Source: Arthrobacter sp. Leaf337 (lineage in GTDB: Bacteria > Actinomycetota > Actinomycetes > Actinomycetales > Micrococcaceae). Taken from it: a stretch of 64,000 nt of DNA. Both the position numbers and the translations under genes were made by a program. Below the pieces are notes generated by a model that saw only the letters and a program-made list of their open reading frames with translations, did no database searches and was not told where the DNA came from. The stretch lies in the NCBI RefSeq assembly GCF_001423745.1, contig NZ_LMPC01000023.1, positions 124,295-188,294 of the forward strand. The letters are read 5' to 3'. How positions within the stretch are numbered: position 1 is the stretch's first letter; each line of letters begins with the position of its first letter. Positions 1-64,000 of this stretch are shown one piece after another.

Positions 1-614
1 CGCACTGCAACAATTCTAGCCGTCCCCTGCAGGGCAGCCGCATGCGAAGCATGCGCCGGATCCGCGGGTTCCACCTGTGCCAGGACCTCCACGCCGGGGC
101 CCACCCGCTCCACCCACGGACCGCGGATGAACACCGCGTGCACCGGAGCGACACCGGCGCCCGTGTCACTGAACTCAAGCCCCTTGAATTCGAGGTCGGT
201 CTCAAACGATTCCCGCTGGCGGCCGAACGCGTTGCGGCGGACCGTGATGTCCAGGCCGCCGAACGTCTGCTGCGGATTGCCCGCCAGGTCGGTGGCGGGG
301 TCCGCGATTTCGTCGGCGAGCAGGATCATGCCGGCGCAGGAGCCGTAGACGGGCAGGCCGTCGGCGATGAGCTTGCGCAAGGGGTCGGCGAGTTCAAAGG
401 CCCGGGCGAGCTTGTCGATCGTGGTGGATTCGCCGCCGGGAATGATCAGGCCGTCGATGCCGTCAAGTTCGGATGGCCGCCGGATTCCGACGCCGGTGGC
501 GCCGGTTGCTTCTGCCGCACGCAGGTGCTCCCGGAAGTCGCCCTGGAGCGCCAGGACACCGATTCGCAGGCCTGCGCCCGCGCGGGAATAGTCCGTGGAA
601 GGGGGTTTGGTCAT
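1..614 (-). CDS. pdxT: Pyridoxal 5'-phosphate synthase glutaminase subunit PdxT (3' end outside window)
   Basis: This is the glutaminase half of the PdxS/PdxT complex. It releases ammonia from glutamine and passes it to PdxS, which builds pyridoxal phosphate from ribose 5-phosphate and glyceraldehyde 3-phosphate. Reading the minus strand from the ATG at 614 gives the family signatures in order: [23 protein letters not shown], and GSCAGMIL with the nucleophilic Cys, then ARIVAV at the left edge with no stop codon. The C-terminal His/Glu part of the catalytic triad lies outside the window. Its partner pdxS is not adjacent: it sits on the same strand at 9769-10695, with divergently oriented genes in between. 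Confidence 0.95.
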
Positions 615-704
615 CCAATCAGCATAGTGCTCCCCATGGCCGGAGGCTTGCCGCACCCGGCCGGCCGGCCGGGTTCCATGCCGTGACTGGGATATATTCA
701 GAGC

Positions 705-1994
705 ATGCTTTACTTCAGCGTTCCGCTCGGCAAGCTCGTCCGCCGGGTTTCCCGGCTCAGGGGCGGAGGCTCTGCCCTCCCCGGCCTCGTAGTGGAGAAA
801 ATCGACCCCGGTTTCATGCAGCGGACGCTGTCCACGCTGCCCCTGGGTGTAGCCGTGGTCAGCGGGACGAACGGCAAGACCACCACCACCAAAATGGTGG
901 TCGAGCTGCTGGAGAGCCAGGGGCTGAAGGTCTTCACGAACCGCACCGGAAGCAACTTTACGCGCGGAGTCGCCGCAGCCTTGCTGGGCGACGTGGACTG
1001 GCGGGGCCGGCTCGACGCGGACATCGCGGTGCTGGAACTGGATGAGGCGCACGCAGTGCACTTCGTCAACAGGGTTCCGCCGCGCTACAGCCTGTTGCTC
1101 AACGTGCTCCGTGACCAGCTGGACCGCTTCGGCGAGATCGACAAAACCGCCCAGCTCCTGCAGCACATCGCCTCCAAAACCACGGGAACGGTCGTCCTGA
1201 ACCGGGAGGATCCGCGCGTCGCCCGCATTGCGGACACCCTGGACGGACCCGAGGTCCGCTATTTCGGCCTCGACGATTCCCTGCTCAGCACGTTCCCGAA
1301 CGACGACGACCTCCGCGCCGGGCCCGGCAGCCCGGTGCCGGCGCTCCCCGCAAAGCCGCACGCCGACGTCGTGCTGCGCCGGGTGGGCACCGATGACGCC
1401 GATTTTGAGTACGACGGCGCCACGGTCACCACCGGGATGAAGCTCCGCGGCGTCTACAACATCTTCAACGCTGCAGCCGCGCTTGTCCTGGCACGCTGCA
1501 TCGCCGGGAACGGCGCCGCGCCGACGGATCATGACGGCTTGCTCAAGGCCCTGTCCGAGGTTGCGCCCGCCTTCGGCCGCGGCGAGAGCCTGGTGGTTGA
1601 CGGGCTGCCGCTGGACCTGGTGCTGGTCAAGAACCCCAGCGGCTTCCGGCTGGGCCTGAAGTCTTTCCCGGCCGGCGGCTACGCCACGATGGTGGCCATC
1701 AATGACAACTACGCCGACGGCCGCGACATGTCCTGGCTTTGGGACGTGGAGTTTGATTCCCTGCGTGAAGGCGGCGTGGACCAGTTGTCCGGTTCCCGGG
1801 CCTACGACATGGCCCTCCGGCTGCAGTACGACGAGGTGGCAATCGGCGCGGTGAACCCGGAGATCGCGCCGGCACTTGCCGCATTCATCCAGGGTGCCAA
1901 AGACAAGCCCAAGCGCATTTTCTGCACCTACACGGCAATGCTGGCCATCCGCCGCGAGCTGTCCAAAATCACCACAGTGGAGGTGGTCTCATGA
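705..1994 (+). CDS. murT: Lipid II isoglutaminyl synthase, Mur-ligase subunit MurT
   Basis: MurT with GatD amidates the alpha-carboxyl of D-Glu in the lipid II stem peptide to D-isoglutamine, on the cytoplasmic side of the membrane. The 429-residue protein has the Mur-ligase P-loop [10 protein letters not shown] at about residues 54-63, the central ligase core with LNREDPRVA, and a C-terminal DUF1727-type region ([15 protein letters not shown], later [15 protein letters not shown]). The four-Cys zinc ribbon usual in Firmicute MurT is absent; the only cysteines visible are in LARCIAG and IFCTY. The stop overlaps the GatD start in an ATGA arrangement, so the two are co-translated. Confidence 0.93.
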
Positions 1995-2731
1995 GCCCGG
2001 CGTCCGAAGAAAGCAAGGGAACCATCCGGGTCCTGCAGCTTTACCCCCGCGACATGAACATCTACGGTGACTGGGGCAACGCCCTGGTCCTCCAGCAGCG
2101 CCTCCGCTGGCACGGGTACACCCCGGAACTTCTCGAATACAACGTCGGCGACGACTTTCCGTCCGACGTGGACCTGATCGTGGGCGGCGGCGGGCAGGAC
2201 AGCGGACAGTTGGTGATCCAGGACGACCTGCTCTCCCGTGAATCGACGCTCAAGGAGCTGGCCGAAGGCGGAACGCCCATGCTGCTGATCTGCGGGCTCT
2301 ACCAGCTTTTCGGACGGTTCTTCAAGACCCGCACGGGATCGGTCATTCCGGGCATCGGCGTGCTGGACGTCGAGACGCACGGCACCGACGAACGCCTGAT
2401 CGGCAATGTCACGGTGTCCTCTCCCGAGTTCGGGGACATCCTGGGCTACGAAAACCACAGCGGCCAGACGACGCTGGGCCCAGGTGTCCAGCCGCTGGGC
2501 ACCACCCCCAAGGGCACCGGCAACAACAGCAGCGACGGGAAGGAAGGGGCGCGCTACCGGAATATCGTGGCGAGCTACCTCCACGGATCACTCCTGCCGA
2601 AGAACCCGGCCATTGCCGACTTCCTGATCCGCACCGCCGTCGAGCGCAAGTACGGAAGCTTCAGCGCCGGCGCGCCGGACGACCGCTACGCCGTGCTGGC
2701 GCGGGAACACGCTGCCCGGCGGCCCCGCTAG
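1991..2731 (+). CDS. gatD: Lipid II isoglutaminyl synthase, glutamine amidotransferase subunit GatD
   Basis: CobB/CobQ-like class I glutamine amidotransferase that feeds ammonia to MurT. In the 246-residue protein the nucleophile is Cys101 in LLICGLYQLFG and the catalytic His is near residue 198 in SYLHGSLLPKNP. The oxyanion/substrate region VGGGGQDSGQL and the ENHSGQT motif are also present. The start codon overlaps the murT stop by four bases. The order murT-gatD is the normal one, and no peptidoglycan genes flank the pair here. Confidence 0.93.
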   Translation: MSPASEESKGTIRVLQLYPRDMNIYGDWGNALVLQQRLRWHGYTPELLEYNVGDDFPSDVDLIVGGGGQDSGQLVIQDDLLSRESTLKELAEGGTPMLLICGLYQLFGRFFKTRTGSVIPGIGVLDVETHGTDERLIGNVTVSSPEFGDILGYENHSGQTTLGPGVQPLGTTPKGTGNNSSDGKEGARYRNIVASYLHGSLLPKNPAIADFLIRTAVERKYGSFSAGAPDDRYAVLAREHAARRPR

Positions 2732-2818
2732 AACCCTACGGTTCTTCCACGCACCTGCAACGACCTACCGGTGACGCTTTGTGACCGGCCGGACAACGGA
2801 CCGTGGGAAACTGGTCCC

Positions 2819-3328
2819 ATGGACACTGCAGCCGCCAGCCTCCCGGAACACCTCCGCCACCCGTCCGGCCCGCGCGATCCTGGCGATGCCTGGGTCGAAG
2901 GCGCAGTGGGCAAATTCTGGGGCCGCTTCGGATCAGCCGGCCTACTGGTCCAGGATCCTGCCAAAGGCATCCTGTTGCAACACCGGGCCGCGTGGAGTCA
3001 CCATGGCGGAACCTGGGGCCTGCCCGGCGGTGCCCTCCACCACGGCGAAGACGCCATCACGGGTGCCCTGCGCGAAGCCCACGAAGAAGCCGCCGTGCCC
3101 CCGGAGAACGTCCGCGTGCTGTTCACGTCCGTGTTCGACGTCGGGTACTGGTCCTACACCACGGTGGCCGTCCGCGTCGTTGAATCCTTCGACCCGGCCA
3201 TCAACGATGCAGAGAGCATTGAGCTGAAGTGGGTTCCGGCAGGTTCCGTTCAAGACAGGGACCTGCACCCGGCGTTCGCAACGGCCTGGCCGGACCTCTG
3301 GCGGCGGCTGCAGCGGGACCACCGCTGA
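2819..3328 (+). CDS. Nudix hydrolase
   Basis: A 169-residue Nudix (MutT-like) pyrophosphohydrolase, expected to cleave a nucleoside diphosphate linked to another group; the substrate cannot be told from sequence. The Nudix box is at residues 71-93 (GALHHGE, then REAHEEAAV). It matches Gx5Ex7REUxEExGU except that the last Gly is Ala. Flanking features WGLPGG and QHRAAW are typical. An in-frame ATG lies 48 bases upstream, but 2819 gives the usual N-terminus. It stands alone, between gatD and the HtrA-like gene. Confidence 0.88.
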   Translation: MDTAAASLPEHLRHPSGPRDPGDAWVEGAVGKFWGRFGSAGLLVQDPAKGILLQHRAAWSHHGGTWGLPGGALHHGEDAITGALREAHEEAAVPPENVRVLFTSVFDVGYWSYTTVAVRVVESFDPAINDAESIELKWVPAGSVQDRDLHPAFATAWPDLWRRLQRDHR

Positions 3329-3438
3329 TTCCTCAGGCGGATTCCCCTGACGGATTTCTCTGAAGGCGTAGCAGCAGCCGGACTACCCCCGGGTGCCGAA
3401 CCGTTGACATAGGTAAGAATCTTGTCAGGAGGTGCACC

Positions 3439-4422
3439 ATGGAGGCAGTCAGCAGCGGATTCAACGGAGCGAACGCTACCGAAGACCCCCTGGATTCCTA
3501 TTCCGCCACGGTTATCCGCGTGGCCGAAACCGTCACCCCGCACGTGGCCGCCGTCGAAATGACCGGCAATGGGCGCAACGGCCGGTACCGCGCGGGCGCA
3601 GGCTCGGCAGTCCTGTTCACGTCCGACGGCTACCTGGTGACCAACGCCCACGTGGTGGGCTCGGCGGGAACGGGCCACGCGGTCTTTGCCGACGGCACCC
3701 GGACGGCCGTGGAAGTGGTGGGCGCCGATCCCCTGTCCGACCTCGCTATCGTCCACGGCAAGGCACCGATTGCCCAGCCGGCCGAATTCGGCGACGCCGA
3801 ACTACTCAAGGTCGGTCAACTGGTGATCGCTGTGGGCAACCCGCTCGGGCTTTCTGGCTCCGTGACGGCGGGTGTCGTCAGCGGCCTGGGACGTTCCATA
3901 CCGGTGTGGTCCGGACGCAACCGCCGCGTGATCGAGGACGTCATCCAGACCGATGCCGCGCTAAATCCCGGCAGCTCCGGAGGGGCACTGGCAGACGCCC
4001 GCGGCCGGATCGTGGGCATCAACACGGCCGTCGCCGGAGCGGGACTAGGGCTCGCGGTTCCGATCAATGCCACCTCGCGGCGGATCATCGCCTCGCTCCT
4101 CTCGGACGGACGGGTCCGGCGCGCCTACCTCGGACTGGTGAACACCCCGGTGCAACTTCCGGTGAGCTCGGTGGTCCGGACCGGTCACCGTGATGGACTC
4201 CTGGTGGTGGAAGTCCTTCCGGGATCGCCTGCCGACCGTGCAGGCCTCCGCGCCGGGGACGTGCTGCTAAGTGTCGGCCGGAAGTCAGTTTCGAACGCGG
4301 AGAGCCTCCAGAAGTTGCTCTTCTCAGAGGCCATCGGGGCGCCGTTGGACATTTCGGCACTCCGGGACGGAACGGAACTGCATGTAGTGGCCGTCCCGGA
4401 AGAAATGACCGACAAGGGCTAG
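3439..4422 (+). CDS. HtrA/DegP-like serine protease with one PDZ domain, no signal peptide
   Basis: Trypsin-fold S1C protease of 327 residues. The triad is His71 (VTNAHVVG), Asp101 (PLSDLAIV) and Ser180 (NPGSSGGAL). A single PDZ domain covers about residues 220-315 (VLPGSPADRAGLRAGDVLLSVG). The N-terminus MEAVSSGFNGANATED has neither signal peptide nor membrane helix. It is therefore predicted to be cytosolic, unlike most HtrA proteins, which are periplasmic or anchored. A strong AGGAGG precedes the ATG by a few bases. It appears to be a single-gene unit and probably takes part in protein quality control. Confidence 0.9.
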   Translation: MEAVSSGFNGANATEDPLDSYSATVIRVAETVTPHVAAVEMTGNGRNGRYRAGAGSAVLFTSDGYLVTNAHVVGSAGTGHAVFADGTRTAVEVVGADPLSDLAIVHGKAPIAQPAEFGDAELLKVGQLVIAVGNPLGLSGSVTAGVVSGLGRSIPVWSGRNRRVIEDVIQTDAALNPGSSGGALADARGRIVGINTAVAGAGLGLAVPINATSRRIIASLLSDGRVRRAYLGLVNTPVQLPVSSVVRTGHRDGLLVVEVLPGSPADRAGLRAGDVLLSVGRKSVSNAESLQKLLFSEAIGAPLDISALRDGTELHVVAVPEEMTDKG

Positions 4423-5030
4423 TCCGAAACAATGGGGGCTCGGCGACGGTCATATTCCCGTCCCGCTGGCAGTGTCGCATCGCACGAAACACGGATGCCG
4501 CAGGGGGCGTTAGAGGTGCGTCCCAGCAAGAAGGCAGTGCTATTTGCGCAAAAAATAACCCATTGCGCCTATTCTGATTTCGGCCATCGCGCTATCGTTG
4601 TTGGTGAACAAGCCCCCCAATCACACAGACGTGGCGGACGGGTTTTGTTCCAGCACTACAGCCCGGCCGCCGGATTAGAGTTGCCGGAGCCGGGATTGTG
4701 GATATTGGGGTAGGCACGGGGGGTGCCCTCATATCGTTCTCCGTGCGCTTATCACACGCACCGTGGGGCACGGAGGTTCCCAAATGCGGCTGGGGCTCTG
4801 CGCCGCCGCTTGAATCAGTCACTGCAAAAATGGGGCAATGCGCCGATTCACGGAACGTATCGCCGCTTAAATTTGGGGCCATCAACCGCAGACAACGTCC
4901 GACTGGAATCCTATCCGGCGCCGCCATCAGCGTGGCGCGCTGGAACCCACACTGATCGACTATGGGCGATTCCGCATGCCCGCCGTCTGCGGCCTACACC
5001 TGGGAATGAACCACAAGATAGGAAGATCTC
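4423..5030 (+). other. 600-bp stretch without a convincing gene; leader of the next gene
   Basis: No reading frame here has recognisable protein features, and base composition is more AT-rich in places than the surroundings. Two related 21-22-nt segments occur at 4548-4569 and 4824-4844; both begin with GCAAAAA and end with TGCGCC, followed by TATTC or GATTC. Near the end, AGGAAG is placed correctly to serve as ribosome binding site for the gene at 5031. The region could be a long regulated leader for that gene or the remains of a lost gene. Confidence 0.35.
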
Positions 5031-5339
5031 ATGAAGAGGTCAATGGGATTGCTCGCATCCACCCTGCTGGCCGCAGGACTCGGTGTTGGGGGTACGGCAA
5101 TGGCTGCCGGACCTGCCGCAGCGGATACGGGACTGAAGTCCGTCACGATTTCGGCTGAGAACTACCAGGGTTACACGGACCACTACAACCGTGACCGGGA
5201 CCGCGACCGCGATCGTGACCGCGACCACCGCAAGTGCTACAAGCATGGTCACTGGCACTACTACCACCATCACTGGTACTGGCACAGCGATTGTGACCGT
5301 GACCGCCGCCACGATCGGGATCATTACGATTACAACTAG
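5031..5339 (+). CDS. Small secreted Asp/Arg/His-rich protein
   Basis: A 102-residue protein I do not recognise. It has a clear Sec signal peptide (MKRS, a hydrophobic Leu/Ala/Gly core, then AMAAGPAAADT with likely cleavage after an Ala). A short mature segment (VTISAENYQGYTDHYN) is followed by an almost perfect Arg-Asp alternation of about 12 residues. After that come a His/Tyr/Trp-rich segment (HGHWHYYHHHWYWH) bracketed by two Cys and a second Asp/Arg stretch. The composition suggests surface or extracellular metal binding (His, Asp) or charge-driven interaction; this is inference. RBS AGGAAG is well placed, and a strong hairpin terminator follows at 5393-5440. Confidence 0.75.
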   Translation: MKRSMGLLASTLLAAGLGVGGTAMAAGPAAADTGLKSVTISAENYQGYTDHYNRDRDRDRDRDRDHRKCYKHGHWHYYHHHWYWHSDCDRDRRHDRDHYDYN

Positions 5340-5392
5340 GCGGCCAGCCGCCGCCTGACCAACCGGTCTGCAAGAACCGGTGCGAGGCGGCA

Positions 5393-5440
5393 GGGAGGGG
5401 CATCGCTCGCCGCGATGTCCCTCCCTTTACGCCCCTTTTC
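5393..5440 (+). terminator. Rho-independent terminator after the secreted Asp/Arg/His-rich gene
   Basis: Fourteen-base stem: GGGAGGGGCATCGC at 5393-5406 pairs with GCGATGTCCCTCCC at 5412-5425, with one G-U wobble and a 5-base loop. It is followed by TTT and, a few bases later, a TTTT run. Confidence 0.75.
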
Positions 5441-5497
5441 GCCCGCCTCGGGCAGTACGCCCTTCCCGTGCCGGCAATCCGATGCCAGAGTCAATCC

Positions 5498-5932
5498 ATG
5501 AGCATATGGGATCCAGGTGATGACGGCGTCGTCGGTTTTCCCTCCGGCCGGCGAATCCGAGGCCGGCCACTTCGCCGGCCACTTCCACCGGGTCCCGACC
5601 CCGACTTCGCGGTCTACCTCCTGGGCAGGCGCCCGGCCCGGACCCCATGGGAACAACGGTGGGTGCGCTGGCCGGACTTCTGGTTGCCCCTCAACGAAGA
5701 CGACGCCATGGATGCCCTGGGGGAAGCATGGGTGCGGGCAGAATCGGAGCGCGTTGAAATTGCCTGCCAGGGCGGCCACAGCAGGACCGGCACGGCCCTT
5801 GCCTGCATCGCCATCATGGACGGCGTCGCACCGGGACAGGCTGTGTCCTACGTCCGGCAGCACTACGGGCCGGCGGTGGAGACCCCCTGGCAGCACTGGT
5901 ACGTCAGGCATGTTGCCCGCCGGATCAAGTGA
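5498..5932 (+). CDS. Protein-tyrosine-phosphatase-like protein with a Cys-x5-Arg loop
   Basis: A 144-residue protein whose only strong motif is ACQGGHSRTGTALA at about residues 89-102. This is a cysteine-phosphatase P-loop (C-x5-R-T/S-G) with Cys90 and Arg96. The usual His before the Cys is replaced by Ala (IAC instead of V-H-C). The Asp/Trp-rich segment before it (WEQRWVRWPDFWLPLNEDDA) may supply the general acid. A GTG lies 30 bases upstream in frame, but the ATG at 5498 gives a sensible N-terminus. Substrate unknown; a phosphoprotein or phosphoinositide-like substrate is possible. Confidence 0.7.
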   Translation: MSIWDPGDDGVVGFPSGRRIRGRPLRRPLPPGPDPDFAVYLLGRRPARTPWEQRWVRWPDFWLPLNEDDAMDALGEAWVRAESERVEIACQGGHSRTGTALACIAIMDGVAPGQAVSYVRQHYGPAVETPWQHWYVRHVARRIK

Positions 5933-5939
5933 GACGGAT

Positions 5940-6205
5940 CGCGTGCGACGGATGACGTGAGACGCTGTCCGCCTTCAGACAGCCGCTTGAGGTTGGCGGA
6001 CTGCCGGGCCTGCATCACCCAGTGCGAGGGTTCCAGGACCACGACGCTCCTGAGCGGCTGAAAGCCATCCCGGTTCGCGTTCCAGCGCCGCAATTTCCCA
6101 CCAATGGCTGCCGTCGGGATCCGCCGCAATACGGCAGCCCGCAACACGGTTTTGACAGCCATAGGGGCTGCTATCGTCCCGGCCGGTGGGCGGCACAAAG
6201 TTGGG
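5940..6205 (-). pseudogene. Possible frameshifted small gene
   Basis: The roughly 310 bases between the phosphatase-like gene and capA hold no intact gene. On the minus strand, one frame gives RIAADPDGSHWWEIAALERE and the next frame continues with RDGFQPLRSVVVLEPSHWVM and RQSANLKRLSEGG. Both look protein-like, and they join if one frameshift around 6080-6100 is assumed. I do not recognise the family. Treat this as a weak call. Confidence 0.3.
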
Positions 6206-6241
6206 CCGTGCCACGGCTAACCAATCCCGCTGCGGCTGACT

Positions 6242-7537
6242 TCACGGTTTGTTGGAAAGGATCAGCTCCCGGGCACCCGCAGCGGCTGCGCCCATCGATT
6301 CCACGACGGTCCGGGTGCGCAGACGCGTCGCTGCATCGGCCTCCGCCCCGGCACACGGCCCCTGCGGCGCGTCGGCCGCCACGGAACACCACCGGTACGG
6401 ATCGCGGACTATGACAGATGGCACCCAGGCAAGATCCGAGGCCGACCATTTCCCGGCCGGGTCCTGGCTGAACTGGGCCCGTACCAGCAGGCCCTCATTG
6501 TTTACCTGGTACCACGGGGACTGTTCCGTGACGCCATTGCCCAGCCCGTAAACAATCCACGTCCCTTTGTAGTTCTCAACGGGCAGAACCGAGTGCGTGT
6601 GGTGGCCGTAAATCATGCTGAACTCGCCGCTGTCCACCAGGGCATGGGCCGTGTCCTGCTGCTGGGCATTGGGGACGCCGGCGTACTCGTCACCGGCGTG
6701 CATGGTTCCGAGCACGATGTCCGCACCCAGCGCCCTCGCCTTCTTTGCCTTGGCGACCATGTCCCCGACGTCCAGCATGTCCACCTGCCAGGCGTACTCG
6801 GGATATTGCCCGTTTAGGCCATAGGTGGCTTCGATCACCGCAATTTTGGCAGCTTCCGTCTGCAGGATCAGGATCCCCTGCGATTCCGCCTCGGTCCGGT
6901 AGGACCCGGTGTGCTTCAGACCCGCTGCGTCCAGGGCGTCCAGTGTACGAACGAGGCCGCCGGTTCCCTGGTCGATGGTGTGGTTACTGGCGGTGGTGCA
7001 GGCCTGGTAGCCAACGTCCTTGGCTGCCGCGGCGATCTGAGGCGGCACGTTGAAGGACGGATAGGCCGAGAAGGGACCGTCTGGGTCCGCGACCGGAGTT
7101 TCTTGATGGCAGATGGCGAGATCGCTTTCCCCAATGTACGCCCGCTGGCCCTCGAGCAGCGGGGTGAAGTCCAGGCCCGGCTTTCCGAGGGCAGCGGCGT
7201 CGGCGCGTGCCTGGTCCCACAGCTGGGCGTGCACCAGCATGTCCCCGGTCACCAGGACCGACGTGCACCGGACCGCAGCGCAGGCCGGGCCTTTGCCCGG
7301 CGTGGGTTCCGGCGTGGGTTCCGCAGAGGGGGCCGGCACCTCCGGGACAGTTGACGACGGCGGTGCCACGGCCGTCGTCGTGCGTGCTGCGCCGGCCGGG
7401 CGCTGGCCGGTGCCCTGTTCGGCGATGACGCCGCACGACGTAAGGCTGAACAGCAGGACGGCCGCGGCGAACACCGTGGCTCCCCGTCCCCGGTGGATTT
7501 TCGGTACCATCCTCGCGAGTTCCCCCATAGGCGCCAT
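6242..7537 (-). CDS. CapA-family (poly-gamma-glutamate synthesis-type) metallophosphatase-fold lipoprotein
   Basis: A 431-residue protein with a lipoprotein signal (hydrophobic run ending LLFSLTSCG, lipobox Cys), a Pro/Thr/Glu-rich linker, then the CapA domain. Its signatures include VTGDMLVH, SDLAICHQETPV, the His-rich TTASNHTIDQG, GTMHAGDEY and YGHHTHSVLP, consistent with a metal-dependent phosphoesterase-like fold. The ATG at 7510 has GGGGGAA upstream and may be the true start, giving 422 residues. The CapA family is linked to poly-gamma-glutamate and polysaccharide export. No capBC-like genes are nearby, so its substrate is open. Confidence 0.88.
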   Translation of the reverse strand: MAPMGELARMVPKIHRGRGATVFAAAVLLFSLTSCGVIAEQGTGQRPAGAARTTTAVAPPSSTVPEVPAPSAEPTPEPTPGKGPACAAVRCTSVLVTGDMLVHAQLWDQARADAAALGKPGLDFTPLLEGQRAYIGESDLAICHQETPVADPDGPFSAYPSFNVPPQIAAAAKDVGYQACTTASNHTIDQGTGGLVRTLDALDAAGLKHTGSYRTEAESQGILILQTEAAKIAVIEATYGLNGQYPEYAWQVDMLDVGDMVAKAKKARALGADIVLGTMHAGDEYAGVPNAQQQDTAHALVDSGEFSMIYGHHTHSVLPVENYKGTWIVYGLGNGVTEQSPWYQVNNEGLLVRAQFSQDPAGKWSASDLAWVPSVIVRDPYRWCSVAADAPQGPCAGAEADAATRLRTRTVVESMGAAAAGARELILSNKP

Positions 7538-7610
7538 CCTACGGCGGCCAGTCCCGGCAACCCGTCAAATCACCATTGAGAACCGTCCAGTTACATGAAA
7601 GTGTTGCTTC

Positions 7611-9623
7611 ATGACCAACCCCCTCCTGACTCCCAGTCCTTTGCCGTTTGGGCTCCCCCCGTTTGCCGAGATCGACGAGGCCGACTATTCCGAAGCGGTC
7701 CGGTCCGGCCTGGCGGAACACCTGGCTGAAATTCAGGCCATTGTGGACAACACCGAACCTGCCGCCTTCGAGAACACGGTCCTGGCGATGGAACGCTCCG
7801 GGCAGCTCCTCCAGCGCGCCGCCGCTTCGTTTTTCACCCTGGTCTCGGCGGATGCCTCGGACGGCATCCGCGCCCTTGAGACCGAGCTGTCCCCGGAGTT
7901 TTCCGCCCATCAGGATGCCGTTTACATGAACCGGCGGCTCTTCGACCGGTTCGCCGCCGTGGACACTGCCGGGCTCGATGATGAATCAGCCAGGCTCGTG
8001 GAGGAGTACCTCAAGGAGTTCCGCCAGTCCGGCATCCAGCTCGATGATTCCGGCCAGGACCGGCTCAGGGCGGTGAACGCGGAGCTGTCCCGGCTGGGCA
8101 CCGAATTCGGGCAGCGCGTCAAGGAAGCCATGAAGACTTCGGCCCTGCTGCTCGACGATGCCGCAGAGCTGGCCGGGCTGCCGGCGGACGACGTCGCCAG
8201 CGCCGCCGAGGCAGCACGCGAGGCTGGTCACGACGGGAAATACCTGCTCACGCTCATCCAGCCGAGCAATCAGCCGGCCATGGCATCCTTGGAAGACCGC
8301 GACGTCCGGCGCCGCCTCTACCAGGCGTCGATCAGCCGCGGAAGCAGCGGCGGCAGCCTCGACGTCCTGGATCTGGTGAAGTCCATGGTTGCCCTCCGCG
8401 CCGAGAAGGCCCGGCTTTTGGGGTTCGCCAACTATGCCGAGCTCACCGTGGACCGGCAGACGGCCCCCGATTTCGCAGCTGTACAGTCCATGATGAACCG
8501 TCTGGCGCCCGCCGCGGTACGGAATGCCGACGCCGAGGCGGCCGCCCTTGCAGAGGTGGCAGGCCATCCGCTCGAGGCCTGGGACTGGGCGTACTATTCC
8601 GCGAAAGTGCGGCGGGAGCGGTACAGCGTGGACGAGCAGGCCCTACGCCCGTACTTCGAACTGGACCGGGTCCTTCATGACGGTGTCTTCTTCGCCGCGA
8701 CTTCCCTCTACGGTGTCACCTTCCACGAGCGGCCCGACCTCAAGGGCTACCACCCCGACGTCCGGGTCTGGGAGGTCCGCAACGAGGACGGCTCCGAACT
8801 GGGCCTCTTCCTGGGCGACTACTATGCACGCGAATCCAAACGCGGCGGCGCCTGGATGAATTCGCTGGTGGATCAGTCCGCGCTGCTGGGTACGAAGCCG
8901 GTGGTGATCAACAACCTGAACATTTCCAAGCCTCCGGCGGGCGAGCCCACGCTCCTGACCCTGGACGAGCTCCGGACCGCGTTCCACGAATTCGGCCATG
9001 CCCTGCATGGACTGTTTTCCAACGTGACCTTCCCCCGGTTCTCCGGTACCGCCGTTCCACGCGATTTTGTGGAATACCCCTCGCAGGTCAACGAAATGTG
9101 GATCATGTGGCCTGAGGTGCTGGCCAATTATGCCCGCCACCATGTGACCGGCGAGCCCCTTGCCCAGGACATCGTGGACAAGCTCAACGAATCGCAGCTG
9201 TGGGGCGAAGGGTTCGGCACCACGGAGTACCTGGGCGCGGCGCTCCTCGACCTCGCCTGGCATGTGCTGGACGAATCCGGGGTCCCGGCGGATGTCCTGG
9301 CGTTCGAAGCCAAGGCCCTCGCGGCGGCCGGGGTGGCCCACAACCTGATTCCGCCGCGGTACCGGACCGGCTATTTCCAGCACATCTTCGCCGGCGACGG
9401 CTATGCCGCAGGCTATTACTCCTACATCTGGAGCGAGGTGCTGGATGCGGACACGGTGGAGTGGTTCAAGGAAAACGGCGGACTCAGCCGGGCCAACGGC
9501 GACTTCTTCCGCAATGAACTGCTCTCCCGCGGCAACAGCCGCGAACCGCTGGACTCGTTCCGCTCCTTCCGCGGCCGCGACGCGAGGCTGGAGCCGCTGC
9601 TGAAGCGCCGCGGGCTTGAGTAA
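7611..9623 (+). CDS. M3 family zinc peptidase (oligopeptidase A / dipeptidyl carboxypeptidase type)
   Basis: A 670-residue cytoplasmic metallopeptidase that degrades short peptides. The zinc site HEFGH is at residues 459-463 within FHEFGHALHGLF. The downstream Glu ligand region is DFVEYPSQVNEMW, and the C-terminal signature GYAAGYYSYIWSEVLDAD is the usual substrate-binding Tyr/Gly loop. Length and order agree with Dcp/PrlC family members. No signal peptide. It is divergent from capA with a 73-base gap. Confidence 0.95.
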   Translation: MTNPLLTPSPLPFGLPPFAEIDEADYSEAVRSGLAEHLAEIQAIVDNTEPAAFENTVLAMERSGQLLQRAAASFFTLVSADASDGIRALETELSPEFSAHQDAVYMNRRLFDRFAAVDTAGLDDESARLVEEYLKEFRQSGIQLDDSGQDRLRAVNAELSRLGTEFGQRVKEAMKTSALLLDDAAELAGLPADDVASAAEAAREAGHDGKYLLTLIQPSNQPAMASLEDRDVRRRLYQASISRGSSGGSLDVLDLVKSMVALRAEKARLLGFANYAELTVDRQTAPDFAAVQSMMNRLAPAAVRNADAEAAALAEVAGHPLEAWDWAYYSAKVRRERYSVDEQALRPYFELDRVLHDGVFFAATSLYGVTFHERPDLKGYHPDVRVWEVRNEDGSELGLFLGDYYARESKRGGAWMNSLVDQSALLGTKPVVINNLNISKPPAGEPTLLTLDELRTAFHEFGHALHGLFSNVTFPRFSGTAVPRDFVEYPSQVNEMWIMWPEVLANYARHHVTGEPLAQDIVDKLNESQLWGEGFGTTEYLGAALLDLAWHVLDESGVPADVLAFEAKALAAAGVAHNLIPPRYRTGYFQHIFAGDGYAAGYYSYIWSEVLDADTVEWFKENGGLSRANGDFFRNELLSRGNSREPLDSFRSFRGRDARLEPLLKRRGLE

Positions 9624-9638
9624 TCCCCTTCCCCTCCC

Positions 9639-9700
9639 CAACTGACTCGCACTTAACGTCGTGAAAAGCGCGTTTCAGGACGTTAAATGCGAGTCAGTTG
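9639..9700. repeat. Long palindromic intergenic element
   Basis: Two 22-base arms, 9639-9660 and 9679-9700, are reverse complements with a single mismatch. Each carries the motif ACTGACTCGCA. The 18-base loop continues the pairing as TGAAA with TTTCA. The element lies between the stop of the M3 peptidase and the pdxS terminator and encodes nothing. It resembles a REP/MITE-like genomic repeat, but copy number cannot be judged from this window. Confidence 0.8.
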
Positions 9701-9706
9701 AGTTAA

Positions 9707-9752
9707 CAAACGACGCCGGGCGGTCACCAACAAGGTGACCGCCCGGCGTCGT
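9707..9752 (-). terminator. Rho-independent terminator of pdxS
   Basis: A perfect 19-base stem: positions 9734-9752 pair with 9710-9728 around a 5-base loop. On the minus strand it is followed directly by TTTG, just downstream of the pdxS stop. Confidence 0.85.
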
Positions 9753-9768
9753 ACTGCTTGTGAAGCTG

Positions 9769-10695
9769 TTACCAGCCGCGCTCGGCGAGGCGGTGCGGCT
9801 GCGGGATCTCGTCCACGTTGATGCCCACCATGGCTTCACCCAGGCCGCGGGAGGCCTTGGCGATGACGTCGGGGTCATCGAAGAAGGTGGTGGCCTTCAC
9901 GACGGCGGCGGCGCGCTGGGCCGGGTTGCCGGACTTGAAGATGCCGGAGCCGACGAACACGCCGTCAGCGCCGAGCTGCATCATCATCGCGGCGTCGGCC
10001 GGGGTGGCGATGCCGCCCGCGGTGAACAGCACCACGGGGAGCTTGCCTGCGGCAGCAACTTCCTTGACGAGTTCGTACGGGGCCTGCAGTTCCTTGGCCG
10101 CAACGTAGAGCTCGTCCTCGGGCAGGGCCGCGAGCTTGGCGATCTCGGAACGGATCTGGCGCATGTGGCCGGTGGCGTTGGAGACATCTCCGGTGCCGGC
10201 CTCGCCCTTGGACCGGATCATGGCCGCGCCCTCGTTGATGCGGCGCAGGGCCTCACCGAGGTTGGTGGCGCCACAGACGAAGGGAACCTTGAAGTTCCAC
10301 TTGTCGATGTGGTTGACGTAGTCGGCCGGCGTCAGGACCTCGGACTCGTCGATGTAGTCCACGCCGAGGGACTGCAGGACCTGGGCTTCGACGAAGTGGC
10401 CGATCCGGGCCTTGGCCATGACCGGCACGGACACGGCTTCGATGATCTTGTCGATCATGTCCGGATCGGACATGCGGGACACGCCGCCCTGGGCCCGGAT
10501 ATCTGCCGGAACGCGTTCCAGCGCCATCACGGCCACGGCACCGGCGTCTTCGGCGATGCGGGCCTGTTCGACGTTGACGACGTCCATGATGACGCCGCCC
10601 TTGAGCATCTCGGCCATGCCGCGCTTGACGCGGTTGCTGCCCGTGACGCTGTTGGCGGACGAGCCGGCTTCGCTGCTTACATCAGGTGTAGACAC
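9769..10695 (-). CDS. pdxS: Pyridoxal 5'-phosphate synthase lyase subunit PdxS
   Basis: The 308-residue synthase subunit that condenses a pentose phosphate, a triose phosphate and ammonia (from PdxT) into PLP. Diagnostic segments are [21 protein letters not shown], the imine-forming Lys region [14 protein letters not shown], the second Lys region in [14 protein letters not shown], and the phosphate loop [13 protein letters not shown]. It starts with GTG ([11 protein letters not shown]), with AGGGG upstream. The gene is separated from pdxT by about 9 kb here. Confidence 0.97.
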
Positions 10696-10860
10696 AAAAA
10701 CCCCTATGGGTAGCTAGATGTTACGTAGATCCGGTCTCTCGGTCCCGGCGCAGGCGGCAGCACAGACGGGAAGCCCACGCCGCGCGCACACCGGATTACC
10801 GGATCCAATGACCAGGTACAGCTAATACTAGTCCCACGCTGCGACGCTGCTGAATTCGGG

Positions 10861-11484
10861 TTACCCCGGCAGTCCCGTCTCTTCCAGCGACTGCCGGTGC
10901 ACGGTGGCGATCCGCTGGACGACGGTCACCAGGCTGGCGGCAGCCAGGAGGGTCAGTGTCACCAGCAGGACCACACTGGGGAGCCCGAGCCCGGTGAATC
11001 CGGTGACCACCAGAACAGAAACCAGCCGCTCTGCGCGCTCGGCAATGCCCACGTTTGCGTGGAAGCCGAGAGCCTCGGCCTTGGCCCGCGCATAGGAGAC
11101 CACCATGCCGAGCACCAGGCACACGACGGCGGCGATGGCGATCGCGCGGTCCGCGCCTCCCGTGAAGTACCAGATGGCAAGTCCGGCAAACAGGGCGCCG
11201 TCAGCAACCCGGTCCAGGGTGGAATCCAGGAAGTTGCCCCAGCGCCCGCCCCGCTCCTGCATGCGTGCCATGATGCCGTCAAGGACGTCGGAGAAAATGA
11301 AGGCCGTAATGAAGAGCGTCCCCCACCACAGCTGACCCAGCGGGTAGAACACCAGTGCGCCCACCACCACGCCTGCCGTTCCCACGATGGTGATGGCATC
11401 CGGCGAAACACCGATCTTCAGGAGCCAGCGGGCAAGCGGGGAGAACAGTGCGGTGAAAAACCCGCGGGCATGCCGGTTAAGCAT
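10861..11484 (-). CDS. pgsA: CDP-alcohol phosphatidyltransferase (PgsA-type phosphatidylinositol phosphate synthase)
   Basis: A 207-residue integral membrane enzyme with about six hydrophobic segments. The CDP-alcohol transferase motif DxxDGxxARx8GxxxDxxxD is complete (SDVLDGIMARMQERGG, then GNFLDSTLDRVADG). In actinobacteria the copy next to thrS and a HIT gene is the phosphatidylinositol phosphate synthase that starts PI and PIM synthesis; that assignment rests on this context. Its start overlaps the HIT gene stop by 8 bases, forming the operon thrS-HIT-pgsA. Confidence 0.88.
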   Translation of the reverse strand: MLNRHARGFFTALFSPLARWLLKIGVSPDAITIVGTAGVVVGALVFYPLGQLWWGTLFITAFIFSDVLDGIMARMQERGGRWGNFLDSTLDRVADGALFAGLAIWYFTGGADRAIAIAAVVCLVLGMVVSYARAKAEALGFHANVGIAERAERLVSVLVVTGFTGLGLPSVVLLVTLTLLAAASLVTVVQRIATVHRQSLEETGLPG

Positions 11485-12079
11485 GCTCGTCCTCCGGCCA
11501 GGCCTCGGCGACCTGCTGGCGGACTTCGCCGAGCGTCTGCGTGATTGCTTTTGTCTGGGCGATGATGGGGAAAAAGTTACCGTCCCCGCCCCAGCGCGGA
11601 ACGACGTGCTGGTGCAGGTGGCCGGCGATCCCGGCCCCGCCCACCACGCCCTGGTTCATCCCGAGGTTGAAGCCCCCGGGGTTGGACACCTTGCGCAGGA
11701 CCCGCATGGAGGTCTGGGTCAGCGCTGCGAATTCCGCGGTTTCCTCCACGGTCAGGTCCGTGTAATCGGGAACGTGCCGGTAAGGGCAGATCAGCAGGTG
11801 GCCCGGGTTGTAGGGAAAAAGGTTCAGGACCACGTATGCGGTGCGCCCGCGGTAGACAATCAGGGAGTCTTCGTCGCTGCGGGCAGGGGCCACGCAGAAC
11901 GGGCAGTCATCCTCGTTCTTGAACTGGTGCTGCCCGCCCTTGATGTAGGCCATGCGGTGCGGGGTCCACAGGCGCTGGAAAGCGTCCGGAACTCCGGCCA
12001 GACCGAATTCATCGGTCACGTCGCCGTCGCCCGGATGTCCTCCGCCAGCGCCTGTGTTCTCCTGCACGTCGCCTGCCAT
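11477..12079 (-). CDS. HIT-family nucleotide hydrolase/transferase
   Basis: A 200-residue histidine-triad protein with the motif HLHQH at about residues 154-158 in IAGHLHQHVVPRW. A CPFC pair near residue 59 may bind zinc. The central NLFPYNPGHLLICPYRHV is typical of the Ap4A phosphorylase-like HIT branch found in actinobacteria. The ATG at 12079 lies 11 bases after the thrS stop; a longer reading frame upstream overlaps thrS and is not credible. Substrate is probably a dinucleoside polyphosphate or adenylylated compound. Confidence 0.88.
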   Translation of the reverse strand: MAGDVQENTGAGGGHPGDGDVTDEFGLAGVPDAFQRLWTPHRMAYIKGGQHQFKNEDDCPFCVAPARSDEDSLIVYRGRTAYVVLNLFPYNPGHLLICPYRHVPDYTDLTVEETAEFAALTQTSMRVLRKVSNPGGFNLGMNQGVVGGAGIAGHLHQHVVPRWGGDGNFFPIIAQTKAITQTLGEVRQQVAEAWPEDEHA

Positions 12080-12089
12080 TCCGCTTCCG

Positions 12090-14099
12090 CTAGCTGGTCC
12101 GGTTGCGGACGGCGTCGACAATCCTCTGGACGGCTTCGGCCACCGGCACGCCGTTGTCCTGGCTGCCGTCGCGGAACCGGAAGGAGACTGCCCCGGCCTC
12201 GGCGTCCTCGCCGCCGGCAATCAGGACGAACGGAATCTTGTCCTTGCTGGCGGTGCGGATCTTCTTCGGGAACCGGTCGGAGGAGATGTCCACCTCCGCA
12301 CGGATACCGGCGGCCTTGAGCTGGCCCACGACGTCGAACATGTAGTCGTTGAAGGCCTCTGCCACGGGGACGCCCACCACCTGCACGGGCGCCAGCCATG
12401 CCGGGAAGGCGCCGGCATAGTGCTCAGTCAGCACACCCATGAACCGTTCCACGGAGCCGAACAGGGCACGGTGGATCATCACCGGGCGCTGGCGGGTGCC
12501 GTCGGCGGCCTGGAATTCGAGTTCGAAGCGCTCGGGCAGGTTGAAGTCCAGCTGGATGGTGGACATCTGCCAGGTGCGGCCGAGGGCGTCCTTCGCCTGG
12601 ACGGAGATCTTCGGGCCGTAGAACGCAGCTCCGCCCGGATCCGGAATGAGCTCCAGACCCGAGGCTTCAGCAACTTCGGCGAGGGTGCGGGTGGCTTCCT
12701 CCCAGGTGGCGTCGTCGCCCACGAACTTGTCTTCGTTCTTGGTGGAGAGCTCCAGGTAGAAGTCGTCCAGGCCGTAGTCCTTGAGCAGGCCCAGTACGAA
12801 GTTCAGCGTGGTGGTGAGCTCGTCCTTCATCTGCTCGCGTGTGCAGTAGATGTGGGCGTCGTCCTGAGTCATGCCGCGCACACGGGTCAGGCCGTGCACC
12901 ACGCCCGACTTTTCGTAGCGGTACACCGAACCGAATTCGAACAGCCGCAGGGGAAGTTCGCGGTAGGAACGTCCGCGGGAGCGGAAGATCAGGTTGTGCA
13001 TCGGGCAGTTCATCGGCTTCAGGTAGTAGTCCTGGCCGGGCTTGCGCACGGTGCCGTCCTCATTCAGTTCCGCGTCGATGTGCATCGCCGGGAACATGCC
13101 CTCCTTGTACCAGTCCAGGTGGCCCGAGACTTCGTAAAGGTGCCCCTTGGTGATGTGCGGGGTGTAGACGAACTCGTACCCTGCATCCACGTGCCGCTGG
13201 CGGGAGTAGTCCTCCATGGCCTTGCGGATGATGCCGCCCTTGGGGTGGAACACCGGCAGGCCGGAGCCCAGCTCGTCCGGGAAGGAGAACAGGTCCAGCT
13301 CGGCACCGAGCTTGCGGTGGTCGCGGCGTTCAGCCTCGGCGATGCGCTCCTGGTAGGCCTTGAGTGCGTCCTTGGTGGGCCAGGCAGTGCCGTAGATGCG
13401 CTGCAGCTGCTGGTTGTTCTGGTTGCCCAGCCAGTAGGCGGCCGAGGACCGGGTCAGGGCGAAGGCGTTGGAGATGAGCTTGGTGTTGGGCAGGTGGGGC
13501 CCGCGGCACAGGTCGCACCAGACGCTGTCCCCGCTCTTGCGGTCCACGTTGTCGTAGATGGTGATATCGCCGACGCCGACCTCAACATTCACACCTTCAC
13601 CGGCGTCTGCGGCGTTGTTTTTCTTGCCCAGCAGTTCCAGCTTGTAGGGCTCGTCCTTCATGGCCTCGCGGGCTTCGTCCTCGGAGACGACGCGGCGGAC
13701 GAACTTCTGGTTCTGGTTGATGATCTTGAGCATCATCTTTTCCAGGGCCTTCAGGTCTTCCGGGGTGAACGGCTCGGCGACGTCGAAGTCGAAGTAGAAG
13801 CCGTCAGTGATGTAGGGACCGATACCGAGCTTGGCGTCGGGGCGAAGCTGCTGCACGGCCTGGGCCATCACGTGGGCAGTCGAGTGCCGGAGGACGTTAA
13901 GGCCGTCCGGGGAATCGATGGTGACCCCTTCGATGTCCGCGCCCTCGGGGAGCGGCTGGTCGAGGTCCTTCAGTTCGCCGTTTACTCGGGCAACAACGAC
14001 GTCGCGGCGCTCAAAAAAGAGTTCCGCGCCGGTGGTCCCGGTAGTCACCTTGGTCTCTTCGCCGTCGACGATGAGGGTGATCTGCTGGGCATCTGACAC
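12090..14099 (-). CDS. thrS: Threonyl-tRNA synthetase
   Basis: A 669-residue class II synthetase. In order it has an N-terminal TGS domain ([12 protein letters not shown]), the editing/SAD domain, and the catalytic core with zinc-binding MNCPMHN, class II motif 2 ([17 protein letters not shown]) and motif 3 ([10 protein letters not shown]). The C-terminal anticodon-binding domain contains [10 protein letters not shown]. It begins with GTG (VSDAQQITL) behind AGGAG. It is the first gene of the thrS-HIT-pgsA operon. Confidence 0.97.
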
Positions 14100-14242
14100 G
14101 GGTGTCTCCTATTCAAAGTTAAGGCTTCGTAGCTTGTGGCGTACGGGGACCACAGCCAGCCTCGTCCATGCTATCGGTTGGGAGAGAGGCCGACCAAAGC
14201 GGCGCGGCCGGCCCGCGCGCCTGACCCATCCGGAGTTGAGGT

Positions 14243-17200
14243 TCAGCTGCCAAGCCCCGTGATGGCCAGGCTGCGGCTGATTCCGTCCAACGGCCCCCGT
14301 AGTTGGAGGTCAGGTTCCCAGGTGTCGGTGGATTGCTTTTCCGGGTACGGCAGGGTCTCGGTGCGGCTGAGGTCCCAGGCCATGGTGGCGCTGATGCTGA
14401 TCCCGCGGGGACCGGTCCTGCGGGTGTTGCCACGGATCAGGAGCAGGCGGGTGCCGAACAGCAACGGTCCTGCCAGTTCCTGGGCCTCATGGAAGAATAC
14501 GGAGTCCACACAGCCGGTTCCGTCGTCGATGCTGATGAACACCACCCGGCGCCCGCCGCGCATCGGCGGTGTCTGCGTGGCAATCCGGACCCCTGCCACC
14601 AGCACTTCGGTGCCGTTCCGGAGCCCCAGGAGCTTGTCCGCGGTGGTGACGCCCAGCCGGTCGAGCAGGGGCCTGTGGCTGGCCATCAGGTGTTCGCTGA
14701 CATCCACCGCCATCAGGTCAAGTTCTGCCCGCACGTTTTCGATCATGCTCGGAGCTGGAAGTTCGGCCTTCAGGTTCTTGAGTTCAACATCACCCAGGGG
14801 CAGGGACAGCTGGCCCTCGATGACCTCAACGCCTTTCTTACCCGGGCGGTTCTGGAGGGCCTGGAGGTGCTGGACGAGGTCTGCCCGGTTGGCGGCTCCG
14901 CCGGATTCCCGGTGCAGCGCGTCGAATGCTCCGAGTTGGGCAAGCCGCTTGATGCTGGGCTTGCTCAGCCTGGAGCGGGCCCTCAGGTCTGCCAGCGAGT
15001 CGTAGGGCTGGCCGGCAACGATCCTTTTGAGTTCGGCCCCGGAAAGCCCGTAGATGCCGTTCAGGCTGAGCCGGATGCCCAGCTTCCCGCGGTCGGGCCC
15101 GGATCCGACCCGCTCCACCCGGTACTCTGCCTGGCTCCTGTTGATGTCCAGGGGCAGGATGGGGATCCCCAGCCGCCGAGCTTCGGCCACCAGGAGCCTC
15201 TTGGGATACATGCCGGGATCGTGTTCCCATAGCCCGGCGAGGAAAGCTTCCGGGTGGTGGGCCTTCAGCCAGGCCGACTGATAGGTGGGCACGGCGAAGG
15301 CTGCTCCGTGTGCCTTGCAGAAGCCAAAGCTGCCAAAGGCCTTGAGTGTTCCCCAGACCTTGTCCACGACCTCCGGGGTGTAACCTCGTGCCCGGGCTTC
15401 CCTGCGGAAAAATTCCTCCACTACGGGTTCCTGGAGTTCGTTTCCCAGGGCACGGCGGAATTCATCAGCCCGGGCCAGGCCGCACTTGGTCATGACGTCG
15501 AACGTCTTCAGGATCTGTTCGTGGAAGACCGTCACGCCGTGGGTTTCCTGGAGCACAGGTTTGAGGTCCGGATGCGGATAGACCTCCGGCGCGAATCCGT
15601 GCCGGTGTTCGAGGAAGGGCCGGACCATGTCCGATTTCATGGGCCCCGGGCGGAACAGCGATATGTCGATAATGAGGTCGTTGAATTCCCGCGGTGCCAT
15701 TTTGCCGATGAGTTCCCGCTGGCCGGGAGATTCGATCTGGAAACAGCCAAGGGTATGCGTGCTCCGGATCAGCTCGTAGGTTGGTTCGTCATCGAGTGGT
15801 ACGGCGTTGAGGTCGATGTGCCCGTCTGCCGAGATGAAGTCCGGCCCCGTGCCGTCCGGTCCGGGAAGATGTGCACCGGCAGCCACCACCTCTGCCTTTG
15901 AGGGGTGCAGCCGGATGACCTCACGGACGGCAAAGGCCATGGCGCTCTGCATTCGGACGCCGAGGACATCCAGCTTGAGCATCCCCATCGGATCCATGTC
16001 GTGTTTATCGAACTGGCTCATGGGCAGGCCAAGGCCGCTGGGCTGGACGGGGGTCCGGTCCAGCAGCGTGGCGTCTCCAAGGATTACGCCGCAGGGGTGC
16101 ATGGAGATGTGCCGTGGCAGGCGGTCGAGCCTCTCTGTCAGGTCAACGAGCAGGTCGAGTTGCTGGTTTTCCGCGAATTCGCGTTGCTCCACCCTTCCTG
16201 CGAATTCCTTCAGTTCGGGTTTTTCCACCAGGGCTTCACGGAAGTTCCTTGCCGAGAACCGCCACAACTGCTTGGCGATCTCGCCGATGTCGCCGTCGTC
16301 CATGCCCAGTGCGTGGCCGGCATCCCGGACGGCACCGCGAGCGCGGTAGCCGTTCTGCATGCTCATGAGCGTGACGCGTTCCGCCCCGAAGCGGTCAAAG
16401 ATCCGGCGGTACACGTTGTGCCGCTCGGCACTTTCGACGTCGATGTCGATGTCCGGAAGCGTTGCCCTGTCGCGGGAAAGGAACCGCTCGAAAATGAGGT
16501 CGTGCTGCAGCGGGTTCACCTGGCTGACATCGATCAGGTAGTTCACCAGGCTGGAGGCCCCGGAGCCCCTCGCCGCGGCCCTGACCCCCATGTCCAGGAT
16601 CATCCGGGACACCTCGGCCACCGTGAGGAAGTAGGAAGCGAAGCCAAGGTTGGCGATGATCCTCAGTTCGTGCTCCAGCCGTGCCCGCATTTCCGCCTCG
16701 GCCCGCCCTGATATCCCCGGGAACCGCCGGCTGATGCCGGCCTCGCAGCGCCTGGTCAGCTCAACCAGCGGATCGCCATCAATGCCGATGACCGAAGCTT
16801 CGGGAACCACCGGCTGCTTCCACCCCATGTCCGCGACCGGGTCCATCCGGCAGCGGTCCGCGAGCGCCTCGGTTTGGCCGAGCAACCTGGTGAGGTCGGT
16901 GGCGCCGTAGCCCGCGGCATGGATGACCTCCTTGCCGAGTTCGAGCATTTGGGCGGAGGTCTTCAGCCACCCCCGGCCGTTGGGCTGAAGCAACGGCTCC
17001 TCAGTCAGTTCGGTCAGGGATTTCAAGGTGCGGGCAGAATCCAGCACATCCGCCGTTGCAGCCCCGTCTTCCGCGCAATACCGCACGGCGTTGGTCAGGA
17101 CGGCCGGAACCCCGTGCTCGGCAGCAAGCTTGAGCATGCGCACGGCATGGGCAGTGCTCAGCGGCTCCCCGGGAGCGCTGAGGTGGGACACCACTTCTGC

Positions 17201-17743
17201 TGCCACGGTTCCCTTCGGCATGCTGTCCAGCCATTGTTTGAACAACGTGCGGGGGCGAAGGTACCGGCGGCCGCTCATTGCCCTGCCAACGTCTGAATCC
17301 GGCCCCACCAGCACAGTCAGCACCGGTTCCAGTGTTTCCGGGTGCAGTGCCCGGGAAGCGATTTCGGCGCGGGTCACCGCAACGGGCACTACTCCCCCGG
17401 CCTTGCCTGACGTACGGGCATGGGCATCTGAAATCAGGCGGCAGAGGGCCCGGTAGCCGGCACCTTTGTTGTGTCCGTGGGCAAGTACAACGACGCGGCC
17501 CGCGAGCTGGGTGCGGAGGTCGCCGTCGTCGTCATAGACCGCAAGGTCAACCCCGACGACGGGATCCAGTCCCGCCGCCATGCAGGCTTTGAGGTGTTTG
17601 ACAGTGCCGTACAGGCCGTTCCTGTCAGTGCAGGCAAGCGCGGTGGCGCCGTCCGCGGCGGCCGCCTGGGCAAGCTCATCCGGCCAGGACACCCCATAGT
17701 GGGCGCTGAAGGCGGTGGAAACGTGAAGATGGGTGAAGCTCAT
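14243..17743 (-). CDS. dnaE2: Error-prone DNA polymerase III alpha subunit DnaE2
   Basis: A 1166-residue C-family polymerase, within the DnaE2 range. The N-terminal PHP domain starts FTHLHVSTAFSAHYG. The polymerase active-site motif is LPDIDIDVES, and the C-terminal OB fold is VAGVRIATQTPPMRGG with FISIDDGTG. DnaE2 carries out mutagenic translesion synthesis as part of the SOS mutasome with ImuA' and ImuB. Its ATG overlaps the DUF6504 stop (ATGA). A LexA-like operator lies upstream of that pair at 18158-18173. No imuA or imuB is in the window. Confidence 0.95.
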   Translation of the reverse strand: MSFTHLHVSTAFSAHYGVSWPDELAQAAAADGATALACTDRNGLYGTVKHLKACMAAGLDPVVGVDLAVYDDDGDLRTQLAGRVVVLAHGHNKGAGYRALCRLISDAHARTSGKAGGVVPVAVTRAEIASRALHPETLEPVLTVLVGPDSDVGRAMSGRRYLRPRTLFKQWLDSMPKGTVAAEVVSHLSAPGEPLSTAHAVRMLKLAAEHGVPAVLTNAVRYCAEDGAATADVLDSARTLKSLTELTEEPLLQPNGRGWLKTSAQMLELGKEVIHAAGYGATDLTRLLGQTEALADRCRMDPVADMGWKQPVVPEASVIGIDGDPLVELTRRCEAGISRRFPGISGRAEAEMRARLEHELRIIANLGFASYFLTVAEVSRMILDMGVRAAARGSGASSLVNYLIDVSQVNPLQHDLIFERFLSRDRATLPDIDIDVESAERHNVYRRIFDRFGAERVTLMSMQNGYRARGAVRDAGHALGMDDGDIGEIAKQLWRFSARNFREALVEKPELKEFAGRVEQREFAENQQLDLLVDLTERLDRLPRHISMHPCGVILGDATLLDRTPVQPSGLGLPMSQFDKHDMDPMGMLKLDVLGVRMQSAMAFAVREVIRLHPSKAEVVAAGAHLPGPDGTGPDFISADGHIDLNAVPLDDEPTYELIRSTHTLGCFQIESPGQRELIGKMAPREFNDLIIDISLFRPGPMKSDMVRPFLEHRHGFAPEVYPHPDLKPVLQETHGVTVFHEQILKTFDVMTKCGLARADEFRRALGNELQEPVVEEFFRREARARGYTPEVVDKVWGTLKAFGSFGFCKAHGAAFAVPTYQSAWLKAHHPEAFLAGLWEHDPGMYPKRLLVAEARRLGIPILPLDINRSQAEYRVERVGSGPDRGKLGIRLSLNGIYGLSGAELKRIVAGQPYDSLADLRARSRLSKPSIKRLAQLGAFDALHRESGGAANRADLVQHLQALQNRPGKKGVEVIEGQLSLPLGDVELKNLKAELPAPSMIENVRAELDLMAVDVSEHLMASHRPLLDRLGVTTADKLLGLRNGTEVLVAGVRIATQTPPMRGGRRVVFISIDDGTGCVDSVFFHEAQELAGPLLFGTRLLLIRGNTRRTGPRGISISATMAWDLSRTETLPYPEKQSTDTWEPDLQLRGPLDGISRSLAITGLGS

Positions 17744-18066
17744 GCTGATCGCGGCCTCAGGGCATCGTGGATCTTAAGCAGCCTCCACCGGCCGCTGCCG
17801 ATGCTCCTGGTCAGGTCGAGGGTGAGGGCTTCATCCGGCGCCGCCTCCACATCAGCGGGCCGGACCTGGACGCGCCAGATCTCGTGGTCCACCAGTCCCG
17901 GGCCGGTTCCCAGTGGTGCGCGGGTTTCTTCGGCCCACCACTGCCTGCGCTCAAACCAGCGCACGGGCTCTGCGCAAACCGTGTAATGGCGACCAGCCCA
18001 GGTGAGCGTCGATGGCTGGCCGGCGGGTGTGCAGACGACGTCGACACCCTCGCTGAACAAGCCCAT
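17740..18066 (-). CDS. DUF6504-like protein, translationally coupled to dnaE2
   Basis: A 108-residue protein with MGLFSEGVDVVCTPAGQPST, a Trp-rich middle (VRWFERRQWWAEE) and the ending IHDALRPRSA. I place it in the DUF6504 group by resemblance and by its position in front of dnaE2. GGGAGG sits six bases before the ATG at 18066. The four-base overlap with dnaE2 points to a shared SOS-controlled transcript. In many actinobacteria such a protein lies between imuB and dnaE2; here imuB is missing upstream. Confidence 0.7.
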   Translation of the reverse strand: MGLFSEGVDVVCTPAGQPSTLTWAGRHYTVCAEPVRWFERRQWWAEETRAPLGTGPGLVDHEIWRVQVRPADVEAAPDEALTLDLTRSIGSGRWRLLKIHDALRPRSA

Positions 18067-18154
18067 CGGCGCCTCCCGGAAGTGCACTCCCCCGACCGCC
18101 ACGCGTGGGCGCAACGGCGCAGGGGAAATCTGAAATGATTCGTTCGAAACAATT

Positions 18155-18215
18155 CTTTCGAATATATCTTCGAATAATCAAGTCTACGCCGGAGCCGGGA
18201 CAAAACCTATACAGG
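18155..18215 (-). promoter_or_regulatory. SOS promoter and LexA-like operator of DUF6504-dnaE2 (copy A)
   Basis: On the minus strand the -35 TTGTCC (18198-18203), a 17-base spacer and the -10 TGATTA (18175-18180) are followed by the operator TCGAATATATCTTCGA (18158-18173). This matches the actinobacterial LexA box TCGAACN4GTTCGA except at the two inner bases. Further TTCGAA palindromes sit at 18143 and 18157. The operator lies at the expected transcription start, about 90 bases before the DUF6504 ATG. Confidence 0.65.
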
Positions 18216-18259
18216 CCTTCTCGAAGCCGAAGCGGGGAGCTTTGCCGGACAGCCGGGCT

Positions 18260-18749
18260 TCAGCGCCGCCAGCAGTACGGGGTGGTTGTTGACACCCGGA
18301 GAAACCCGTAGCGCTCCAGGATCGGCCGCGAGTATCCGGTCGAATCACTGTGGATGAGTTTCTTGCCCAGCTTCACTGCGGACTGAGCGCGGGCCGCGGT
18401 GACTGCACGGCATATCCCTTGGCCGCGCCACGCGACGGAGGAGCGCTTCGGCGTTCTCGTCCGAACCCTTGCCATGGAGCCCGGGTGCATAGTCATGACC
18501 ATGGGTTTTCCACTCCACCCGCACAACTGCCGGATCCCCGCGGAAGTACGCGAGCGCTTACACCACCCACCGGTCAATCGCCTGGCAACCGGCTCCATCG
18601 AGATTTCGATACGTCACGAAACCCCGGCCGCCCGCGAAGGTGCAAAGCAGCAACAGCCCCGGCCGCTCGACGGCGAGCGCACCTTGGGCCTCCGCGTCCG
18701 TCCGGAGTTGCCGGTCATATGCCGCCAGAAATTGGTCCGCAGAAGTCAT
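18260..18749 (-). pseudogene. Decayed GNAT-family N-acetyltransferase
   Basis: From the ATG at 18749 the minus strand reads MTSADQFLAAYDRQL, then LLCTFAGGRGFVTYRNLDG and AIDRWVV. A TAA follows, and the same frame then continues with ALAYFRGDPAVVRVEWKTHG and HDYAPGLHG. A large part of the core is then missing. Another frame supplies a typical GNAT end: LGKKLIHSDSTGY, SRPILERYGFLRVSTTTPY and WRR followed by a stop. The gene thus carries a nonsense codon, an internal deletion and a frame change. Copy B of the SOS promoter lies directly upstream. Confidence 0.7.
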
Positions 18750-18822
18750 GGGCCCCCACGGTACCGCCGCCGGCTTTGGACGTGAAGATCGACGGGTGAT
18801 CCGAGCGCCCCGATGCCGCAAA

Positions 18823-18885
18823 CATTCGAATGTATCTTCTAATGATTCACGTCTGCGCCGGAGCCCTGACAAAACCTGAATCAGG
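18823..18885 (-). promoter_or_regulatory. Second copy of the SOS promoter/LexA-like operator (copy B)
   Basis: Directly repeats copy A. On the minus strand it has -35 TTGTCA (18867-18872), a 17-base spacer, -10 TGAATC (18844-18849) and the operator-like TCGAATGTATCTTCTA (18826-18841). The segment GCGCCGGAGCC and the stretch around it also match copy A, with a few substitutions and a one-base shift. It faces the GNAT pseudogene, whose ATG is about 75 bases downstream. Confidence 0.55.
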
Positions 18886-18922
18886 GGTGGACGGACGCGG
18901 GCGAGGGGGGCAGGATTGAGCC

Positions 18923-19309
18923 ATGAGCTCCCATGACGCACTCCTGAAGCACGTAGCCATCGCCGCCAAGGATTCCACCTTGGTGGCGACTTTTGATATA
19001 GACGGCAATATCCCCGGGGCGGGCGCCTATGTCGTTGGCCTCGTCGCAGCCACACCGGATCATTCCCATCAACGAAGAATGGGGATCGAGTTCATGAACG
19101 GCGAAGCTGTGTCCTTCTACTGCTTCAGCCACGACGGCACCGAGGAGAATTTCGACCTCAGCGGCGTTTCGCATTCCGGCAGCACCATTACCGGCAACTT
19201 TCCCATGAGCACGGTCCTGGGGCTGGAGAAGGGTCACCTGATGACAGCCTTCAGCGACGCCGACGGCCGGGAATACCAGGCGAACGTTCCCGTGGAGGAA
19301 TCGCTCTGA
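18923..19309 (+). CDS. Hypothetical protein, beta-rich, no family recognised
   Basis: A 128-residue soluble protein without signal peptide or membrane helix. Its segments alternate in a way suggestive of a small beta-sandwich (STLVATFDIDGNIPG, GIEFMNGEAVSFYCF, HSGSTITGNFPMSTVLG). One Cys; no catalytic motif that I recognise. The ATG follows GAGCC with only a weak RBS. The stop codon lies inside the first unit of a 17-base triple tandem repeat. Confidence 0.6.
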   Translation: MSSHDALLKHVAIAAKDSTLVATFDIDGNIPGAGAYVVGLVAATPDHSHQRRMGIEFMNGEAVSFYCFSHDGTEENFDLSGVSHSGSTITGNFPMSTVLGLEKGHLMTAFSDADGREYQANVPVEESL

Positions 19310-19344
19310 CGGAGGAATCGCTCTGACGGAGGAATCGCTCTGAG
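19294..19344. repeat. 17-bp tandem repeat, three copies
   Basis: GGAGGAATCGCTCTGAC occurs at 19294-19310 and 19311-19327, and with one change at 19328-19344. The first copy encodes the C-terminus EESL and the stop of the preceding gene; the other two are noncoding duplicates between convergent genes. Confidence 0.95.
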
Positions 19345-19347
19345 CCG

Positions 19348-19674
19348 CTAGCTGCTGGCGTTGTGCACTTTCATCTCAAGCTCGGTGAAAGCCGTGATCA
19401 TCGCACGGTAAGTCTTCTCCACAATGTCCGGGTCGATGTCTTTTTTCTCGGCGGCGGCGCGGACATGTTCGATGACTTTCTCCACGCGGCCCGGAGCCCT
19501 GACCTCCGCGTCATCACCCTTCAACGTGCCGGAAATCCGGATCAGACGTTCACGGCGGGCAATCAGGGTGACAATCTGCTCATCAACTTCATCGACGGCC
19601 ACGCGGACAGCTGCGAGCTGCTCCCTGTCGGCCTGGGCGTCTTTGTCGTGTCCGTGATTTGTGGGCATGTGCAT
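19348..19674 (-). CDS. Chorismate mutase, AroQ type
   Basis: A 108-residue all-helical protein of the AroQ class, converting chorismate to prephenate for Phe/Tyr synthesis. Its N-terminal helix has the family pattern VRVAVDEVDEQIVTLIARR, followed by ERLIRISGTLKG, and the C-terminal helix is EKTYRAMITAFTELEMK. It is a free-standing mutase with no dehydratase or dehydrogenase fusion. The His-rich start MHMPTNHGHDKD is not conserved in the family, so the second ATG at 19668 is possible. It diverges from the VOC gene with only 14 bases between start codons. Confidence 0.9.
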   Translation of the reverse strand: MHMPTNHGHDKDAQADREQLAAVRVAVDEVDEQIVTLIARRERLIRISGTLKGDDAEVRAPGRVEKVIEHVRAAAEKKDIDPDIVEKTYRAMITAFTELEMKVHNASS

Positions 19675-19688
19675 GACAGTATCTAAGA

Positions 19689-20111
19689 ATGCAGCCTCGA
19701 GTCGACTTCATTTCATTAGGCGTCCGCAGTGTCGAGGCCTCCCGCGCCTTTTACGTGGACGGCCTGGGCTGGCCGGTCCACCGGGAAGTCCCCGGCGAGG
19801 TGGTCTTCATCCAGGCCAACCACGGCCTCATTCTTTCCCTCTGGGACGCAGGCCAGATGCAGGCCGAGGCGTCAGTGGGCAGCCCCGCCGGGGTCCCCTG
19901 CGTCACGCTGAGCCACAACGTGGGCAGCGCGGCGGACGTTGACCGGGTCATGGCGGAAGCAAAGGCGTCCGGCGCCACCGTGGTGGCGCCGCCGAAAACC
20001 CAGCCATGGGGCGGCTACACGGGGTACTTCGCCGATCCCGACGGCTTCCGCTGGGAAATCGCCTTCAATCCCACGTGGACCGTCGACGCCGGCGGCAACG
20101 TCACAGTCTAG
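19689..20111 (+). CDS. VOC-superfamily (glyoxalase/bleomycin-resistance fold) protein
   Basis: A single-domain 140-residue vicinal-oxygen-chelate protein. It has the paired beta-alpha-beta modules (RVDFISLGVRSVEASRAFYV, then CVTLSHNVGSAADVDRVM) and the typical ending YFADPDGFRWEIAFNP, which supplies a metal-binding Glu. Substrate cannot be inferred. The stop codon falls in a 27-base tandem duplication. The start is 14 bases from that of the divergent chorismate mutase. Confidence 0.88.
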   Translation: MQPRVDFISLGVRSVEASRAFYVDGLGWPVHREVPGEVVFIQANHGLILSLWDAGQMQAEASVGSPAGVPCVTLSHNVGSAADVDRVMAEAKASGATVVAPPKTQPWGGYTGYFADPDGFRWEIAFNPTWTVDAGGNVTV

Positions 20112-20152
20112 AGTCACAGGTCCGGAGCCACAGTCTGGAGTCACGGGTCCGG
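20102..20152. repeat. Tandem duplication, 27-bp period, two copies
   Basis: A 24-base unit beginning CACAGTCT and ending GGTCCGG occurs at 20102-20125 and, with two substitutions, at 20129-20152. The first copy spans the VOC gene stop. Confidence 0.85.
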
Positions 20153-20159
20153 TGGCCGG

Positions 20160-20906
20160 CTAGAACAGGCTGCCCACCGGCTGGATGAGCTCGGGCGAGT
20201 CATTTTTTACATTCCCGACGGCGGTGCCCACGGCATCAATGGTCCAGCCTTCGGCGACGTCGTGCGCACCCGCACGAACCAGATCCACCAGGCCGGCAGC
20301 GTCATCCGCCTGCGGATCCAGCCACGCCTGCATGGTCTCGCGGTTCATGGGCAGCGGCACCCTGTCGTGCAGTGCGGTGAGTTCGGCGAGCATTCCGCCG
20401 GCATAGCCTTCGGGCGGCGAGTCCGTAGTCATGATTGAGGTGGACAGCATCCACCGGTGCGGGTCGCCCTCGGGCTTGGACGGGTCCTTCCACCATTCGT
20501 AGAGTCCTGCGAACACCAGGGGCCGGCCGTCCTTCGGGTGCACATAGTAGGGCTGCTTGCCGCGCCCTTCACCCTTCCATTCGTAATAGCCGTCGGCCGG
20601 CACCGCGCAGCGCCGGGACCGGGTCGCTTTGCGGAAGGCCGGCTTCTCCAGGACGCTTTCGCTTCGCGCATTGATCATCTTCGAGCCGATTGAAGGGTCC
20701 TTGGCCCAGGACGGCACGAGCCCCCACCGGGCCACATGGAGCTGCCGGACCGGACTGCCGTCCACCAGCCGCTCCAGCACGATGGGCACATCGGCGGTCG
20801 GAGCAACATTCCACGACGGTGGAACCACCAGTTCCTCTTCCAGTTCGGCGTCAAACTCTGCCAGCAGGTCCCCGACAGCCCTGGCCATCACATAGCGTCC
20901 ACACAT
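20160..20906 (-). CDS. SOS response-associated peptidase (SRAP, YedK/HMCES family)
   Basis: A 248-residue protein that shields abasic sites in single-stranded DNA by forming a thiazolidine crosslink through Cys2. The start at 20906 gives MCGRYVMARA, exposing Cys2 after Met removal as the family requires. Other active-site features are SWNVAPTADVP (Asn), PADGYYEWKG (Glu) and LTALHDRVPLPM (His), plus INARSES. The longer upstream frame would bury Cys2 and is rejected. It lies about 2 kb from the dnaE2 promoter, in line with a DNA-damage theme, but no operator is visible in front of it. Confidence 0.93.
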   Translation of the reverse strand: MCGRYVMARAVGDLLAEFDAELEEELVVPPSWNVAPTADVPIVLERLVDGSPVRQLHVARWGLVPSWAKDPSIGSKMINARSESVLEKPAFRKATRSRRCAVPADGYYEWKGEGRGKQPYYVHPKDGRPLVFAGLYEWWKDPSKPEGDPHRWMLSTSIMTTDSPPEGYAGGMLAELTALHDRVPLPMNRETMQAWLDPQADDAAGLVDLVRAGAHDVAEGWTIDAVGTAVGNVKNDSPELIQPVGSLF

Positions 20907-21076
20907 GGCACCAGCATGCCACCGCCCCGATGCAGTGTCACCCGGCGTAACCCGAGGGGGCAAGGACAGGGGTGCGGTGCCCCGGCGCCCGGGGAATACC
21001 GGCCGACGGGTTACCGTTGAGTGAAAAGACAGCTGCTTTGATAACGACGAGCACTAACGATACTGAGGAGAACTCT

Positions 21077-21334
21077 GTGGATTTCACTCCCGAATCCGGC
21101 ACCATCACCATGTTTTCGACTACCTGGTGCGGTTACTGCAACCGTCTGAAGAAGCAGCTGGACGCCCAGGGCATCGGCTACACCGAGATCAACATCGAAG
21201 AAGTCGAAGGCACTGCCGACCTCGTGGAGCAGCTCAACGGAGGCAACCGCACGGTACCCACCGTCCTCTTCCCGGACGGTACCGCGGCCACCAACCCGTC
21301 GGCAGCCGAAGTGAAGAGCCGGCTCGCCGCCTAG
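21077..21334 (+). CDS. Mycoredoxin (glutaredoxin-like)
   Basis: An 85-residue thioredoxin-fold protein with the redox motif WCGYC (Cys18, Cys21) and the cis-Pro segment RTVPTVLFPDG. This pattern matches actinobacterial mycoredoxin-1, which reduces mycothiol mixed disulfides on proteins. The GTG start at 21077 is chosen because GAGGAG lies just upstream and because it gives the standard length; an upstream in-frame ATG would add 35 residues of unlikely sequence. It converges with the lipoate ligase-like gene with a four-base overlap of ends. Confidence 0.9.
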   Translation: MDFTPESGTITMFSTTWCGYCNRLKKQLDAQGIGYTEINIEEVEGTADLVEQLNGGNRTVPTVLFPDGTAATNPSAAEVKSRLAA

Positions 21335-22083
21335 CCCGCTCGCAGGCTGGCGAAATCCGCGTAGTCCAGCTGCGCATACCCGGCATAGGTGTTGATGACC
21401 GCAGTTTCGATGGCGGCCACGTCCAGCCCGGGGACGAGGTCGTCAACGGCACCGGCAGTGGCCGGGTCCCAGTCAAGCCCGAGGGCCGCGTAGCTGGCTT
21501 CGAGGACCTTGCGGATCGGCGCGGAATTCTCCACCACGATCACCGAGCTGAACAGCCAGCCACCCGACACCACCCGCTGGGCGGTGCCGATCAGTTTGAC
21601 CCGGTGCAGCGGATCTGCCGGGTCCAGGCCGTGGACGCTGAACTCCCCGGGGCAGTACTCCCCCGGGATTTCGCCGACGGCGGCCTGGACTCCGGCGTTC
21701 CGCAGCGCGTCGGCCAGCATCCCGCCGAAAAAGGCAAAGCGCCCCTTGGCGCCGGCGATGGCATCGGCATGGGGCTCCACATGGTCCACGATCAACGTTC
21801 CCTCGTGATAGGCCGCAGCCCGGCCGCCCGCCTTCCGGACCAGCGGCTCAAATCCGAGCTCCCGGCACGCCTGCGCTGCCGCCTCAAAGCCGGGAAGGTG
21901 CGCGTCGCGCTGGCCAAAGGCGACCGTCGGAGCCGGGCGGTACAGCCTGAGCGTCGGGCCGATCCGCCCGGTCTTGGCCATGCCCAGCAGCTCAATGCCG
22001 AATTCCAGGTCACGCGCCGCGCCCAGCGACTGCTCCTGCCGGACAATGGTCAGCGTGGCGGGTGCGCCGGCCGTATGCTGCAT
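21331..22083 (-). CDS. Lipoate-protein ligase A-like (LplA/LipB/BPL fold) protein
   Basis: A 250-residue BPL_LplA_LipB-fold protein. Family features are ARDLEFGIELL, LRLYRPAPTVAFGQRDAH, VRKAGGRAAAYHEGTLIVDHV and the Lys-containing VKLIGTAQRVVSGG, the likely acyl-adenylate site. It could ligate lipoate or octanoate to E2 or GcvH domains, or scavenge exogenous lipoate. The ATG at 22083 has GGGAGC upstream. It diverges from the DUF2177 gene with 16 bases between starts. Confidence 0.85.
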   Translation of the reverse strand: MQHTAGAPATLTIVRQEQSLGAARDLEFGIELLGMAKTGRIGPTLRLYRPAPTVAFGQRDAHLPGFEAAAQACRELGFEPLVRKAGGRAAAYHEGTLIVDHVEPHADAIAGAKGRFAFFGGMLADALRNAGVQAAVGEIPGEYCPGEFSVHGLDPADPLHRVKLIGTAQRVVSGGWLFSSVIVVENSAPIRKVLEASYAALGLDWDPATAGAVDDLVPGLDVAAIETAVINTYAGYAQLDYADFASLRAG

Positions 22084-22099
22084 CTTGCTAAGCTCCCTT

Positions 22100-22489
22100 A
22101 TGGTCATTCTGCAATTCCTGGTCGTCGCCGCCGCCTTCGCCGTCATTGACGCAATCTGGCTCAAGACGATGAACCCCTTTTACCGCGGACAGATTGGTGA
22201 ACTGCTGGCCGACCGGCCCAATCTAGGGTACGCGGTGGTCTTCTACGTGATGTACATTGCCGGCATTGTGTTCTTCGCCCTGCGACCCGCGCTCGACGGC
22301 GGCAGCTGGCTTAGCGCGGTGGGCTACGGTGCCGCCCTGGGCGCCTTCGCCTACGCCACCTACGACCTCACCAACGCCGCGACGCTGAAGACCTGGCCGC
22401 TGCAGCTGATCATCGTGGACATCCTCTGGGGCGCAGCGCTGACTGCCCTGGCCACCCTGGCCGGCTGGCTGGTGTTCCACAAGAACTAG
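22100..22489 (+). CDS. DUF2177 family membrane protein
   Basis: A 129-residue protein with four predicted membrane helices: MVILQFLVVAAAFAVIDAIW, YAVVFYVMYIAGIVFFAL, VGYGAALGAFAYATYDLTN and LIIVDILWGAALTALATLAG. The LKTMNPFYRGQIGELLADRP loop and the YDLTNAATLKTWP signature fit DUF2177. No function is established. There is no good RBS before the ATG, and the divergent gene starts 16 bases away, so a leaderless transcript is possible. Confidence 0.85.
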   Translation: MVILQFLVVAAAFAVIDAIWLKTMNPFYRGQIGELLADRPNLGYAVVFYVMYIAGIVFFALRPALDGGSWLSAVGYGAALGAFAYATYDLTNAATLKTWPLQLIIVDILWGAALTALATLAGWLVFHKN

Positions 22490-22518
22490 CGGCCGCAGGA
22501 GCCAGGTTCCGCGGCAAA

Positions 22519-23382
22519 CTACGTCTTGCGGAGCGTCAGGATCTGCTCTGCCCGGCCGAAGGGCCCGTCCAGGTCGTGGAGCACCGTGGACGTCAGTCCG
22601 ATGCCGTCGGCTCCGAAGGAGACGGCGTTGTCGAGGCCCAGCCAGTCGCCGGCGGGTTTCCGGTACATGTGGATCTGCAGGTCCAGGTTGGGGAACGCGT
22701 AGCTGTCCTTCCCCGGAGGTACCCGCGCCGCTATTCCGTTGGCGGTGTCCACCAGGCCCATGAGCCGCGCCAGGTCGCCACTGTCGGCCTTGTCCGTCAG
22801 CGGGTGCGCGGTTCGGATCCAGACTGTCCCGGAGCCCGGGCGGTGTCCGTCGGCAACACGCATTTCCAGGGACCGGATGTATCCTCCCGGCCAGACGCTC
22901 GCGGCGTCGTACGGAGAGCACTTTTCCGGTCCGGGAATGCAGGCATCTTCGACGGCGGCGACCGCCGAAGTATCGGACGTGATCATCCGCCACGCGGTGA
23001 GGCGGATGGCCACGCGCCCCCCAGCCACGAGTTCGGCCTGCAGCAGTTCGATGGTGCGGCCCGGGCGGAGGGTGGTGGTGACGACCTCAAAATCGCCGCC
23101 GGGGATCAGTCCCAGTATCTCGTAGCTCAGGCGCGCCATCCTGACGTCGTCCCGCGGGGCATGCCGCTCCAGGCAGTCCGCCATGATCCCGGATGCGGGC
23201 GCCATGTGCTGCTCATGCACGTTCCAGGCACCCTGGGCGTGGATCGTGGAACGGAACTGCCCGCCGCCCAATGACTCGTAGTAGAACTCCCCCTCGGCGA
23301 GTTCCGGAAGTGCTGCAGTCAACGTCGACCCTTTCGCATGGCTGGTGATGATCCCAGAACACACTATCGCTAGACGGCTCAC
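22519..23382 (-). CDS. Acyl-CoA thioesterase-like (TesB-type double hotdog) protein
   Basis: A soluble protein of up to 287 residues with the two-hotdog layout of the TesB-like thioesterase family. The N-terminal part has STIHAQGAWNVHEQHMAPAS and SYEILGLIPGGDFEVVT; the C-terminal part has LMGLVDTANGIAARVPPGKD, YAFPNLDLQIHMYRKPAG and GLTSTVLHDLDGPFGRAEQ. It is expected to hydrolyse an acyl-CoA of unknown chain. The first ~20 residues look non-native. A TTG at about 23322 with AAAGG upstream would start LTAALPELAEGEFYYE and may be the true start. Confidence 0.8.
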   Translation of the reverse strand: MSRLAIVCSGIITSHAKGSTLTAALPELAEGEFYYESLGGGQFRSTIHAQGAWNVHEQHMAPASGIMADCLERHAPRDDVRMARLSYEILGLIPGGDFEVVTTTLRPGRTIELLQAELVAGGRVAIRLTAWRMITSDTSAVAAVEDACIPGPEKCSPYDAASVWPGGYIRSLEMRVADGHRPGSGTVWIRTAHPLTDKADSGDLARLMGLVDTANGIAARVPPGKDSYAFPNLDLQIHMYRKPAGDWLGLDNAVSFGADGIGLTSTVLHDLDGPFGRAEQILTLRKT

Positions 23383-23459
23383 AGCTTGCCTTTGTCCTCA
23401 CAGCTTCCTCATAACAAGGCCTCATGGCCGGCATAAGTCCGAAGCCTAGAAATAAATGC

Positions 23460-24446
23460 ATGACTCCTCTCACGAACGAAAAACGCAAAGGCGGCCGCAT
23501 CCGGCGCGCCGTCGTCGCCGGGGCCGTCGCCCTCACCCTTTCCGCCGGCGGAGCCACCGCCTGGGCGCTGGACCGCTTTGTAGTCCAGCACGTGGAAATC
23601 TCGGAGGTCTCCGCCTACCAGGCAAGCCAGAGCAGTACCGCGGCCGACACCACGACCGAATCCACCGCCGAATCCAGCGGCACCACCGCCGCGGTCACCA
23701 CCGACACGTCCTATGTTTCCGGCAGTTCCAACATCAACATCTCCACGGTGACCACCGGCAGCGGCGACAGCACCGTCACGTACTACGTTGCCGACGTCGT
23801 ACTGGACGACGCCACCACCCTCCAGTCGGCGTTCGCCAATGACAGCTTCGGCGAAAACATCACCGAGACCACGTCCGCCATCGCCGAGGCCAACAACGCC
23901 GTGTTTGCCATCAACGGCGACTACTACGGCTTCCGCTACACCGGCATCGTGATCCGCAACGGCGTGGTGTTCCGCGACGAGGGCGCCCGGCAGGGCCTGG
24001 CCTTCTACCGGGACGGAACCGTCAAGGTCTACGACGAGACCGCCACCACCGCTGAGCAACTGCTGGCCGACGGGGTCTGGAACACCCTCTCCTTCGGCCC
24101 GTCCCTGTTGAACGACGGCGAGGTCGCCGCGGGCATCGAGGACATGGAAGTGGACACCAACTTCGGCAACCACTCCATCCAGGGCGAACAGCCCCGCACC
24201 GCCGTCGGCATCATCGACGAAAACCACCTCGTCTTCGTCGTGGTGGACGGCCGGAGCCCCGGCTACAGCGCCGGCGTGACCATGACCGGGCTGGCGGAAA
24301 TCATGCAGGGCCTCGGCGCCACCACCGCGTACAACATCGACGGCGGCGGGTCCTCCACCATGTACTTCAACGGGGAACTGGTCAACAACCCCCTGGGCGA
24401 GCACAAGGAACGCGGCACCTCCGACATCCTCTACATCGCGCAGTAG
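23460..24446 (+). CDS. Phosphodiester glycosidase (NAGPA-like), membrane-anchored or secreted
   Basis: A 328-residue protein with a basic N-terminus and one hydrophobic helix (AVVAGAVALTLSAGGATAWAL), then a Ser/Thr-rich linker and a NAGPA/DUF2233 domain. The domain has AIAEANNAVFAINGDYYGF, GIVIRNGVVFRDEG, PRTAVGIIDENHLVFVVVDG, GVTMTGLAEIMQGLGA and NIDGGGSSTMYFNG. Relatives remove a sugar from a sugar-1-phosphate diester (the uncovering enzyme of lysosomal sorting is the best-known case). An ATG 36 bases upstream is possible. It is the first gene of the five-gene block 23460-28741, nine bases before the glycosyltransferase. Confidence 0.88.
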   Translation: MTPLTNEKRKGGRIRRAVVAGAVALTLSAGGATAWALDRFVVQHVEISEVSAYQASQSSTAADTTTESTAESSGTTAAVTTDTSYVSGSSNINISTVTTGSGDSTVTYYVADVVLDDATTLQSAFANDSFGENITETTSAIAEANNAVFAINGDYYGFRYTGIVIRNGVVFRDEGARQGLAFYRDGTVKVYDETATTAEQLLADGVWNTLSFGPSLLNDGEVAAGIEDMEVDTNFGNHSIQGEQPRTAVGIIDENHLVFVVVDGRSPGYSAGVTMTGLAEIMQGLGATTAYNIDGGGSSTMYFNGELVNNPLGEHKERGTSDILYIAQ

Positions 24447-24455
24447 GAGACCGAC

Positions 24456-25550
24456 ATGATCATCCTGATCCCGGCTTACGAGCCTGACCGGCAGCTGCCC
24501 GACCTGATCCGCTCCATCCGAGACGCGGAACCATGGGCCACGGTGGTGGTGGTTGATGACGGCAGCGGTCCCGCCTACAAGGACGTGTTCGACGGCGTCA
24601 AGGCACTCGGGTGCCACGTCGTCGGCTACGCCACCAACCGGGGAAAGGGCTTCGCGCTCAAGACCGGCTTCGGTTTCATCGCCGACCACCTCCCGGGCCG
24701 CAACGTGGTCTGCGCCGACAGCGACGGCCAGCACACCATCGTGGACATCCTCAAGGTGGCTGCCGCGGTGAAACCCGGCTCACCGGCCATGGTCCTGGGC
24801 ACTCGAAGCTTTACAGGCAACGTCCCGGCCCGCAGCAGGTTCGGCAACAACGCCACCCGGCTGCTGTTCACCCTCGCCACCGGCCAAAGGATTTCCGACA
24901 CCCAGACGGGCCTCCGCGGCTACCCCGCCTCGATGCTCCCCTGGCTCCGGTCCGTCCACGGCGAGCGCTACGAGTACGAGCTGAACCTGCTGCTGGAAGC
25001 CAAACAAGCGGGGTACGCGATCAACAGCGTGGACATCGCGACCGTGTACCTGGAGCACAACGCGGGTTCGCACTTCAGGCCGGTGGCGGACTCCGCCCGG
25101 ATCTATGCCCCGCTGCTGAAGTTCCTGGCGTCCTCCTTCACGGCGTTCCTGGTGGACACCCTGATGTTCCTCATCCTCACCGCGGCCACCGACTCCCTGC
25201 TCCTGGCGGTGGTTGGCGCCCGGGCCGTAAGTTCGGCCGTCAACTTCGCCGTCAACCGTCGGTTGGTGTTCCGGCGCGGCCGCGAGAAGCCCGCCGCCCG
25301 GACCGGCGTCCGCTACTTCGCCCTGGTCGCGGTGCTGCTGGCCGCCAACTTCGGGTTGATCGCCGCCTTTGAAGCGCTGTCCCTGGCCATGCTTCCCGCC
25401 AAGATCCTTGCCGAAATCGCCCTGCTGGCCACCAGCTACGCGGTGCAGCAGCGGTTCCTCTTTGCCGGGAAGAATGCCGGGAAGGTCAACGGCAAAGCCG
25501 CGGCGGAAACAGCAGATGAACTCCCGGCAAACACTCATATTCCGGCCTAG
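24456..25550 (+). CDS. Bifunctional family 2 glycosyltransferase / GtrA-like membrane protein
   Basis: A fusion of 364 residues. Residues 1-215 are a GT2 domain of the polyprenyl-phosphate sugar synthase type: LIPAYEPDRQLPDLI, VVVDDGSG, TNRGKGFALKTGF, the metal site ADSDGQH and SDTQTGLRGYP. From about residue 220 a GtrA domain has four membrane helices (SFTAFLVDTLMFLIL, ...VNFAVNRRLVFRRG..., ...SYAVQQRFLFAGK). GtrA proteins are thought to flip polyprenyl-phosphate sugars. One polypeptide may thus make and flip a lipid-linked sugar for extracellular transfer. Second gene of the block. Confidence 0.9.
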   Translation: MIILIPAYEPDRQLPDLIRSIRDAEPWATVVVVDDGSGPAYKDVFDGVKALGCHVVGYATNRGKGFALKTGFGFIADHLPGRNVVCADSDGQHTIVDILKVAAAVKPGSPAMVLGTRSFTGNVPARSRFGNNATRLLFTLATGQRISDTQTGLRGYPASMLPWLRSVHGERYEYELNLLLEAKQAGYAINSVDIATVYLEHNAGSHFRPVADSARIYAPLLKFLASSFTAFLVDTLMFLILTAATDSLLLAVVGARAVSSAVNFAVNRRLVFRRGREKPAARTGVRYFALVAVLLAANFGLIAAFEALSLAMLPAKILAEIALLATSYAVQQRFLFAGKNAGKVNGKAAAETADELPANTHIPA

Positions 25551-25625
25551 GTTCCGTCACAGCACCTGCACAGTTTGGGCGTGGATCGTGAAAACCAGTC
25601 CACCAATCAGATTCCGGAGAATCCC

Positions 25626-26297
25626 ATGACACCCCTCATCCTCATCGCCGCCGACCTGGCCGCCATCAGCATCCTGACCTTCGCCCTGTACCTCCGCCGG
25701 CACCGGCGCCGCGACCTGGTGGTGTCCTACCTCGGCATGAATGTCGGCGTCATGGCAGTTGCGGCCGCACTCTCCGGCTCGGCCGCCGGCGTGGGCCTGG
25801 GCCTCGGCCTCTTCGGTGTCCTGTCCATCATCCGGCTGCGCTCCACCGAACTGGCGCAGCACGAGGTGGCCTACTATTTCTCAGCACTGGCCCTGGGCCT
25901 GATCGCCGGCCTCGGCATCGACCCCGTGTGGCTGCCACTGGCGCTGATGGCCATGATCCTGCTGGTGATGTTCGTGGGAGACCATTCCCGCGTCCTGCCC
26001 GCGTACCGCCACCAGATAGTGATCCTGGACCGCGCCATCGCCGTTGACGAGGAACTCTACGCCCGGCTCGAAGATGTGGTCCACGGCAAGGTCCACTCGG
26101 CCACCGTGCAGGAGCTGGACCTCGTCAACGACAAGACGGTTGTTGATGTTCGCTACGCCTACGTCCCTGCGACCTTTCCGGCCGCAACCTTCACCGCAGC
26201 GTACCCGGAGGCCATTCCCGGAACCGTCCCGCAGCTGTCCGACCCCGTCTCCGCTCCGGCTTCCGCTCCCGTCCATGCCTCGGCCGGTGCGGCATGA
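25626..26297 (+). CDS. DUF4956 membrane protein
   Basis: A 223-residue protein with four membrane helices in the first ~120 residues, including the highly conserved Gly-rich stretch GLGLGLFGVLSIIRLRS followed by ELAQHEVAYYFSALALGLIAGL. A cytoplasmic C-terminal domain follows (VILDRAIAVDEELYARLED), ending in a Pro/Ala-rich tail. DUF4956 proteins of unknown function are recurrently found beside VTC-domain polymerases. The last codons overlap the VTC gene by four bases, so the two are translationally coupled. I infer a membrane partner or channel for the polymerase. The ATG at 25626 is chosen over an in-frame start 51 bases upstream. Confidence 0.88.
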   Translation: MTPLILIAADLAAISILTFALYLRRHRRRDLVVSYLGMNVGVMAVAAALSGSAAGVGLGLGLFGVLSIIRLRSTELAQHEVAYYFSALALGLIAGLGIDPVWLPLALMAMILLVMFVGDHSRVLPAYRHQIVILDRAIAVDEELYARLEDVVHGKVHSATVQELDLVNDKTVVDVRYAYVPATFPAATFTAAYPEAIPGTVPQLSDPVSAPASAPVHASAGAA

Positions 26298-27082
26298 CCG
26301 CCCCGGCGCAGGCCGGCGTCCTGGACTCCCTCCGCCTGCTCCCGTCTATCGGGCTGGACCAGCTGAACGCGGAGGCCGCACTGCAGACCCGCGTGGACCG
26401 GAAGTACGTGGTCCCCGAGGCACAGGCACAGGAGCTGCTGACCACATTCGACGCCGATGTCCGGGTCCTTGAGATGGACGGCTGCCGCTGCTTCGCGTAC
26501 GACTCCGTCTATTTCGACTCGGCCGGGCTGGACAGTTACCTCCTGGCCGCCTACGGCCGCCGACGCCGCTACAAGGTCCGCACCAGGACCTATGTGGACA
26601 GCGCCACCAGCTTCCTGGAAGTCAAGACGGAAGGCGCCCGCGAGGCCACCGTCAAGGAACGCATCCCCTACGAACTCACCGACCGCGCCCGGCTGACGGC
26701 AGAGGGCCTGGACTACGTCCGCGAGACCCTCACCACCGCGGTGGGCTGCGTTCCGGACAGCCCCCTGGGCCCGGTGCTGGAAACGCGCTACCAGCGCACC
26801 ACCCTGTACCTGCCGGACTCCGGCAGCCGGGCAACCATCGACACGGACGTCACCTGGCAGCGGCCCGGGGAGCAGGCCTGGGTCCTGGATGGCGCCGTGA
26901 TTTTGGAGACCAAGTCCGGGTCGACGGCGGGTCCGCTGGACCGGCACCTCTGGGCCCACGGCGTCCGGCCCTCCAGGATCTCCAAATTCGCCACAGGAAT
27001 GGCGGCCCTCTGCCCCGAGCTGCCGGCCAACCGCTGGAACCGCACGCTACGCCGGACTCTGGCCCTCCGCCCCGCCGCCTGA
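26294..27082 (+). CDS. VTC-domain polyphosphate polymerase-like protein
   Basis: A 262-residue single-domain protein of the triphosphate-tunnel fold used by yeast Vtc4 to make polyphosphate from ATP. Visible tunnel residues are RVDRKYVV near the N-terminus, the basic strand YGRRRRYKVRTRTYVD, FLEVKTEG, VKERIPYEL, YQRTTLYL, ILETKSGS and the terminal ISKFATGMAAL. There is no SPX domain and no membrane helix, so membrane attachment probably comes from the coupled DUF4956 protein. The product could be polyphosphate or another phosphopolymer. Confidence 0.9.
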   Translation: MTAPAQAGVLDSLRLLPSIGLDQLNAEAALQTRVDRKYVVPEAQAQELLTTFDADVRVLEMDGCRCFAYDSVYFDSAGLDSYLLAAYGRRRRYKVRTRTYVDSATSFLEVKTEGAREATVKERIPYELTDRARLTAEGLDYVRETLTTAVGCVPDSPLGPVLETRYQRTTLYLPDSGSRATIDTDVTWQRPGEQAWVLDGAVILETKSGSTAGPLDRHLWAHGVRPSRISKFATGMAALCPELPANRWNRTLRRTLALRPAA

Positions 27083-27157
27083 ACCCTTTCCCGCGCAGGC
27101 TTCCCCCGCCGGCCTCCCCCCGCTTCACGCACATACTTCACCGAAGGAACACACACC

Positions 27158-28741
27158 ATGAAAAGCTTCCGCACTTACCTCTCCGTCACCGCCCTGGCCC
27201 TTGCCGTGGGCCTGGCTGGCTGCTCCGCGGCCGGCACCACCTCCACCGGAACCTCGATCACCGGCGCCACTTCCAACTCAGCAACGTCAGGGTCGTCCGG
27301 AACGGCCGAGGCCGTCTCCCTGGATACCCTCTCGGCGGACACCCACTACGACGCCGACGACCTCACCTGGGACGCCGCGTCCGAAGTAGCCGTGACCCTG
27401 GCGGACGGCGCCAGCGCTGTTACATCAGATTCGTCCTCCGCGGTAAAGGTCGACGGCGATACCGTCACCATCAGCGCTGCCGGAACCTACCGCCTGAGCG
27501 GTTCGCTGACGGACGGGCAGGTGGTGGTTGCCGCCGGTGAAGAGGACGTAGTGCGCATCATCCTGGACGGCGCGGACGTGACCAGCTCCACCGGATCCCC
27601 GTTTGTGGTGCAAAGCGCCAACGAAGCAATCGTCTTCCTGGCAGAGGGCACCTCCAACACCCTGGCCGACGCCGCCAGCTACACCGACCAGGGCGACGAT
27701 GCACCCAACGCCGCGCTGTACTCCATGGCCGACCTCACCATCGCCGGCAGCGGCTCACTGTCCGTGGACGGCAACTACAACGACGGCATCTCCGCCAAGG
27801 ACGGCCTGGTGCTGGCCGCGGGCAATGTGACCGTGGACGCCAAGGACGACGGGATCGTGGGCAAGGACTACGCGGTCCTCCTCGACGGCGCCTACCAGGT
27901 GACGGCCGGCGACGACGGCTTCAAGTCGGACAACGAAGAGGACGAAGGCCGCGGCTGGGTCCTCATCAACGGTGGAACCCTCAACGTCAGTGCCGGCGAC
28001 GACGGCATCAAGGCCTTCAACACGCTCTCCATCGCCGCCGGCACCGCCACGGTGAAAGAGTCCGAAGAAGGCCTGGAAGCCCAGCACATCGTGCTCTCGG
28101 GCGGTACCGCCAGCGTCACCTCCAACGACGACGGCGTCAACGCTTCCGGGGGCAGCACGGGTACCACCTCGCAGGGCGGAATGGGCGGCGGCATGGGTGG
28201 CGGCGGCGGAGAAATGGCCGCAGGAGACTACACCGTGGAAATCAGCGGCGGCTCACTCACCATCAATTCGCAGGGTGACGGCCTGGACTCCAACGGCAGC
28301 GCCACCATCACCGGCGGCACGGTCGTGGTCAACGGCCCCACCAACGATGGCAACGGCGCACTGGACGTCAACGGCGAACTCGTGGTCAACGGCGGAACGG
28401 TGGCGGCCGCGGGAAGCTCCGGCATGGCTGTCACCCCGGGGACGTCCTCGGCGCAGTCCGGCGTCCAGCTCACCTTCGGCTCGGCCCTTCCGGCCGGCAC
28501 CACCATCCAACTGGCGGACTCCAGCGGCGCAGTCGTGGGGACGTTCGTGACGTCCAAGCAGGCAGCTTCGCTGGTCTACTCCTCCGCAGCCATCACGGCC
28601 GGCGAGGAATACACGGTGTACACCGGCGGGACCGCCAAGGTCACTGCCGGCCTCGGAGAAGGAACACTTGACGGTGCCCAGGAGCAAGGCACCGTCACTG
28701 CCGGCGAATACACCGCCGCACGCGGTCCCGGCGGCCGCTAA
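27158..28741 (+). CDS. Carbohydrate-binding beta-helix lipoprotein (Cthe_2159-like)
   Basis: A 527-residue lipoprotein with signal LALAVGLAGCSAAG (lipobox Cys), a Ser/Thr-rich linker, and a right-handed beta-helix marked by recurring Asp-Gly turns: NDGISAKDGL, DDGIVGKDY, DDGFKSDNEED, DDGIKAFNTL, EEGLEAQHI, DDGVNASGG and GDGLDSNGSA. Such repeats in Cthe_2159-type proteins bind calcium and acidic or plant polysaccharides. A Gly/Met-rich loop (GGMGGGMGGGGGEMA) interrupts the helix near residue 345. Last gene of the block; it probably displays or captures the polymer at the cell surface. Confidence 0.85.
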   Translation: MKSFRTYLSVTALALAVGLAGCSAAGTTSTGTSITGATSNSATSGSSGTAEAVSLDTLSADTHYDADDLTWDAASEVAVTLADGASAVTSDSSSAVKVDGDTVTISAAGTYRLSGSLTDGQVVVAAGEEDVVRIILDGADVTSSTGSPFVVQSANEAIVFLAEGTSNTLADAASYTDQGDDAPNAALYSMADLTIAGSGSLSVDGNYNDGISAKDGLVLAAGNVTVDAKDDGIVGKDYAVLLDGAYQVTAGDDGFKSDNEEDEGRGWVLINGGTLNVSAGDDGIKAFNTLSIAAGTATVKESEEGLEAQHIVLSGGTASVTSNDDGVNASGGSTGTTSQGGMGGGMGGGGGEMAAGDYTVEISGGSLTINSQGDGLDSNGSATITGGTVVVNGPTNDGNGALDVNGELVVNGGTVAAAGSSGMAVTPGTSSAQSGVQLTFGSALPAGTTIQLADSSGAVVGTFVTSKQAASLVYSSAAITAGEEYTVYTGGTAKVTAGLGEGTLDGAQEQGTVTAGEYTAARGPGGR

Positions 28742-28753
28742 AGGCAATACGCA

Positions 28754-28787
28754 GGCGGGGGACGACGGCGCGGCCGCGTCCCCCGCC
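28754..28787 (+). terminator. Hairpin ending the 23460-28741 gene block
   Basis: A perfect 11-base stem, GGCGGGGGACG (28754-28764) with CGTCCCCCGCC (28777-28787) and a 12-base loop, 13 bases after the last stop codon. No T-run follows, so it may act as a transcript-end stabiliser. Confidence 0.5.
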
Positions 28788-28917
28788 GTCATGCCTGGCC
28801 GCTTTCGCCGGCCGCCCTTCCGTGGCGTCGTTCCGTGCGGGCCTTCTGTGCTCGGCACCATGTACGGACTAGACTCAGGAGTCGGTTCTCCTTACTACGC
28901 TCGGAAGAGGTATTCCC

Positions 28918-29619
28918 CTGATACGAGTCATCAGCTACAACCTTCGCAAGCACGCGGCGGTCGGTGAACTGCAGGATCTGGCCAGCGACTTCGGGATAGA
29001 TGCCTTGTGCCTGCAGGAGTGCGACACCACGGATCTGCCGGACACACTGGGGCCGCTTCACCTGGCCGATTCAACCAAGGGCAACAGGCTGGGGCTCGCC
29101 ATCTACTACCGGATGGACCGCTTCACAGCCTTTGAAACCAACACTTTCGCGTTGAAGAAGTCATTGCACGACCGCGTCCTGGCCCCGGCCCATGAGCGTC
29201 TGATCGGCACCCGGGTGGTGGACAACGAAACAGACCATGAGCTGGTGATCGCCTCGTTCCACGCGGCGCCCCTGACGGCCTCCAATTCTCTGCGCCGCAA
29301 GCAGATCAAGGCGGCCCACGCGGAGCTCCTCGGGATGGGCAGCGGGCTGATGACGCTCATGGTGGGTGACTTCAACTACCCGTTCTTCACCAAAAATCTC
29401 AACGAACACATGAAGAACTCCGGGTACGAGCTCTCCCTCAGCGACCGGCGGACTTATACGAGGTACAAGGTCTTCAAGGGGCATTTCGACTTTGCCACTT
29501 CCCTCGGCCTGGACATCGAAAGCGTGGAAACCCTGCCACGCGGCGCCTCGGACCACCTTCCCATCTTGGTCTCGGCCGAATACGGCCAGGATTACGGCCC
29601 CATCCAGGGCACACCGTAA
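28918..29619 (+). CDS. Endonuclease/exonuclease/phosphatase (EEP) family protein, apparent CTG start
   Basis: A 233-residue EEP-fold phosphoesterase. It opens IRVISYNLRKHA and continues GIDALCLQECD (metal-binding Glu), VIASFHAAPL, LMVGDFNYPFF (Asp/Asn pair) and the C-terminal GASDHLPILVS with the catalytic Asp-His. The coding frame extends upstream of the first standard start (TTG at 29005) into obvious family sequence. The only sensible initiation codon is CTG at 28918, eight bases after GGAAGAGG. Substrate unknown (DNA, phospholipid or inositol phosphate). It stands between the polymer block and a SulP transporter. Confidence 0.85.
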   Translation: MIRVISYNLRKHAAVGELQDLASDFGIDALCLQECDTTDLPDTLGPLHLADSTKGNRLGLAIYYRMDRFTAFETNTFALKKSLHDRVLAPAHERLIGTRVVDNETDHELVIASFHAAPLTASNSLRRKQIKAAHAELLGMGSGLMTLMVGDFNYPFFTKNLNEHMKNSGYELSLSDRRTYTRYKVFKGHFDFATSLGLDIESVETLPRGASDHLPILVSAEYGQDYGPIQGTP

Positions 29620-29651
29620 CCTGACGCCGACCACCAGCCCGGGAGGCCCCA

Positions 29652-31343
29652 ATGCACCGCGATTGGATCCTGAAAGCCGTTCCGGGCATCCAACTGGCCC
29701 GGACATACCAGCTGCCCTGGCTCAAGTCCGATCTTGCCGCGGGAGCAGCCCTTAGCGCGGCGCTGATACCCGCCGGGATGGCCTACGCCGAAGCGGCAGG
29801 GCTGCCCGCGGTCACGGGGCTGTACGCGTCGGTGGTGCCCATGCTGTTTTACGCGGTTTTCGGGCCTGCCCGCGTGATCATCGTGGGACCTGATTCATCG
29901 CTGGCACCCATGATCGCCGCCGCACTGCTCCCGCTCGCCGGACGGGATCCGGCCCATGCCGTGGCGCTCGCCGGCGTCCTGGCAATCCTGATCGGAATCT
30001 TCCTCGTCGCCGGCCGGATCTTCAGGCTGGGCTTCATCACCGGGCTGCTGTCCAAGCCGATCCGGGTGGGCTACCTCAATGGCATCGCCCTCGCCATCAT
30101 GGTCAGCCAACTGCCCAGGCTGCTCGGGATCACAGTCTCCGGCGACACGCTGCCGGCGAAGGCGACGGAGACCGTCGAAGCCGTCCTGCGTGGAGCCGCC
30201 AATCCCGTGGCGCTGCTGTTCGGGGTCGCCACAGTGGCCATCATCGTCGCCGGCCGTTTCCTTCCCTGGAAGGTTCCGGGCGTACTGCTGGCTGTGGCAG
30301 CCTCCATTGCAGCGGCCGCCGCCCTGGACCTCAAGGACGCCATGCCGATGGTCGGAGCCCTCCCGCCCGGCCTGCCGGCACCGGCGCTTGCAGGCATCAC
30401 CATGCACGATGTTGTCGGGCTAATCGGGCCGGCGGCCGGCATCGCCCTGATCGCATTTGCTGATACGTCCACTTTGTCCAAAAGCCTCGCCGGACGACGC
30501 GGCATCCACACGAGCGGCAACCAGGAAATGGGGGCACTGGGGATCGCCAACGTGGCCAGCGGAATGCTCGGCGGCTTTCCGGTCTGCGGCAGCTCTTCCC
30601 GGACGCCGATCGCGCTCGACGCCGGAGCCCGCACGCCCTTCAGCGGCATCGTCGCCGCGCTCCTGGTGGTGGTCTTTATGGTGGCGGCGCCCGAGGTGAC
30701 GGCATTCCTCCCCACCACCACGCTGGCCGCCGTCGTCATCGTGGCTGCAGCCTCGCTGGTCGACTTCAAGACCATGCTCCGGCTGGTCCGGATGAGCCGG
30801 ATGGAAACGGCCCTCCTCATTGCCACGTTCCTCGGGGTCGCGTTCGTCGGCGTGCTGCAGGGCATCGTCATTGCCATCGGGCTGTCGCTCATCGCGTTCG
30901 TCCGGCGGGCGTGGGATCCGTACCGCACTGAGCTTGCCAGCCTGGAGGACGTCCCTGGCTACCACGACCTCAGCCGGCACCCGGAGGGCCAGCGTGTCCC
31001 GGGCCTCGTGATCGCCCGCTTTGACGCCCCGCTCTTCTTCGCCAACGGTGCCGTGTTTGCGGAGCACATCCGCCATCTTGTTGCGAACGCCCCGGGACCG
31101 GTCAAATGGGTCATTGTGGCATCGGAGGCCATCACGGACCTGGACACCACCGCCTTGGACGACCTCGTGGAACTCGACGACGAACTGGCCGGCCAGGGCA
31201 TCAGCCTGGTCTTCGCCGAGTTGAAGGGCCCCGTCAAGGACCGCCTGCTCAAGTTCGGGGTCAGCAGCAGGTTCGGCCCGGACCACTTCTTCCCCACGGT
31301 CAACAACGCGGTGCGGACCTACAAGCGGACGTTCGGAATCTAG
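29652..31343 (+). CDS. SulP-family inorganic anion transporter with STAS domain
   Basis: A 563-residue membrane protein with about 10-14 helices, including the SulP signature region LIPAGMAYAEAAGLPAVTGLYAS and FGPARVIIVGPDSSLAPMI. A C-terminal cytoplasmic STAS domain covers about residues 440-560 (VIARFDAPLFFANGAVFAEH, VIVASEAITDLDTTALDDL). Substrate may be sulfate, bicarbonate or another anion; no cysteine-synthesis genes or carbonic anhydrase lie nearby to decide. Start ATG at 29652 after GGGAGG. Its end is five bases from the convergent DUF5671-like gene. Confidence 0.93.
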   Translation: MHRDWILKAVPGIQLARTYQLPWLKSDLAAGAALSAALIPAGMAYAEAAGLPAVTGLYASVVPMLFYAVFGPARVIIVGPDSSLAPMIAAALLPLAGRDPAHAVALAGVLAILIGIFLVAGRIFRLGFITGLLSKPIRVGYLNGIALAIMVSQLPRLLGITVSGDTLPAKATETVEAVLRGAANPVALLFGVATVAIIVAGRFLPWKVPGVLLAVAASIAAAAALDLKDAMPMVGALPPGLPAPALAGITMHDVVGLIGPAAGIALIAFADTSTLSKSLAGRRGIHTSGNQEMGALGIANVASGMLGGFPVCGSSSRTPIALDAGARTPFSGIVAALLVVVFMVAAPEVTAFLPTTTLAAVVIVAAASLVDFKTMLRLVRMSRMETALLIATFLGVAFVGVLQGIVIAIGLSLIAFVRRAWDPYRTELASLEDVPGYHDLSRHPEGQRVPGLVIARFDAPLFFANGAVFAEHIRHLVANAPGPVKWVIVASEAITDLDTTALDDLVELDDELAGQGISLVFAELKGPVKDRLLKFGVSSRFGPDHFFPTVNNAVRTYKRTFGI

Positions 31344-31348
31344 GATCG

Positions 31349-33061
31349 TCAGTCCAAACCCAGCGGTATCACTTCGATGCGGGACCCAGGGCCCGTGATC
31401 ACCAGGACACGGTCCGCCGCGACACCTTCCAATGCCCGGGCGAGCTGCTCGGACAAGCCGCCCGCGGCTTCCTCGGTGGGGCCGGACGAAGCAGTGCCGG
31501 ACGACGCCGTACCGGACGCCACCGCGTCGGAGGTTCCGGCGTCGGCCTTTTTCCACACAGTGACAGCCGCACCGGTGACCTCCGCTGCCACCCGTACCAG
31601 CGGCTCCGGATCTCCCGCGGCCACCAGGATCAGTTTCCTGACCGTACGCTTCCGGGGCGCGGCAGCAGCAGTCAGCGAACGGTCGTGACGCCAGACCGCG
31701 AAGTGGTATCCGGCAGCGAGCCCCGTCGCCACCAGCAGGCCGAGCGGCGCCCGGGTGCGGTCCACCAGGCTTCCGCCGCTGACGTCGTCGAGCAGGAATT
31801 CGAAGACCCGGTATCCGATCACCAGGAGGGTGATGACGGCGACGATCGCGCTCAGGCCGAACACGGCGATGAGGTACACCCGCCGGCCGCGGCGTCCGAG
31901 TTCGGTCGGCTCGGGCGGAACCCCGGGTTTCCAGGTGAGCCACCAGAGAGGTCCACCAACTGCCAGCGCGCTGATTCCGCCGAGCAGCAGGGTACGGATG
32001 CCGTCGCCGGCCAGTGGCGTCGCCGCGATGCTGAGCGCTGAGTTGACCACAATGCCGATTCCGGTGGCGGCAGCCGCCAGGCCCACCCCTGACGTCACAA
32101 GCTTCGCCGCCTGCAGCGTGGTGCCGATTCGTCCTGCGGAGACGGCCCGGTGGTACGCCCAGACGAGGGAACCCACTGCGCCGGCCGCAATCGCCGCGCC
32201 GAGCGGCTCCAGGATTTCACTCACCGGGTCCGTGCGGTCAAAGGCAAGCCTCAGCAGGACAAACAGGACACTACCGAAGCCGCCCACCGTCAGGAGGACA
32301 GCACCGAGGATTCCAATAACCACCAGGGCGACGTCGGCGAAATCAGTCGTCAGCCGGCGTCCGCCGTCGTGAATCCAGTGCCACCACCAGATGGCGACGC
32401 CACCGAGACCCCAGGCGAGCGCCTGAAGCACCAGCTTCCACCACGGATCCCCGAGGGACGCGGACGCGGTGAAGCCCTGAATCGCGGTGTCCAGAAGATT
32501 CGCGAGCGCTGTGATCGAGCCGCCCGCACCGATGATGAGCCCGAAAGCCGCCCCCACAACCGTGGGAACGTCCGGAATCAGCAAGGGGCTCTTCCGCGGA
32601 TGGCGCCACATCCAGCGGTGCCATGCCAGCACGGCGGCCCAGACCACTCCGTTGGACAGCGATAGCTGCCAGCCCAGCCGTTCGCCCCCGATGACCGCGG
32701 CCAGGGCACTGAGCAGCGCTGTGGCCGACGTGATGAGCGAGACCGCATACATGCCGGTCAGGTACAGCCCCCAGCCCGCGGACGACCGCTCAATGGCATC
32801 GTCGAGCCGCCGCCACACGAACCACCAGAGCGCAGCTGCCATGGGGCCGCCGATCAGGGTGAACGCGAGCGAGCGCGCCAGGCCTGCCACGTCACCCGCC
32901 ACGAGCACCGTTCCCGCGCCAAGGAGCCTCCCCAACAGCCCGCTCAGGCCGATGGCGGTCACCACGACCAGGGCGAAAAGCAGCGTGTAAACGATGAGGC
33001 GCCGGACCGTCGGCTGGGCGGATCCGGCTGCGGGCGCAGGCACCGTCTGGGCAGCGGTCAC
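31349..33061 (-). CDS. DUF5671-like polytopic membrane protein
   Basis: A 570-residue protein with about 12 predicted membrane helices in repeated pairs (TVRRLIVYTLLFALVVVTAI, FTLIGGPMAAALWWFVWRRLD, DVALVVIGILGAVLLTVGGF and others), then a C-terminal soluble part (RKLILVAAGDPEPLVRVAAE ... IEVIPLGLD). The repeating WWxxWR pattern at helix ends fits DUF5671; function unknown. A GTG at 33061 overlaps the TGA of the upstream gene and is preferred over a longer start at 33121. It is translationally coupled to 33058-33522. Confidence 0.75.
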   Translation of the reverse strand: MTAAQTVPAPAAGSAQPTVRRLIVYTLLFALVVVTAIGLSGLLGRLLGAGTVLVAGDVAGLARSLAFTLIGGPMAAALWWFVWRRLDDAIERSSAGWGLYLTGMYAVSLITSATALLSALAAVIGGERLGWQLSLSNGVVWAAVLAWHRWMWRHPRKSPLLIPDVPTVVGAAFGLIIGAGGSITALANLLDTAIQGFTASASLGDPWWKLVLQALAWGLGGVAIWWWHWIHDGGRRLTTDFADVALVVIGILGAVLLTVGGFGSVLFVLLRLAFDRTDPVSEILEPLGAAIAAGAVGSLVWAYHRAVSAGRIGTTLQAAKLVTSGVGLAAAATGIGIVVNSALSIAATPLAGDGIRTLLLGGISALAVGGPLWWLTWKPGVPPEPTELGRRGRRVYLIAVFGLSAIVAVITLLVIGYRVFEFLLDDVSGGSLVDRTRAPLGLLVATGLAAGYHFAVWRHDRSLTAAAAPRKRTVRKLILVAAGDPEPLVRVAAEVTGAAVTVWKKADAGTSDAVASGTASSGTASSGPTEEAAGGLSEQLARALEGVAADRVLVITGPGSRIEVIPLGLD

Positions 33062-33522
33062 GGCTTCACTCCACGGTTCGTGCAGACCCGGAGCTGCCAG
33101 GGAGCGGAATCGATCAGCCACTTGCCGTCCGTTTTGACGAGATCGAACACGTCCTCGGTTTCGTACTCCGAGTTACCGAAGGGTCCGCTCCCGTTGGACA
33201 CCACCATCAGCACCCTCACGTCCGCGGACGACGCCCGTTCAGTGGTGGACACCAAGGTAACGCGCAGGTTTTCCGTGGACGACCGCTCAAAGTCGACGCA
33301 CTGGGTCCGGGCTGTTTCCGTGAGGTAGGCGGTGGCCGCCGCCTCATCGCCGTCGATGACAGCTGCAGAGTAGCGTTGCACCACGCCCTGGGGCGTGGAC
33401 TCATCCAGCAGGGCCGGTTCACCCCGCGAGAAGACCACAGCGAGCGCAGCCACCGCCAGCACGCCAATAATTGCCAGGATCACCACGAGGATCCTGTTAG
33501 GTCTTCCCGCCGCCGCGTTCAT
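33058..33522 (-). CDS. Single-pass membrane protein, DUF4878/NTF2-like extracellular domain
   Basis: A 154-residue protein with a short basic N-terminus, one helix (ILVVILAIIGVLAVAALAVVF) and an extracytoplasmic domain. The domain has PQGVVQRYSAAVIDGDEAAA, a Cys in ARTQCVDFE and the closing DLVKTDGKWLIDSAPWQLRVC. The pattern of a small lipoprotein-like cystatin/NTF2 fold resembles DUF4878 proteins. The two Cys may form a disulfide. The ATG at 33522 replaces a longer frame start. It is followed by the DUF5671-like gene with overlapping stop and start. Confidence 0.65.
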   Translation of the reverse strand: MNAAAGRPNRILVVILAIIGVLAVAALAVVFSRGEPALLDESTPQGVVQRYSAAVIDGDEAAATAYLTETARTQCVDFERSSTENLRVTLVSTTERASSADVRVLMVVSNGSGPFGNSEYETEDVFDLVKTDGKWLIDSAPWQLRVCTNRGVKP

Positions 33523-33635
33523 GTGGTCAGTATGGCGCACGGCCCACCCCCTAGCTACGGTACTTTCGGCCCTATCACCGGTGGTGGGCATCAACAAGGC
33601 TGGAGACAAATGTTTCTCCACGGGAAAAGGGAATC

Positions 33636-35084
33636 ATGCGCAGGCTCCTGGCTGCCGTACTGCTTGTCCTGCTCGGCCTGCTCTGCGGTTCTGCCGCCGC
33701 CGCCCTGGCGGAGCCGCCGGTTGAGTTCGTGGTGGAGGACCGCGCGGGCGTGCTGGACCGCAGCCGGCTGGTCCCGGCGGTGGAAGCCATCGACTTCTAC
33801 GAACCCACCCGCGTTGCCGTCTTCACCTACCGCGGTGCGGCGGCGGACAACCTCAACGAGGAAGTCCTTCGCTTCGCCCGCGCCGAACATCCGGAATGGA
33901 TCAGCACGGACGGCCAGAAATGGGCGGATGGTCTCTTCATCTTCGCCTTGGATCCGGTAGGCCGCCATGTGGGCACGTACATGGGCGAGGACCGCAAGGT
34001 GTCCCTGGAACAGCGGGAGGAAATCCAGAACGCTTCCAAGGATCTACTGCGGGATGCCCAGTGGACCGACGGCACAATCGCCGGCATCCGGCGCGGAGCG
34101 GAATTGATCAACCAGCCCTGGTACCGGTCAGCGGCGTTCCTGGTCACGGCCTGGAGCGCCGTGGCAGCGGCTGTCCTTGGCGCCGCCACCTGGCTGATTG
34201 TGCGATGGCGGACCAGGGTGGACAGCCGCCGGGAACTCGCCCGCGGGGACGCCAGCTACGCCAACGTGAGCATGGACTTACAAGTCACCGAGCTGAACGC
34301 CGGCACCATCCCGGAGTCCTCACGGTACGGCAGCACCGTCCTGGAGAAGCACCGCACTTTCCTGGCCAAGTACAACGCGGCCACCCAGCTGTCCAACCAG
34401 GCGCACGCGCTGACTCCACGGGCCATGGGACGGCGGCCCAACCTGAAGCTGGCACGGAATTATGCCGACGCGTCTGCGGAACTGGATGCGCTCGATGACG
34501 TCATAGCCGACACCAACGCCCTGCTGAACCGCGGATCGGCGTGGGCACCTGCGTGGGACCGGCAGCTGGCGCCGTTCCGCAGCGACCTGGCCGCCATCGA
34601 ACAGATGCTCAGCAAGCGCCATGCCGAGGGCGACTCGGCGACAGCTGCGGCGCTCCGGTCCTTCCGCGAGCAGAGCCAACGTGACATCGAGCGCTGGTCG
34701 GCCGAACTCGCCGAGGGCACCATCAGCCCCGAAACTGCCCTGGACCGGTTGCGTGATGCCCGGACGCACCTGACCGAACTGCTGAAGAACCACGCGGACA
34801 CAGTGATCGCAGGCTTCACGAAGAACGAGCGGGAAGCCAAAATGATGCGCGAGGAAATGGAAAACGCCCAGGCGGGCACCAAGGCCAAGCACGGCCGCGC
34901 TTACGAGCCCAGCATCCTGGGCACGGTCTATCCGTCGTATTACTTTTTCTCGGTCCCGGCCTTCAATACCGGATTCAGCACAGGCGTGGGCAGCGTCAGC
35001 TCGGCCCGCGGCGGCGGCAGCACCACCGGCTATGGCGCCAGTGGCGGCAGTTTTTCCGGGTCCGGGAGTTCGTCCAGTTTCTAG
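33636..35084 (+). CDS. DUF5129/TPM-domain-like secreted, membrane-anchored protein
   Basis: A 482-residue protein. A signal peptide (LLAAVLLVLLGLLCGSAAAALA) is followed by a TPM-like domain (VEDRAGVLDRSRLVPAVEAI, RVAVFTYRG, DGLFIFALDPVGRHVGTYMG), a membrane helix (FLVTAWSAVAAAVLGAATWLIV), a long Ala/Arg/Glu-rich helical cytoplasmic region probably forming coiled coil, and a Gly/Ser tail ending GSGSSSSF. This architecture matches a common actinobacterial DUF5129 family of unknown role. It is divergent from the 33058-33522 gene. Confidence 0.75.
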   Translation: MRRLLAAVLLVLLGLLCGSAAAALAEPPVEFVVEDRAGVLDRSRLVPAVEAIDFYEPTRVAVFTYRGAAADNLNEEVLRFARAEHPEWISTDGQKWADGLFIFALDPVGRHVGTYMGEDRKVSLEQREEIQNASKDLLRDAQWTDGTIAGIRRGAELINQPWYRSAAFLVTAWSAVAAAVLGAATWLIVRWRTRVDSRRELARGDASYANVSMDLQVTELNAGTIPESSRYGSTVLEKHRTFLAKYNAATQLSNQAHALTPRAMGRRPNLKLARNYADASAELDALDDVIADTNALLNRGSAWAPAWDRQLAPFRSDLAAIEQMLSKRHAEGDSATAAALRSFREQSQRDIERWSAELAEGTISPETALDRLRDARTHLTELLKNHADTVIAGFTKNEREAKMMREEMENAQAGTKAKHGRAYEPSILGTVYPSYYFFSVPAFNTGFSTGVGSVSSARGGGSTTGYGASGGSFSGSGSSSSF

Positions 35085-35286
35085 GCACAGGGCTGCCGGC
35101 GGGCGGCCGGCTGCGTTCCGCCATGGGGTCTCGACAAGAATCCGGGATCGGAGGAAGCTGGGCATCGTAAGACGATCGCTACATCGGTTCGCCGCATGGG
35201 TTCAGGCCTGGCAAGCCGACTCCGCTGGCCGGTCGCCGTTGCGGCCCGGACAGCCCCATCCGCAATTCTGATTGATGGAGAGAGCC

Positions 35287-35664
35287 ATGACCACGAATGT
35301 TGTCGCTCAACTCGCAGTTAAGTCCCACAATTCTCCGGACGAACAGCGCCGCCCCGATAAGACGGAAGTGGATCTTGTATCCGTCGACGCCTACACCATC
35401 GGAAGATTCAAATTTGAACCCGGCTGGCGCTGGTCCGAGTGCATCAAGCCCGTCGTAAAGACCGAGTCATGCCAGCTCAGCCATGTCGGTTTTTGCGTTT
35501 CCGGCAAACTCGTGGTCCAGACCTCTGACGGCAACCAGATCAACATCGCCGCTCATGATTCCTACAGCATCCCGCCAGGCCATGACGCGTGGGTCGAAGG
35601 CGACGAACCCTTCACCGGGGTGGAGTTCGTCAGCGCCGCGGTGTTCGCCAAGTCCCCCGAGTAA
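35287..35664 (+). CDS. Cupin-domain protein
   Basis: A 125-residue single-domain cupin: KFEPGWRWSECIKPVVKTESC, SHVGFCVSGKLVVQTSDGN, then the second motif DSYSIPPGHDAWVEGDEPF. Several usual His metal ligands are replaced, with only one clear His in motif 2 (PPGHDAW), so it may bind a ligand without catalysis. GGAGAG precedes the ATG at 35287. Function unknown. The roughly 200 bases before it show no gene. Confidence 0.85.
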   Translation: MTTNVVAQLAVKSHNSPDEQRRPDKTEVDLVSVDAYTIGRFKFEPGWRWSECIKPVVKTESCQLSHVGFCVSGKLVVQTSDGNQINIAAHDSYSIPPGHDAWVEGDEPFTGVEFVSAAVFAKSPE

Positions 35665-35680
35665 CCGGCCGCGCCGAAGC

Positions 35681-35704
35681 AACCGGGCGCGAAACAGCCC
35701 GGTT
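35681..35704. terminator. Hairpin between cupin and DUF1918 genes
   Basis: A perfect 8-base stem, AACCGGGC (35681-35688) with GCCCGGTT (35697-35704), loop GCGAAACA, between convergent genes. No T-run, so weak as a terminator. Confidence 0.4.
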
Positions 35705-35728
35705 GGCTGCGGGCCGGTTGGCTGCGGG
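35699..35728. repeat. 15-bp tandem duplication
   Basis: CCGGTTGGCTGCGGG occurs at 35699-35713 and again at 35714-35728, in the short gap between the cupin and DUF1918 genes. Confidence 0.85.
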
Positions 35729-35743
35729 GCCACTACCGCGGGT

Positions 35744-35938
35744 TCACTGCTGCGGGTGGATCCTGTCAATCACGAAGTCCCCGCCGGGGATGACAGTGGT
35801 TTGATGGCCGTCGTCGAATCGCACCACATACGGCGGCGCTCCATCAGCGCCGTGAACCTCAACGATCTGGCCGTGCCGCTCCGACGATCCGACCGTCTTG
35901 CCCCGGATAGTGATCCGGTCTCCCTGGGTTGCCTTCAT
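35744..35938 (-). CDS. DUF1918 small protein
   Basis: A 64-residue SH3-like protein: MKATQGDRITIRGKTVGSSE, GQIVEVHGADGAPPYVVRFD, DGHQTTVIPGGDFVI. This is the standard compact DUF1918 sequence common in actinobacteria, function unknown. GGAGGTGATTGCC precedes the ATG at 35938; a longer frame start at 36052 lacks family similarity. Confidence 0.9.
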   Translation of the reverse strand: MKATQGDRITIRGKTVGSSERHGQIVEVHGADGAPPYVVRFDDGHQTTVIPGGDFVIDRIHPQQ

Positions 35939-36072
35939 GGCAATCACCTCCAAGAACCAGAGTACGAGTCTCGGGGCGGGGATAACAGGGCCGTTGCGCA
36001 CTGGAAGTTCGAGGGTGTACGGCCGGGGATACGACTGAACTGACCTTGGCACGGGACCGAGGGGGAACGGCT

Positions 36073-36678
36073 ATGGCGGAGGAAAAACCCAACAACTGGT
36101 GGGCTACGCTGCCCGGCCTGCTGACCGCTGCAGCAGCTGTGATCACCGCTGTGACGGGGCTGCTGCTCGGGATGGGGCAACTGGGGATGTTCGACGCCGG
36201 CCGTCCCGCCGCCTCGACGGCGAGCGCCTCCGGCATGGGTTCCCCGGCCGCTTCCACCGGCGCCTCACAGCCGGGCGCTGGTGCGTCGACGTCCGCCCCC
36301 GGGTCCGGCACAGGTAACAGCGCGGAATGGAAGGTAGCCCTGCCAGCCGAACGCACGTACCGGGCCGCCGACGTCGAATATGAAATTCTCAACGCCAGTG
36401 CGCGCCCCGATGTGTCCGGCAAAATCGCACTGACCCTCACGCTCAGGTGCACCAACCACGGCCGGTATGACCTGAACTTCTGGGACTCAACGTTCAGGCT
36501 GAACGTCGGTGGCGTCAGTTACTCCCCCGATCCCGGCCTGAACGAGTTGGTCGCGGGCGATTCGAGCAAGTCGGGTGGCGTCCGCTTCACCCTTCCGGCG
36601 GACACCCGCGACGCGCTGCTGCGCATCAAATTCGCGGAAGGCGAGAGCACGGCTCAGCTCACCATCTCGCCGCCCTGA
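36073..36678 (+). CDS. Membrane-anchored protein with DUF4352-like extracellular domain
   Basis: A 201-residue protein. A short N-terminus is followed by a helix (TLPGLLTAAAAVITAVTGLLL), a Ser/Ala/Gly-rich linker, and an immunoglobulin-like beta domain (YEILNASARPDVSGKIALTL, CTNHGRYDLNFWDSTFRL, DSSKSGGVRFTLPADT). The domain matches the telokin/DUF4352 pattern by eye. The ATG at 36073 is preferred to one 27 bases upstream. Role unknown. Confidence 0.65.
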   Translation: MAEEKPNNWWATLPGLLTAAAAVITAVTGLLLGMGQLGMFDAGRPAASTASASGMGSPAASTGASQPGAGASTSAPGSGTGNSAEWKVALPAERTYRAADVEYEILNASARPDVSGKIALTLTLRCTNHGRYDLNFWDSTFRLNVGGVSYSPDPGLNELVAGDSSKSGGVRFTLPADTRDALLRIKFAEGESTAQLTISPP

Positions 36679-36788
36679 GGGACCCGCGTGCCCCGTTGTG
36701 CCACGAATACGCGGAAGGCCGGCGACCTGCTGCCCCCAAGACAGCTGATCGCCGGCCATCTCGCCCGCTTGAGGAGGCGGCGGGGAGG

Positions 36789-37541
36789 CTAGGCTCCGGC
36801 GCGGACGAAGGTCACGCCGCCGGTGGCCGTCAGCCAGGACAGCGGGTGCGTGACGGTGGCGTTTACGCCGTTCATTCCGCCGCTGATCACCTGGCCGTCG
36901 CCGATGTAGATGCCGACGTGGCCGGACTGCACCACCATGTCGCCGGGCTGGGGCTCCCCCACCACGGAGCCATAGTTCATAAACTGCATGGGTCCCAGGT
37001 CGCCGACCGGAATGCCGGCTGAGCCAAGGGCCTTTTCCACCATGGCGGTGCAGTCCTGGGTGATGCCCAGCTGCGCGTAGGCGGCAGAAACCATGGCGGC
37101 GTTGACACCGCCGGCAACAGGCGCCGGGGCGGGAGCGGGCACCGCAGCCTGGACCTGCACGGAAACAGCAGGAGCGGCAGGCGCCGGAGCCGCCGCGGGG
37201 GCTGCCGCCACTGCCGGGACGGGCTCTTCGACCGGTACCTCCACGGGGGCGGGCGTGGTGCTGACGTCCGGACGCTCGTAGCTGATCCTGACATGGGAAT
37301 CAGCGCTGAGCGGGGCACCCACTTCGGCATTGATGTCGGGGGCCGTCGCCGGAGCTGAGTCACGTTCCGCCGGGGCTTCAGCGGCCTGGGCCGCCATGCC
37401 GCTGGACAGGACCAGGCCCGAGGCAGCGGCAATGACCGCAGCCTGCCGGCCGGCCCTGCTCCGGCCCCCGGCCGATGTGGACCCGGAGCGCCCCGTGGGC
37501 GCGGTTGACCGATGATGAGCGGGCAGTTTGCGTGAAAGCAT
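36789..37541 (-). CDS. NlpC/P60-family cell-wall hydrolase under riboswitch control
   Basis: A 250-residue secreted protein: signal region (AAVIAAASGLVLSSGMAAQAA), a long Ala/Pro/Val linker, and a C-terminal NlpC/P60 (C40) domain. The domain has Cys in TQDCTAMVEKAL, His in GHVGIYIG and a third polar residue near HPLSWLTA. The usual DCSG is DCTA here. Family members cleave the D-iGlu-mDAP/Lys bond of peptidoglycan stems. A c-di-AMP riboswitch lies immediately upstream, and AGAGG precedes the ATG. Confidence 0.88.
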   Translation of the reverse strand: MLSRKLPAHHRSTAPTGRSGSTSAGGRSRAGRQAAVIAAASGLVLSSGMAAQAAEAPAERDSAPATAPDINAEVGAPLSADSHVRISYERPDVSTTPAPVEVPVEEPVPAVAAAPAAAPAPAAPAVSVQVQAAVPAPAPAPVAGGVNAAMVSAAYAQLGITQDCTAMVEKALGSAGIPVGDLGPMQFMNYGSVVGEPQPGDMVVQSGHVGIYIGDGQVISGGMNGVNATVTHPLSWLTATGGVTFVRAGA

Positions 37542-37555
37542 GAATTAACCTCTCC

Positions 37556-37748
37556 CGATGCCTGCGAGGTTAGCTGTCGGATTCGGATGGGAGACACCCG
37601 GCCGCAGCGCCCTTCCGCGTTGCGGATGGCGTGCGGCTTCACCCCGAAGACCAGCACGAACTCTGCCGGTCAAAAGTGGTTTCCCCGTCCCTGCCGGATG
37701 GTTTCGATCGGATCCCGGACCGCGGCAGGGTTAGGCAATCCGCCCGGG
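37556..37748 (-). promoter_or_regulatory. c-di-AMP (ydaO/yuaA-type) riboswitch
   Basis: The minus-strand leader of the NlpC/P60 gene contains, in order, the conserved ydaO blocks: GATTGCCTAACCCTGCC (near 37741), GACGGGGAAACCACTTTT, GGGGTGAAGCCGC, and the 3' block CCGAATCCGACAGCTAACCTC with GCAGGC at about 37560-37585. ydaO riboswitches commonly precede actinobacterial cell-wall hydrolase genes and turn expression off when c-di-AMP is high. I identify it from remembered consensus, not a covariance search. Confidence 0.85.
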
Positions 37749-38002
37749 AGTGCCGGTATCTGAGACAACGGGCACCGTTCCACCGTACGCGGGCCACCGT
37801 TGGGATGTCACATCAAGGTAACGGGGCCGTCGGGCCCTCCCCCGGCACCGCTGCGGCCCGGCTCGCGCGGCTACAAGCAGGTAGCGGCACGCCACATATA
37901 CTTGGATCTGCGGTTTGTCAAATTCGAGTGTTTTCCATTGACGCCGCGAGGCGTAGTCTACGTGCATGTTCTTGCGGGGGGACTCACACGCCTGGAGGAA
38001 TC

Positions 38003-39535
38003 ATGCGTTGGTCAAATCGTTCTGTCCACAACCAGCCACGTCATGTCGCGGAACACCCAGAGCCTACGGCCGGGGGTAGGCACGGCCGGCGTTGGGTCGC
38101 CATCCTGGGAGCGCTGTTGCTGGCTGTCAGCACGGTGGTGGGTGTCGCCGGCACATCGAAGGCCGCGGGGCCGACCATCGTCAGCCTGACGTTCGACGAC
38201 GGCCTCGGCAGCCAGCTGGCCGCCGCGCAGGAGCTGAAAGCCCACGGTCTGGTGGGAACCTTCTTCATCACCACGTCCTTTGTGGACCAGTCCGGGTTCC
38301 TGACCCGGGCGAACCTGCAGACTCTGGCCGCCGACGGCAACGAGATCGCCGGCCACAGCGTAACCCATCCGGACATGACAACGCTCAGCGCAGCGGCCGC
38401 GAGCGCGGAGGCCTGCAACAGCAAGTCGACCCTCGAAGGCTGGGGCTTCACCGTCCGCAACTTCGCCTACCCCTTCGCTGCGGTGAATGCCACGGCCCAG
38501 TCCGCAGTCAGCGGCTGCGGTTACGCCAGTTCCCGGGGCCTCGGCGACATACGCTCTCCTGCCAGCTGCGCCGACTGCCCTGTGGCCGAAACGCTACCGC
38601 CGCAGGAACCCATGGTCACCAGGGCTCCGGACCAGGTGGCCGCCACGTGGAGCCTGGCGGACCTGCAGGCTACCGTCACCAACGCCGAGACAACCGGCGG
38701 TTGGCTGCAGCTGACCTTCCACGAGATCGCCAACGGAACGGACCCGTCCCTGTCGATCAGCCCCGCACTGTTCAAGGAATTCGTCACGTGGCTTGCCGCG
38801 CGGACAGCAAACGGTACGACGTCGGTCCGCACAGTCGCACAGGCATTGGGCCAGTCCCCGGTATCGTCCCCGTCGCCTTCCCCCTCCCCGTCTCCCTCGC
38901 CTTCCCCCTCCCCCTCCCCGTCTCCATCGCCCTCTCCGTCCCCTTCGCCGTCGGGCTCGTTCACGGACGTCCCGGCGAACGCACAGTTTTTCACGGAGAT
39001 CAGCTGGCTCGCATCGCAGGGGATTTCCACCGGCTGGATTGAAGCCAACGGAACCAGCACGTACCGTCCGGCGCTCGCCGTCAACCGCGATGCCATGGCA
39101 GCATTCATGTACCGTCTCGCCGGAAGTCCGGCATTTACACCACCCGGCACCTCCCCATTTGTCGACGTCACGCCACAGACCCAGTTCTACAAGGAAATCG
39201 CGTGGCTCTCGTCGAGTGGTATCTCCACCGGCTGGGACGAAGGCAACGGCGCCAGGTCGTACCGGCCGCTGCAGACAGTGAACCGCGACGCGATGGCTGC
39301 CTTTATGTACCGCTTCGCCAGCAGCCCGGCCTACAACGCACCGGCCGCTTCCCCGTTCACTGACCTTCGCCCGCAGACGCAGTTCTACAAGGAGATCACC
39401 TGGCTCGCGTCAATGAACATCTCCACCGGCTGGGACGAAAGTAACGGCACCAAGACGTTCCGTCCCGTCCAGCCGGTGAGCAGGGAGGCCATGGCGGCCT
39501 TCATGTACCGCTACAACACCGCCTTCCCGCGGTAG
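38003..39535 (+). CDS. Secreted polysaccharide deacetylase with (Ser-Pro)n linker and three SLH-like repeats
   Basis: A 510-residue protein: signal helix (WVAILGALLLAVSTVVGVAG), a NodB domain with metal-site TFDDG, HSVTHPDM and LTFHEIANG, a low-complexity Ser-Pro run of about 30 residues, and three near-identical ~60-residue repeats. Each repeat has FTD/FVDV, FYKEIAWLSSSGISTGW and DAMAAFMYR, related to the SLH-like cell-wall repeats seen in actinobacteria. It is expected to remove N- or O-acetyl groups from a wall or exopolymer glycan. GGAGGAATC precedes the ATG at 38003; longer frames upstream are noncoding. Confidence 0.9.
   Translation: MRWSNRSVHNQPRHVAEHPEPTAGGRHGRRWVAILGALLLAVSTVVGVAGTSKAAGPTIVSLTFDDGLGSQLAAAQELKAHGLVGTFFITTSFVDQSGFLTRANLQTLAADGNEIAGHSVTHPDMTTLSAAAASAEACNSKSTLEGWGFTVRNFAYPFAAVNATAQSAVSGCGYASSRGLGDIRSPASCADCPVAETLPPQEPMVTRAPDQVAATWSLADLQATVTNAETTGGWLQLTFHEIANGTDPSLSISPALFKEFVTWLAARTANGTTSVRTVAQALGQSPVSSPSPSPSPSPSPSPSPSPSPSPSPSPSPSGSFTDVPANAQFFTEISWLASQGISTGWIEANGTSTYRPALAVNRDAMAAFMYRLAGSPAFTPPGTSPFVDVTPQTQFYKEIAWLSSSGISTGWDEGNGARSYRPLQTVNRDAMAAFMYRFASSPAYNAPAASPFTDLRPQTQFYKEITWLASMNISTGWDESNGTKTFRPVQPVSREAMAAFMYRYNTAFPR
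38865..38955 (+). repeat. Low-complexity Ser-Pro-encoding hexamer tract
   Basis: A run of TCSCCS-type hexamers (TCCCCG, TCTCCC, TCGCCT, TCCCCC) encodes alternating Ser-Pro within the deacetylase. Such a tract can change length by slippage without shifting frame. Confidence 0.85.
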
Positions 39536-39560
39536 GAACCGGCATGAAGCGGAATACTAG

Positions 39561-39815
39561 GTGAGACACTATTGCGTGGCGATCTGCCAGCTGAGCGATC
39601 AGCCGCAGGAGGACTTCGACGTCAATACCGAGCTCCTGATCCTTGAGGGCAAGGAGCTTCATGTGGCGACGTGGGACGCGGAGCCGCGGGACGGCGGCTT
39701 CGACGTCCTGGTCCTCAACGACCGCGTCAGCGCCCTCGGGTTCATGGTGGTGACGGACTGGGAGTTCCTGGAGGGCAAGGCCTACGCGGTGGTGGAGCGC
39801 CGGGCCGGCGGCTGA
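39561..39815 (+). CDS. Small hypothetical protein
   Basis: An 84-residue soluble protein with a GTG start (VRHYCVAICQLSDQPQEDFD, LLILEGKELHVATW, FMVVTDWEFLEGKAYAVVER). I recognise no family. Codon use looks coding, but the RBS is weak. Its last 34 bases overlap the end of the convergent AlkD-like gene. Confidence 0.5.
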   Translation: MRHYCVAICQLSDQPQEDFDVNTELLILEGKELHVATWDAEPRDGGFDVLVLNDRVSALGFMVVTDWEFLEGKAYAVVERRAGG

Positions 39816-40300
39816 GGGGCGTCCGCCCGCGACAGCTCGGCTGCCCGCCTCAGCCACGGATCCGGAGCCCCCGCCCAGCGGTCCAGCACAACGTCCGCCC
39901 GTACCCTCGCCTGTCCTTCCAGGCCTGCGAGCAAGGGACGGACGACGTCGGTTGCGAGGGGGTCCGCCAGCTCACCCAGCTGCGCCTCCCGCACAAAGCC
40001 CTCGATCCGGGTGAGGTCGGAGTTGTCCAAAAGGGCAACACGGGACTGCAGCAGGACAACCGCCGCCAGCCGGCGTTCGAAGACGGGCGCCGACCACAGC
40101 TCGGTGCTGAGCGCGGTAATGTCATCGTGTGTGAGGTCCCGGTGGCGGCGCAGCATGTCGCGGATGGTCCCCCGCACAGCGCCCACGGAGGCGCCGTAGT
40201 ACTGAAGCCCGTCGCCCAGCCGGGCTTGTGCTTCTTCTGCCCGGAGCCAGGAGCTCTCGCGCTGCAGCGAGGCATCCACGAAGTCACAGGCGTCGGTCAT
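39782..40300 (-). CDS. DNA alkylation repair (AlkD-like) protein, apparently truncated at the C-terminus
   Basis: A 172-residue HEAT-repeat protein: GDGLQYYGASVGAVRGTIRD, RHRDLTHDDITALSTELW, PVFERRLAAVVLLQSRV, LATDVVRPLLAGLEGQARVR and VLDRWAGAPDPWLRRAAELS. The sequence then turns into RADAPQPPARRSTTA and stops, overlapping the convergent small gene. AlkD-family members usually run past 200 residues with two more helices, so the end appears lost. The ATG at 40300 is used; the frame running to 40882 is antisense to RNase Z. Confidence 0.75.
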   Translation of the reverse strand: MTDACDFVDASLQRESSWLRAEEAQARLGDGLQYYGASVGAVRGTIRDMLRRHRDLTHDDITALSTELWSAPVFERRLAAVVLLQSRVALLDNSDLTRIEGFVREAQLGELADPLATDVVRPLLAGLEGQARVRADVVLDRWAGAPDPWLRRAAELSRADAPQPPARRSTTA

Positions 40301-40434
40301 CCCACTATTCTGCCGTTCCCGCAGGCGGAGGATCGAACTCCCGAAGGCGTTCTGTGCGGTATAGCTGGAGCAGCCGCAACGGAATGCCGTCGTCGTGTAG
40401 TCCTCCGGTACTGCGGCGTGAGATGCTCGGTCCC

Positions 40435-41484
40435 ATGCGTGAACTGGTCGTTCTCGGCACCGCGTCGCAGGTTCCCACGCGGAACCGCAACCACAACGGG
40501 TACCTGCTTCGCTGGGACGGCGAGGGCATGCTCTTCGATCCCGGCGAAGGCACCCAGCGGCAGATGATCCACGCCGGCGTCTCAGCCAGCCAGGTGACGC
40601 GGATCTGCCTGACGCACGTTCACGGGGACCACTGCCTCGGACTTCCGGGCGTACTGTCGCGAATGGTGCTCGATGGTGTGCAGCACCCGGTGGACCTTCA
40701 TTTTCCGGTCTCCGGCACCGAGGTGGTCCGCGCCCTCGTGTCCCTCGCCTCCCCCGGCCTCGAACTGCGGCTGCACCCGCACTCCGCACCGGGGCCGATC
40801 GCGCCCGGCCTGGAGGTGCGGCCCTTGCGGCATCGTATTGAGACTTTCGGCTACCGGCTAGTCGAGCCCGCCGGCCGCACACTGCTGCCCGATCGGCTGG
40901 CGGCGGCGGGGATCTCGGGAAGAGACGTCACGCGGCTGCAACGGGAGGGAAACCTCCACGGGGTACGGCTGGAAGACGTGAGCGTTCCGCGCCCCGGCCA
41001 GAGCTTCGCGTTCGTGATGGATACCGCGGAATGCGACGGCGCCGGGGAGCTCGCCGAAGGCGTGGACCTCCTCGTGGCGGAGTCAACGTTCAGCGACGAC
41101 GACGCCGGGCTGGCCTCCCGGTATCTTCACCTCACCGCCGGGCAGGCCGGCGATCTGGCGTCCGCTGCCGGGGCCGGAATGCTGGTCCTCACGCATTTCT
41201 CGTCCCGGTACGGGGACGTCAGCGTGTTGGCGGAACAGGCCGGTGCCCGCGCAGGCCGGGCCACCGTCGTCGCCGCAGAGGACCTGGACAGGATTCCCCT
41301 GCCCAGGCGGGAGCGGGCTTCCTGGAGTACGGGCGGGGCTCGGCCCGCGATTGGTACGCCGCGCCCGTTCCCTGCACCGTCAGTAGACGAAGATGTCGAT
41401 CCAGGCGCGGTTGTGGGCATGCAGCAGGACCAGGAACAGCACGAAATCGAACAGCAGGTGCACGGCCACGATGTAGGACAGTGA
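40435..41484 (+). CDS. rnz: Ribonuclease Z (tRNA 3' endonuclease), MBL fold
   Basis: A metallo-beta-lactamase-fold nuclease that trims tRNA 3' trailers. Key motifs are ELVVLGTASQVPTRNRNHNG, FDPGEGTQRQM, the zinc motif LTHVHGDHCLGLPG, the exosite-like RPLRHRIETFGYRL, FVMDTAECD, the VAESTF segment and LTHFSSRY. The recognisable domain ends near residue 300 (EDLDRIPLPRRE). The last ~50 residues (GMQQDQEQHEIEQQVHGHDV) are antisense to the end of the convergent CPBP-like gene, so the natural stop may be lost. Start ATG at 40435. Confidence 0.88.
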   Translation: MRELVVLGTASQVPTRNRNHNGYLLRWDGEGMLFDPGEGTQRQMIHAGVSASQVTRICLTHVHGDHCLGLPGVLSRMVLDGVQHPVDLHFPVSGTEVVRALVSLASPGLELRLHPHSAPGPIAPGLEVRPLRHRIETFGYRLVEPAGRTLLPDRLAAAGISGRDVTRLQREGNLHGVRLEDVSVPRPGQSFAFVMDTAECDGAGELAEGVDLLVAESTFSDDDAGLASRYLHLTAGQAGDLASAAGAGMLVLTHFSSRYGDVSVLAEQAGARAGRATVVAAEDLDRIPLPRRERASWSTGGARPAIGTPRPFPAPSVDEDVDPGAVVGMQQDQEQHEIEQQVHGHDVGQ

Positions 41485-42225
41485 CTTTGTCCGGGTGAAG
41501 ATGAACGCCTGGAGCAGGGCGAAGGGAAAGATGAACACCGGCGCCCAGGCGTGGAACCCCAGTTCCCAGAGGAAGGACGTGAACAGGACGGCCTGCAGCA
41601 CGTTGGCCTGGGCCAGCGGCAGGTGCCGGCGCAGGAGGATAAAAACGGTGCAGATAAAGAAGAGCTCATCCCAGATCCCCAGCACGTTGGTGCCCAGGAA
41701 AAGCCGGAAGATCCCCTCCGGGTCGGACACCGCGGGCCAATTGCTGTAGACACCGGTGTTGACCATATACGCCGGAAGCACCGCGTAACCCATCACGACG
41801 ACGGCGGCCAGGTACCATTTCTCCGCACGAGTCCAGGGGTGGCCGGTGAGCACAGGAAACTTAACCGCATGGTCCTTGTAGACAAAGCGCGAAACTGTGT
41901 AAGGAACGCCGACCGCGAGGATCATGGCCGTGCCCATGACGAGCATATGTTCGGTGCTGATGTCCGTGGTGATCGGCACCAGGCTGATGGCCACGAGCCC
42001 GGCGGCGATCAGGGCCAGGTCGCGCAGGAGCGCACGGTCGATCAGTCCCGCCGTGATGAGGGCCAGCGCCAGGAGGCCGTACCCCGCGATTTTCTGTTCC
42101 AGGACGAACAGGACAAAGCCGGAGAGCGACACCAGTGCCGCCGGGAGCAGTTTCATCGACATGCCGCTGCGGACGCTGACTCCGGCTCCTGCTCCCGTTC
42201 CGGCCCCGGGCGAACGGTTAGACAT
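41380..42225 (-). CDS. CPBP-family intramembrane protease-like protein with degenerate motif 1
   Basis: A 281-residue membrane protein with about 8 helices (ALVSLSGFVLFVLEQKIAG, LALIAAGLVAISLVPI, WYLAAVVVMGYAVLPAYM and others). The CPBP region is recognisable: IWDELFFICTVFILLRR in place of the EExxxR motif, FLWELGFHAW for motif 2, and VAVHLLFDFVLF for motif 3. The EE pair is Asp-Glu, and the expected Arg is missing, so protease activity is doubtful. The start at 42225 overlaps the stop of the dienelactone hydrolase gene. Confidence 0.75.
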   Translation of the reverse strand: MSNRSPGAGTGAGAGVSVRSGMSMKLLPAALVSLSGFVLFVLEQKIAGYGLLALALITAGLIDRALLRDLALIAAGLVAISLVPITTDISTEHMLVMGTAMILAVGVPYTVSRFVYKDHAVKFPVLTGHPWTRAEKWYLAAVVVMGYAVLPAYMVNTGVYSNWPAVSDPEGIFRLFLGTNVLGIWDELFFICTVFILLRRHLPLAQANVLQAVLFTSFLWELGFHAWAPVFIFPFALLQAFIFTRTKSLSYIVAVHLLFDFVLFLVLLHAHNRAWIDIFVY

Positions 42226-43204
42226 ACTTGCTAAACCAGGCCAATGTGTCGTTCCAGGCGGCGGTGGCCTGGGTCTCGTTGTAGCGCTCGCCGGTGTCGT
42301 TGTGGAACGCATGGTCGACGCCGGGATACACCTTCAGCTCGTGCCGGACATCAGTGGCGGCAAGGGCATCGCGGAAAGCCGGCATCGCCCCGGTGATGCG
42401 GTCATCAAGTTCAGCGTAGACGCCAAGGACGGCCGGTTTGATGGCCGGGACCTTCTCCAAATCCGGGGCGGGCCCGTAAAACGCCGAGGTGGCCTTCAGC
42501 CCCGACAGTTCCGTCGCCGCCTGCCAGGTGATGCCGCCGCCGAAGCAGTAGCCCGTCATGGCAATCCGCCCGGAATCGACGAAGTCCTGTGCGTTCAGGT
42601 AGTCGAAGGCTGCCGAGAAGTCCCCGACGTGGCGCTTCGCTCCGGCCTGGGTCAGTGCGCCCGGGACGGCGTCCCGGTCCAGGCTCGCCGTTCCTCCCTC
42701 CCTGCTCAGCAGGTCCAGGGCCAGGGCAGCGTAGCCTGCTTTGGCGAAGCGTCGTGCCACGTCCTGGATGTGCGGGGTCAGCCCGCGGTTTTCATGGCAG
42801 ATGAGCACGGCGGGTCCGGGCTTGCCGCCTTCCGGCCGGGCAAGGTAGGCGCTGATGTCGGTACCGCCGGCAGGGAACCGCACGGTTGCGGTGACCAAGC
42901 CGGGAGCGCCCTCGGGAACGGACAGCGGGCTCTTGGCGCCGGGCACCGCGCCTGGGGATGCCGTGCTTGTGCCGGTGCCGTTCGACGCCGCGGACGGGGT
43001 GGGCGTCGGCATCGGATCGGTGCTGCGCGGAAGCTCCTGCGGCGTGCAGCCCACCAGTGCCATGGCGGCCGCAGCAGCGGCCATGCTCCCGGTGATGAAC
43101 GCCACCCGTCGCGTGAACGTGTGCCGGCTCATGGCACCGGCACGGTAATCGTCGAAGAATTCCTCGATCAGGTATTTCTCAAATTTGCCGAGTTGCTGGG
43201 TCAT
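42218..43204 (-). CDS. Secreted/lipoprotein dienelactone hydrolase-family protein
   Basis: A 328-residue alpha/beta hydrolase. The N-terminus (EEFFDDYRAGAMSRHTFTRR, then a hydrophobic Ala-rich helix ending ALVGCTP) combines twin-Arg-like residues and a lipobox Cys, suggesting export. After a Ser/Thr/Pro linker come family motifs AVLICHENRGL, GYAALALDLLSREGG, the nucleophile GYCFGGG, YAELDDRI (Asp) and VDHAFHNDTGERYN (His). It should hydrolyse an ester or lactone outside the membrane. The ATG at 43204 follows GGAGAG-like sequence. Coupled to the CPBP-like gene. Confidence 0.9.
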   Translation of the reverse strand: MTQQLGKFEKYLIEEFFDDYRAGAMSRHTFTRRVAFITGSMAAAAAAMALVGCTPQELPRSTDPMPTPTPSAASNGTGTSTASPGAVPGAKSPLSVPEGAPGLVTATVRFPAGGTDISAYLARPEGGKPGPAVLICHENRGLTPHIQDVARRFAKAGYAALALDLLSREGGTASLDRDAVPGALTQAGAKRHVGDFSAAFDYLNAQDFVDSGRIAMTGYCFGGGITWQAATELSGLKATSAFYGPAPDLEKVPAIKPAVLGVYAELDDRITGAMPAFRDALAATDVRHELKVYPGVDHAFHNDTGERYNETQATAAWNDTLAWFSKYV

Positions 43205-43324
43205 GGAGAGCCTCCTGCCGTTTGCCAATTATCCTCCCCTGCGGTCAATCCTGGGGCAAGGGCCCGCTGGGTTTGCCGCAGGATTGACCGCAGCGCTGTG
43301 GCTCCGGGCGTTGCCCTAGAACGG

Positions 43325-43455
43325 GTTGAGCAGCCGGTCCACGCGTCCGCGCCGCCCGCCGGCGTCGAGCCGGATGGCGTGGTGGACCCGGAGCCGGCAA
43401 GGGCAAGGGCTGCAGCTGCCATGAGGCCGATGGCGGAAAGACGTGTGCGCTTCAT
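43325..43455 (-). pseudogene. Remnant of a lipoprotein gene (signal peptide only)
   Basis: Between 43205 and 43576 there is no intact gene. From an ATG at 43455 the minus strand encodes MKRTRLSAIGLMAAAALALA followed by GSGSTTPSGSTPAGGADAW. This is a textbook lipoprotein leader in which the lipobox Cys has become Ser, and after which the frame loses any domain likeness. It appears to be a decayed gene rather than a short functional protein. Confidence 0.4.
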
Positions 43456-43576
43456 GATGAACCTTCGTCCTGTAGCCGGAAGGGCTCGCCAGCTGCACCG
43501 CAGGCCGGCAGTCCACCTCCGACGATTCAACATCTGCCTTGGGGAGAACAGATGCCCCGCGGGTTAGGCTCATGCC

Positions 43577-44287
43577 ATGTCGCCCGATCGCTACCTCGCC
43601 GAGCTGGCCCGCTTCCTCGAACGCCTCACCGAGCTCGCCCGCCAGCCAGACGACGTGTTGTCCCGTCCGGTACCGGCCTGCCCAGGGTGGACGCTGGAAC
43701 AGCTATTCGGGCACCTTGGCTCCATCGAACGCTGGGCGGCCGCGGTGGTTCGTGGCGGGAAATACGTCGAGGAACCGGCGCCGCCGGCCACAGGTGCGGC
43801 CGCCTGGTTCATCGAGGGCGCCGAACCGTTCCTCGCGACGATGACGTCCGTGGATCCCGGGGCACAGTGCTGGAACTTCGGACCGCCGCCGCGTACGGCA
43901 GGCTTCTGGCTCCGGCGCCAGGCGCACGAGCACGCCATCCACCTCATCGACGCCTGCCAGGCGTCCGGACGGGCGGCGCCGGCTTTGAGCGAGGACTTCA
44001 TGATCGACGGCGTTGCCGAGGTCCTGGCGATGTTCACCCCGCGCCAAGTGAGGCTGGGCCGGATGCGGCCGCAGGAGCAGGCAGTTTCGTTCCGTGTGCC
44101 CGGCCTTCGTGTGCCCGGCGCGGGAAGCTGGACGGTGGGCAGCGGCACCGCTGCGGCATCCGTCACCGCGGCGCTACCGGACATGTACCTCGGCCTCTGG
44201 GGCCGGTCCAGCCTGCAGGAGACGGCAGCCATCGACGGTGACGCAGGCCTCGCGCTTCGTGTTCTGCGGGAGCCTCTTACGCCGTAA
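43577..44287 (+). CDS. Maleylpyruvate isomerase-type mycothiol-dependent enzyme
   Basis: A 236-residue DinB/MDMPI-fold protein. Features are CPGWTLEQLFGHLGSIERWA (first metal-binding His), PRTAGFWLRRQAHEHAIHLI with the further His residues, and a C-terminal MDMPI domain (PQEQAVSFRVPGLRV ... GLALRVLREPL). Such enzymes use mycothiol as cofactor for isomerisation or thiol transfer; the substrate here is unknown. Start ATG 43577. Confidence 0.85.
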   Translation: MSPDRYLAELARFLERLTELARQPDDVLSRPVPACPGWTLEQLFGHLGSIERWAAAVVRGGKYVEEPAPPATGAAAWFIEGAEPFLATMTSVDPGAQCWNFGPPPRTAGFWLRRQAHEHAIHLIDACQASGRAAPALSEDFMIDGVAEVLAMFTPRQVRLGRMRPQEQAVSFRVPGLRVPGAGSWTVGSGTAAASVTAALPDMYLGLWGRSSLQETAAIDGDAGLALRVLREPLTP

Positions 44288-44331
44288 GGCGGACAAGCGC
44301 CCAAGGCAACCAGCCGCCGTCGTGCGCCGGT

Positions 44332-44577
44332 TCAGACCCGTGACTGCAGGCTTGCCACGCGGCGGAGCCTGCGCCTGCGCACCGCCCTGCTGACCCGGCC
44401 CTGAACCATCAGCAGTCGGGGAACGGCAAAGTAGACGGCCGTGGGGACCACCACCAGGGTCAGGACGAAGGCGCGAAGGACCGGTGGCCATTCCGGCGCG
44501 ACGATTCCCAACAGGTACATTCCCTGCGCCGCCATGGGAAAGATCGCCACCCAGGTGATGAATGCCCTGGTGTGCAT
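44332..44577 (-). CDS. Small two-helix membrane protein
   Basis: An 81-residue protein with two membrane helices (TRAFITWVAIFPMAAQGMYL, PPVLRAFVLTLVVVPTAVYF) and a strongly basic C-terminus (SRAVRRRRLRRVASLQSRV). Family not known to me. The ATG at 44577 starts the membrane-like part; a much longer frame upstream is antisense to the TetR remnant. It faces away from that remnant, as a regulated target would. Confidence 0.65.
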   Translation of the reverse strand: MHTRAFITWVAIFPMAAQGMYLLGIVAPEWPPVLRAFVLTLVVVPTAVYFAVPRLLMVQGRVSRAVRRRRLRRVASLQSRV

Positions 44578-44620
44578 GGACGCCAGGCCCGGGGGTCGAT
44601 GATGGTGCCCGTCCGTCTCA

Positions 44621-45045
44621 TCTGCCGCACTCGGGCGGCAGCTCGTGACGGCATTGGAGGACCTCCCCGTGGTGGGCTCGGGTCCTGAGGCCGTTGCCGA
44701 CTTCGCGGGGAGGTACTTCGATTTCTCGACAAGCTTTCCCAGCCTGGCCCGGCTGACGTTCTGGGAAGGGCTGGAGCGCGGCGATCCCATTGACGCCGAA
44801 CGGCGGGCGCTGCTGGCAGCGAACAAGGCTGCTGAGATCCGCCGCGCGCTCCCGGCCATCAGTGAGGCGGCGGCCGAAGACCTGCTGTTGACCATCGTGA
44901 CGCTGTGCCACGCCTGGGTCGCCGTCCCGAACGTGCGTGCTGTGATCACCCGACGGCGGACGGGGTACGCCGGCGCACGTCGATCGTGCGGACTGTTGAG
45001 CTGCTCTCCCGGGACGTCGAGAGCATGGGACCACTTAGCTACTGA
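44621..45045 (+). pseudogene. C-terminal remnant of a TetR-family regulator
   Basis: The plus strand encodes VTALEDLPVVGSGPEAVADF, AGRYFDFSTSFPSLARLTFW, EGLERGDPIDAERRALLAAN and LLLTIVTLCHAWVAVPNVRA, matching TetR ligand-binding domains. The DNA-binding N-terminus is missing: a stop lies upstream at 44600 and no helix-turn-helix is seen. Near 44960 the frame must shift to read RRRTSIVRTVELLSRDVESM and end at TGA 45043-45045. It is thus both truncated and frameshifted. Confidence 0.7.
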
Positions 45046-45154
45046 CGAGCCGGGCCTTCTTGGATATGCTCAGGGTCTCACGGGCCATTGGCCCACCCGC
45101 CCCGACGCTTCGGCCAGGGCCGAAAGACTGCCGGGCTGAGCAGAGAGGCCAGCC

Positions 45155-46321
45155 GTGGACTTTGCAGCGGACTTTACGCAATCGCTTGACCCGTTTCCCC
45201 AGTACCGGGCGATGAGGGAGAGTGCATCCGTCTTCCAGGACCAGCAATCCGGGAGCTGGCATGTCTTCCGGTACGACGACGTACAGCGGGTGCTGTCCGA
45301 ACATGCCACCTTCTCCTCAAGGATGGGCGGGGACGATCCGTCGGAGACAGGCCAGCTGTTTGCGGCGAGCCTGATCACCACGGATCCGCCCCGGCACCGG
45401 CAACTGCGCTCGCTGGTGACCCAGGCGTTCACACCGAAAGCAGTGGATGCGTTGGCTCCCCGCATCTCAGCCCTGACGGACGAGTTGCTGGACGGGATCG
45501 TTGGTGCCGGCACTGCCGACCTGATTGAGGGATTGGCCTACCCGCTGCCGGTGATCGTCATTGCGGAGCTCATGGGTGTGCCCCCGGAGGACCGCGACCG
45601 TTTCAAGCAGTGGTCCGATGTCATCGTCAGCCAAACGAGGTCCGGGGCGGCGGATGCCGACCACCACGCCACCAACGTTGAGATGACCGGGTACTTCCTG
45701 GACCTGATCGAACAGCGCCGGATGCAGCCCGGAAACGACCTGATCAGCAACTTGCTCTCGGCCGAGATTGACGGGCAGAAACTCAGCGTGGCCGAATTGC
45801 TGGGCTTCTGCAGCCTGCTTCTGGTGGCCGGCAACGAAACAACCACCAACCTGATCGGCAACGCTGTGCTTTGCTTCACCGAAGTGCCGGGAACCATCGA
45901 ACGGCTCCTCGCCGAGCCGCAGCTGCTGCCGCAGGCGATCGAGGAAGTGCTGCGGTACCGTTCACCGGTCCAGTCCATGTACCGGGTCGCTGCTGCCGAT
46001 ACCGCTTTGGGCGATGTTCAGATTTCAGCCGGCGCTCCGCTGGTGGCGTGGATCGGATCGGCGAACCGCGACGAGCGGCACTTCACGGAACCTGACCAGT
46101 TCGACATCGATCGTGGCCCTTCCCGGCATCTCGCGTTCGGCCAGGGCATTCACTTTTGCCTTGGCGCCCCTCTTGCCAGGCTTGAAGCCAGAATCGCGCT
46201 GGAGGCCATCCTGTCGCGGCTGCCCGGCTTGGCGGTTACCGAAGGGACGCGACTTGAGCGGATGGACAGCACCATCGTCTACGGACTCAAGGAGTTGCCG
46301 GTGACGTGGGAGGCGGGCTGA
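45155..46321 (+). CDS. Cytochrome P450
   Basis: A 388-residue bacterial class I P450. The I-helix oxygen-binding motif is LLLVAGNETTTNLI, the K-helix ExxR is EEVLRYRSPVQ, and the heme-binding loop is FGQGIHFCLGAPLARLEA with the Cys ligand. The N-terminus has the usual DPFPQYRAMRE, and SLITTDPPRHRQLRSLVTQA is the C-helix region. It resembles CYP107-like soluble P450s by eye. No ferredoxin or reductase gene is adjacent, so electrons must come from elsewhere in the cell. Substrate unknown. Confidence 0.95.
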   Translation: MDFAADFTQSLDPFPQYRAMRESASVFQDQQSGSWHVFRYDDVQRVLSEHATFSSRMGGDDPSETGQLFAASLITTDPPRHRQLRSLVTQAFTPKAVDALAPRISALTDELLDGIVGAGTADLIEGLAYPLPVIVIAELMGVPPEDRDRFKQWSDVIVSQTRSGAADADHHATNVEMTGYFLDLIEQRRMQPGNDLISNLLSAEIDGQKLSVAELLGFCSLLLVAGNETTTNLIGNAVLCFTEVPGTIERLLAEPQLLPQAIEEVLRYRSPVQSMYRVAAADTALGDVQISAGAPLVAWIGSANRDERHFTEPDQFDIDRGPSRHLAFGQGIHFCLGAPLARLEARIALEAILSRLPGLAVTEGTRLERMDSTIVYGLKELPVTWEAG

Positions 46322-46365
46322 GGGTGCTGATCGCCATCAGCACCCGGCCGGAGGCATACTAAGGT

Positions 46366-46764
46366 ATGAGCGACGCCGACGACTTCCTGATCTGGGTGAA
46401 GTCCTCGCTGCATGCGGCGGAACTGGCCCTCCATAACGGCGACTCGGCCCCGCGCCGGGCGCTTTGGTCCCGGCACGAGCCTGTGAGCATCCTGGGCGCG
46501 TGGCGGAATGCGTTTGGGCAGCAGGAGGTGGACGAGGCCTTCGCTGTCCTCGAGAGAGCCTTCTCCAACTGCACGTCCTACACTTTCGAACTGCAGGCCT
46601 ACGACGTGGTCGGCGCCATGGCCTATACCGCCGGCTTGGAGCATATTTCCACCTCCGTCGACGGTCAGCCACGCAGTTACACCCTCCGCGCCACCCAGAT
46701 CTATCGCCGCGAGGACGGCGAGTGGAGGGTGGCGCATCGGCACGCCGACACCGTGAACGGGTGA
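46366..46764 (+). CDS. NTF2-like/SnoaL-type protein
   Basis: A 132-residue cone-fold protein: ALHNGDSAPRRALWSRHEPV, SILGAWRNAFGQQEVDEAF, VGAMAYTAGLEHISTSV and the ending LRATQIYRREDGEWRVAHRH, typical of the SnoaL_3 branch. It may be an enzyme or binding protein for small molecules. It follows the P450 with a 44-base gap on the same strand, which hints at shared function. Confidence 0.85.
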   Translation: MSDADDFLIWVKSSLHAAELALHNGDSAPRRALWSRHEPVSILGAWRNAFGQQEVDEAFAVLERAFSNCTSYTFELQAYDVVGAMAYTAGLEHISTSVDGQPRSYTLRATQIYRREDGEWRVAHRHADTVNG

Positions 46765-46791
46765 CGATGATGTGTTTCTCGGCTGCCTTGG

Positions 46792-46833
46792 ACCGCTGGC
46801 GGCACACAGGGCACCGCTGGCGGCACACAGGGT
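46792..46833. repeat. 21-bp tandem duplication before the DUF2087 gene
   Basis: A 21-base unit starting ACCGCTGGCGG and ending ACACAGGGC is repeated exactly but for its last base at 46792-46812 and 46813-46833. It ends 12 bases before the GTG of the next gene. Confidence 0.92.
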
Positions 46834-46845
46834 GAGGAGAAGGCC

Positions 46846-47370
46846 GTGACCGGAGGAACGAGGCATAGCGGACCGCACTGGCGGCGAGTGATGGCGGCCC
46901 TCGCCAACAACGACGCGCGGACCGTTTACGCCCGGATAGTGCTAGGCACCAAACTCCCCGAAGCTGTCCCTGATCTGAAGGATCAGCGACGCAACCGTGC
47001 CGTCGACGCCCTTCTTGAGTCCGGGCTCGTTGACCGGAACGCGGCCGGTGAACTGGTGGCGTCCGAGGCGGTCTTCCGTGACCTTCTCACGCAACAACCC
47101 CGGCGGCAGCCGGAGACGGGCGTGGCCCGGTTTATGCGTTTGGGCAGGATCGAGAGGTATCCGGCCAACAAGGCGGAGCGACGGTACCTCCTGACCTGGA
47201 TCGTCGGCGATGCCATCAAAGCCGGCGAAGACCTCACAGAAAAACAGGTCAATGAACGACTTCTCAGTTATACCGACGACGTCGTGTTGCTTCGTCGCTA
47301 CATGGTCGACTTCGGCCTTCTGGAACGGACCCGCTCCGGGTCCTCGTATTCCCGGCCGAAAGAGACATAG
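46846..47370 (+). CDS. DUF2087 domain protein (probable transcriptional regulator)
   Basis: A 174-residue protein. The N-terminal half is winged-helix-like (WRRVMAALANNDARTVYARI, RNRAVDALLESGLVDRNA). The C-terminal half is DUF2087: FMRLGRIERYPANKAERRYL, EKQVNERLLSYTDDVVLLRR, YMVDFGLLERTRSGSSY. Family members are thought to be DNA-binding. GTG start at 46846 with GAGGAG upstream. Confidence 0.88.
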   Translation: MTGGTRHSGPHWRRVMAALANNDARTVYARIVLGTKLPEAVPDLKDQRRNRAVDALLESGLVDRNAAGELVASEAVFRDLLTQQPRRQPETGVARFMRLGRIERYPANKAERRYLLTWIVGDAIKAGEDLTEKQVNERLLSYTDDVVLLRRYMVDFGLLERTRSGSSYSRPKET

Positions 47371-47449
47371 TGCCCTTGTGCGGCAAGGGCTGCTGACGAA
47401 TCCGGCAAATGCATCAAAGAATGTCAGTGCCTCCTGAGATGCTGTGGGT

Positions 47450-49153
47450 ATGGACAGCAGCACGGCCTGGAGCGCGGAGAGCAGGGACGCCATGACGGCC
47501 GTCTCCGCTTCCGCGGCCGTCATGGCGTCGTCTTTCGGCGCCGGCGCGGAACGCGCCTGGGTGCCCGACGGCGGCCTGCCGCCGGAGGCCGATCCGCTGC
47601 GGGATGTGGCGGATGCGTGCCTGGACGGACTGGCCGAACTGGGCCGGCTGGAAGCCCGGACCGCCGCTTTGAAGGTAAGGCTTGCCGCGGACTACCTGCG
47701 GGCGGCCACGGCCCTGACGCCGCCGGCGTTATCCCCTCAGGACTGCACCGCCCAGGAGATGGCCACCGTTGCCGAGCTCGCCTGCGTCCTGACCGTCACT
47801 GAACGCGCTGCCGGCGCCCTCCTGTCCGACTCCCTGACACTGACCACGGCGCTGCCGCTGACGCTGGCTGCCCTGCAGACCGGGACGATTTCCTGGCAGC
47901 ACGCCCGGATCATCGTCGACGAAACCACCGGCCTGGATCCCGCCGGAGCGGCCGCCCTGGAAGCGCACTTCCTGGACCCGGACGCACCGAGCCCGGCCCG
48001 CGGGTGCCCGGCCGGGGACCTTGTCCCGTCCCGGTTCCGCGCCAAGGCCCGCACCTGGCGCGAACGCCACCACCGGGTCAGCATCGAAAAACGCCACACC
48101 AAGAGCGCAGCAGACCGGCGGCTCGAGTACCACCCGGACCGGGACGGCATGGCCTGGCTTTCGGCCTACCTCCCTGCCGACACCGCCGCAGGGATCTGGG
48201 AACGGAGCACCACCGCCGCCCGCGCCCTCCAAGGCCCGGACGAAACCAGGACCCTCACCCAGCTCCGCGCTGACGCCGCGGCCACCTGGCTCCTCACCGG
48301 CCACACCGCTGGCGAGCACCCCGGCGCGGCCGGCACCACCGGCGGAACGGCCGACGGCGGCACCGGGTTGGGCGGGAATGCGGCCAGGGGTGTCCCGTCG
48401 CCGCGGGCCCAGGTTCTTGTCACTGTCCCGGTCCTATCCCTCCTGGGGGCCACAGACGAACCGGCCATGCTCGACGGGTACGGCCCGATCCCGCCGTCCA
48501 TGGCCCGCCGCCTGATCGCAGACGGCGCCGACTCCTTCTACCGCGTCCTGACGGACCCCCGCGACGGGGCGCCCTTGGAAATCGGACGGACCAGCTACCG
48601 CCTCACGAAAGCCCAACGTCAGTGGCTCCGGCTCCGCGACGGGAAATGCCCCTTCCCCGGCTGCAACAACCACTCCCTGGACAACGACGCAGACCACCTC
48701 CTGGCCTGGGCCGACGGCGGCACCACCGGAATCTCCAACCTCGGCCAGCCCTGCCCCAAACACCACCGCCTCAAACACAGCTCCGCCTGGACACCAACCG
48801 CAGCCAGCAAGAACAACCCGCCAGGATGGACCTCACCGTCAGGGCGCCATTACCCCAGCGAACACCAGGACTGGGAACCACCACACTGGCCACACCACAT
48901 GGCGACAGTGGACGCACGCACGGATTTGGGGCCGCCCGCAGATCCAGAACATCGTCCCAACCCGGCACACAACGGCTATCTCATGCAGGAACCCTGCCTC
49001 GATTCCGAACCGGAGCTACCCCCGGACCCCTTCCCGGAATGGCACCTCTTCACGGCCGGGCATCGACTTCCCTCCGCGGACGCTGACGAGCACCCCAGGC
49101 CAGAGCCCTCGGAGGAGTTCCTCCCGGAGGCGTTCCTACTTCAGGGCGCCTGA
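47450..49153 (+). CDS. DUF222 / HNH endonuclease-domain protein
   Basis: A 567-residue protein of the 13E12-like group common in Arthrobacter. The N-terminal DUF222 part (CLDGLAELGRLEARTAALKV, LQTGTISWQHARIIVDETTG, RVSIEKRHTKSAADRRLEYH) leads to a C-terminal HNH domain with zinc Cys/His (CPFPGCNNHSLDNDADHLLA, GTTGISNLGQPCPKHHRLKH), then a Pro/His-rich tail. It is a possible nuclease of unknown role, often multicopy and variable between strains. ATG at 47450; a GTG two codons upstream is also possible. Confidence 0.9.
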   Translation: MDSSTAWSAESRDAMTAVSASAAVMASSFGAGAERAWVPDGGLPPEADPLRDVADACLDGLAELGRLEARTAALKVRLAADYLRAATALTPPALSPQDCTAQEMATVAELACVLTVTERAAGALLSDSLTLTTALPLTLAALQTGTISWQHARIIVDETTGLDPAGAAALEAHFLDPDAPSPARGCPAGDLVPSRFRAKARTWRERHHRVSIEKRHTKSAADRRLEYHPDRDGMAWLSAYLPADTAAGIWERSTTAARALQGPDETRTLTQLRADAAATWLLTGHTAGEHPGAAGTTGGTADGGTGLGGNAARGVPSPRAQVLVTVPVLSLLGATDEPAMLDGYGPIPPSMARRLIADGADSFYRVLTDPRDGAPLEIGRTSYRLTKAQRQWLRLRDGKCPFPGCNNHSLDNDADHLLAWADGGTTGISNLGQPCPKHHRLKHSSAWTPTAASKNNPPGWTSPSGRHYPSEHQDWEPPHWPHHMATVDARTDLGPPADPEHRPNPAHNGYLMQEPCLDSEPELPPDPFPEWHLFTAGHRLPSADADEHPRPEPSEEFLPEAFLLQGA

Positions 49154-49191
49154 TCGGCAGTGTCCTGATTGACAGCGTGCTGCAGGATCCT

Positions 49192-50019
49192 TCACCCCTC
49201 AGGGGGCGTGAACTGGCTGGCGGTAAACTCCGCGCCTTGGGGGTCCCGGATTAGTGCCGTACGCGTCCACTTGGTCTCGTTCTGGCGAATGACTTGTGCG
49301 CCGAGTCGCTTGGCATCCGATACCGTCCGGTCCCGGTCAGCGACGGTGAATGAGACGTGCCAGTGCGGCGGTTCGTCGGGGGCCGCGGTCGCGATCCAGG
49401 CGATCGCGTCCTCGAAGCCGGGTGGGGCGACGAGCCCGGACTGCCTCGCCCTGATGTCCGGATCGACTGTCGCTTCAAGGTGGTCACCATAACCGGGCCT
49501 TCGGATCATTATCGCGAAACCAAGGTCGTCGACCTGCCAGTCGAACGCGCCCTGGTAGAACGCAATGGCCGCGCCGGGCTTGGCCGTGTGGAGGTCGCTG
49601 AAATTCCAGGCCCCTGGCAGATTGACCACTTGTGCCCCTAAGCGCCGTCTGGCCTGCCAGATGCGGAACTCGGCACCCTCCGGATCGGTCAGTGCCGCAC
49701 TGCGTCCGCCTTCACCGGCATCTGCGGGGGCCAATCGCACCGTGGCACCGGCGGCGACCAGCCGCTGCACGGCGGCATCCGTGTCCTCGACGGCTATGTA
49801 GGTGCTCCACACAGCCGGACCCTCCTGGGCGCTGGCCATCCCGCCGACGTCCTGGCCGTCCAGCTTTGCTATCAAGTAACGGCCAGGCGCTCCCGACGGC
49901 ATGACGTCCTCGAACGTCCAGCCAAAGAGTCCAGAGTAGAACTCGACGGCCGCCTCGACGTCAGGCTGCTCCGTGTCGATCCAACTTGGGACGCCGTGCG
50001 GGTAGGTCCGTTCGGTCAT
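49192..50019 (-). CDS. VOC protein with two glyoxalase-like domains
   Basis: A 275-residue duplicated VOC protein similar to mycobacterial CFP30B-type antigens. Domain 1 has PSWIDTEQPDVEAAVEFYSG, LFGWTFEDVMPSGAPGRYLI and ALTDPEGAEFRIWQAR; domain 2 has NFSDLHTAKPGAAIAFYQGA, HWHVSFTVADRDRTVSDAKR and IRDPQGAEFTASQFTPPEG. Metal-binding residues look only partly kept. The ATG at 50019 follows GGAGCC; the frame upstream is noncoding. Confidence 0.9.
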   Translation of the reverse strand: MTERTYPHGVPSWIDTEQPDVEAAVEFYSGLFGWTFEDVMPSGAPGRYLIAKLDGQDVGGMASAQEGPAVWSTYIAVEDTDAAVQRLVAAGATVRLAPADAGEGGRSAALTDPEGAEFRIWQARRRLGAQVVNLPGAWNFSDLHTAKPGAAIAFYQGAFDWQVDDLGFAIMIRRPGYGDHLEATVDPDIRARQSGLVAPPGFEDAIAWIATAAPDEPPHWHVSFTVADRDRTVSDAKRLGAQVIRQNETKWTRTALIRDPQGAEFTASQFTPPEG

Positions 50020-50111
50020 ATCTGGCTCCCGTCCATGGACAAAGCCTAACGAGGCAGGATCCGGCCGGGTACCCCACATGGCCGGCGCGTTGGCGCCAGG
50101 GCGCAAGCGCG

Positions 50112-50153
50112 GGAACGGCCCCGCACGCGTCTGTCTGCATGCGGGGCCGTTCC
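50112..50153 (-). terminator. Hairpin downstream of nrdF
   Basis: A perfect 14-base stem, GGAACGGCCCCGCA (50112-50125) with TGCGGGGCCGTTCC (50140-50153), 41 bases after the nrdF stop. No T-run follows on the minus strand. Confidence 0.65.
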
Positions 50154-50194
50154 AAATTTCTATTGGTGAAGCAAAGAAGAAGAACAGACTGAAC

Positions 50195-51259
<1,065 letters not shown>

Positions 51260-53449
51260 TTAGAGCATGCAGCTGACGCAGCCGTCCACCTCGGTCCCTT
51301 CCAGCGCTAGCTGGCGGAGACGGATGTAGTAGATGGTCTTGATGCCCTTTTTCCAGGCGTAGATCTGGGCCTTGTTGATGTCGCGCGTGGTGGCGGTGTC
51401 CTTGAAGAACAGCGTCAGGGACAGGCCCTGGTCCACATGCTGCGTGGCCGCGGCGTAGGTGTCGATGACCTTCTCGTAGCCGATCTCGTACGCGTCCTGG
51501 TAGTACTCCAGGTTGTCGTTCGTCAGGTACGGCGCCGGGTAGTACACGCGGCCCAGCTTGCCTTCCTTGCGGATCTCGATCTTGGACGCCACCGGGTGGA
51601 TCGAGGAGGTGGAGTTGTTGATGTAGCTGATCGAGCCCGTCGGCGGAACGGCCTGCAGGTTCTGGTTGTAGATGCCGTGCTCCATGACCGAAGCCTTCAG
51701 CTCGCGCCAGTCATCCTGGGTGGGGATGTGGATGTTCTTGAACAGCTCCGCGACCTTCTCGGTCTGCGGGATCCATTCCTGCTCGGTGTACTTGTCGAAG
51801 AACTCCCCCGAGGCGTACTTGGACTTCTCGAAGCCGCCGAAGGTCTGGCCGGTCTGGATGGCCAGCTTATTGGAGGCGCGGACGGCGTGGTATACCACCG
51901 AGTAGAAGTAGATGTTGGTGAAGTCCAGGCCCTCTTCGGAACCGTAGTGGACCCGCTCACGTGCCAAGTAGCCGTGCAGGTTCATCTGGCCGAGGCCAAT
52001 AGCGTGGCTCTGGTCGTTGCCGCGGGCGATGGAGGGCACCGAGGTGATGTTGGACATGTCCGAAACAGCCGAGAGCGAGCGGATCGCCGTCTCGATGGTC
52101 AGGCCGAAGTCCGGCGAATCCATGGTCTTCGCGATGTTCAGCGAGCCCAGGTTGCAGGAGATGTCCTTGCCGGTCTGGTCGTAGGACAGGTCATCGTGGT
52201 ACGTGGTGGGCTGGGAGACCTGGAGGATCTCGGAGCACAGGTTGGACATGATGATCTTGCCGTCGATCGGGTTTTCCCGGTTTACGGTGTCCTCGAACAT
52301 GATGTACGGGTAGCCGGACTCGAACTGGATCTCGGCGAGCGTCTGGAAGAACTCGCGTGCCTTGATCTTGGTCTTCTTGATCCGGGAGTCGTCCACCATC
52401 TCGTAGTACTTCTCGGTGACCGAGACGTCGGAGAACGGCATGCCGTAGACCTTTTCGACGTCGTACGGGGAGAACAGGTACATGTCCTCGTCCCGCTTGG
52501 CCAGCTCGAAGGTGATGTCCGGGATCACGACGCCGAGCGAGAGGGTCTTGATGCGGATCTTCTCGTCCGCGTTTTCCCGCTTGGTGTCCAGGAACCGGTA
52601 GATGTCCGGGTGGTGGGCGTGCAGGTACACGGCACCGGCGCCCTGGCGGGCACCGAGCTGGTTGGCGTAGGAGAAGCTGTCCTCGAGGAGCTTCATCACG
52701 GGGATGACGCCGGAGGACTGGTTTTCGATCTGCTTGATCGGTGCACCGACTTCGCGGATGTTGGTCAGCGCGAACGCCACGCCGCCGCCGCGCTTGGACA
52801 GCTGCAGGGCGGAGTTGATGGACCGGCCGATCGACTCCATGTTGTCTTCGATGCGGAGCAGGAAGCAGGAGACCAGCTCGCCGCGCTGCTTCTTGCCGGC
52901 GTTCAGGAACGTGGGGGTGGCCGGCTGGAAGCGGCCCTCGATGATCTCGTCCACCATCTGCAGGGCAAGCTGCTCGTCGCCGCGGGCCAGGTGCAGGGCA
53001 ACCATGCACACGCGGTCCTCGTAGCGCTCCAGGAATCGCTTGCCGTCGAACGTCTTCAGCGTGTAGGACGTGTAGAACTTGAAGGCGCCCAGGAAGGTCT
53101 CGAAGCGGAACTTCTTCTTGTATGCGCGGTTGAAGAGCTCGCGAATGAAGTTCATCGTGTACTGGTCGAGGGTCTCGCGCTCGTAGTACTGGTTCTTCAC
53201 CAGGTAGTCGAGCTTCTCTTCCAGGTCGTGGAAGAACACGGTGTTGTTGTTCACGTGCTGCAGGAAGTACTGGTGCGCGGCCTCGCGGTCCGCCTCGAAC
53301 TGGATTTCACCGCTCGGCCCGTACAGGTTCAGCATGGCGTTCAGCTCGTGGTAGCCCAAGCCCTTGTAGGCGGCGGGCAGCGGCGGCTTCTCTGCAGTCT
53401 TCTCGACGGCGGGCATGGTTACTTCTGTGTCTGCGACAGTAGTGTCCAA
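51260..53449 (-). CDS. nrdE: Class Ib ribonucleotide reductase alpha subunit NrdE
   Basis: A catalytic subunit of up to 729 residues. Family segments are [20 protein letters not shown], the N-terminal active-site Cys in [28 protein letters not shown], the second Cys/finger-loop region [14 protein letters not shown], and the C-terminal redox pair CVSCML reduced by NrdH. There is no N-terminal ATP-cone. The longest start is a TTG at 53449 overlapping nrdI by 31 bases; the ATG at 53416, just after the nrdI stop, is at least as likely. Confidence 0.96.
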
Positions 53450-53916
53450 AACTTGTCCAATCCTTGATTTACCAGGCGGACGTCTTCAGGCGTCCCCATG
53501 AGTTCGAAGCGGTAGAGGTGCGGTATCTGGCATTTGAAGGCGATGATGTCGCCTGCCATGCAGTAGTTGTCCCCGAAATTTGTGTTTCCTGCGCTGATCA
53601 CTCCGCGGACCAGGGTTCTGTTCTGCGGGTTGTTGAGGAACCGGATCACCTGTTTTGGCACGGATCCCTCGCCGCCAGTCCCGCCATAGGTGGGAACCAC
53701 CAGCACGAAGGGCTCGGAGGCCACGAGTTCAGGCTCACGCTGATGCAGGGGAATCCTGGCCGCATCCCGGCCGAGCTTCTCCACGAAGCGCCGGGTGTTC
53801 TCGGAGGCCGAGGAAAAGTAGATGAGGTGACTGGATGTCCGTGTCATCGGCGTCGTATTCGCAGCATCCGCTGCGAGCGGCGCATCGGCAAGTGCCGGCG
53901 CTGCCATGGGAGTCAC
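53419..53916 (-). CDS. nrdI: Flavodoxin-like NrdI
   Basis: A 165-residue flavodoxin-fold protein that supplies the oxidant for NrdF cofactor assembly. It has the FMN phosphate loop [39 protein letters not shown] and [20 protein letters not shown]. The first ~25 residues are a non-conserved extension; the Met at 53847 would give a more typical length. Confidence 0.95.
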
Positions 53917-53963
53917 CTCATCTACGTAAAGTTCTTTGCCGGAAACGGCGGATGAAGCTGGGG

Positions 53964-54209
53964 CTAGGCCACGGATGCGGCGGCGCTCAGCGCCAGCTCT
54001 TCGATCTTGTCCGGGCGGAAGCCTGACCAGTGGTCCTGGTCCGTGACCACGACGGGGGCCTGCATGTAGCCAAGGGCCTTCAGGCGCTCAAGGGCGTCTG
54101 CATCCTGAGAGATGTCGACGCTCTGGTAGGTGATGCCCTTCTTGTCCAGCGCGCGGTACGTTGCGTTGCACTGAACACAGGCCGGCTTCGTGTAAACCGT
54201 AACGGTCAT
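53964..54209 (-). CDS. nrdH: NrdH redoxin
   Basis: An 81-residue glutaredoxin-like electron donor for NrdEF with the CVQC motif in [20 protein letters not shown], the cis-Pro APVVVTDQD and the NrdH signature [16 protein letters not shown] at 54209 with AGGGG upstream; a longer frame is rejected. First gene of the nrdHIEF operon. Confidence 0.96.
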
Positions 54210-54335
54210 GGTTCCTGTCCCCTTTGTTGAAGTCACTGCTTTTTGAAGTCTCTTGTTCATCGTTGCGGTAGACACTGCCCGGAACTGAAACCCCTCATCC
54301 GTGCCGGTCCTGCGTCCCGCTCAATCTGTATGTCG

Positions 54336-54485
54336 ATACTACATGTAGTGCACGGCCCCGACGTGGACCCCAAGATGATGTATTACAAGTATGTCATTTA
54401 ATGCACCGTTAATCCACAGGCCGGGTGGTCAAAAATGTCCGGGATTCAGCTGTTTTCGCGGACGAAATCCACACCCTGTGGAGTA
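54336..54485 (-). promoter_or_regulatory. nrdHIEF control region with NrdR-like and DnaA-like sites
   Basis: The roughly 400 bases upstream of nrdH hold no gene. ATACTACATGTAGTGC at 54336-54351 matches the NrdR box well (palindromic CTACATGTAG core), and a weaker partner TGTATTACAAGTATGT lies at 54379-54394, about four helical turns away. Further upstream are three TCCACA-containing 9-mers resembling DnaA boxes: TAATCCACA (54410-54418), AAATCCACA (54465-54473) and, inverted, TACTCCACA (54477-54485). NrdR repression of nrd operons is well established; the DnaA suggestion is inference. Confidence 0.6.
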
Positions 54486-54566
54486 GTTAGCCACAATTAA
54501 TCGCTCCGCGTGTCGCCCGGTGGACGGCGTGTCGTGACTGTGCGGCGGGCGTGTCGGAGGGCACAC

Positions 54567-54598
54567 AAAAGGGGCCCTCAATGCAGATTCAGGGCCCC
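54567..54598 (-). terminator. Rho-independent terminator of the cfa operon
   Basis: The stem GGGGCCCT (54571-54578) pairs with AGGGCCCC (54591-54598). On the minus strand it is followed by TTTT at 54570-54567, 17 bases after the cyclopropane synthase stop. Confidence 0.8.
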
Positions 54599-54614
54599 GA
54601 TGTGATGAACGGAA

Positions 54615-56024
54615 CTAGATGTGGTGCTTTGTCGCTGCGTGGTCCAGGACTATCTGCTGGACGTCCAGGTAGCCCGTCTCGAACCCTGCCCGGGAGTAGC
54701 AGAGGTAGAACAGCCACATCCGCTGGAAGATCGCGTCGAAGCCCATGGCCGCCACCTCGTCGGCGCGGGACATGAACCGTTCCTCCCAGAGGCGCAGGGT
54801 CTGCGCGTAGTGCTCGCCCATGGCGAGGCGTTCACGGACCCGGAGTCCGGTCTGCTTCTCGGTGATTTCCTCGATGGCCCGGACGGAGGGGATGACGCCG
54901 CCGGGGAAGATGTACTTGTGCACCCACGTGTAGCTCGTCCGGGTGGCGATCAGCCGGTCGTGCGCGATGGTAATGGCCTGGATGGCCACCTTCCCGCCGG
55001 GGGCCAGGACGCGCTCGATGGTCTGGAAGTACGTGGCCCAGTATTCGTAGCCGACGGCCTCGATCATTTCCACCGAGACGACGGCGTCGTACTCACCTTC
55101 CACCGCCCGGTAGTCCTTGAGTTCAATGGTGACGGCGTCGGCGTAGCCGGCCTCGGCCACGCGCTGCCGGGCGAGCTCCTGCTGTTCGCTGGACAGCGTG
55201 ACCGAGTAGACCGTGGCTCCGCGGGCAGCGGCTCGCAGCGCAAGCTCGCCCCAGCCGGTGCCGATTTCCAGCACGCGTGTCCCCTCGCGGACGCCGGCCT
55301 TGTCCAGCAGCCGGTCGATCTTGGCCTGCTGCGCCTCGGCGAAACCGTCCCAGGCAACGGTCCGAAGGGCGTCGCCGCTCTCCGGGAAGAGTGCGCTGGA
55401 GTAGGTCATGGTGCTGTCCAGGAAGGAGGCAAAGAGCTCGTTGGAGAGGTCGTAGTGCCGCGAAATGTTGGAGCGGGTGTTCTGCTCCGTGTTGCGCTCC
55501 CTGCGCGGCTGCCGCGGCAGGTAGAGGGCCCGCAGTTTCTGCAGCGGCTCCGGCACCAGGGTGCCGACGCGGGCAGCGAAAACCTCCATCACCGCGGTGA
55601 GGTCGTCGGCGTCCCAGTCGCCGGCCATGTAGGACTCACCCAGGCCGATGAGTCCGCCGTCGCCGAGCCGGGCAGCGAAGGCTTCGGGACGGTTCATGGT
55701 CATCACCGGGTACCGACGGCCGGGGGCGTCTGCCGTGCCGGGGGCCGCCTTTCCAAGAACGGTCCCGTCGGGGTAGCGGACTTCGAGCGGAAGCCGCCGC
55801 ACGGCTGCCCTGAAGATGGCGTCGGCAGCCCGGCCGGCCACCCGCGCCTTGAGGGTGGAGGGCACCGTGGCAATGCTCGGCCAGATGTCGGCGTCAACCA
55901 CGGCGGGCGGCTGGGGAACAGTGTAGGGAACCGTGGAGTCAGCGGCGAGGACGGCACGGTCCGGGGCGGAACGCTCGTTCGCCGGCTTTCCTGCTGCGGA
56001 TCCGGTAGCTTCGGTGATGGTCAC
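54615..56024 (-). CDS. Cyclopropane-fatty-acyl-phospholipid synthase-family methyltransferase
   Basis: A 469-residue SAM-dependent enzyme acting on unsaturated acyl chains of membrane lipids. The N-terminal lipid-binding part has RPEAFAARLGDGGLIGLGES, with YMAGDWDADDLTAVMEVFAA. The SAM motif is VLEIGTGWGELALRAAARG, followed by VSVEMIEAVGYEYWATYFQT and KYIFPGGVIPS. GTG start overlapping the DUF1365 stop. Last gene of a three-gene operon with DUF1365 and FAD oxidoreductase genes. The product could be a cyclopropane, methyl-branched or other modified fatty acid. Confidence 0.92.
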   Translation of the reverse strand: MTITEATGSAAGKPANERSAPDRAVLAADSTVPYTVPQPPAVVDADIWPSIATVPSTLKARVAGRAADAIFRAAVRRLPLEVRYPDGTVLGKAAPGTADAPGRRYPVMTMNRPEAFAARLGDGGLIGLGESYMAGDWDADDLTAVMEVFAARVGTLVPEPLQKLRALYLPRQPRRERNTEQNTRSNISRHYDLSNELFASFLDSTMTYSSALFPESGDALRTVAWDGFAEAQQAKIDRLLDKAGVREGTRVLEIGTGWGELALRAAARGATVYSVTLSSEQQELARQRVAEAGYADAVTIELKDYRAVEGEYDAVVSVEMIEAVGYEYWATYFQTIERVLAPGGKVAIQAITIAHDRLIATRTSYTWVHKYIFPGGVIPSVRAIEEITEKQTGLRVRERLAMGEHYAQTLRLWEERFMSRADEVAAMGFDAIFQRMWLFYLCYSRAGFETGYLDVQQIVLDHAATKHHI

Positions 56025-56752
56025 TGGACTGCCTCCTGTGAGGGGTGGTGTGGTCGTTTGATGATGGGCAGCCGACGTGCCCAGAGCTTGAGGCCCTGCC
56101 AGCGGATCTGCGCGGCTACACGCAGCGGTGCCAGGGGGACAGCGAGCGCTGCCGAGAGAATGTTCGGCAGGGAGGCTTCGTGGCGTTCGCCGTCGACGGT
56201 TGCGATGAAGGGCTTCTGCCCTTCGCGCTCCAGAACGATGGAGACCGCGAGCCGCTCCCCCGGTTCCGGGAGCCTCATCCGGTACTGGCCCTCGACGTCG
56301 TTGAACGGGGAAACGTAGAACGCTTTGGGCACGCTGGCCCTGCCGGCGTCGTCCGTTTCGAGCAGATAACAGTGCCGTTCACCATAGGTGTTGTGCACTT
56401 CGGCGACGACGCAGCGCAGGTTGCCGCCGGCGTCGTGGCACCAGAACAGGCTGAGCGGGTTGAACACGTGGCCGAACACCCTGGCGCTGGCCAGCATGGT
56501 GATCCGGCCGCCGTCGGGTTCTATCCCCCGGGTCCGCAGGAACCGTTCCACATTGCCCCGGAGCGTGCCTTCCGGGTCGCCGAGGTGATCCGAGGCACGG
56601 AATTCGGCGAGCGGCCGGAGCGGCCACGGCAGTGACGGAAGCCGGTCGACGTCGACGAACCAGCTGTAGCTGCGGTACGTGAACGCATTGTGCAGCGGCG
56701 TGCGGCGCACGTGCGCGATGGAGGTGCGGTAGATGGCTGCCTGTGTGTTCAT
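56021..56752 (-). CDS. DUF1365 protein
   Basis: A 243-residue protein with the DUF1365 hallmarks: YRTSIAHVRRTPLHNAFTYR, SYSWFVDVDRLPSLPW, RITMLASARVFGHVFNPLSL, FWCHDAGGNLRCVVAEVHNT, YGERHCYLL and KAFYVSPFNDVEGQYRMRLP. Function is not firmly known; it almost always accompanies an FAD-dependent amine-oxidase-like protein and a Cfa homolog. Both ends overlap its neighbours by three or four bases, so the operon is translationally coupled. Confidence 0.94.
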   Translation of the reverse strand: MNTQAAIYRTSIAHVRRTPLHNAFTYRSYSWFVDVDRLPSLPWPLRPLAEFRASDHLGDPEGTLRGNVERFLRTRGIEPDGGRITMLASARVFGHVFNPLSLFWCHDAGGNLRCVVAEVHNTYGERHCYLLETDDAGRASVPKAFYVSPFNDVEGQYRMRLPEPGERLAVSIVLEREGQKPFIATVDGERHEASLPNILSAALAVPLAPLRVAAQIRWQGLKLWARRLPIIKRPHHPSQEAVQ

Positions 56753-58164
56753 CAGGCGCCCTCCGCGGCGACGCCCGCCAGTGCAGGACCGGACACGCCG
56801 GCCGGCTGTTCCCAGTCCCGGCCGAGCCGGGCGGCCGCTTTGACCCCCGAGAGCGCGCCGTCCTCGTGGAAACCCCAGCCGTGGTAAGCGCCGGCAAAGG
56901 CAAGGCGCCCGTCCCCCAGCGCGAGGATCTGCTGCTGGGCCCGGAGCGAATCGGGCGTGTACTGCGGGTGTTCGTACACCATTCGGTCCAGGACGGTGCC
57001 GTCGGCGATGAGTTCGGACTCACCGAGGCTCACGATGTAGCGTCCGCCGTCAGCGGGCTTGAGCCGCTGCAGGCGCGTCATGTCGTAGCTGACCAGCACT
57101 TTGTCCGGACGTGCGTCGCAGGACGGCAGCCGGTAATTCCAGGACGCCTGGGCATTTGCACTGGCCGGCAGCACCGCTTCGTCGCGGTGGAACAGCGTCT
57201 GGTTGACCGAATAGGGCATTCCGCCGAGCGCCTCCTTCTCAGCAGGGGAAGCATCAGAGAGCATGCGCAGTGCCTGCGCGGGATGCGCGGCAATCACGAC
57301 GGCGTCATAGGTTTCCGTGCCGTGCGGGGTGGTCAGTTCAACACCCTCCCCGTGGCGTCGCAGCGCAGTCACCGGACTGGACAGCCGGATATCGGGAAGG
57401 GTGGCGGCCAGCTTGTCCACGTAGGTGCGCGAGCCCCCCTTGACCGTTCGCCACTGCGGGGAGCCCGACACTCCGAGCAGGCCGTGGTGGGCCAGGAAGG
57501 TAAACAGGTAGCGGGCCGGGTAAGCCAGCGCCGTGGTGGGGTCGCAGGACCAGACGGCGCTCACAACGGGTGTCATGAAGTGCGAGATGAAGTAGCTGCT
57601 GAACTTCTCCCGGGCAAGGAACTCCCCCAGCGTCAGTTCCGGCTCCGCGCTGACGTTCTCGTGACCGGACGCATCCTCGTGACGGGACGCATCGGTGCCC
57701 GGTCCGCCGTCGGGTTCCGCTGCCAGCAGGGCGCGGGCACGGCGGTGGAAGCGCGTTACTTCCAGCAGCATCAGCAGGTACCTGCCGCGCAGCAGGGTGG
57801 AGGGCCGCGGGATAATGCCGCGCCCCTTGGCGCGGGCACCGGCATATTCGAGGCCGCAGCCGTCGCAGCGGACCGACATGCTCATCTCGGAGTCCTGCGT
57901 CTCCACCCCGAGCTCCGCGAAGAGCCGCAGGAGCGTCGGGTAGGTGCGTTCGTTGTGCACGATGAAACCGGTGTCCACGCCCAGGACCGGGCCGTCCGCC
58001 TGCGGGACATCGTGGGTGTGGGCATGGCCGCCCAGCCGGGAGTCGGCCTCGAATAGGGTCACATTGTCCCGCTGGTTCAGGACATAGGCTGCGGTCAGTC
58101 CTGCCACGCCGCTGCCGATGACGGCCACCCGCCGGCCGTCCGGAATCGTTGCTGCTTGCGACAC
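56752..58164 (-). CDS. FAD-dependent oxidoreductase (amine oxidase/desaturase-like) of the DUF1365-Cfa operon
   Basis: A 470-residue flavoprotein. The dinucleotide-binding motif is VAVIGSGVAGLTAAYVLNQR, then VTLFEADSRLGGHAHT and VDTGFIVHNERTYPTLLRLF. The C-terminal FAD-contact segment is GRLAFAGAYHGWGFHEDGA. Members of this group are proposed to oxidise or desaturate acyl chains together with Cfa-type methyltransferases. GTG start with AGGAG upstream. Divergent LysR gene begins about 210 bases away. Confidence 0.9.
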   Translation of the reverse strand: MSQAATIPDGRRVAVIGSGVAGLTAAYVLNQRDNVTLFEADSRLGGHAHTHDVPQADGPVLGVDTGFIVHNERTYPTLLRLFAELGVETQDSEMSMSVRCDGCGLEYAGARAKGRGIIPRPSTLLRGRYLLMLLEVTRFHRRARALLAAEPDGGPGTDASRHEDASGHENVSAEPELTLGEFLAREKFSSYFISHFMTPVVSAVWSCDPTTALAYPARYLFTFLAHHGLLGVSGSPQWRTVKGGSRTYVDKLAATLPDIRLSSPVTALRRHGEGVELTTPHGTETYDAVVIAAHPAQALRMLSDASPAEKEALGGMPYSVNQTLFHRDEAVLPASANAQASWNYRLPSCDARPDKVLVSYDMTRLQRLKPADGGRYIVSLGESELIADGTVLDRMVYEHPQYTPDSLRAQQQILALGDGRLAFAGAYHGWGFHEDGALSGVKAAARLGRDWEQPAGVSGPALAGVAAEGA

Positions 58165-58373
58165 TGTTCTGCTCCTGTTGGCTTCGCCTGAATCGTCCTG
58201 ATGAATCGTCTTATGGGCAATTCGTCACCGAAGGGCGCCCGGATGACTGCGAATTCCAGCCGGCCGCCTTGACGCGATTCTTCCCCATGGACACGGCCCG
58301 TCAGCGGCGACATTCCGGGGCCGCTGGGCGATATGCCACAATGAAGCGGGATTTCCGAGGCGAAGGACAACCA

Positions 58374-59288
58374 TTGATCAACCCTGTTCACCTGCGGACC
58401 CTCGTGGAGGTGACCCGCCTGGGTTCATTCGCGGCGGCCGCCAACCGGCTGGGCTACACGGCATCGGCTGTTTCCCAGCAGATGTCCGCCTTGGAGCGGG
58501 ACACCGGCGTGGATCTCTTCCAGCGTTCAGCCCGGAGCATCCAGCCCACCGAAGCCGCCCTGGTGATGACGCGGCATGCCGCCAAGGTCCTGACGGACAT
58601 CGAAGCCCTGATGGCCGCCGCCTCCCGGACACACGACGCCACCCACCAGGAACTCAGGCTCGGCATCTTCCCCAGCCTGGCAACCTATGTGCTGCCGCGG
58701 ATCCTGCAGAACCCGAAGTGGAAGGATCTGGGCATCGACCTCAGGGTGTCCGTGGCGGAGCCGTCCCAGACCATCCAAGGGCTTCGCACAGGCGGCGAAC
58801 TCGACGTTGCCCTGGTCTACCAGGTGGGTCAGTCCGGCCTCGCGTGGCCGCACACCGTGAACCGGCAATGGATCGGCGACGACGAATTCCGCGTGGTGCT
58901 GCCTGCGGCCTGGGGTTTCCGCGCCGACGCCAAGGTGGCGGCGGACCACCTCTCCGACATGCCGTGGATTGTCCATCACCCGGGCACCAGCGACGCCACG
59001 GTCATTGAGCGCCTCTTCGCCAGCTGTAACCTGCACCCGCGCGTGGTGGCCTACAGCGACGACTTCCACGCGAGCCTGGAAATGGCAGCCGCGGGCCTGG
59101 GTGCCGCGCTCGTGCCCGAACTAGCCCTTCGGCACCGGCCCACCGGAGTGGTGGTCCTCGATGTTCCGGAGATCAGGCTCGCCCGCAACGTGTTTGCCCT
59201 CCTGATCAATGACAAGCAGACGGCGCGGGTCCAGCTCTTCGTCGAACTGCTGGCCGACACCCTGCACAGCCTGGGAGCCACGCGCTAG
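58374..59288 (+). CDS. LysR-family transcriptional regulator
   Basis: A 304-residue LTTR. The N-terminal winged HTH is HLRTLVEVTRLGSFAAAANR, LGYTASAVSQQMSALERDTG. The effector domain follows (LRLGIFPSLATYVLPRILQN, GELDVALVYQ, AAAGLGAALVPELALRHRP). TTG at 58374 is preferred because AAGGA precedes it and LINPVHLRTL is the typical LysR beginning; ATG at 58341 is the alternative. Its divergent placement suggests it controls the FAD oxidoreductase-DUF1365-Cfa operon. No T-N11-A site was confirmed. Confidence 0.9.
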   Translation: MINPVHLRTLVEVTRLGSFAAAANRLGYTASAVSQQMSALERDTGVDLFQRSARSIQPTEAALVMTRHAAKVLTDIEALMAAASRTHDATHQELRLGIFPSLATYVLPRILQNPKWKDLGIDLRVSVAEPSQTIQGLRTGGELDVALVYQVGQSGLAWPHTVNRQWIGDDEFRVVLPAAWGFRADAKVAADHLSDMPWIVHHPGTSDATVIERLFASCNLHPRVVAYSDDFHASLEMAAAGLGAALVPELALRHRPTGVVVLDVPEIRLARNVFALLINDKQTARVQLFVELLADTLHSLGATR

Positions 59289-60724
59289 GATTCGCGGCCC
59301 TGGGAACGGCGGGCTTTGGAACGTCGGATTTTCGGAAGCCCCGGCGCCCGCCCGGCGAATGACAGCAGCGCGGTCACGAGCTTGTCCTTCGCCTTGCCGT
59401 ACGGCGGATACGCAAGACCGAAAGTATCCGGCCACAGCGGCTTGTCCAGGCTGGCCCGCTCATGCGAGAACGTCCGCACGGAATGTTCGCCGTGATAAGC
59501 CCCCATTCCGCTGCCGCCGACCCCGCCGAATGGGAGGCCCGGGACAGAGACGTGCGCGGCCGGCGCCCCATACGCAAGCGCACCCGATGAGGTCTCGGCA
59601 GCGAAGGACCCGCGGACGCTGTCGTCCGTGCTGAACACATAAACGGCCAGCGGCTTGGGGTCGGCATTGATCATGCGGATGGCTTCGTCCCGTCCTGATA
59701 CAGGCACCAGCGGGAGGAGCGGGCCGAAGATTTCTTCGCCCAGGATTGCGTCCCCGGGGGCCGGCCGCAGCAGGGTGGGTGCGAAGTAGCGGCTGCCGCG
59801 GTTCCGCTGGCCGCCGTGGACCACCGTGCTGCTGTCCGCCAGTTCAGCGAGCCGGTCGAAGTGCCGGTCATCAACGATCCGGCCGTAGGAAGCGCTGCCC
59901 GCAGGATCCTTGCCGAACATAGCGGTGATGGCGTCCACGATCAGCGGTTGGAGGGCGTCCAGTATCTTGGGTGTCGCCAGCACATAGTCCGGAGCCACGC
60001 ATGTCTGGCCGGCGTTCACGAACCGGCCCCAGGCAATGCGCCGTGCAGTGGTGGCCAGGTCGGCGGTTTCGTCCACGAAGGCCGGGCATCTGCCGCCCAG
60101 TTCAAGGGTCACGGGAGTCAGGTGATCGGCAGCAGCCCGCATGACCACGCGGGCTGCGTCCTGCCCGCCGGTGAAGAAGATGTGGTCGAAACGCTCCGCC
60201 AGCAGCGCCGTGGTTTCCGGGATGCCTCCGGTCACCACCTCCGCGGCGCCGCCAAGGTATTCAGGCATCCAGCGGGCCAGGGCCGCGGACGTGGCGGGGG
60301 CATGTTCGCTTGGCTTGACCACCACGGTGTTGCCGGCCGCCAGCGCTCCGGCCAGGGGTGCAAGGGTCAGCTGGACCGGATAGTTCCAGGTGCCGATCAC
60401 CAGCACCACACCGAGCGGAGTCAGCTCGGTCCACGCCCGGGCCGGTTGCAGGACAACGGGCACGTCCACCGGGCGGGGCCGGAGCCAGGCCGCCAGGTGC
60501 CGTTCCAGATGGGCGGCTTCGGCCGTCACAAAGGAAATTTCGGTCATCGCGGACTCAGTCCGATGCTTGCCCAGGTCGCTGAATAGTGCAGCGATGAAAT
60601 CCTCACGCCGTTCGGTCAGCATCCTGCGCAGGTTGCCGAGTTGTTCGAGGCGCCACGCCAGCGGGCGGGTCACCCCGCTGTCGAAGAGCTCGCGGGATCG
60701 GGCGACGGCGGCGGCAGTGTGCAT
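59285..60724 (-). CDS. Aldehyde dehydrogenase, class 3-like
   Basis: A 479-residue NAD(P)-dependent ALDH: LGVVLVIGTWNYPVQLTLAP, NTVVVKPSEHAP, FFTGGQDAARVVM (nucleotide loop), the Glu in VTLELGGRCPAFV and the nucleophile in NAGQTCVAPDYVL. The EEIFGPLLPLVPV and GGVGGSGMGAYHGEHSVRTF motifs match the short class 3/coniferyl aldehyde dehydrogenase group. The ATG at 60724 is used; the frame extends upstream into the leader of the DUF2004 gene and is not coding there. Its stop overlaps the LysR stop. Substrate unknown, possibly lipid-derived aldehydes. Confidence 0.93.
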   Translation of the reverse strand: MHTAAAVARSRELFDSGVTRPLAWRLEQLGNLRRMLTERREDFIAALFSDLGKHRTESAMTEISFVTAEAAHLERHLAAWLRPRPVDVPVVLQPARAWTELTPLGVVLVIGTWNYPVQLTLAPLAGALAAGNTVVVKPSEHAPATSAALARWMPEYLGGAAEVVTGGIPETTALLAERFDHIFFTGGQDAARVVMRAAADHLTPVTLELGGRCPAFVDETADLATTARRIAWGRFVNAGQTCVAPDYVLATPKILDALQPLIVDAITAMFGKDPAGSASYGRIVDDRHFDRLAELADSSTVVHGGQRNRGSRYFAPTLLRPAPGDAILGEEIFGPLLPLVPVSGRDEAIRMINADPKPLAVYVFSTDDSVRGSFAAETSSGALAYGAPAAHVSVPGLPFGGVGGSGMGAYHGEHSVRTFSHERASLDKPLWPDTFGLAYPPYGKAKDKLVTALLSFAGRAPGLPKIRRSKARRSQGRES

Positions 60725-60835
60725 CCGATCAATGTACCCGTGCCGGGACGCAGCCCGGGCTGCAGCCCGGGGATACAGCCCCAGAAAAAATCCCGGATGC
60801 TGGAATGGACTGCCCGAGAGGGCTATGTTGAAGAT

Positions 60836-61342
60836 ATGAACAAGGTAGCGAGCCGGCACTTTGGTGAAATCGAGCTCAACCACGGCCGGGACCACAACAT
60901 CGCAGCGAAGCATGAACTGGGCGGCCAGCCGGTAGAGCTGGACCTGAACATCAATGCCCACGACCACTTCGACGAGGCGGCCATGCACAAGGTGGACTAC
61001 CGGCTGCGGTACTTGCCCGAGCTCGTGGACCAGGTCCGGGACATGATCGCCGATGAGCTGGAGCAGGAGGGTACCAGCCCCCAGGAGTACCGGCACTTCC
61101 ACTGCAACGCCATCAAGGAGGAGCACCTCAAGAAGGTGTTCGGCGTGGAGGACAAGAGCCAGCTGACCAATGCCGTGTTCCTGAAGGCTCTGAAACTAGG
61201 CCATGTGGGTATCTACCCCGGCCAGCCCGAACGCTACTTCGTCCTGGATTTCACCCTGGGCGAGCACTTCACCGACGAAGTCCTGGTGGCGTCCGCGGAC
61301 GAGGACGGTGTGGTGGACGACGAGATCGTCTGGGAGTCGTAA
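60836..61342 (+). CDS. DUF2004 protein
   Basis: A 168-residue soluble acidic protein: RHFGEIELNHGRDHNIAAKH, VELDLNINAHDHFDEAAMHK, YLPELVDQVRDMIADELEQE, RYFVLDFTLGEHFTDEVLVA. These fit DUF2004, function unknown. The ATG at 60836 begins the family region. The 3' 74 bases overlap the reading frame at the end of metE on the other strand. Confidence 0.82.
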   Translation: MNKVASRHFGEIELNHGRDHNIAAKHELGGQPVELDLNINAHDHFDEAAMHKVDYRLRYLPELVDQVRDMIADELEQEGTSPQEYRHFHCNAIKEEHLKKVFGVEDKSQLTNAVFLKALKLGHVGIYPGQPERYFVLDFTLGEHFTDEVLVASADEDGVVDDEIVWES

Positions 61343-63752
61343 ATCGATTGTTAAAGCCCAGAGGCGGGCAATCTGTCCCGGCTTGTCGTCCACCAGGACG
61401 GTCAGCCAGGAATAGGCCTGCGGGGGTCCGCCGTGGGACCGTCCTGGTTGCCGTAACCAGGTTGCGCAGGGACTCTTCGGTCTCGGCGTAGCCGCGGGTC
61501 TTCAGGCCGCAGTCCGGGTTGACCCAGAGCTGGCGGGACGGAACGTGCTTCACAGCGGTGCTGAGCAGCTCGGTGACTTCCTTCTCACCGGGGACGCGCG
61601 GCGAGTGGATGTCGTAGACGCCCGGGCCAACGCCGCGGCCGAAGCCGTGGGACTCGAGGTCGTGGACAACCTCCATGCGTGAACGTGCGGCTTCAATCGA
61701 CGTGACGTCGGCATCCAGGCCGTCGATCGCGTCGATGATGGCGCCGAACTCGGAGTAGCACAGGTGGGTGTGGATCTGGGTGGCGTCGGCGGCACCGGCG
61801 GTGGCCAGGCGGAACGAGTTCACGGACCAGTCCAGGTATGCGGCCTGGTCGGCCTTGCGCAGGGGCAGGAGTTCACGCAGGGCGGGCTCGTCCACCTGGA
61901 TGACCTTGATGCCGGCGGCTTCGAGGTCGGCGATTTCGTCGCGCAGCGCCAGGCCCACCTGGTTGGCGGTCTCGCCCAGCGGCTGGTCGTCGCGGACGAA
62001 GGACCAGGCCAGGATGGTGACCGGACCGGTGAGCATGCCCTTCATGGGCTTGCTGGTCAGCGACTGGGCGTACTCGGCCCAGGCCACCGTGATGGGGGCG
62101 CTGCGGGTGACGTCGCCCCACAGGATGGACGGACGCGTGCAGCGTGAGCCGTAGGACTGGACCCAGCCGTGGACCGTGACGTCGAAGCCCTCCAGGTTCT
62201 CGGCGAAGTACTGGACCATGTCGTTGCGCTCGGGCTCGCCGTGCACCAGGACGTCATAGCCGAGCTCTTCCTGCAGCTCCACAACGCGCTTGATCTCGTC
62301 CTTCATGAGCTGCTCGTACTGCTCGTTGGTCAGGTCGCCCTTGTTGTTGCGGGCCCGGGCCGAACGGATTTCGGAGGTCTGCGGGAAAGAGCCGATGGTG
62401 GTGGTGGGCAGCGGCGGCAGGTGCAGGGCCTCTTCCTGGGCTGCTTCGCGGACCGAGTACTCGGAGCGGTTGAAGTCGGCCGGGGTCAGGGCCGCGGTGC
62501 GGGCCCGGACGTCGGCGCGCTGCACACCCTCGGCGGCGGCACGGGAGGCGATGATGCGGGTGGCTTCGTCGATGGCGGGCTGCACTGCGCCGGCATCGGT
62601 CAGCAGGCCTGCGAGGGTGACAACCTCAACGGCCTTCTGGTCGGCGAACGCCAGCCAGCTGCGGAGCTGAGCGGACAGCTGGGCCTCTTCCTCGACGTCG
62701 TGCGGGACGTGCTGGGTGGAGGTGGAGGTGCTGATGGCGAGCTTGGCCACGGACTTCTTCAGTTCGGCGATCTTCTCCGCGGAGGCGGCAAGATCGTTGC
62801 GCCAGATGTTGTGGCCGTCCACGACGCCGGCAACCAGGGTCTTGTTGCCCAGTGCGGCGAGTGCCGCCGCGGACGGAACAGCGCCCTTGAAGACGTCGAT
62901 GTGCAGGGCGTCGATGTTGGTGGCGGCGAGGGTGCCGAGCTGGCCGTTCAGTGCGCCGTACGGGGTGGAAACGAACAGCTGCGGGCGCTGGGCAACAGCG
63001 GACAGGACTTCATAGGAGCGGGCAACCGCGGCCTGGATCTCCTCGGCGGAGGTGTCCTGGTCAACCACCAGGGCGGGCTCGTCCAGCTGGACCCAGCTGG
63101 CGCCGGCGGCGGCGAGCTTCTCCAGCAGCGCGGCGTAGACCGGCAGGACGTCCTCGAGGCGGGACAGCGGGCTGAAGCCGGCCGGCGCGTCGTCGGAAGC
63201 CTTGCTCAGCAGCAGGAAGGTGACCGGACCCACGATGTACGGGCGGGTCTCCACACCGTTGGACAGGGCGTATTCGAATTCCTCGACAATGCGGTTGGAG
63301 GTCAGCGCGAAGTTGGTCTCCGGGCCGATTTCCGGGACGAGGTAGTGGTAGTTGGTGTCGAACCACTTGGTCATTTCCAGCGGCTGCTCGTCCTTGTTAC
63401 CGCGGGCCAGCGTGAAGTAGCCGTCGATGTCCAGCTGTCCCTCGGCGTTGAGGAGGTTGCCGAAACGGGCCGGTACGGCGCCGAGGTGGGTGGCGGCGTC
63501 GAGCACCTGGTCGTAGAAGGAGAAGGTGCCCGGAACAGCGGCGGCTTCGGTCAGGCCCAGGCCCTGCAGGCGCTTGGCGGTGCCCAGCTGGATTTCCTTG
63601 GCGGCGGCGTCCAGGGCGGCGGCGTCGATCTTGCCGGCCCAGTAGGCTTCGACGGCCTTCTTGAGTTCGCGGCGGCGGCCGATGCGCGGGTAGCCCAGGA
63701 TCGAGGCGGAGGGGAAGGGCGTGGTCACGGCCGGGGTGTTCTGCTCAGTCAT
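61269..63752 (-). CDS. metE: Cobalamin-independent methionine synthase MetE with aberrant C-terminal tail
   Basis: Transfers a methyl group from 5-methyltetrahydropteroyltri-glutamate to homocysteine. The 827-residue frame has the N-terminal ASILGYPRIGRRRELKKAVE, the homocysteine region TTTIGSFPQTSEIRSARARN and the zinc ligands in IHTHLCYSEF and NPDCGLKTRGYAETEESLRN. All catalytic residues are present. After LVTATRTV, where MetE normally ends within a few residues, some 55 Arg/Pro-rich residues follow and overlap the DUF2004 gene, so the natural stop seems lost. metF lies just upstream. Confidence 0.94.
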   Translation of the reverse strand: MTEQNTPAVTTPFPSASILGYPRIGRRRELKKAVEAYWAGKIDAAALDAAAKEIQLGTAKRLQGLGLTEAAAVPGTFSFYDQVLDAATHLGAVPARFGNLLNAEGQLDIDGYFTLARGNKDEQPLEMTKWFDTNYHYLVPEIGPETNFALTSNRIVEEFEYALSNGVETRPYIVGPVTFLLLSKASDDAPAGFSPLSRLEDVLPVYAALLEKLAAAGASWVQLDEPALVVDQDTSAEEIQAAVARSYEVLSAVAQRPQLFVSTPYGALNGQLGTLAATNIDALHIDVFKGAVPSAAALAALGNKTLVAGVVDGHNIWRNDLAASAEKIAELKKSVAKLAISTSTSTQHVPHDVEEEAQLSAQLRSWLAFADQKAVEVVTLAGLLTDAGAVQPAIDEATRIIASRAAAEGVQRADVRARTAALTPADFNRSEYSVREAAQEEALHLPPLPTTTIGSFPQTSEIRSARARNNKGDLTNEQYEQLMKDEIKRVVELQEELGYDVLVHGEPERNDMVQYFAENLEGFDVTVHGWVQSYGSRCTRPSILWGDVTRSAPITVAWAEYAQSLTSKPMKGMLTGPVTILAWSFVRDDQPLGETANQVGLALRDEIADLEAAGIKVIQVDEPALRELLPLRKADQAAYLDWSVNSFRLATAGAADATQIHTHLCYSEFGAIIDAIDGLDADVTSIEAARSRMEVVHDLESHGFGRGVGPGVYDIHSPRVPGEKEVTELLSTAVKHVPSRQLWVNPDCGLKTRGYAETEESLRNLVTATRTVPRRTPAGLFLADRPGGRQAGTDCPPLGFNNRFTTPRRSRRPPHRPRPRTPPGLRR

Positions 63753-63858
63753 GTGAAGTCCTTGAAGGTATTGGTGAAAGTCAGGGGTGAATTACTGCTG
63801 GAAGATTTGGTGCTGGGGGCCAATACTGGCGGGCGGAGCCGGCGGTTGGGACCGGCTT

Positions 63859-64000
63859 CTAGCTCGCCATTTCCTGGTGGCGGCGCGCAATGGCATTGAG
63901 CCTGCTCGCCGGACGGGCAGGGCGTGGCAGGGCCAGCTTGTCCAGGACCTCCAGCGCGCAGGCGTGCTCGTTGAAGGTGTACAAGTGGATTCCCGGCGCT
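63859..64000 (-). CDS. metF: Methylenetetrahydrofolate reductase MetF (C-terminal end only)
   Basis: The last 46 codons of a gene running off the right edge: APGIHLYTFNEHACALEVLD, then KLALPRPARPASRLNAIARR, HQEMAS and TAG at 63859. GIHLYTFN is the conserved C-terminal strand of MetF, which makes 5-methyltetrahydrofolate for MetE. It is 106 bases upstream of metE on the same strand, so metF-metE is probably an operon. Confidence 0.88.
   Translation of the reverse strand, partial: APGIHLYTFNEHACALEVLDKLALPRPARPASRLNAIARRHQEMAS

Follow-up and report, generated by a model that had tools for sequence, protein, structure and literature searches.

The gene for a predicted polyphosphate polymerase lies among genes for membrane, sugar and surface proteins in Arthrobacter sp. 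Leaf337, which raises the question of whether these genes form one system and, if so, where its product would go. The window, by which we mean the whole 64,000-nucleotide stretch of contig NZ_LMPC01000023.1 that was analysed, carries the following features at the locus (positions counted from its first letter):

23460..24446, + strand: 328-aa phosphodiester glycosidase of the NAGPA type, carrying a hydrophobic signal/anchor at its N-terminus (PF09992, E = 2.2e-39)
24456..25550, + strand: 364-aa fusion of a GT2 glycosyltransferase with a GtrA/DPMS membrane domain (Pfam)
25626..26297, + strand: DUF4956 membrane protein, MgtC-like (Pfam, E = 9.6e-57; profile-profile comparison; AlphaFold model)
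26294..27082, + strand: VTC protein with a triphosphate-tunnel domain, predicted polyphosphate polymerase (Pfam, E = 5.4e-26; model; active-site columns)
27158..28741, + strand: Cthe_2159-type beta-helix protein with a lipoprotein leader (LAGC lipobox) (Pfam, E = 7.8e-75; PDB 4peu)
28753..28788, + strand: strong GC hairpin without a T run, 3' of the Cthe_2159 gene (folding energy)

An earlier note on this DNA had described five consecutive plus-strand genes ending in a hairpin, and ORF and Pfam reading bears this out, with NAGPA, GT2-GtrA, DUF4956, VTC and Cthe_2159 in that order, gaps of 9 bases (NAGPA/GT2-GtrA), 75 bases (GT2-GtrA/DUF4956) and 75 bases (VTC/Cthe_2159), and a 4-base overlap, ATGA, between DUF4956 and VTC (the DUF4956 query in every comparison began at 25620, two codons 5' of the ATG at 25626). 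The hairpin, too, is real, the region 28742-28812 folding at -44.7 kcal/mol (z = -2.78; 2 of 200 shuffles fold equally well). It is absent from the output of the terminator scan, in which 3 terminator-like sites were returned against a shuffle mean of 3.2, i.e., no excess, and no promoter-like site came from the promoter/terminator scan. NCBIfam returned nothing for the NAGPA and VTC proteins and below-cut-off matches only for the other three. Pfam scanning of seven flanking proteins revealed no Pel genes, all seven belonging to other families.

In its AlphaFold model (pLDDT 91.4; no TM helix), the VTC protein has a Vtc4-type tunnel fold, aligning with Vtc4 (3g3r_A) over 211 residues at 3.3 A and 26% identity (VIA Z 16.1) and, in a Foldseek comparison with the PDB, matching 3g3r_B with E = 5.1e-12. 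The earlier note had raised the conservation of the tunnel residues as a point to check, and we find that Vtc4 K200, R264, R266, K281, K294, R361 and R373 correspond to window residues K37, R96, R98, K111, K121, R168 and R179, all seven on columns that are invariant across 55 VTC sequences; K200, K281, K294, R361 and R373 we take to line the active site. E205 is the likely equivalent of Vtc4 E426 and its column is invariant as well, the alignment itself having left E205 unplaced. R264, R266 and E426 are named for the active site of Vtc4 in the accessible part of PMC9911596. On sequence and model, the protein is predicted to make polyphosphate from ATP. Pfam finds VTC alone in this 262-aa protein, with the SPX domain absent, and a hydrophobic segment occurs anywhere in only 2 of 156 VTC proteins. 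No DUF202/Vtc1-type domain was found over the Pfam cut-off in either the VTC or the DUF4956 protein; the genome does carry two DUF202 genes, both away from this locus.

By profile comparison, DUF4956 is a distant relative of MgtC, the link running via divergent members of the family. A profile of 34 rows (35 minus L203, and including the apparently spurious L223) matched MgtC with Prob 95.9 and E = 5.8e-9. Eight divergent members matched over 202 columns that span the TM helices and the C-terminal domain (Prob 98.2, E = 4.8e-14), while the 24 other members alone, the type carried by the window's own group, matched weakly (Prob 11), in a split that includes the apparently spurious rows L245 and L253. 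Controls stayed low, with Prob at most 0.8 for 60 column shuffles, 0.7 for the reversed profile and at most 5 for 11 control families. PF02308 (MgtC/SapB) is missing from the Pfam matches of this DUF4956 protein listed to E = 1, and it has no match in the window's own genome; DUF4956 differs from MgtC/SapB in its steady VTC neighbour. Two arginines, R70 and R72 counted from the ATG, are invariant in DUF4956. The AlphaFold model (pLDDT 67.5) predicts five helices and, at the C-terminus, a beta-alpha-beta-beta domain, and with this query of middling confidence Foldseek returned nothing from the PDB at E <= 0.001. The DUF4956 profile matched two designed proteins only among PDB sequences and nothing in a phage collection at E = 1e-5.

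The yeast VTC complex (Vtc4/Vtc3/Vtc1) resembles the window pair in its tunnel polymerase fold, its active-site residues and the presence of a membrane partner, and a vectorial logic is likely common to both, the yeast complex coupling polyphosphate synthesis with translocation according to the available text of PMC9911596. The window's VTC protein differs in lacking SPX, and its membrane partner is MgtC-like. Kinship of that partner, DUF4956, with DUF202/Vtc1 was rejected (hhalign Prob 0.5), so the channel comparison with yeast is an analogy.

The earlier note had placed VTC and DUF4956 together, and their distribution agrees: among 396 phylum genomes, all 42 with VTC have a DUF4956 match (one, G420, under the curated cut-off), compared with 2 of the 354 without VTC (G500, and G470 below cut-off; Fisher, P = 1e-54). 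Of 14 control genomes, 3 match VTC, and these three are also the ones that match DUF4956. A VTC locus without adjacent DUF4956 does occur (L096). The DUF4956-VTC pair is the core, with NAGPA/GT2-GtrA and a third partner as variable parts. Across 40 phylum loci, drawn from 37 of the 42 VTC genomes, the predicted polymerase and the MgtC-like protein sit with a CotH kinase or a Cthe_2159 lipoprotein at 37, with CotH alone at 22 (on the opposite strand in 6), Cthe_2159 alone at 14 and both at 1; neither is nearby at 3, of which 2 lie at contig ends. The two tend toward mutual exclusion (Fisher, P = 3.9e-7), which is not absolute, as they occur together at 5 of 80 named loci, and at least 7 switches between them are seen on a quickly built tree that carries a long-branch warning. 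These locus-content profiles, CotH and Cthe_2159 included, were custom-built from the loci themselves.

At the window locus, Cthe_2159 occupies the place of CotH. The absence of a CotH-like kinase, remarked on in the earlier note, extends to the whole genome, with no PF08757 match anywhere, and amounts to more than absence, since Cthe_2159 substitutes. The Cthe_2159 domain scores 252 bits in Pfam, and the closest structure is PDB 4peu (E = 2.8e-38), a Cthe_2159 protein of the same beta-helix family; the window copy has a lipobox and lies beside DUF4956-VTC. By hydrophobic stretch, 61 of 62 distinct Cthe_2159 relatives have a lipobox, and 49 of 57 CotH proteins have a hydrophobic segment (8 lack one), so that export of the third partner is predicted for most loci. 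At one locus (L093), VTC and CotH are encoded in one unbroken reading frame together with a hydrophobic lipobox-like segment.

We give an even chance to the reading that the cassette couples polyphosphate synthesis at the membrane to export toward a swappable surface receiver. Here we infer a polyphosphate product, its export, a receiver role and roles for the two sugar genes. As a tunnel enzyme of the cytosol that carries no membrane anchor, VTC would polymerise polyphosphate from ATP while docked on the MgtC-like DUF4956, which would lead the chain outward, where a surface lipoprotein would take up or hold the polyanion. The third partner would be an exported CotH kinase in most lineages seen and a polysaccharide-binding Cthe_2159 beta-helix at the window. 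The reading is supported by the predicted export of the third partner, by the rarity with which VTC and DUF4956 part, by the exchange of partners, by the Vtc4 fold and active-site columns of VTC, by the fused frame of L093, by the coupling described for the yeast complex, by a PPK1-type gene elsewhere in the genome that could serve an ordinary internal store, and by the phytase-like and phosphate transporter genes near DUF4956-VTC in alphaproteobacteria. It is weakened by MgtC having, to our knowledge, no established transport activity, by the weak MgtC match of the DUF4956 type in the window's own group, by the middling confidence of the DUF4956 model, and by the exceptions among loci: those with neither CotH nor Cthe_2159 or with both, the CotH genes on the opposite strand, L096, and the CotH proteins that lack a hydrophobic segment. 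It is also weakened by Streptococcus intermedius, in which deletion of the polymerase (VTC) gene SIR_1593 had no effect reported in the accessible portion of PMC12345266.

A wider version appears quite improbable to us, namely that bacteria and archaea at large use VTC-DUF4956 to push polyphosphate outward as a high-energy phosphate source beyond the reach of ATP, with exported CotH proteins using polyphosphate as phosphoryl donor, Cthe_2159 as a non-kinase receiver and DUF4956, and by kinship MgtC, as membrane path or gate.

A kinase working outside the cell has to draw its phosphate from something other than ATP, and we know of no agreed biochemical job for MgtC. Given the association of the polymerase with an MgtC-like protein and with CotH or Cthe_2159, both the extracellular kinase donor and MgtC function become testable in soil bacteria and in Corynebacterium glutamicum, in which VTC, DUF4956 and CotH are all matched at the genome level.

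A rival that we consider rather unlikely is an exopolysaccharide module, in which the cassette would regulate, phosphorylate or anchor a surface glycan, VTC would make or use short phosphate chains and DUF4956 would be a regulator with an ACT-like sensor, not an exporter. That CotH, VTC and DUF4956 lie beside Pel genes is already known: the parts of PMC7112168 available to us describe, for streptococci, clostridia and bifidobacteria, a CotH-polyphosphate polymerase-DUF4956 set that adjoins Pel genes, which favours such a module. So do the changes in Pel amount and aggregation upon deletion of SIR_1592 (DUF4956-like) or SIR_1594 (CotH) in S. intermedius (PMC12345266). According to the accessible text of that paper, aggregation and Pel production persisted in each of the four accessory mutants; the equation of SIR_1592 with DUF4956 is our inference from combining PMC7112168 and PMC12345266. 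This Gram-positive accessory set shares with the window the VTC-DUF4956 pair and an adjacent, predicted exported third partner, and differs in having CotH, which has no match in the window's genome, and Pel genes, none of which is among the seven flanking proteins scanned; the locus has Cthe_2159, NAGPA and GT2-GtrA instead. The Pfam description of Cthe_2159 as a carbohydrate-binding family points the same way, as does one locus (L076) that resembles Clostridium perfringens NELoc-2: after its CotH gene come genes for a large protein unmatched in Pfam, for a HEAT protein and for a chitin-synthase-like GT2. In the accessible part of PMC2879425, NELoc-2 has CotH and also VTC genes, each of the latter beside a gene for a membrane protein annotated tubulin/FtsZ, which we guess to be DUF4956; with its CotH, HEAT and chitin-synthase-like GT2 it differs from the Cthe_2159, NAGPA and GT2-GtrA of the window. 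Against the module, no polysaccharide family has more than 2 members (among the families listed, 25 of 108) in 102 neighbours (same strand, at most 3 per locus, within 3.5 kb, >=130 aa) drawn from 59 loci that do not belong to the five-gene group of the window (some loci contributed no neighbour), so that in many cases the core seems to have no such company. Nor would the pairing with a polymerase be explained by DUF4956 being purely regulatory. The five-gene Arthrobacter form and the CotH/Cthe_2159 exchange were not found in a literature search of mainly open-access, partly available texts.

Intracellular phosphate or metal homeostasis is an unlikely alternative in our estimate, with VTC-DUF4956 as a membrane-bound polyphosphate store or buffer on the cytosolic side and the MgtC-like protein acting in phosphate or Mg2+ regulation. 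It draws on the MgtC-like character of DUF4956, on the link between MgtC and PhoR in Salmonella (cited in the accessible part of PMC12345266) and on four alphaproteobacterial plasmid loci in which a gene annotated as phytase-like esterase comes after DUF4956-VTC, at 1 of the 4 with an inorganic phosphate transporter in between. A predicted exported third partner is, however, needless for an internal store, and a PP_kinase (PPK1-type) gene already present elsewhere in the window's genome makes VTC dispensable for ordinary internal polyphosphate storage.

Returning to the favoured export reading, the two sugar genes would, in Arthrobacter relatives, link the product to envelope glycans, GT2-GtrA supplying a polyprenyl-phosphate sugar for outside use and NAGPA trimming sugar-1-phosphodiester bonds. 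The NAGPA domain scores 135.8 bits against a cut-off of 25 (Pfam PF09992), and the protein aligns with human NAGPA 6pkg and bacterial 6ozd and 3ohg in the PDB; it is probably exported, although of 58 distinct relatives no more than 28 have an N-terminal hydrophobic stretch that passes the cut. GT2-GtrA, which according to the earlier note would add or deliver sugar, is instead a probable polyprenyl-phosphate-sugar synthase, given its ArnC-type relatives: both GtrA_DPMS_TM (1.1e-11) and Glycos_transf_2 (7.6e-08) lie in one protein, and the nearest PDB chains are ArnC-type undecaprenyl-phosphate transferases (best E = 5.4e-5, GT2 part only). Its DSDGQH motif presumably fits such a synthase; the NCBIfam PpgS score is 53.8 bits, far under the 370-bit cut-off. 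NAGPA and GT2-GtrA are a clade-limited addition to the DUF4956-VTC core, and the pair changes state 6 times on the tree.

Within the genus, the five genes form a conserved unit, all five being found in the same order and strand at 38 of 40 loci (the best-scoring of 65 VTC genomes, minus the window and G004). The earlier proposal of one five-gene system is partly supported; the five do not go back to a single ancient system, DUF4956-VTC being the core and the other parts changing. A purely accidental grouping, or one due to shared mobility, of five genes that do not work together is very improbable despite a patchy cassette (VTC in 65 of 198 genus genomes), flanks that differ (the window's thioesterase and endonuclease-like genes are present at only 4 of 40 genus loci) and the state changes of the sugar pair, because the arrangement is more than chance by the order kept in relatives, Propionibacteriaceae locus L175 has the same five genes in a different order, and eight genus genomes with partial sets hold pieces of the cassette. 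Among 24 further genus VTC genomes, with coordinates read by eye and GT2-GtrA checked in G082 and G138 alone, 20 have NAGPA, DUF4956 and VTC suitably placed, and Cthe_2159 fits in 19 of these (the exception, G019, is at a contig end). The Cthe_2159 matches of G093 and G155 lie across contig ends, and in G053, G061, G082 and G138 the cassette is apparently decayed or partial.

The five genes NAGPA, GT2-GtrA, DUF4956, VTC and Cthe_2159 constitute a real, conserved and modular envelope unit, built on the known but uncharacterised DUF4956-VTC pair. The earlier note had read five plus-strand genes here, and this is borne out by the open reading frames and their Pfam families:

23460-28741, plus strand, the five cassette genes in the order named
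27158-28741, plus strand, Cthe_2159, the last gene of the cassette

The intergenic distances are, in order, 9, 75, −4 and 75 bases, and the last gene is followed by a strong hairpin that lacks a T run. The host genome comprises 5.2 Mb in 31 contigs, and the nearest named relative, Arthrobacter sp. UNC362MFTsu5.1 (L112), shows 93% identity for DUF4956 and 92% for VTC.

Across 198 genomes of the genus, profile searches matched VTC in 65, DUF4956 in 67 (65 above cut-off), Cthe_2159 in 69 (68 above cut-off) and NAGPA in 107, with a second NAGPA match in the window's own genome inside a longer reading frame. Among 40 of the 65 VTC loci, picked by score, 38 keep all five genes in order and strand, and two (L032 and L053) carry DUF4956-VTC-Cthe_2159 alone, while the thioesterase and endonuclease-like genes flanking the window's cassette are present in only 4. 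Of nine partial cases inspected, the eight that belong to the genus retain parts of the cassette, some of them internally deleted; the ninth, G500, from a different family, has DUF4956 by itself on a 6.2-kb contig. Given these variable flanks, complete loci and partial sets, the cassette is accessory and located at several genomic places, and its genes seem mostly to be retained or lost jointly. A SulP-type sulfate permease (Pfam; 29652-31343) downstream of the window's cassette is near it in just 2/40 genus loci. Histidine-kinase-like genes stand immediately upstream in some Arthrobacter (L148, L161 and L162), Pfam-confirmed in L161 only, which also has a response regulator by sequence. An opposite-strand gene separates GT2-GtrA from DUF4956 in L062, L063 and L068 (= L123:8076-8912), with a lytic transglycosylase (SLT) domain at L123:8076-8912.

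The co-occurrence of DUF4956 and VTC in relatives, which the earlier note had proposed to check by neighbourhood, is confirmed across the phylum: of 396 genomes (E 0.001), 42 have VTC and 44 DUF4956, and all 42 VTC genomes share DUF4956 (Fisher, 1e-54). DUF4956 falls under the curated cut-off in G420 (VTC present) and G470 (VTC absent), and lies above it without VTC in G500. Both families match in the same 3 of 14 control genomes (Bacteroides ihuae, Corynebacterium glutamicum and Methanosarcina acetivorans). The two genes adjoin in 134 of 136 distinct loci (56 found via DUF4956 and 80 via VTC, after dropping 24 repeats), the exceptions being L096 (VTC and CotH) and L135, which ends at a contig edge; their order shows a single change on a 60-row tree.

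The third partner varies. In 40 loci across the phylum, drawn by VTC and with neighbours taken up to 7 kb, 22 have CotH without Cthe_2159 (6 of them with CotH on the opposite strand), 14 have Cthe_2159 without CotH, one has both (L111) and three have neither (L103, plus L077 and L085 at contig ends), an exclusion with Fisher P of 3.9e-7. It is not absolute, since both occur in 5/80 named-set loci, all Arthrobacter-like (L139, L145, L149, L157 and L162). The control genomes fit this pattern, CotH matching in C. glutamicum, M. acetivorans and also B. subtilis, and Cthe_2159 in B. ihuae only; the profile search did not find CotH in the window's own genome. With rows having both or neither partner omitted, at least 7 switches between CotH and Cthe_2159 are needed on a quick tree carrying a long-branch warning, whose well-supported branches force 5 CotH and 6 Cthe_2159 changes. 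Both partners look exported from their sequences: a hydrophobic segment is present in 49/57 CotH, 14 with a lipobox by the segment, and a lipobox in 61/62 Cthe_2159, compared with any such segment in 2/156 VTC proteins. A GTSITGA stretch follows the lipobox both in the CotH lipoprotein at L162:12128-13627 and in Cthe_2159 of the window, as though one receiver had replaced the other behind a common leader. In L093:7313-9682 (minus strand), VTC and CotH are encoded in one 790-codon ORF with a lipobox-like hydrophobic segment between them, an arrangement that would put polymerase and kinase on opposite membrane sides; the ORF may contain an internal start. Upstream in the Arthrobacter locus L154, which has CotH without Cthe_2159, are genes for a symporter of the sodium:sulfate type and for an LssY_C protein; L156 has similarly sized genes there. 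Our literature search, mostly without full texts, found neither the CotH-for-Cthe_2159 exchange nor the five-gene Arthrobacter form.

As modeled (pLDDT 91.4), VTC is built as a polymerase, matching yeast Vtc4 with Z 16.1, and its profile finds Vtc4 in the PDB (E 1.3e-5). The tunnel residues, whose conservation the earlier note had put up for checking, hold: columns matching Vtc4 K200, R264, R266, K281, K294, R361 and R373 are invariant in 55 relatives. K200, K281, K294, R361 and R373 line the active site of Vtc4. Changing R264, R266 and E426 inactivates it, according to the available part of PMC9911596. A PP_kinase gene is also present in the window's own genome, so VTC is probably an additional, dedicated activity.

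The DUF4956 model (pLDDT 67.5) consists of five helices plus a beta-alpha-beta-beta domain, and by profile-profile comparison the family is MgtC-like (Prob 95.9, E 5.8e-9, 150 columns). Eight divergent members alone reach Prob 98.2 (E 4.8e-14, 202 columns) and the remaining 24 alone Prob 11, the two groups matching each other with Prob 97.2; 11 other families give at most 5, 60 column shuffles at most 0.8, the reversed profile 0.7, and DUF202 0.5. Only two columns are invariant among 32 diverse DUF4956 proteins; both are arginines (R70 and R72, counting from the ATG) located where the third helix ends, and by the positive-inside rule they would face the cytosol; basic residues line the yeast VTC channel entry (PMC9911596, in part). 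The best supported reading, to which we give an even chance, is that VTC makes polyphosphate, DUF4956 leads the chain outward and the exported third partner receives it.

In Gram-positive Pel loci, the accessory genes include CotH, a polyphosphate polymerase and DUF4956 (PMC7112168, in the portion available). The available text of PMC12345266 already describes MgtC and ACT domains in SIR_1592, which we take as the DUF4956 gene of the streptococcal locus. There, all four S. intermedius accessory mutants still aggregate and produce Pel, the SIR_1592 mutant with less aggregation and more Pel and the SIR_1594 (CotH) mutant with less of both; no effect is reported in that text for SIR_1593, the polymerase gene, which speaks against a simple model with the polymer central to aggregation. 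The same text reports no synteny of this kind beyond Pel loci. In contrast, Pel seems at most rare beside the 59 other loci surveyed here, since no Pel family is among the matches listed (25 of 108 families) for their 102 same-strand neighbours; in that list no polysaccharide family exceeds two neighbours, and regulators (two-component, RsgI-like) have three or four matches each. Five of the 15 VTC-bearing plasmid records were inspected: in four, all alphaproteobacterial (L267, L269, L270 and L271), a gene annotated as a phytase-like esterase comes after DUF4956-VTC, in one of them with a phosphate transporter between, and a Deinococcus record has CotH-VTC-DUF4956.

The NAGPA-GT2GtrA pair is an add-on with 6 state changes on the tree, confined among examined loci to Micrococcaceae, to a single genome of the order (L106) and to a MAG from Propionibacteriaceae (L175, with all five genes arranged differently); L111 has NAGPA on the other strand and lacks GT2-GtrA. 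The cassette's NAGPA is alignable with human NAGPA, and GT2-GtrA resembles polyprenyl-phosphate-sugar synthases in sequence. L162, labeled Sporosarcina, carries the pair and an Arthrobacter cassette; it clusters with Arthrobacter on the tree, making the label doubtful, and the assembly is likely mislabeled or contaminated.
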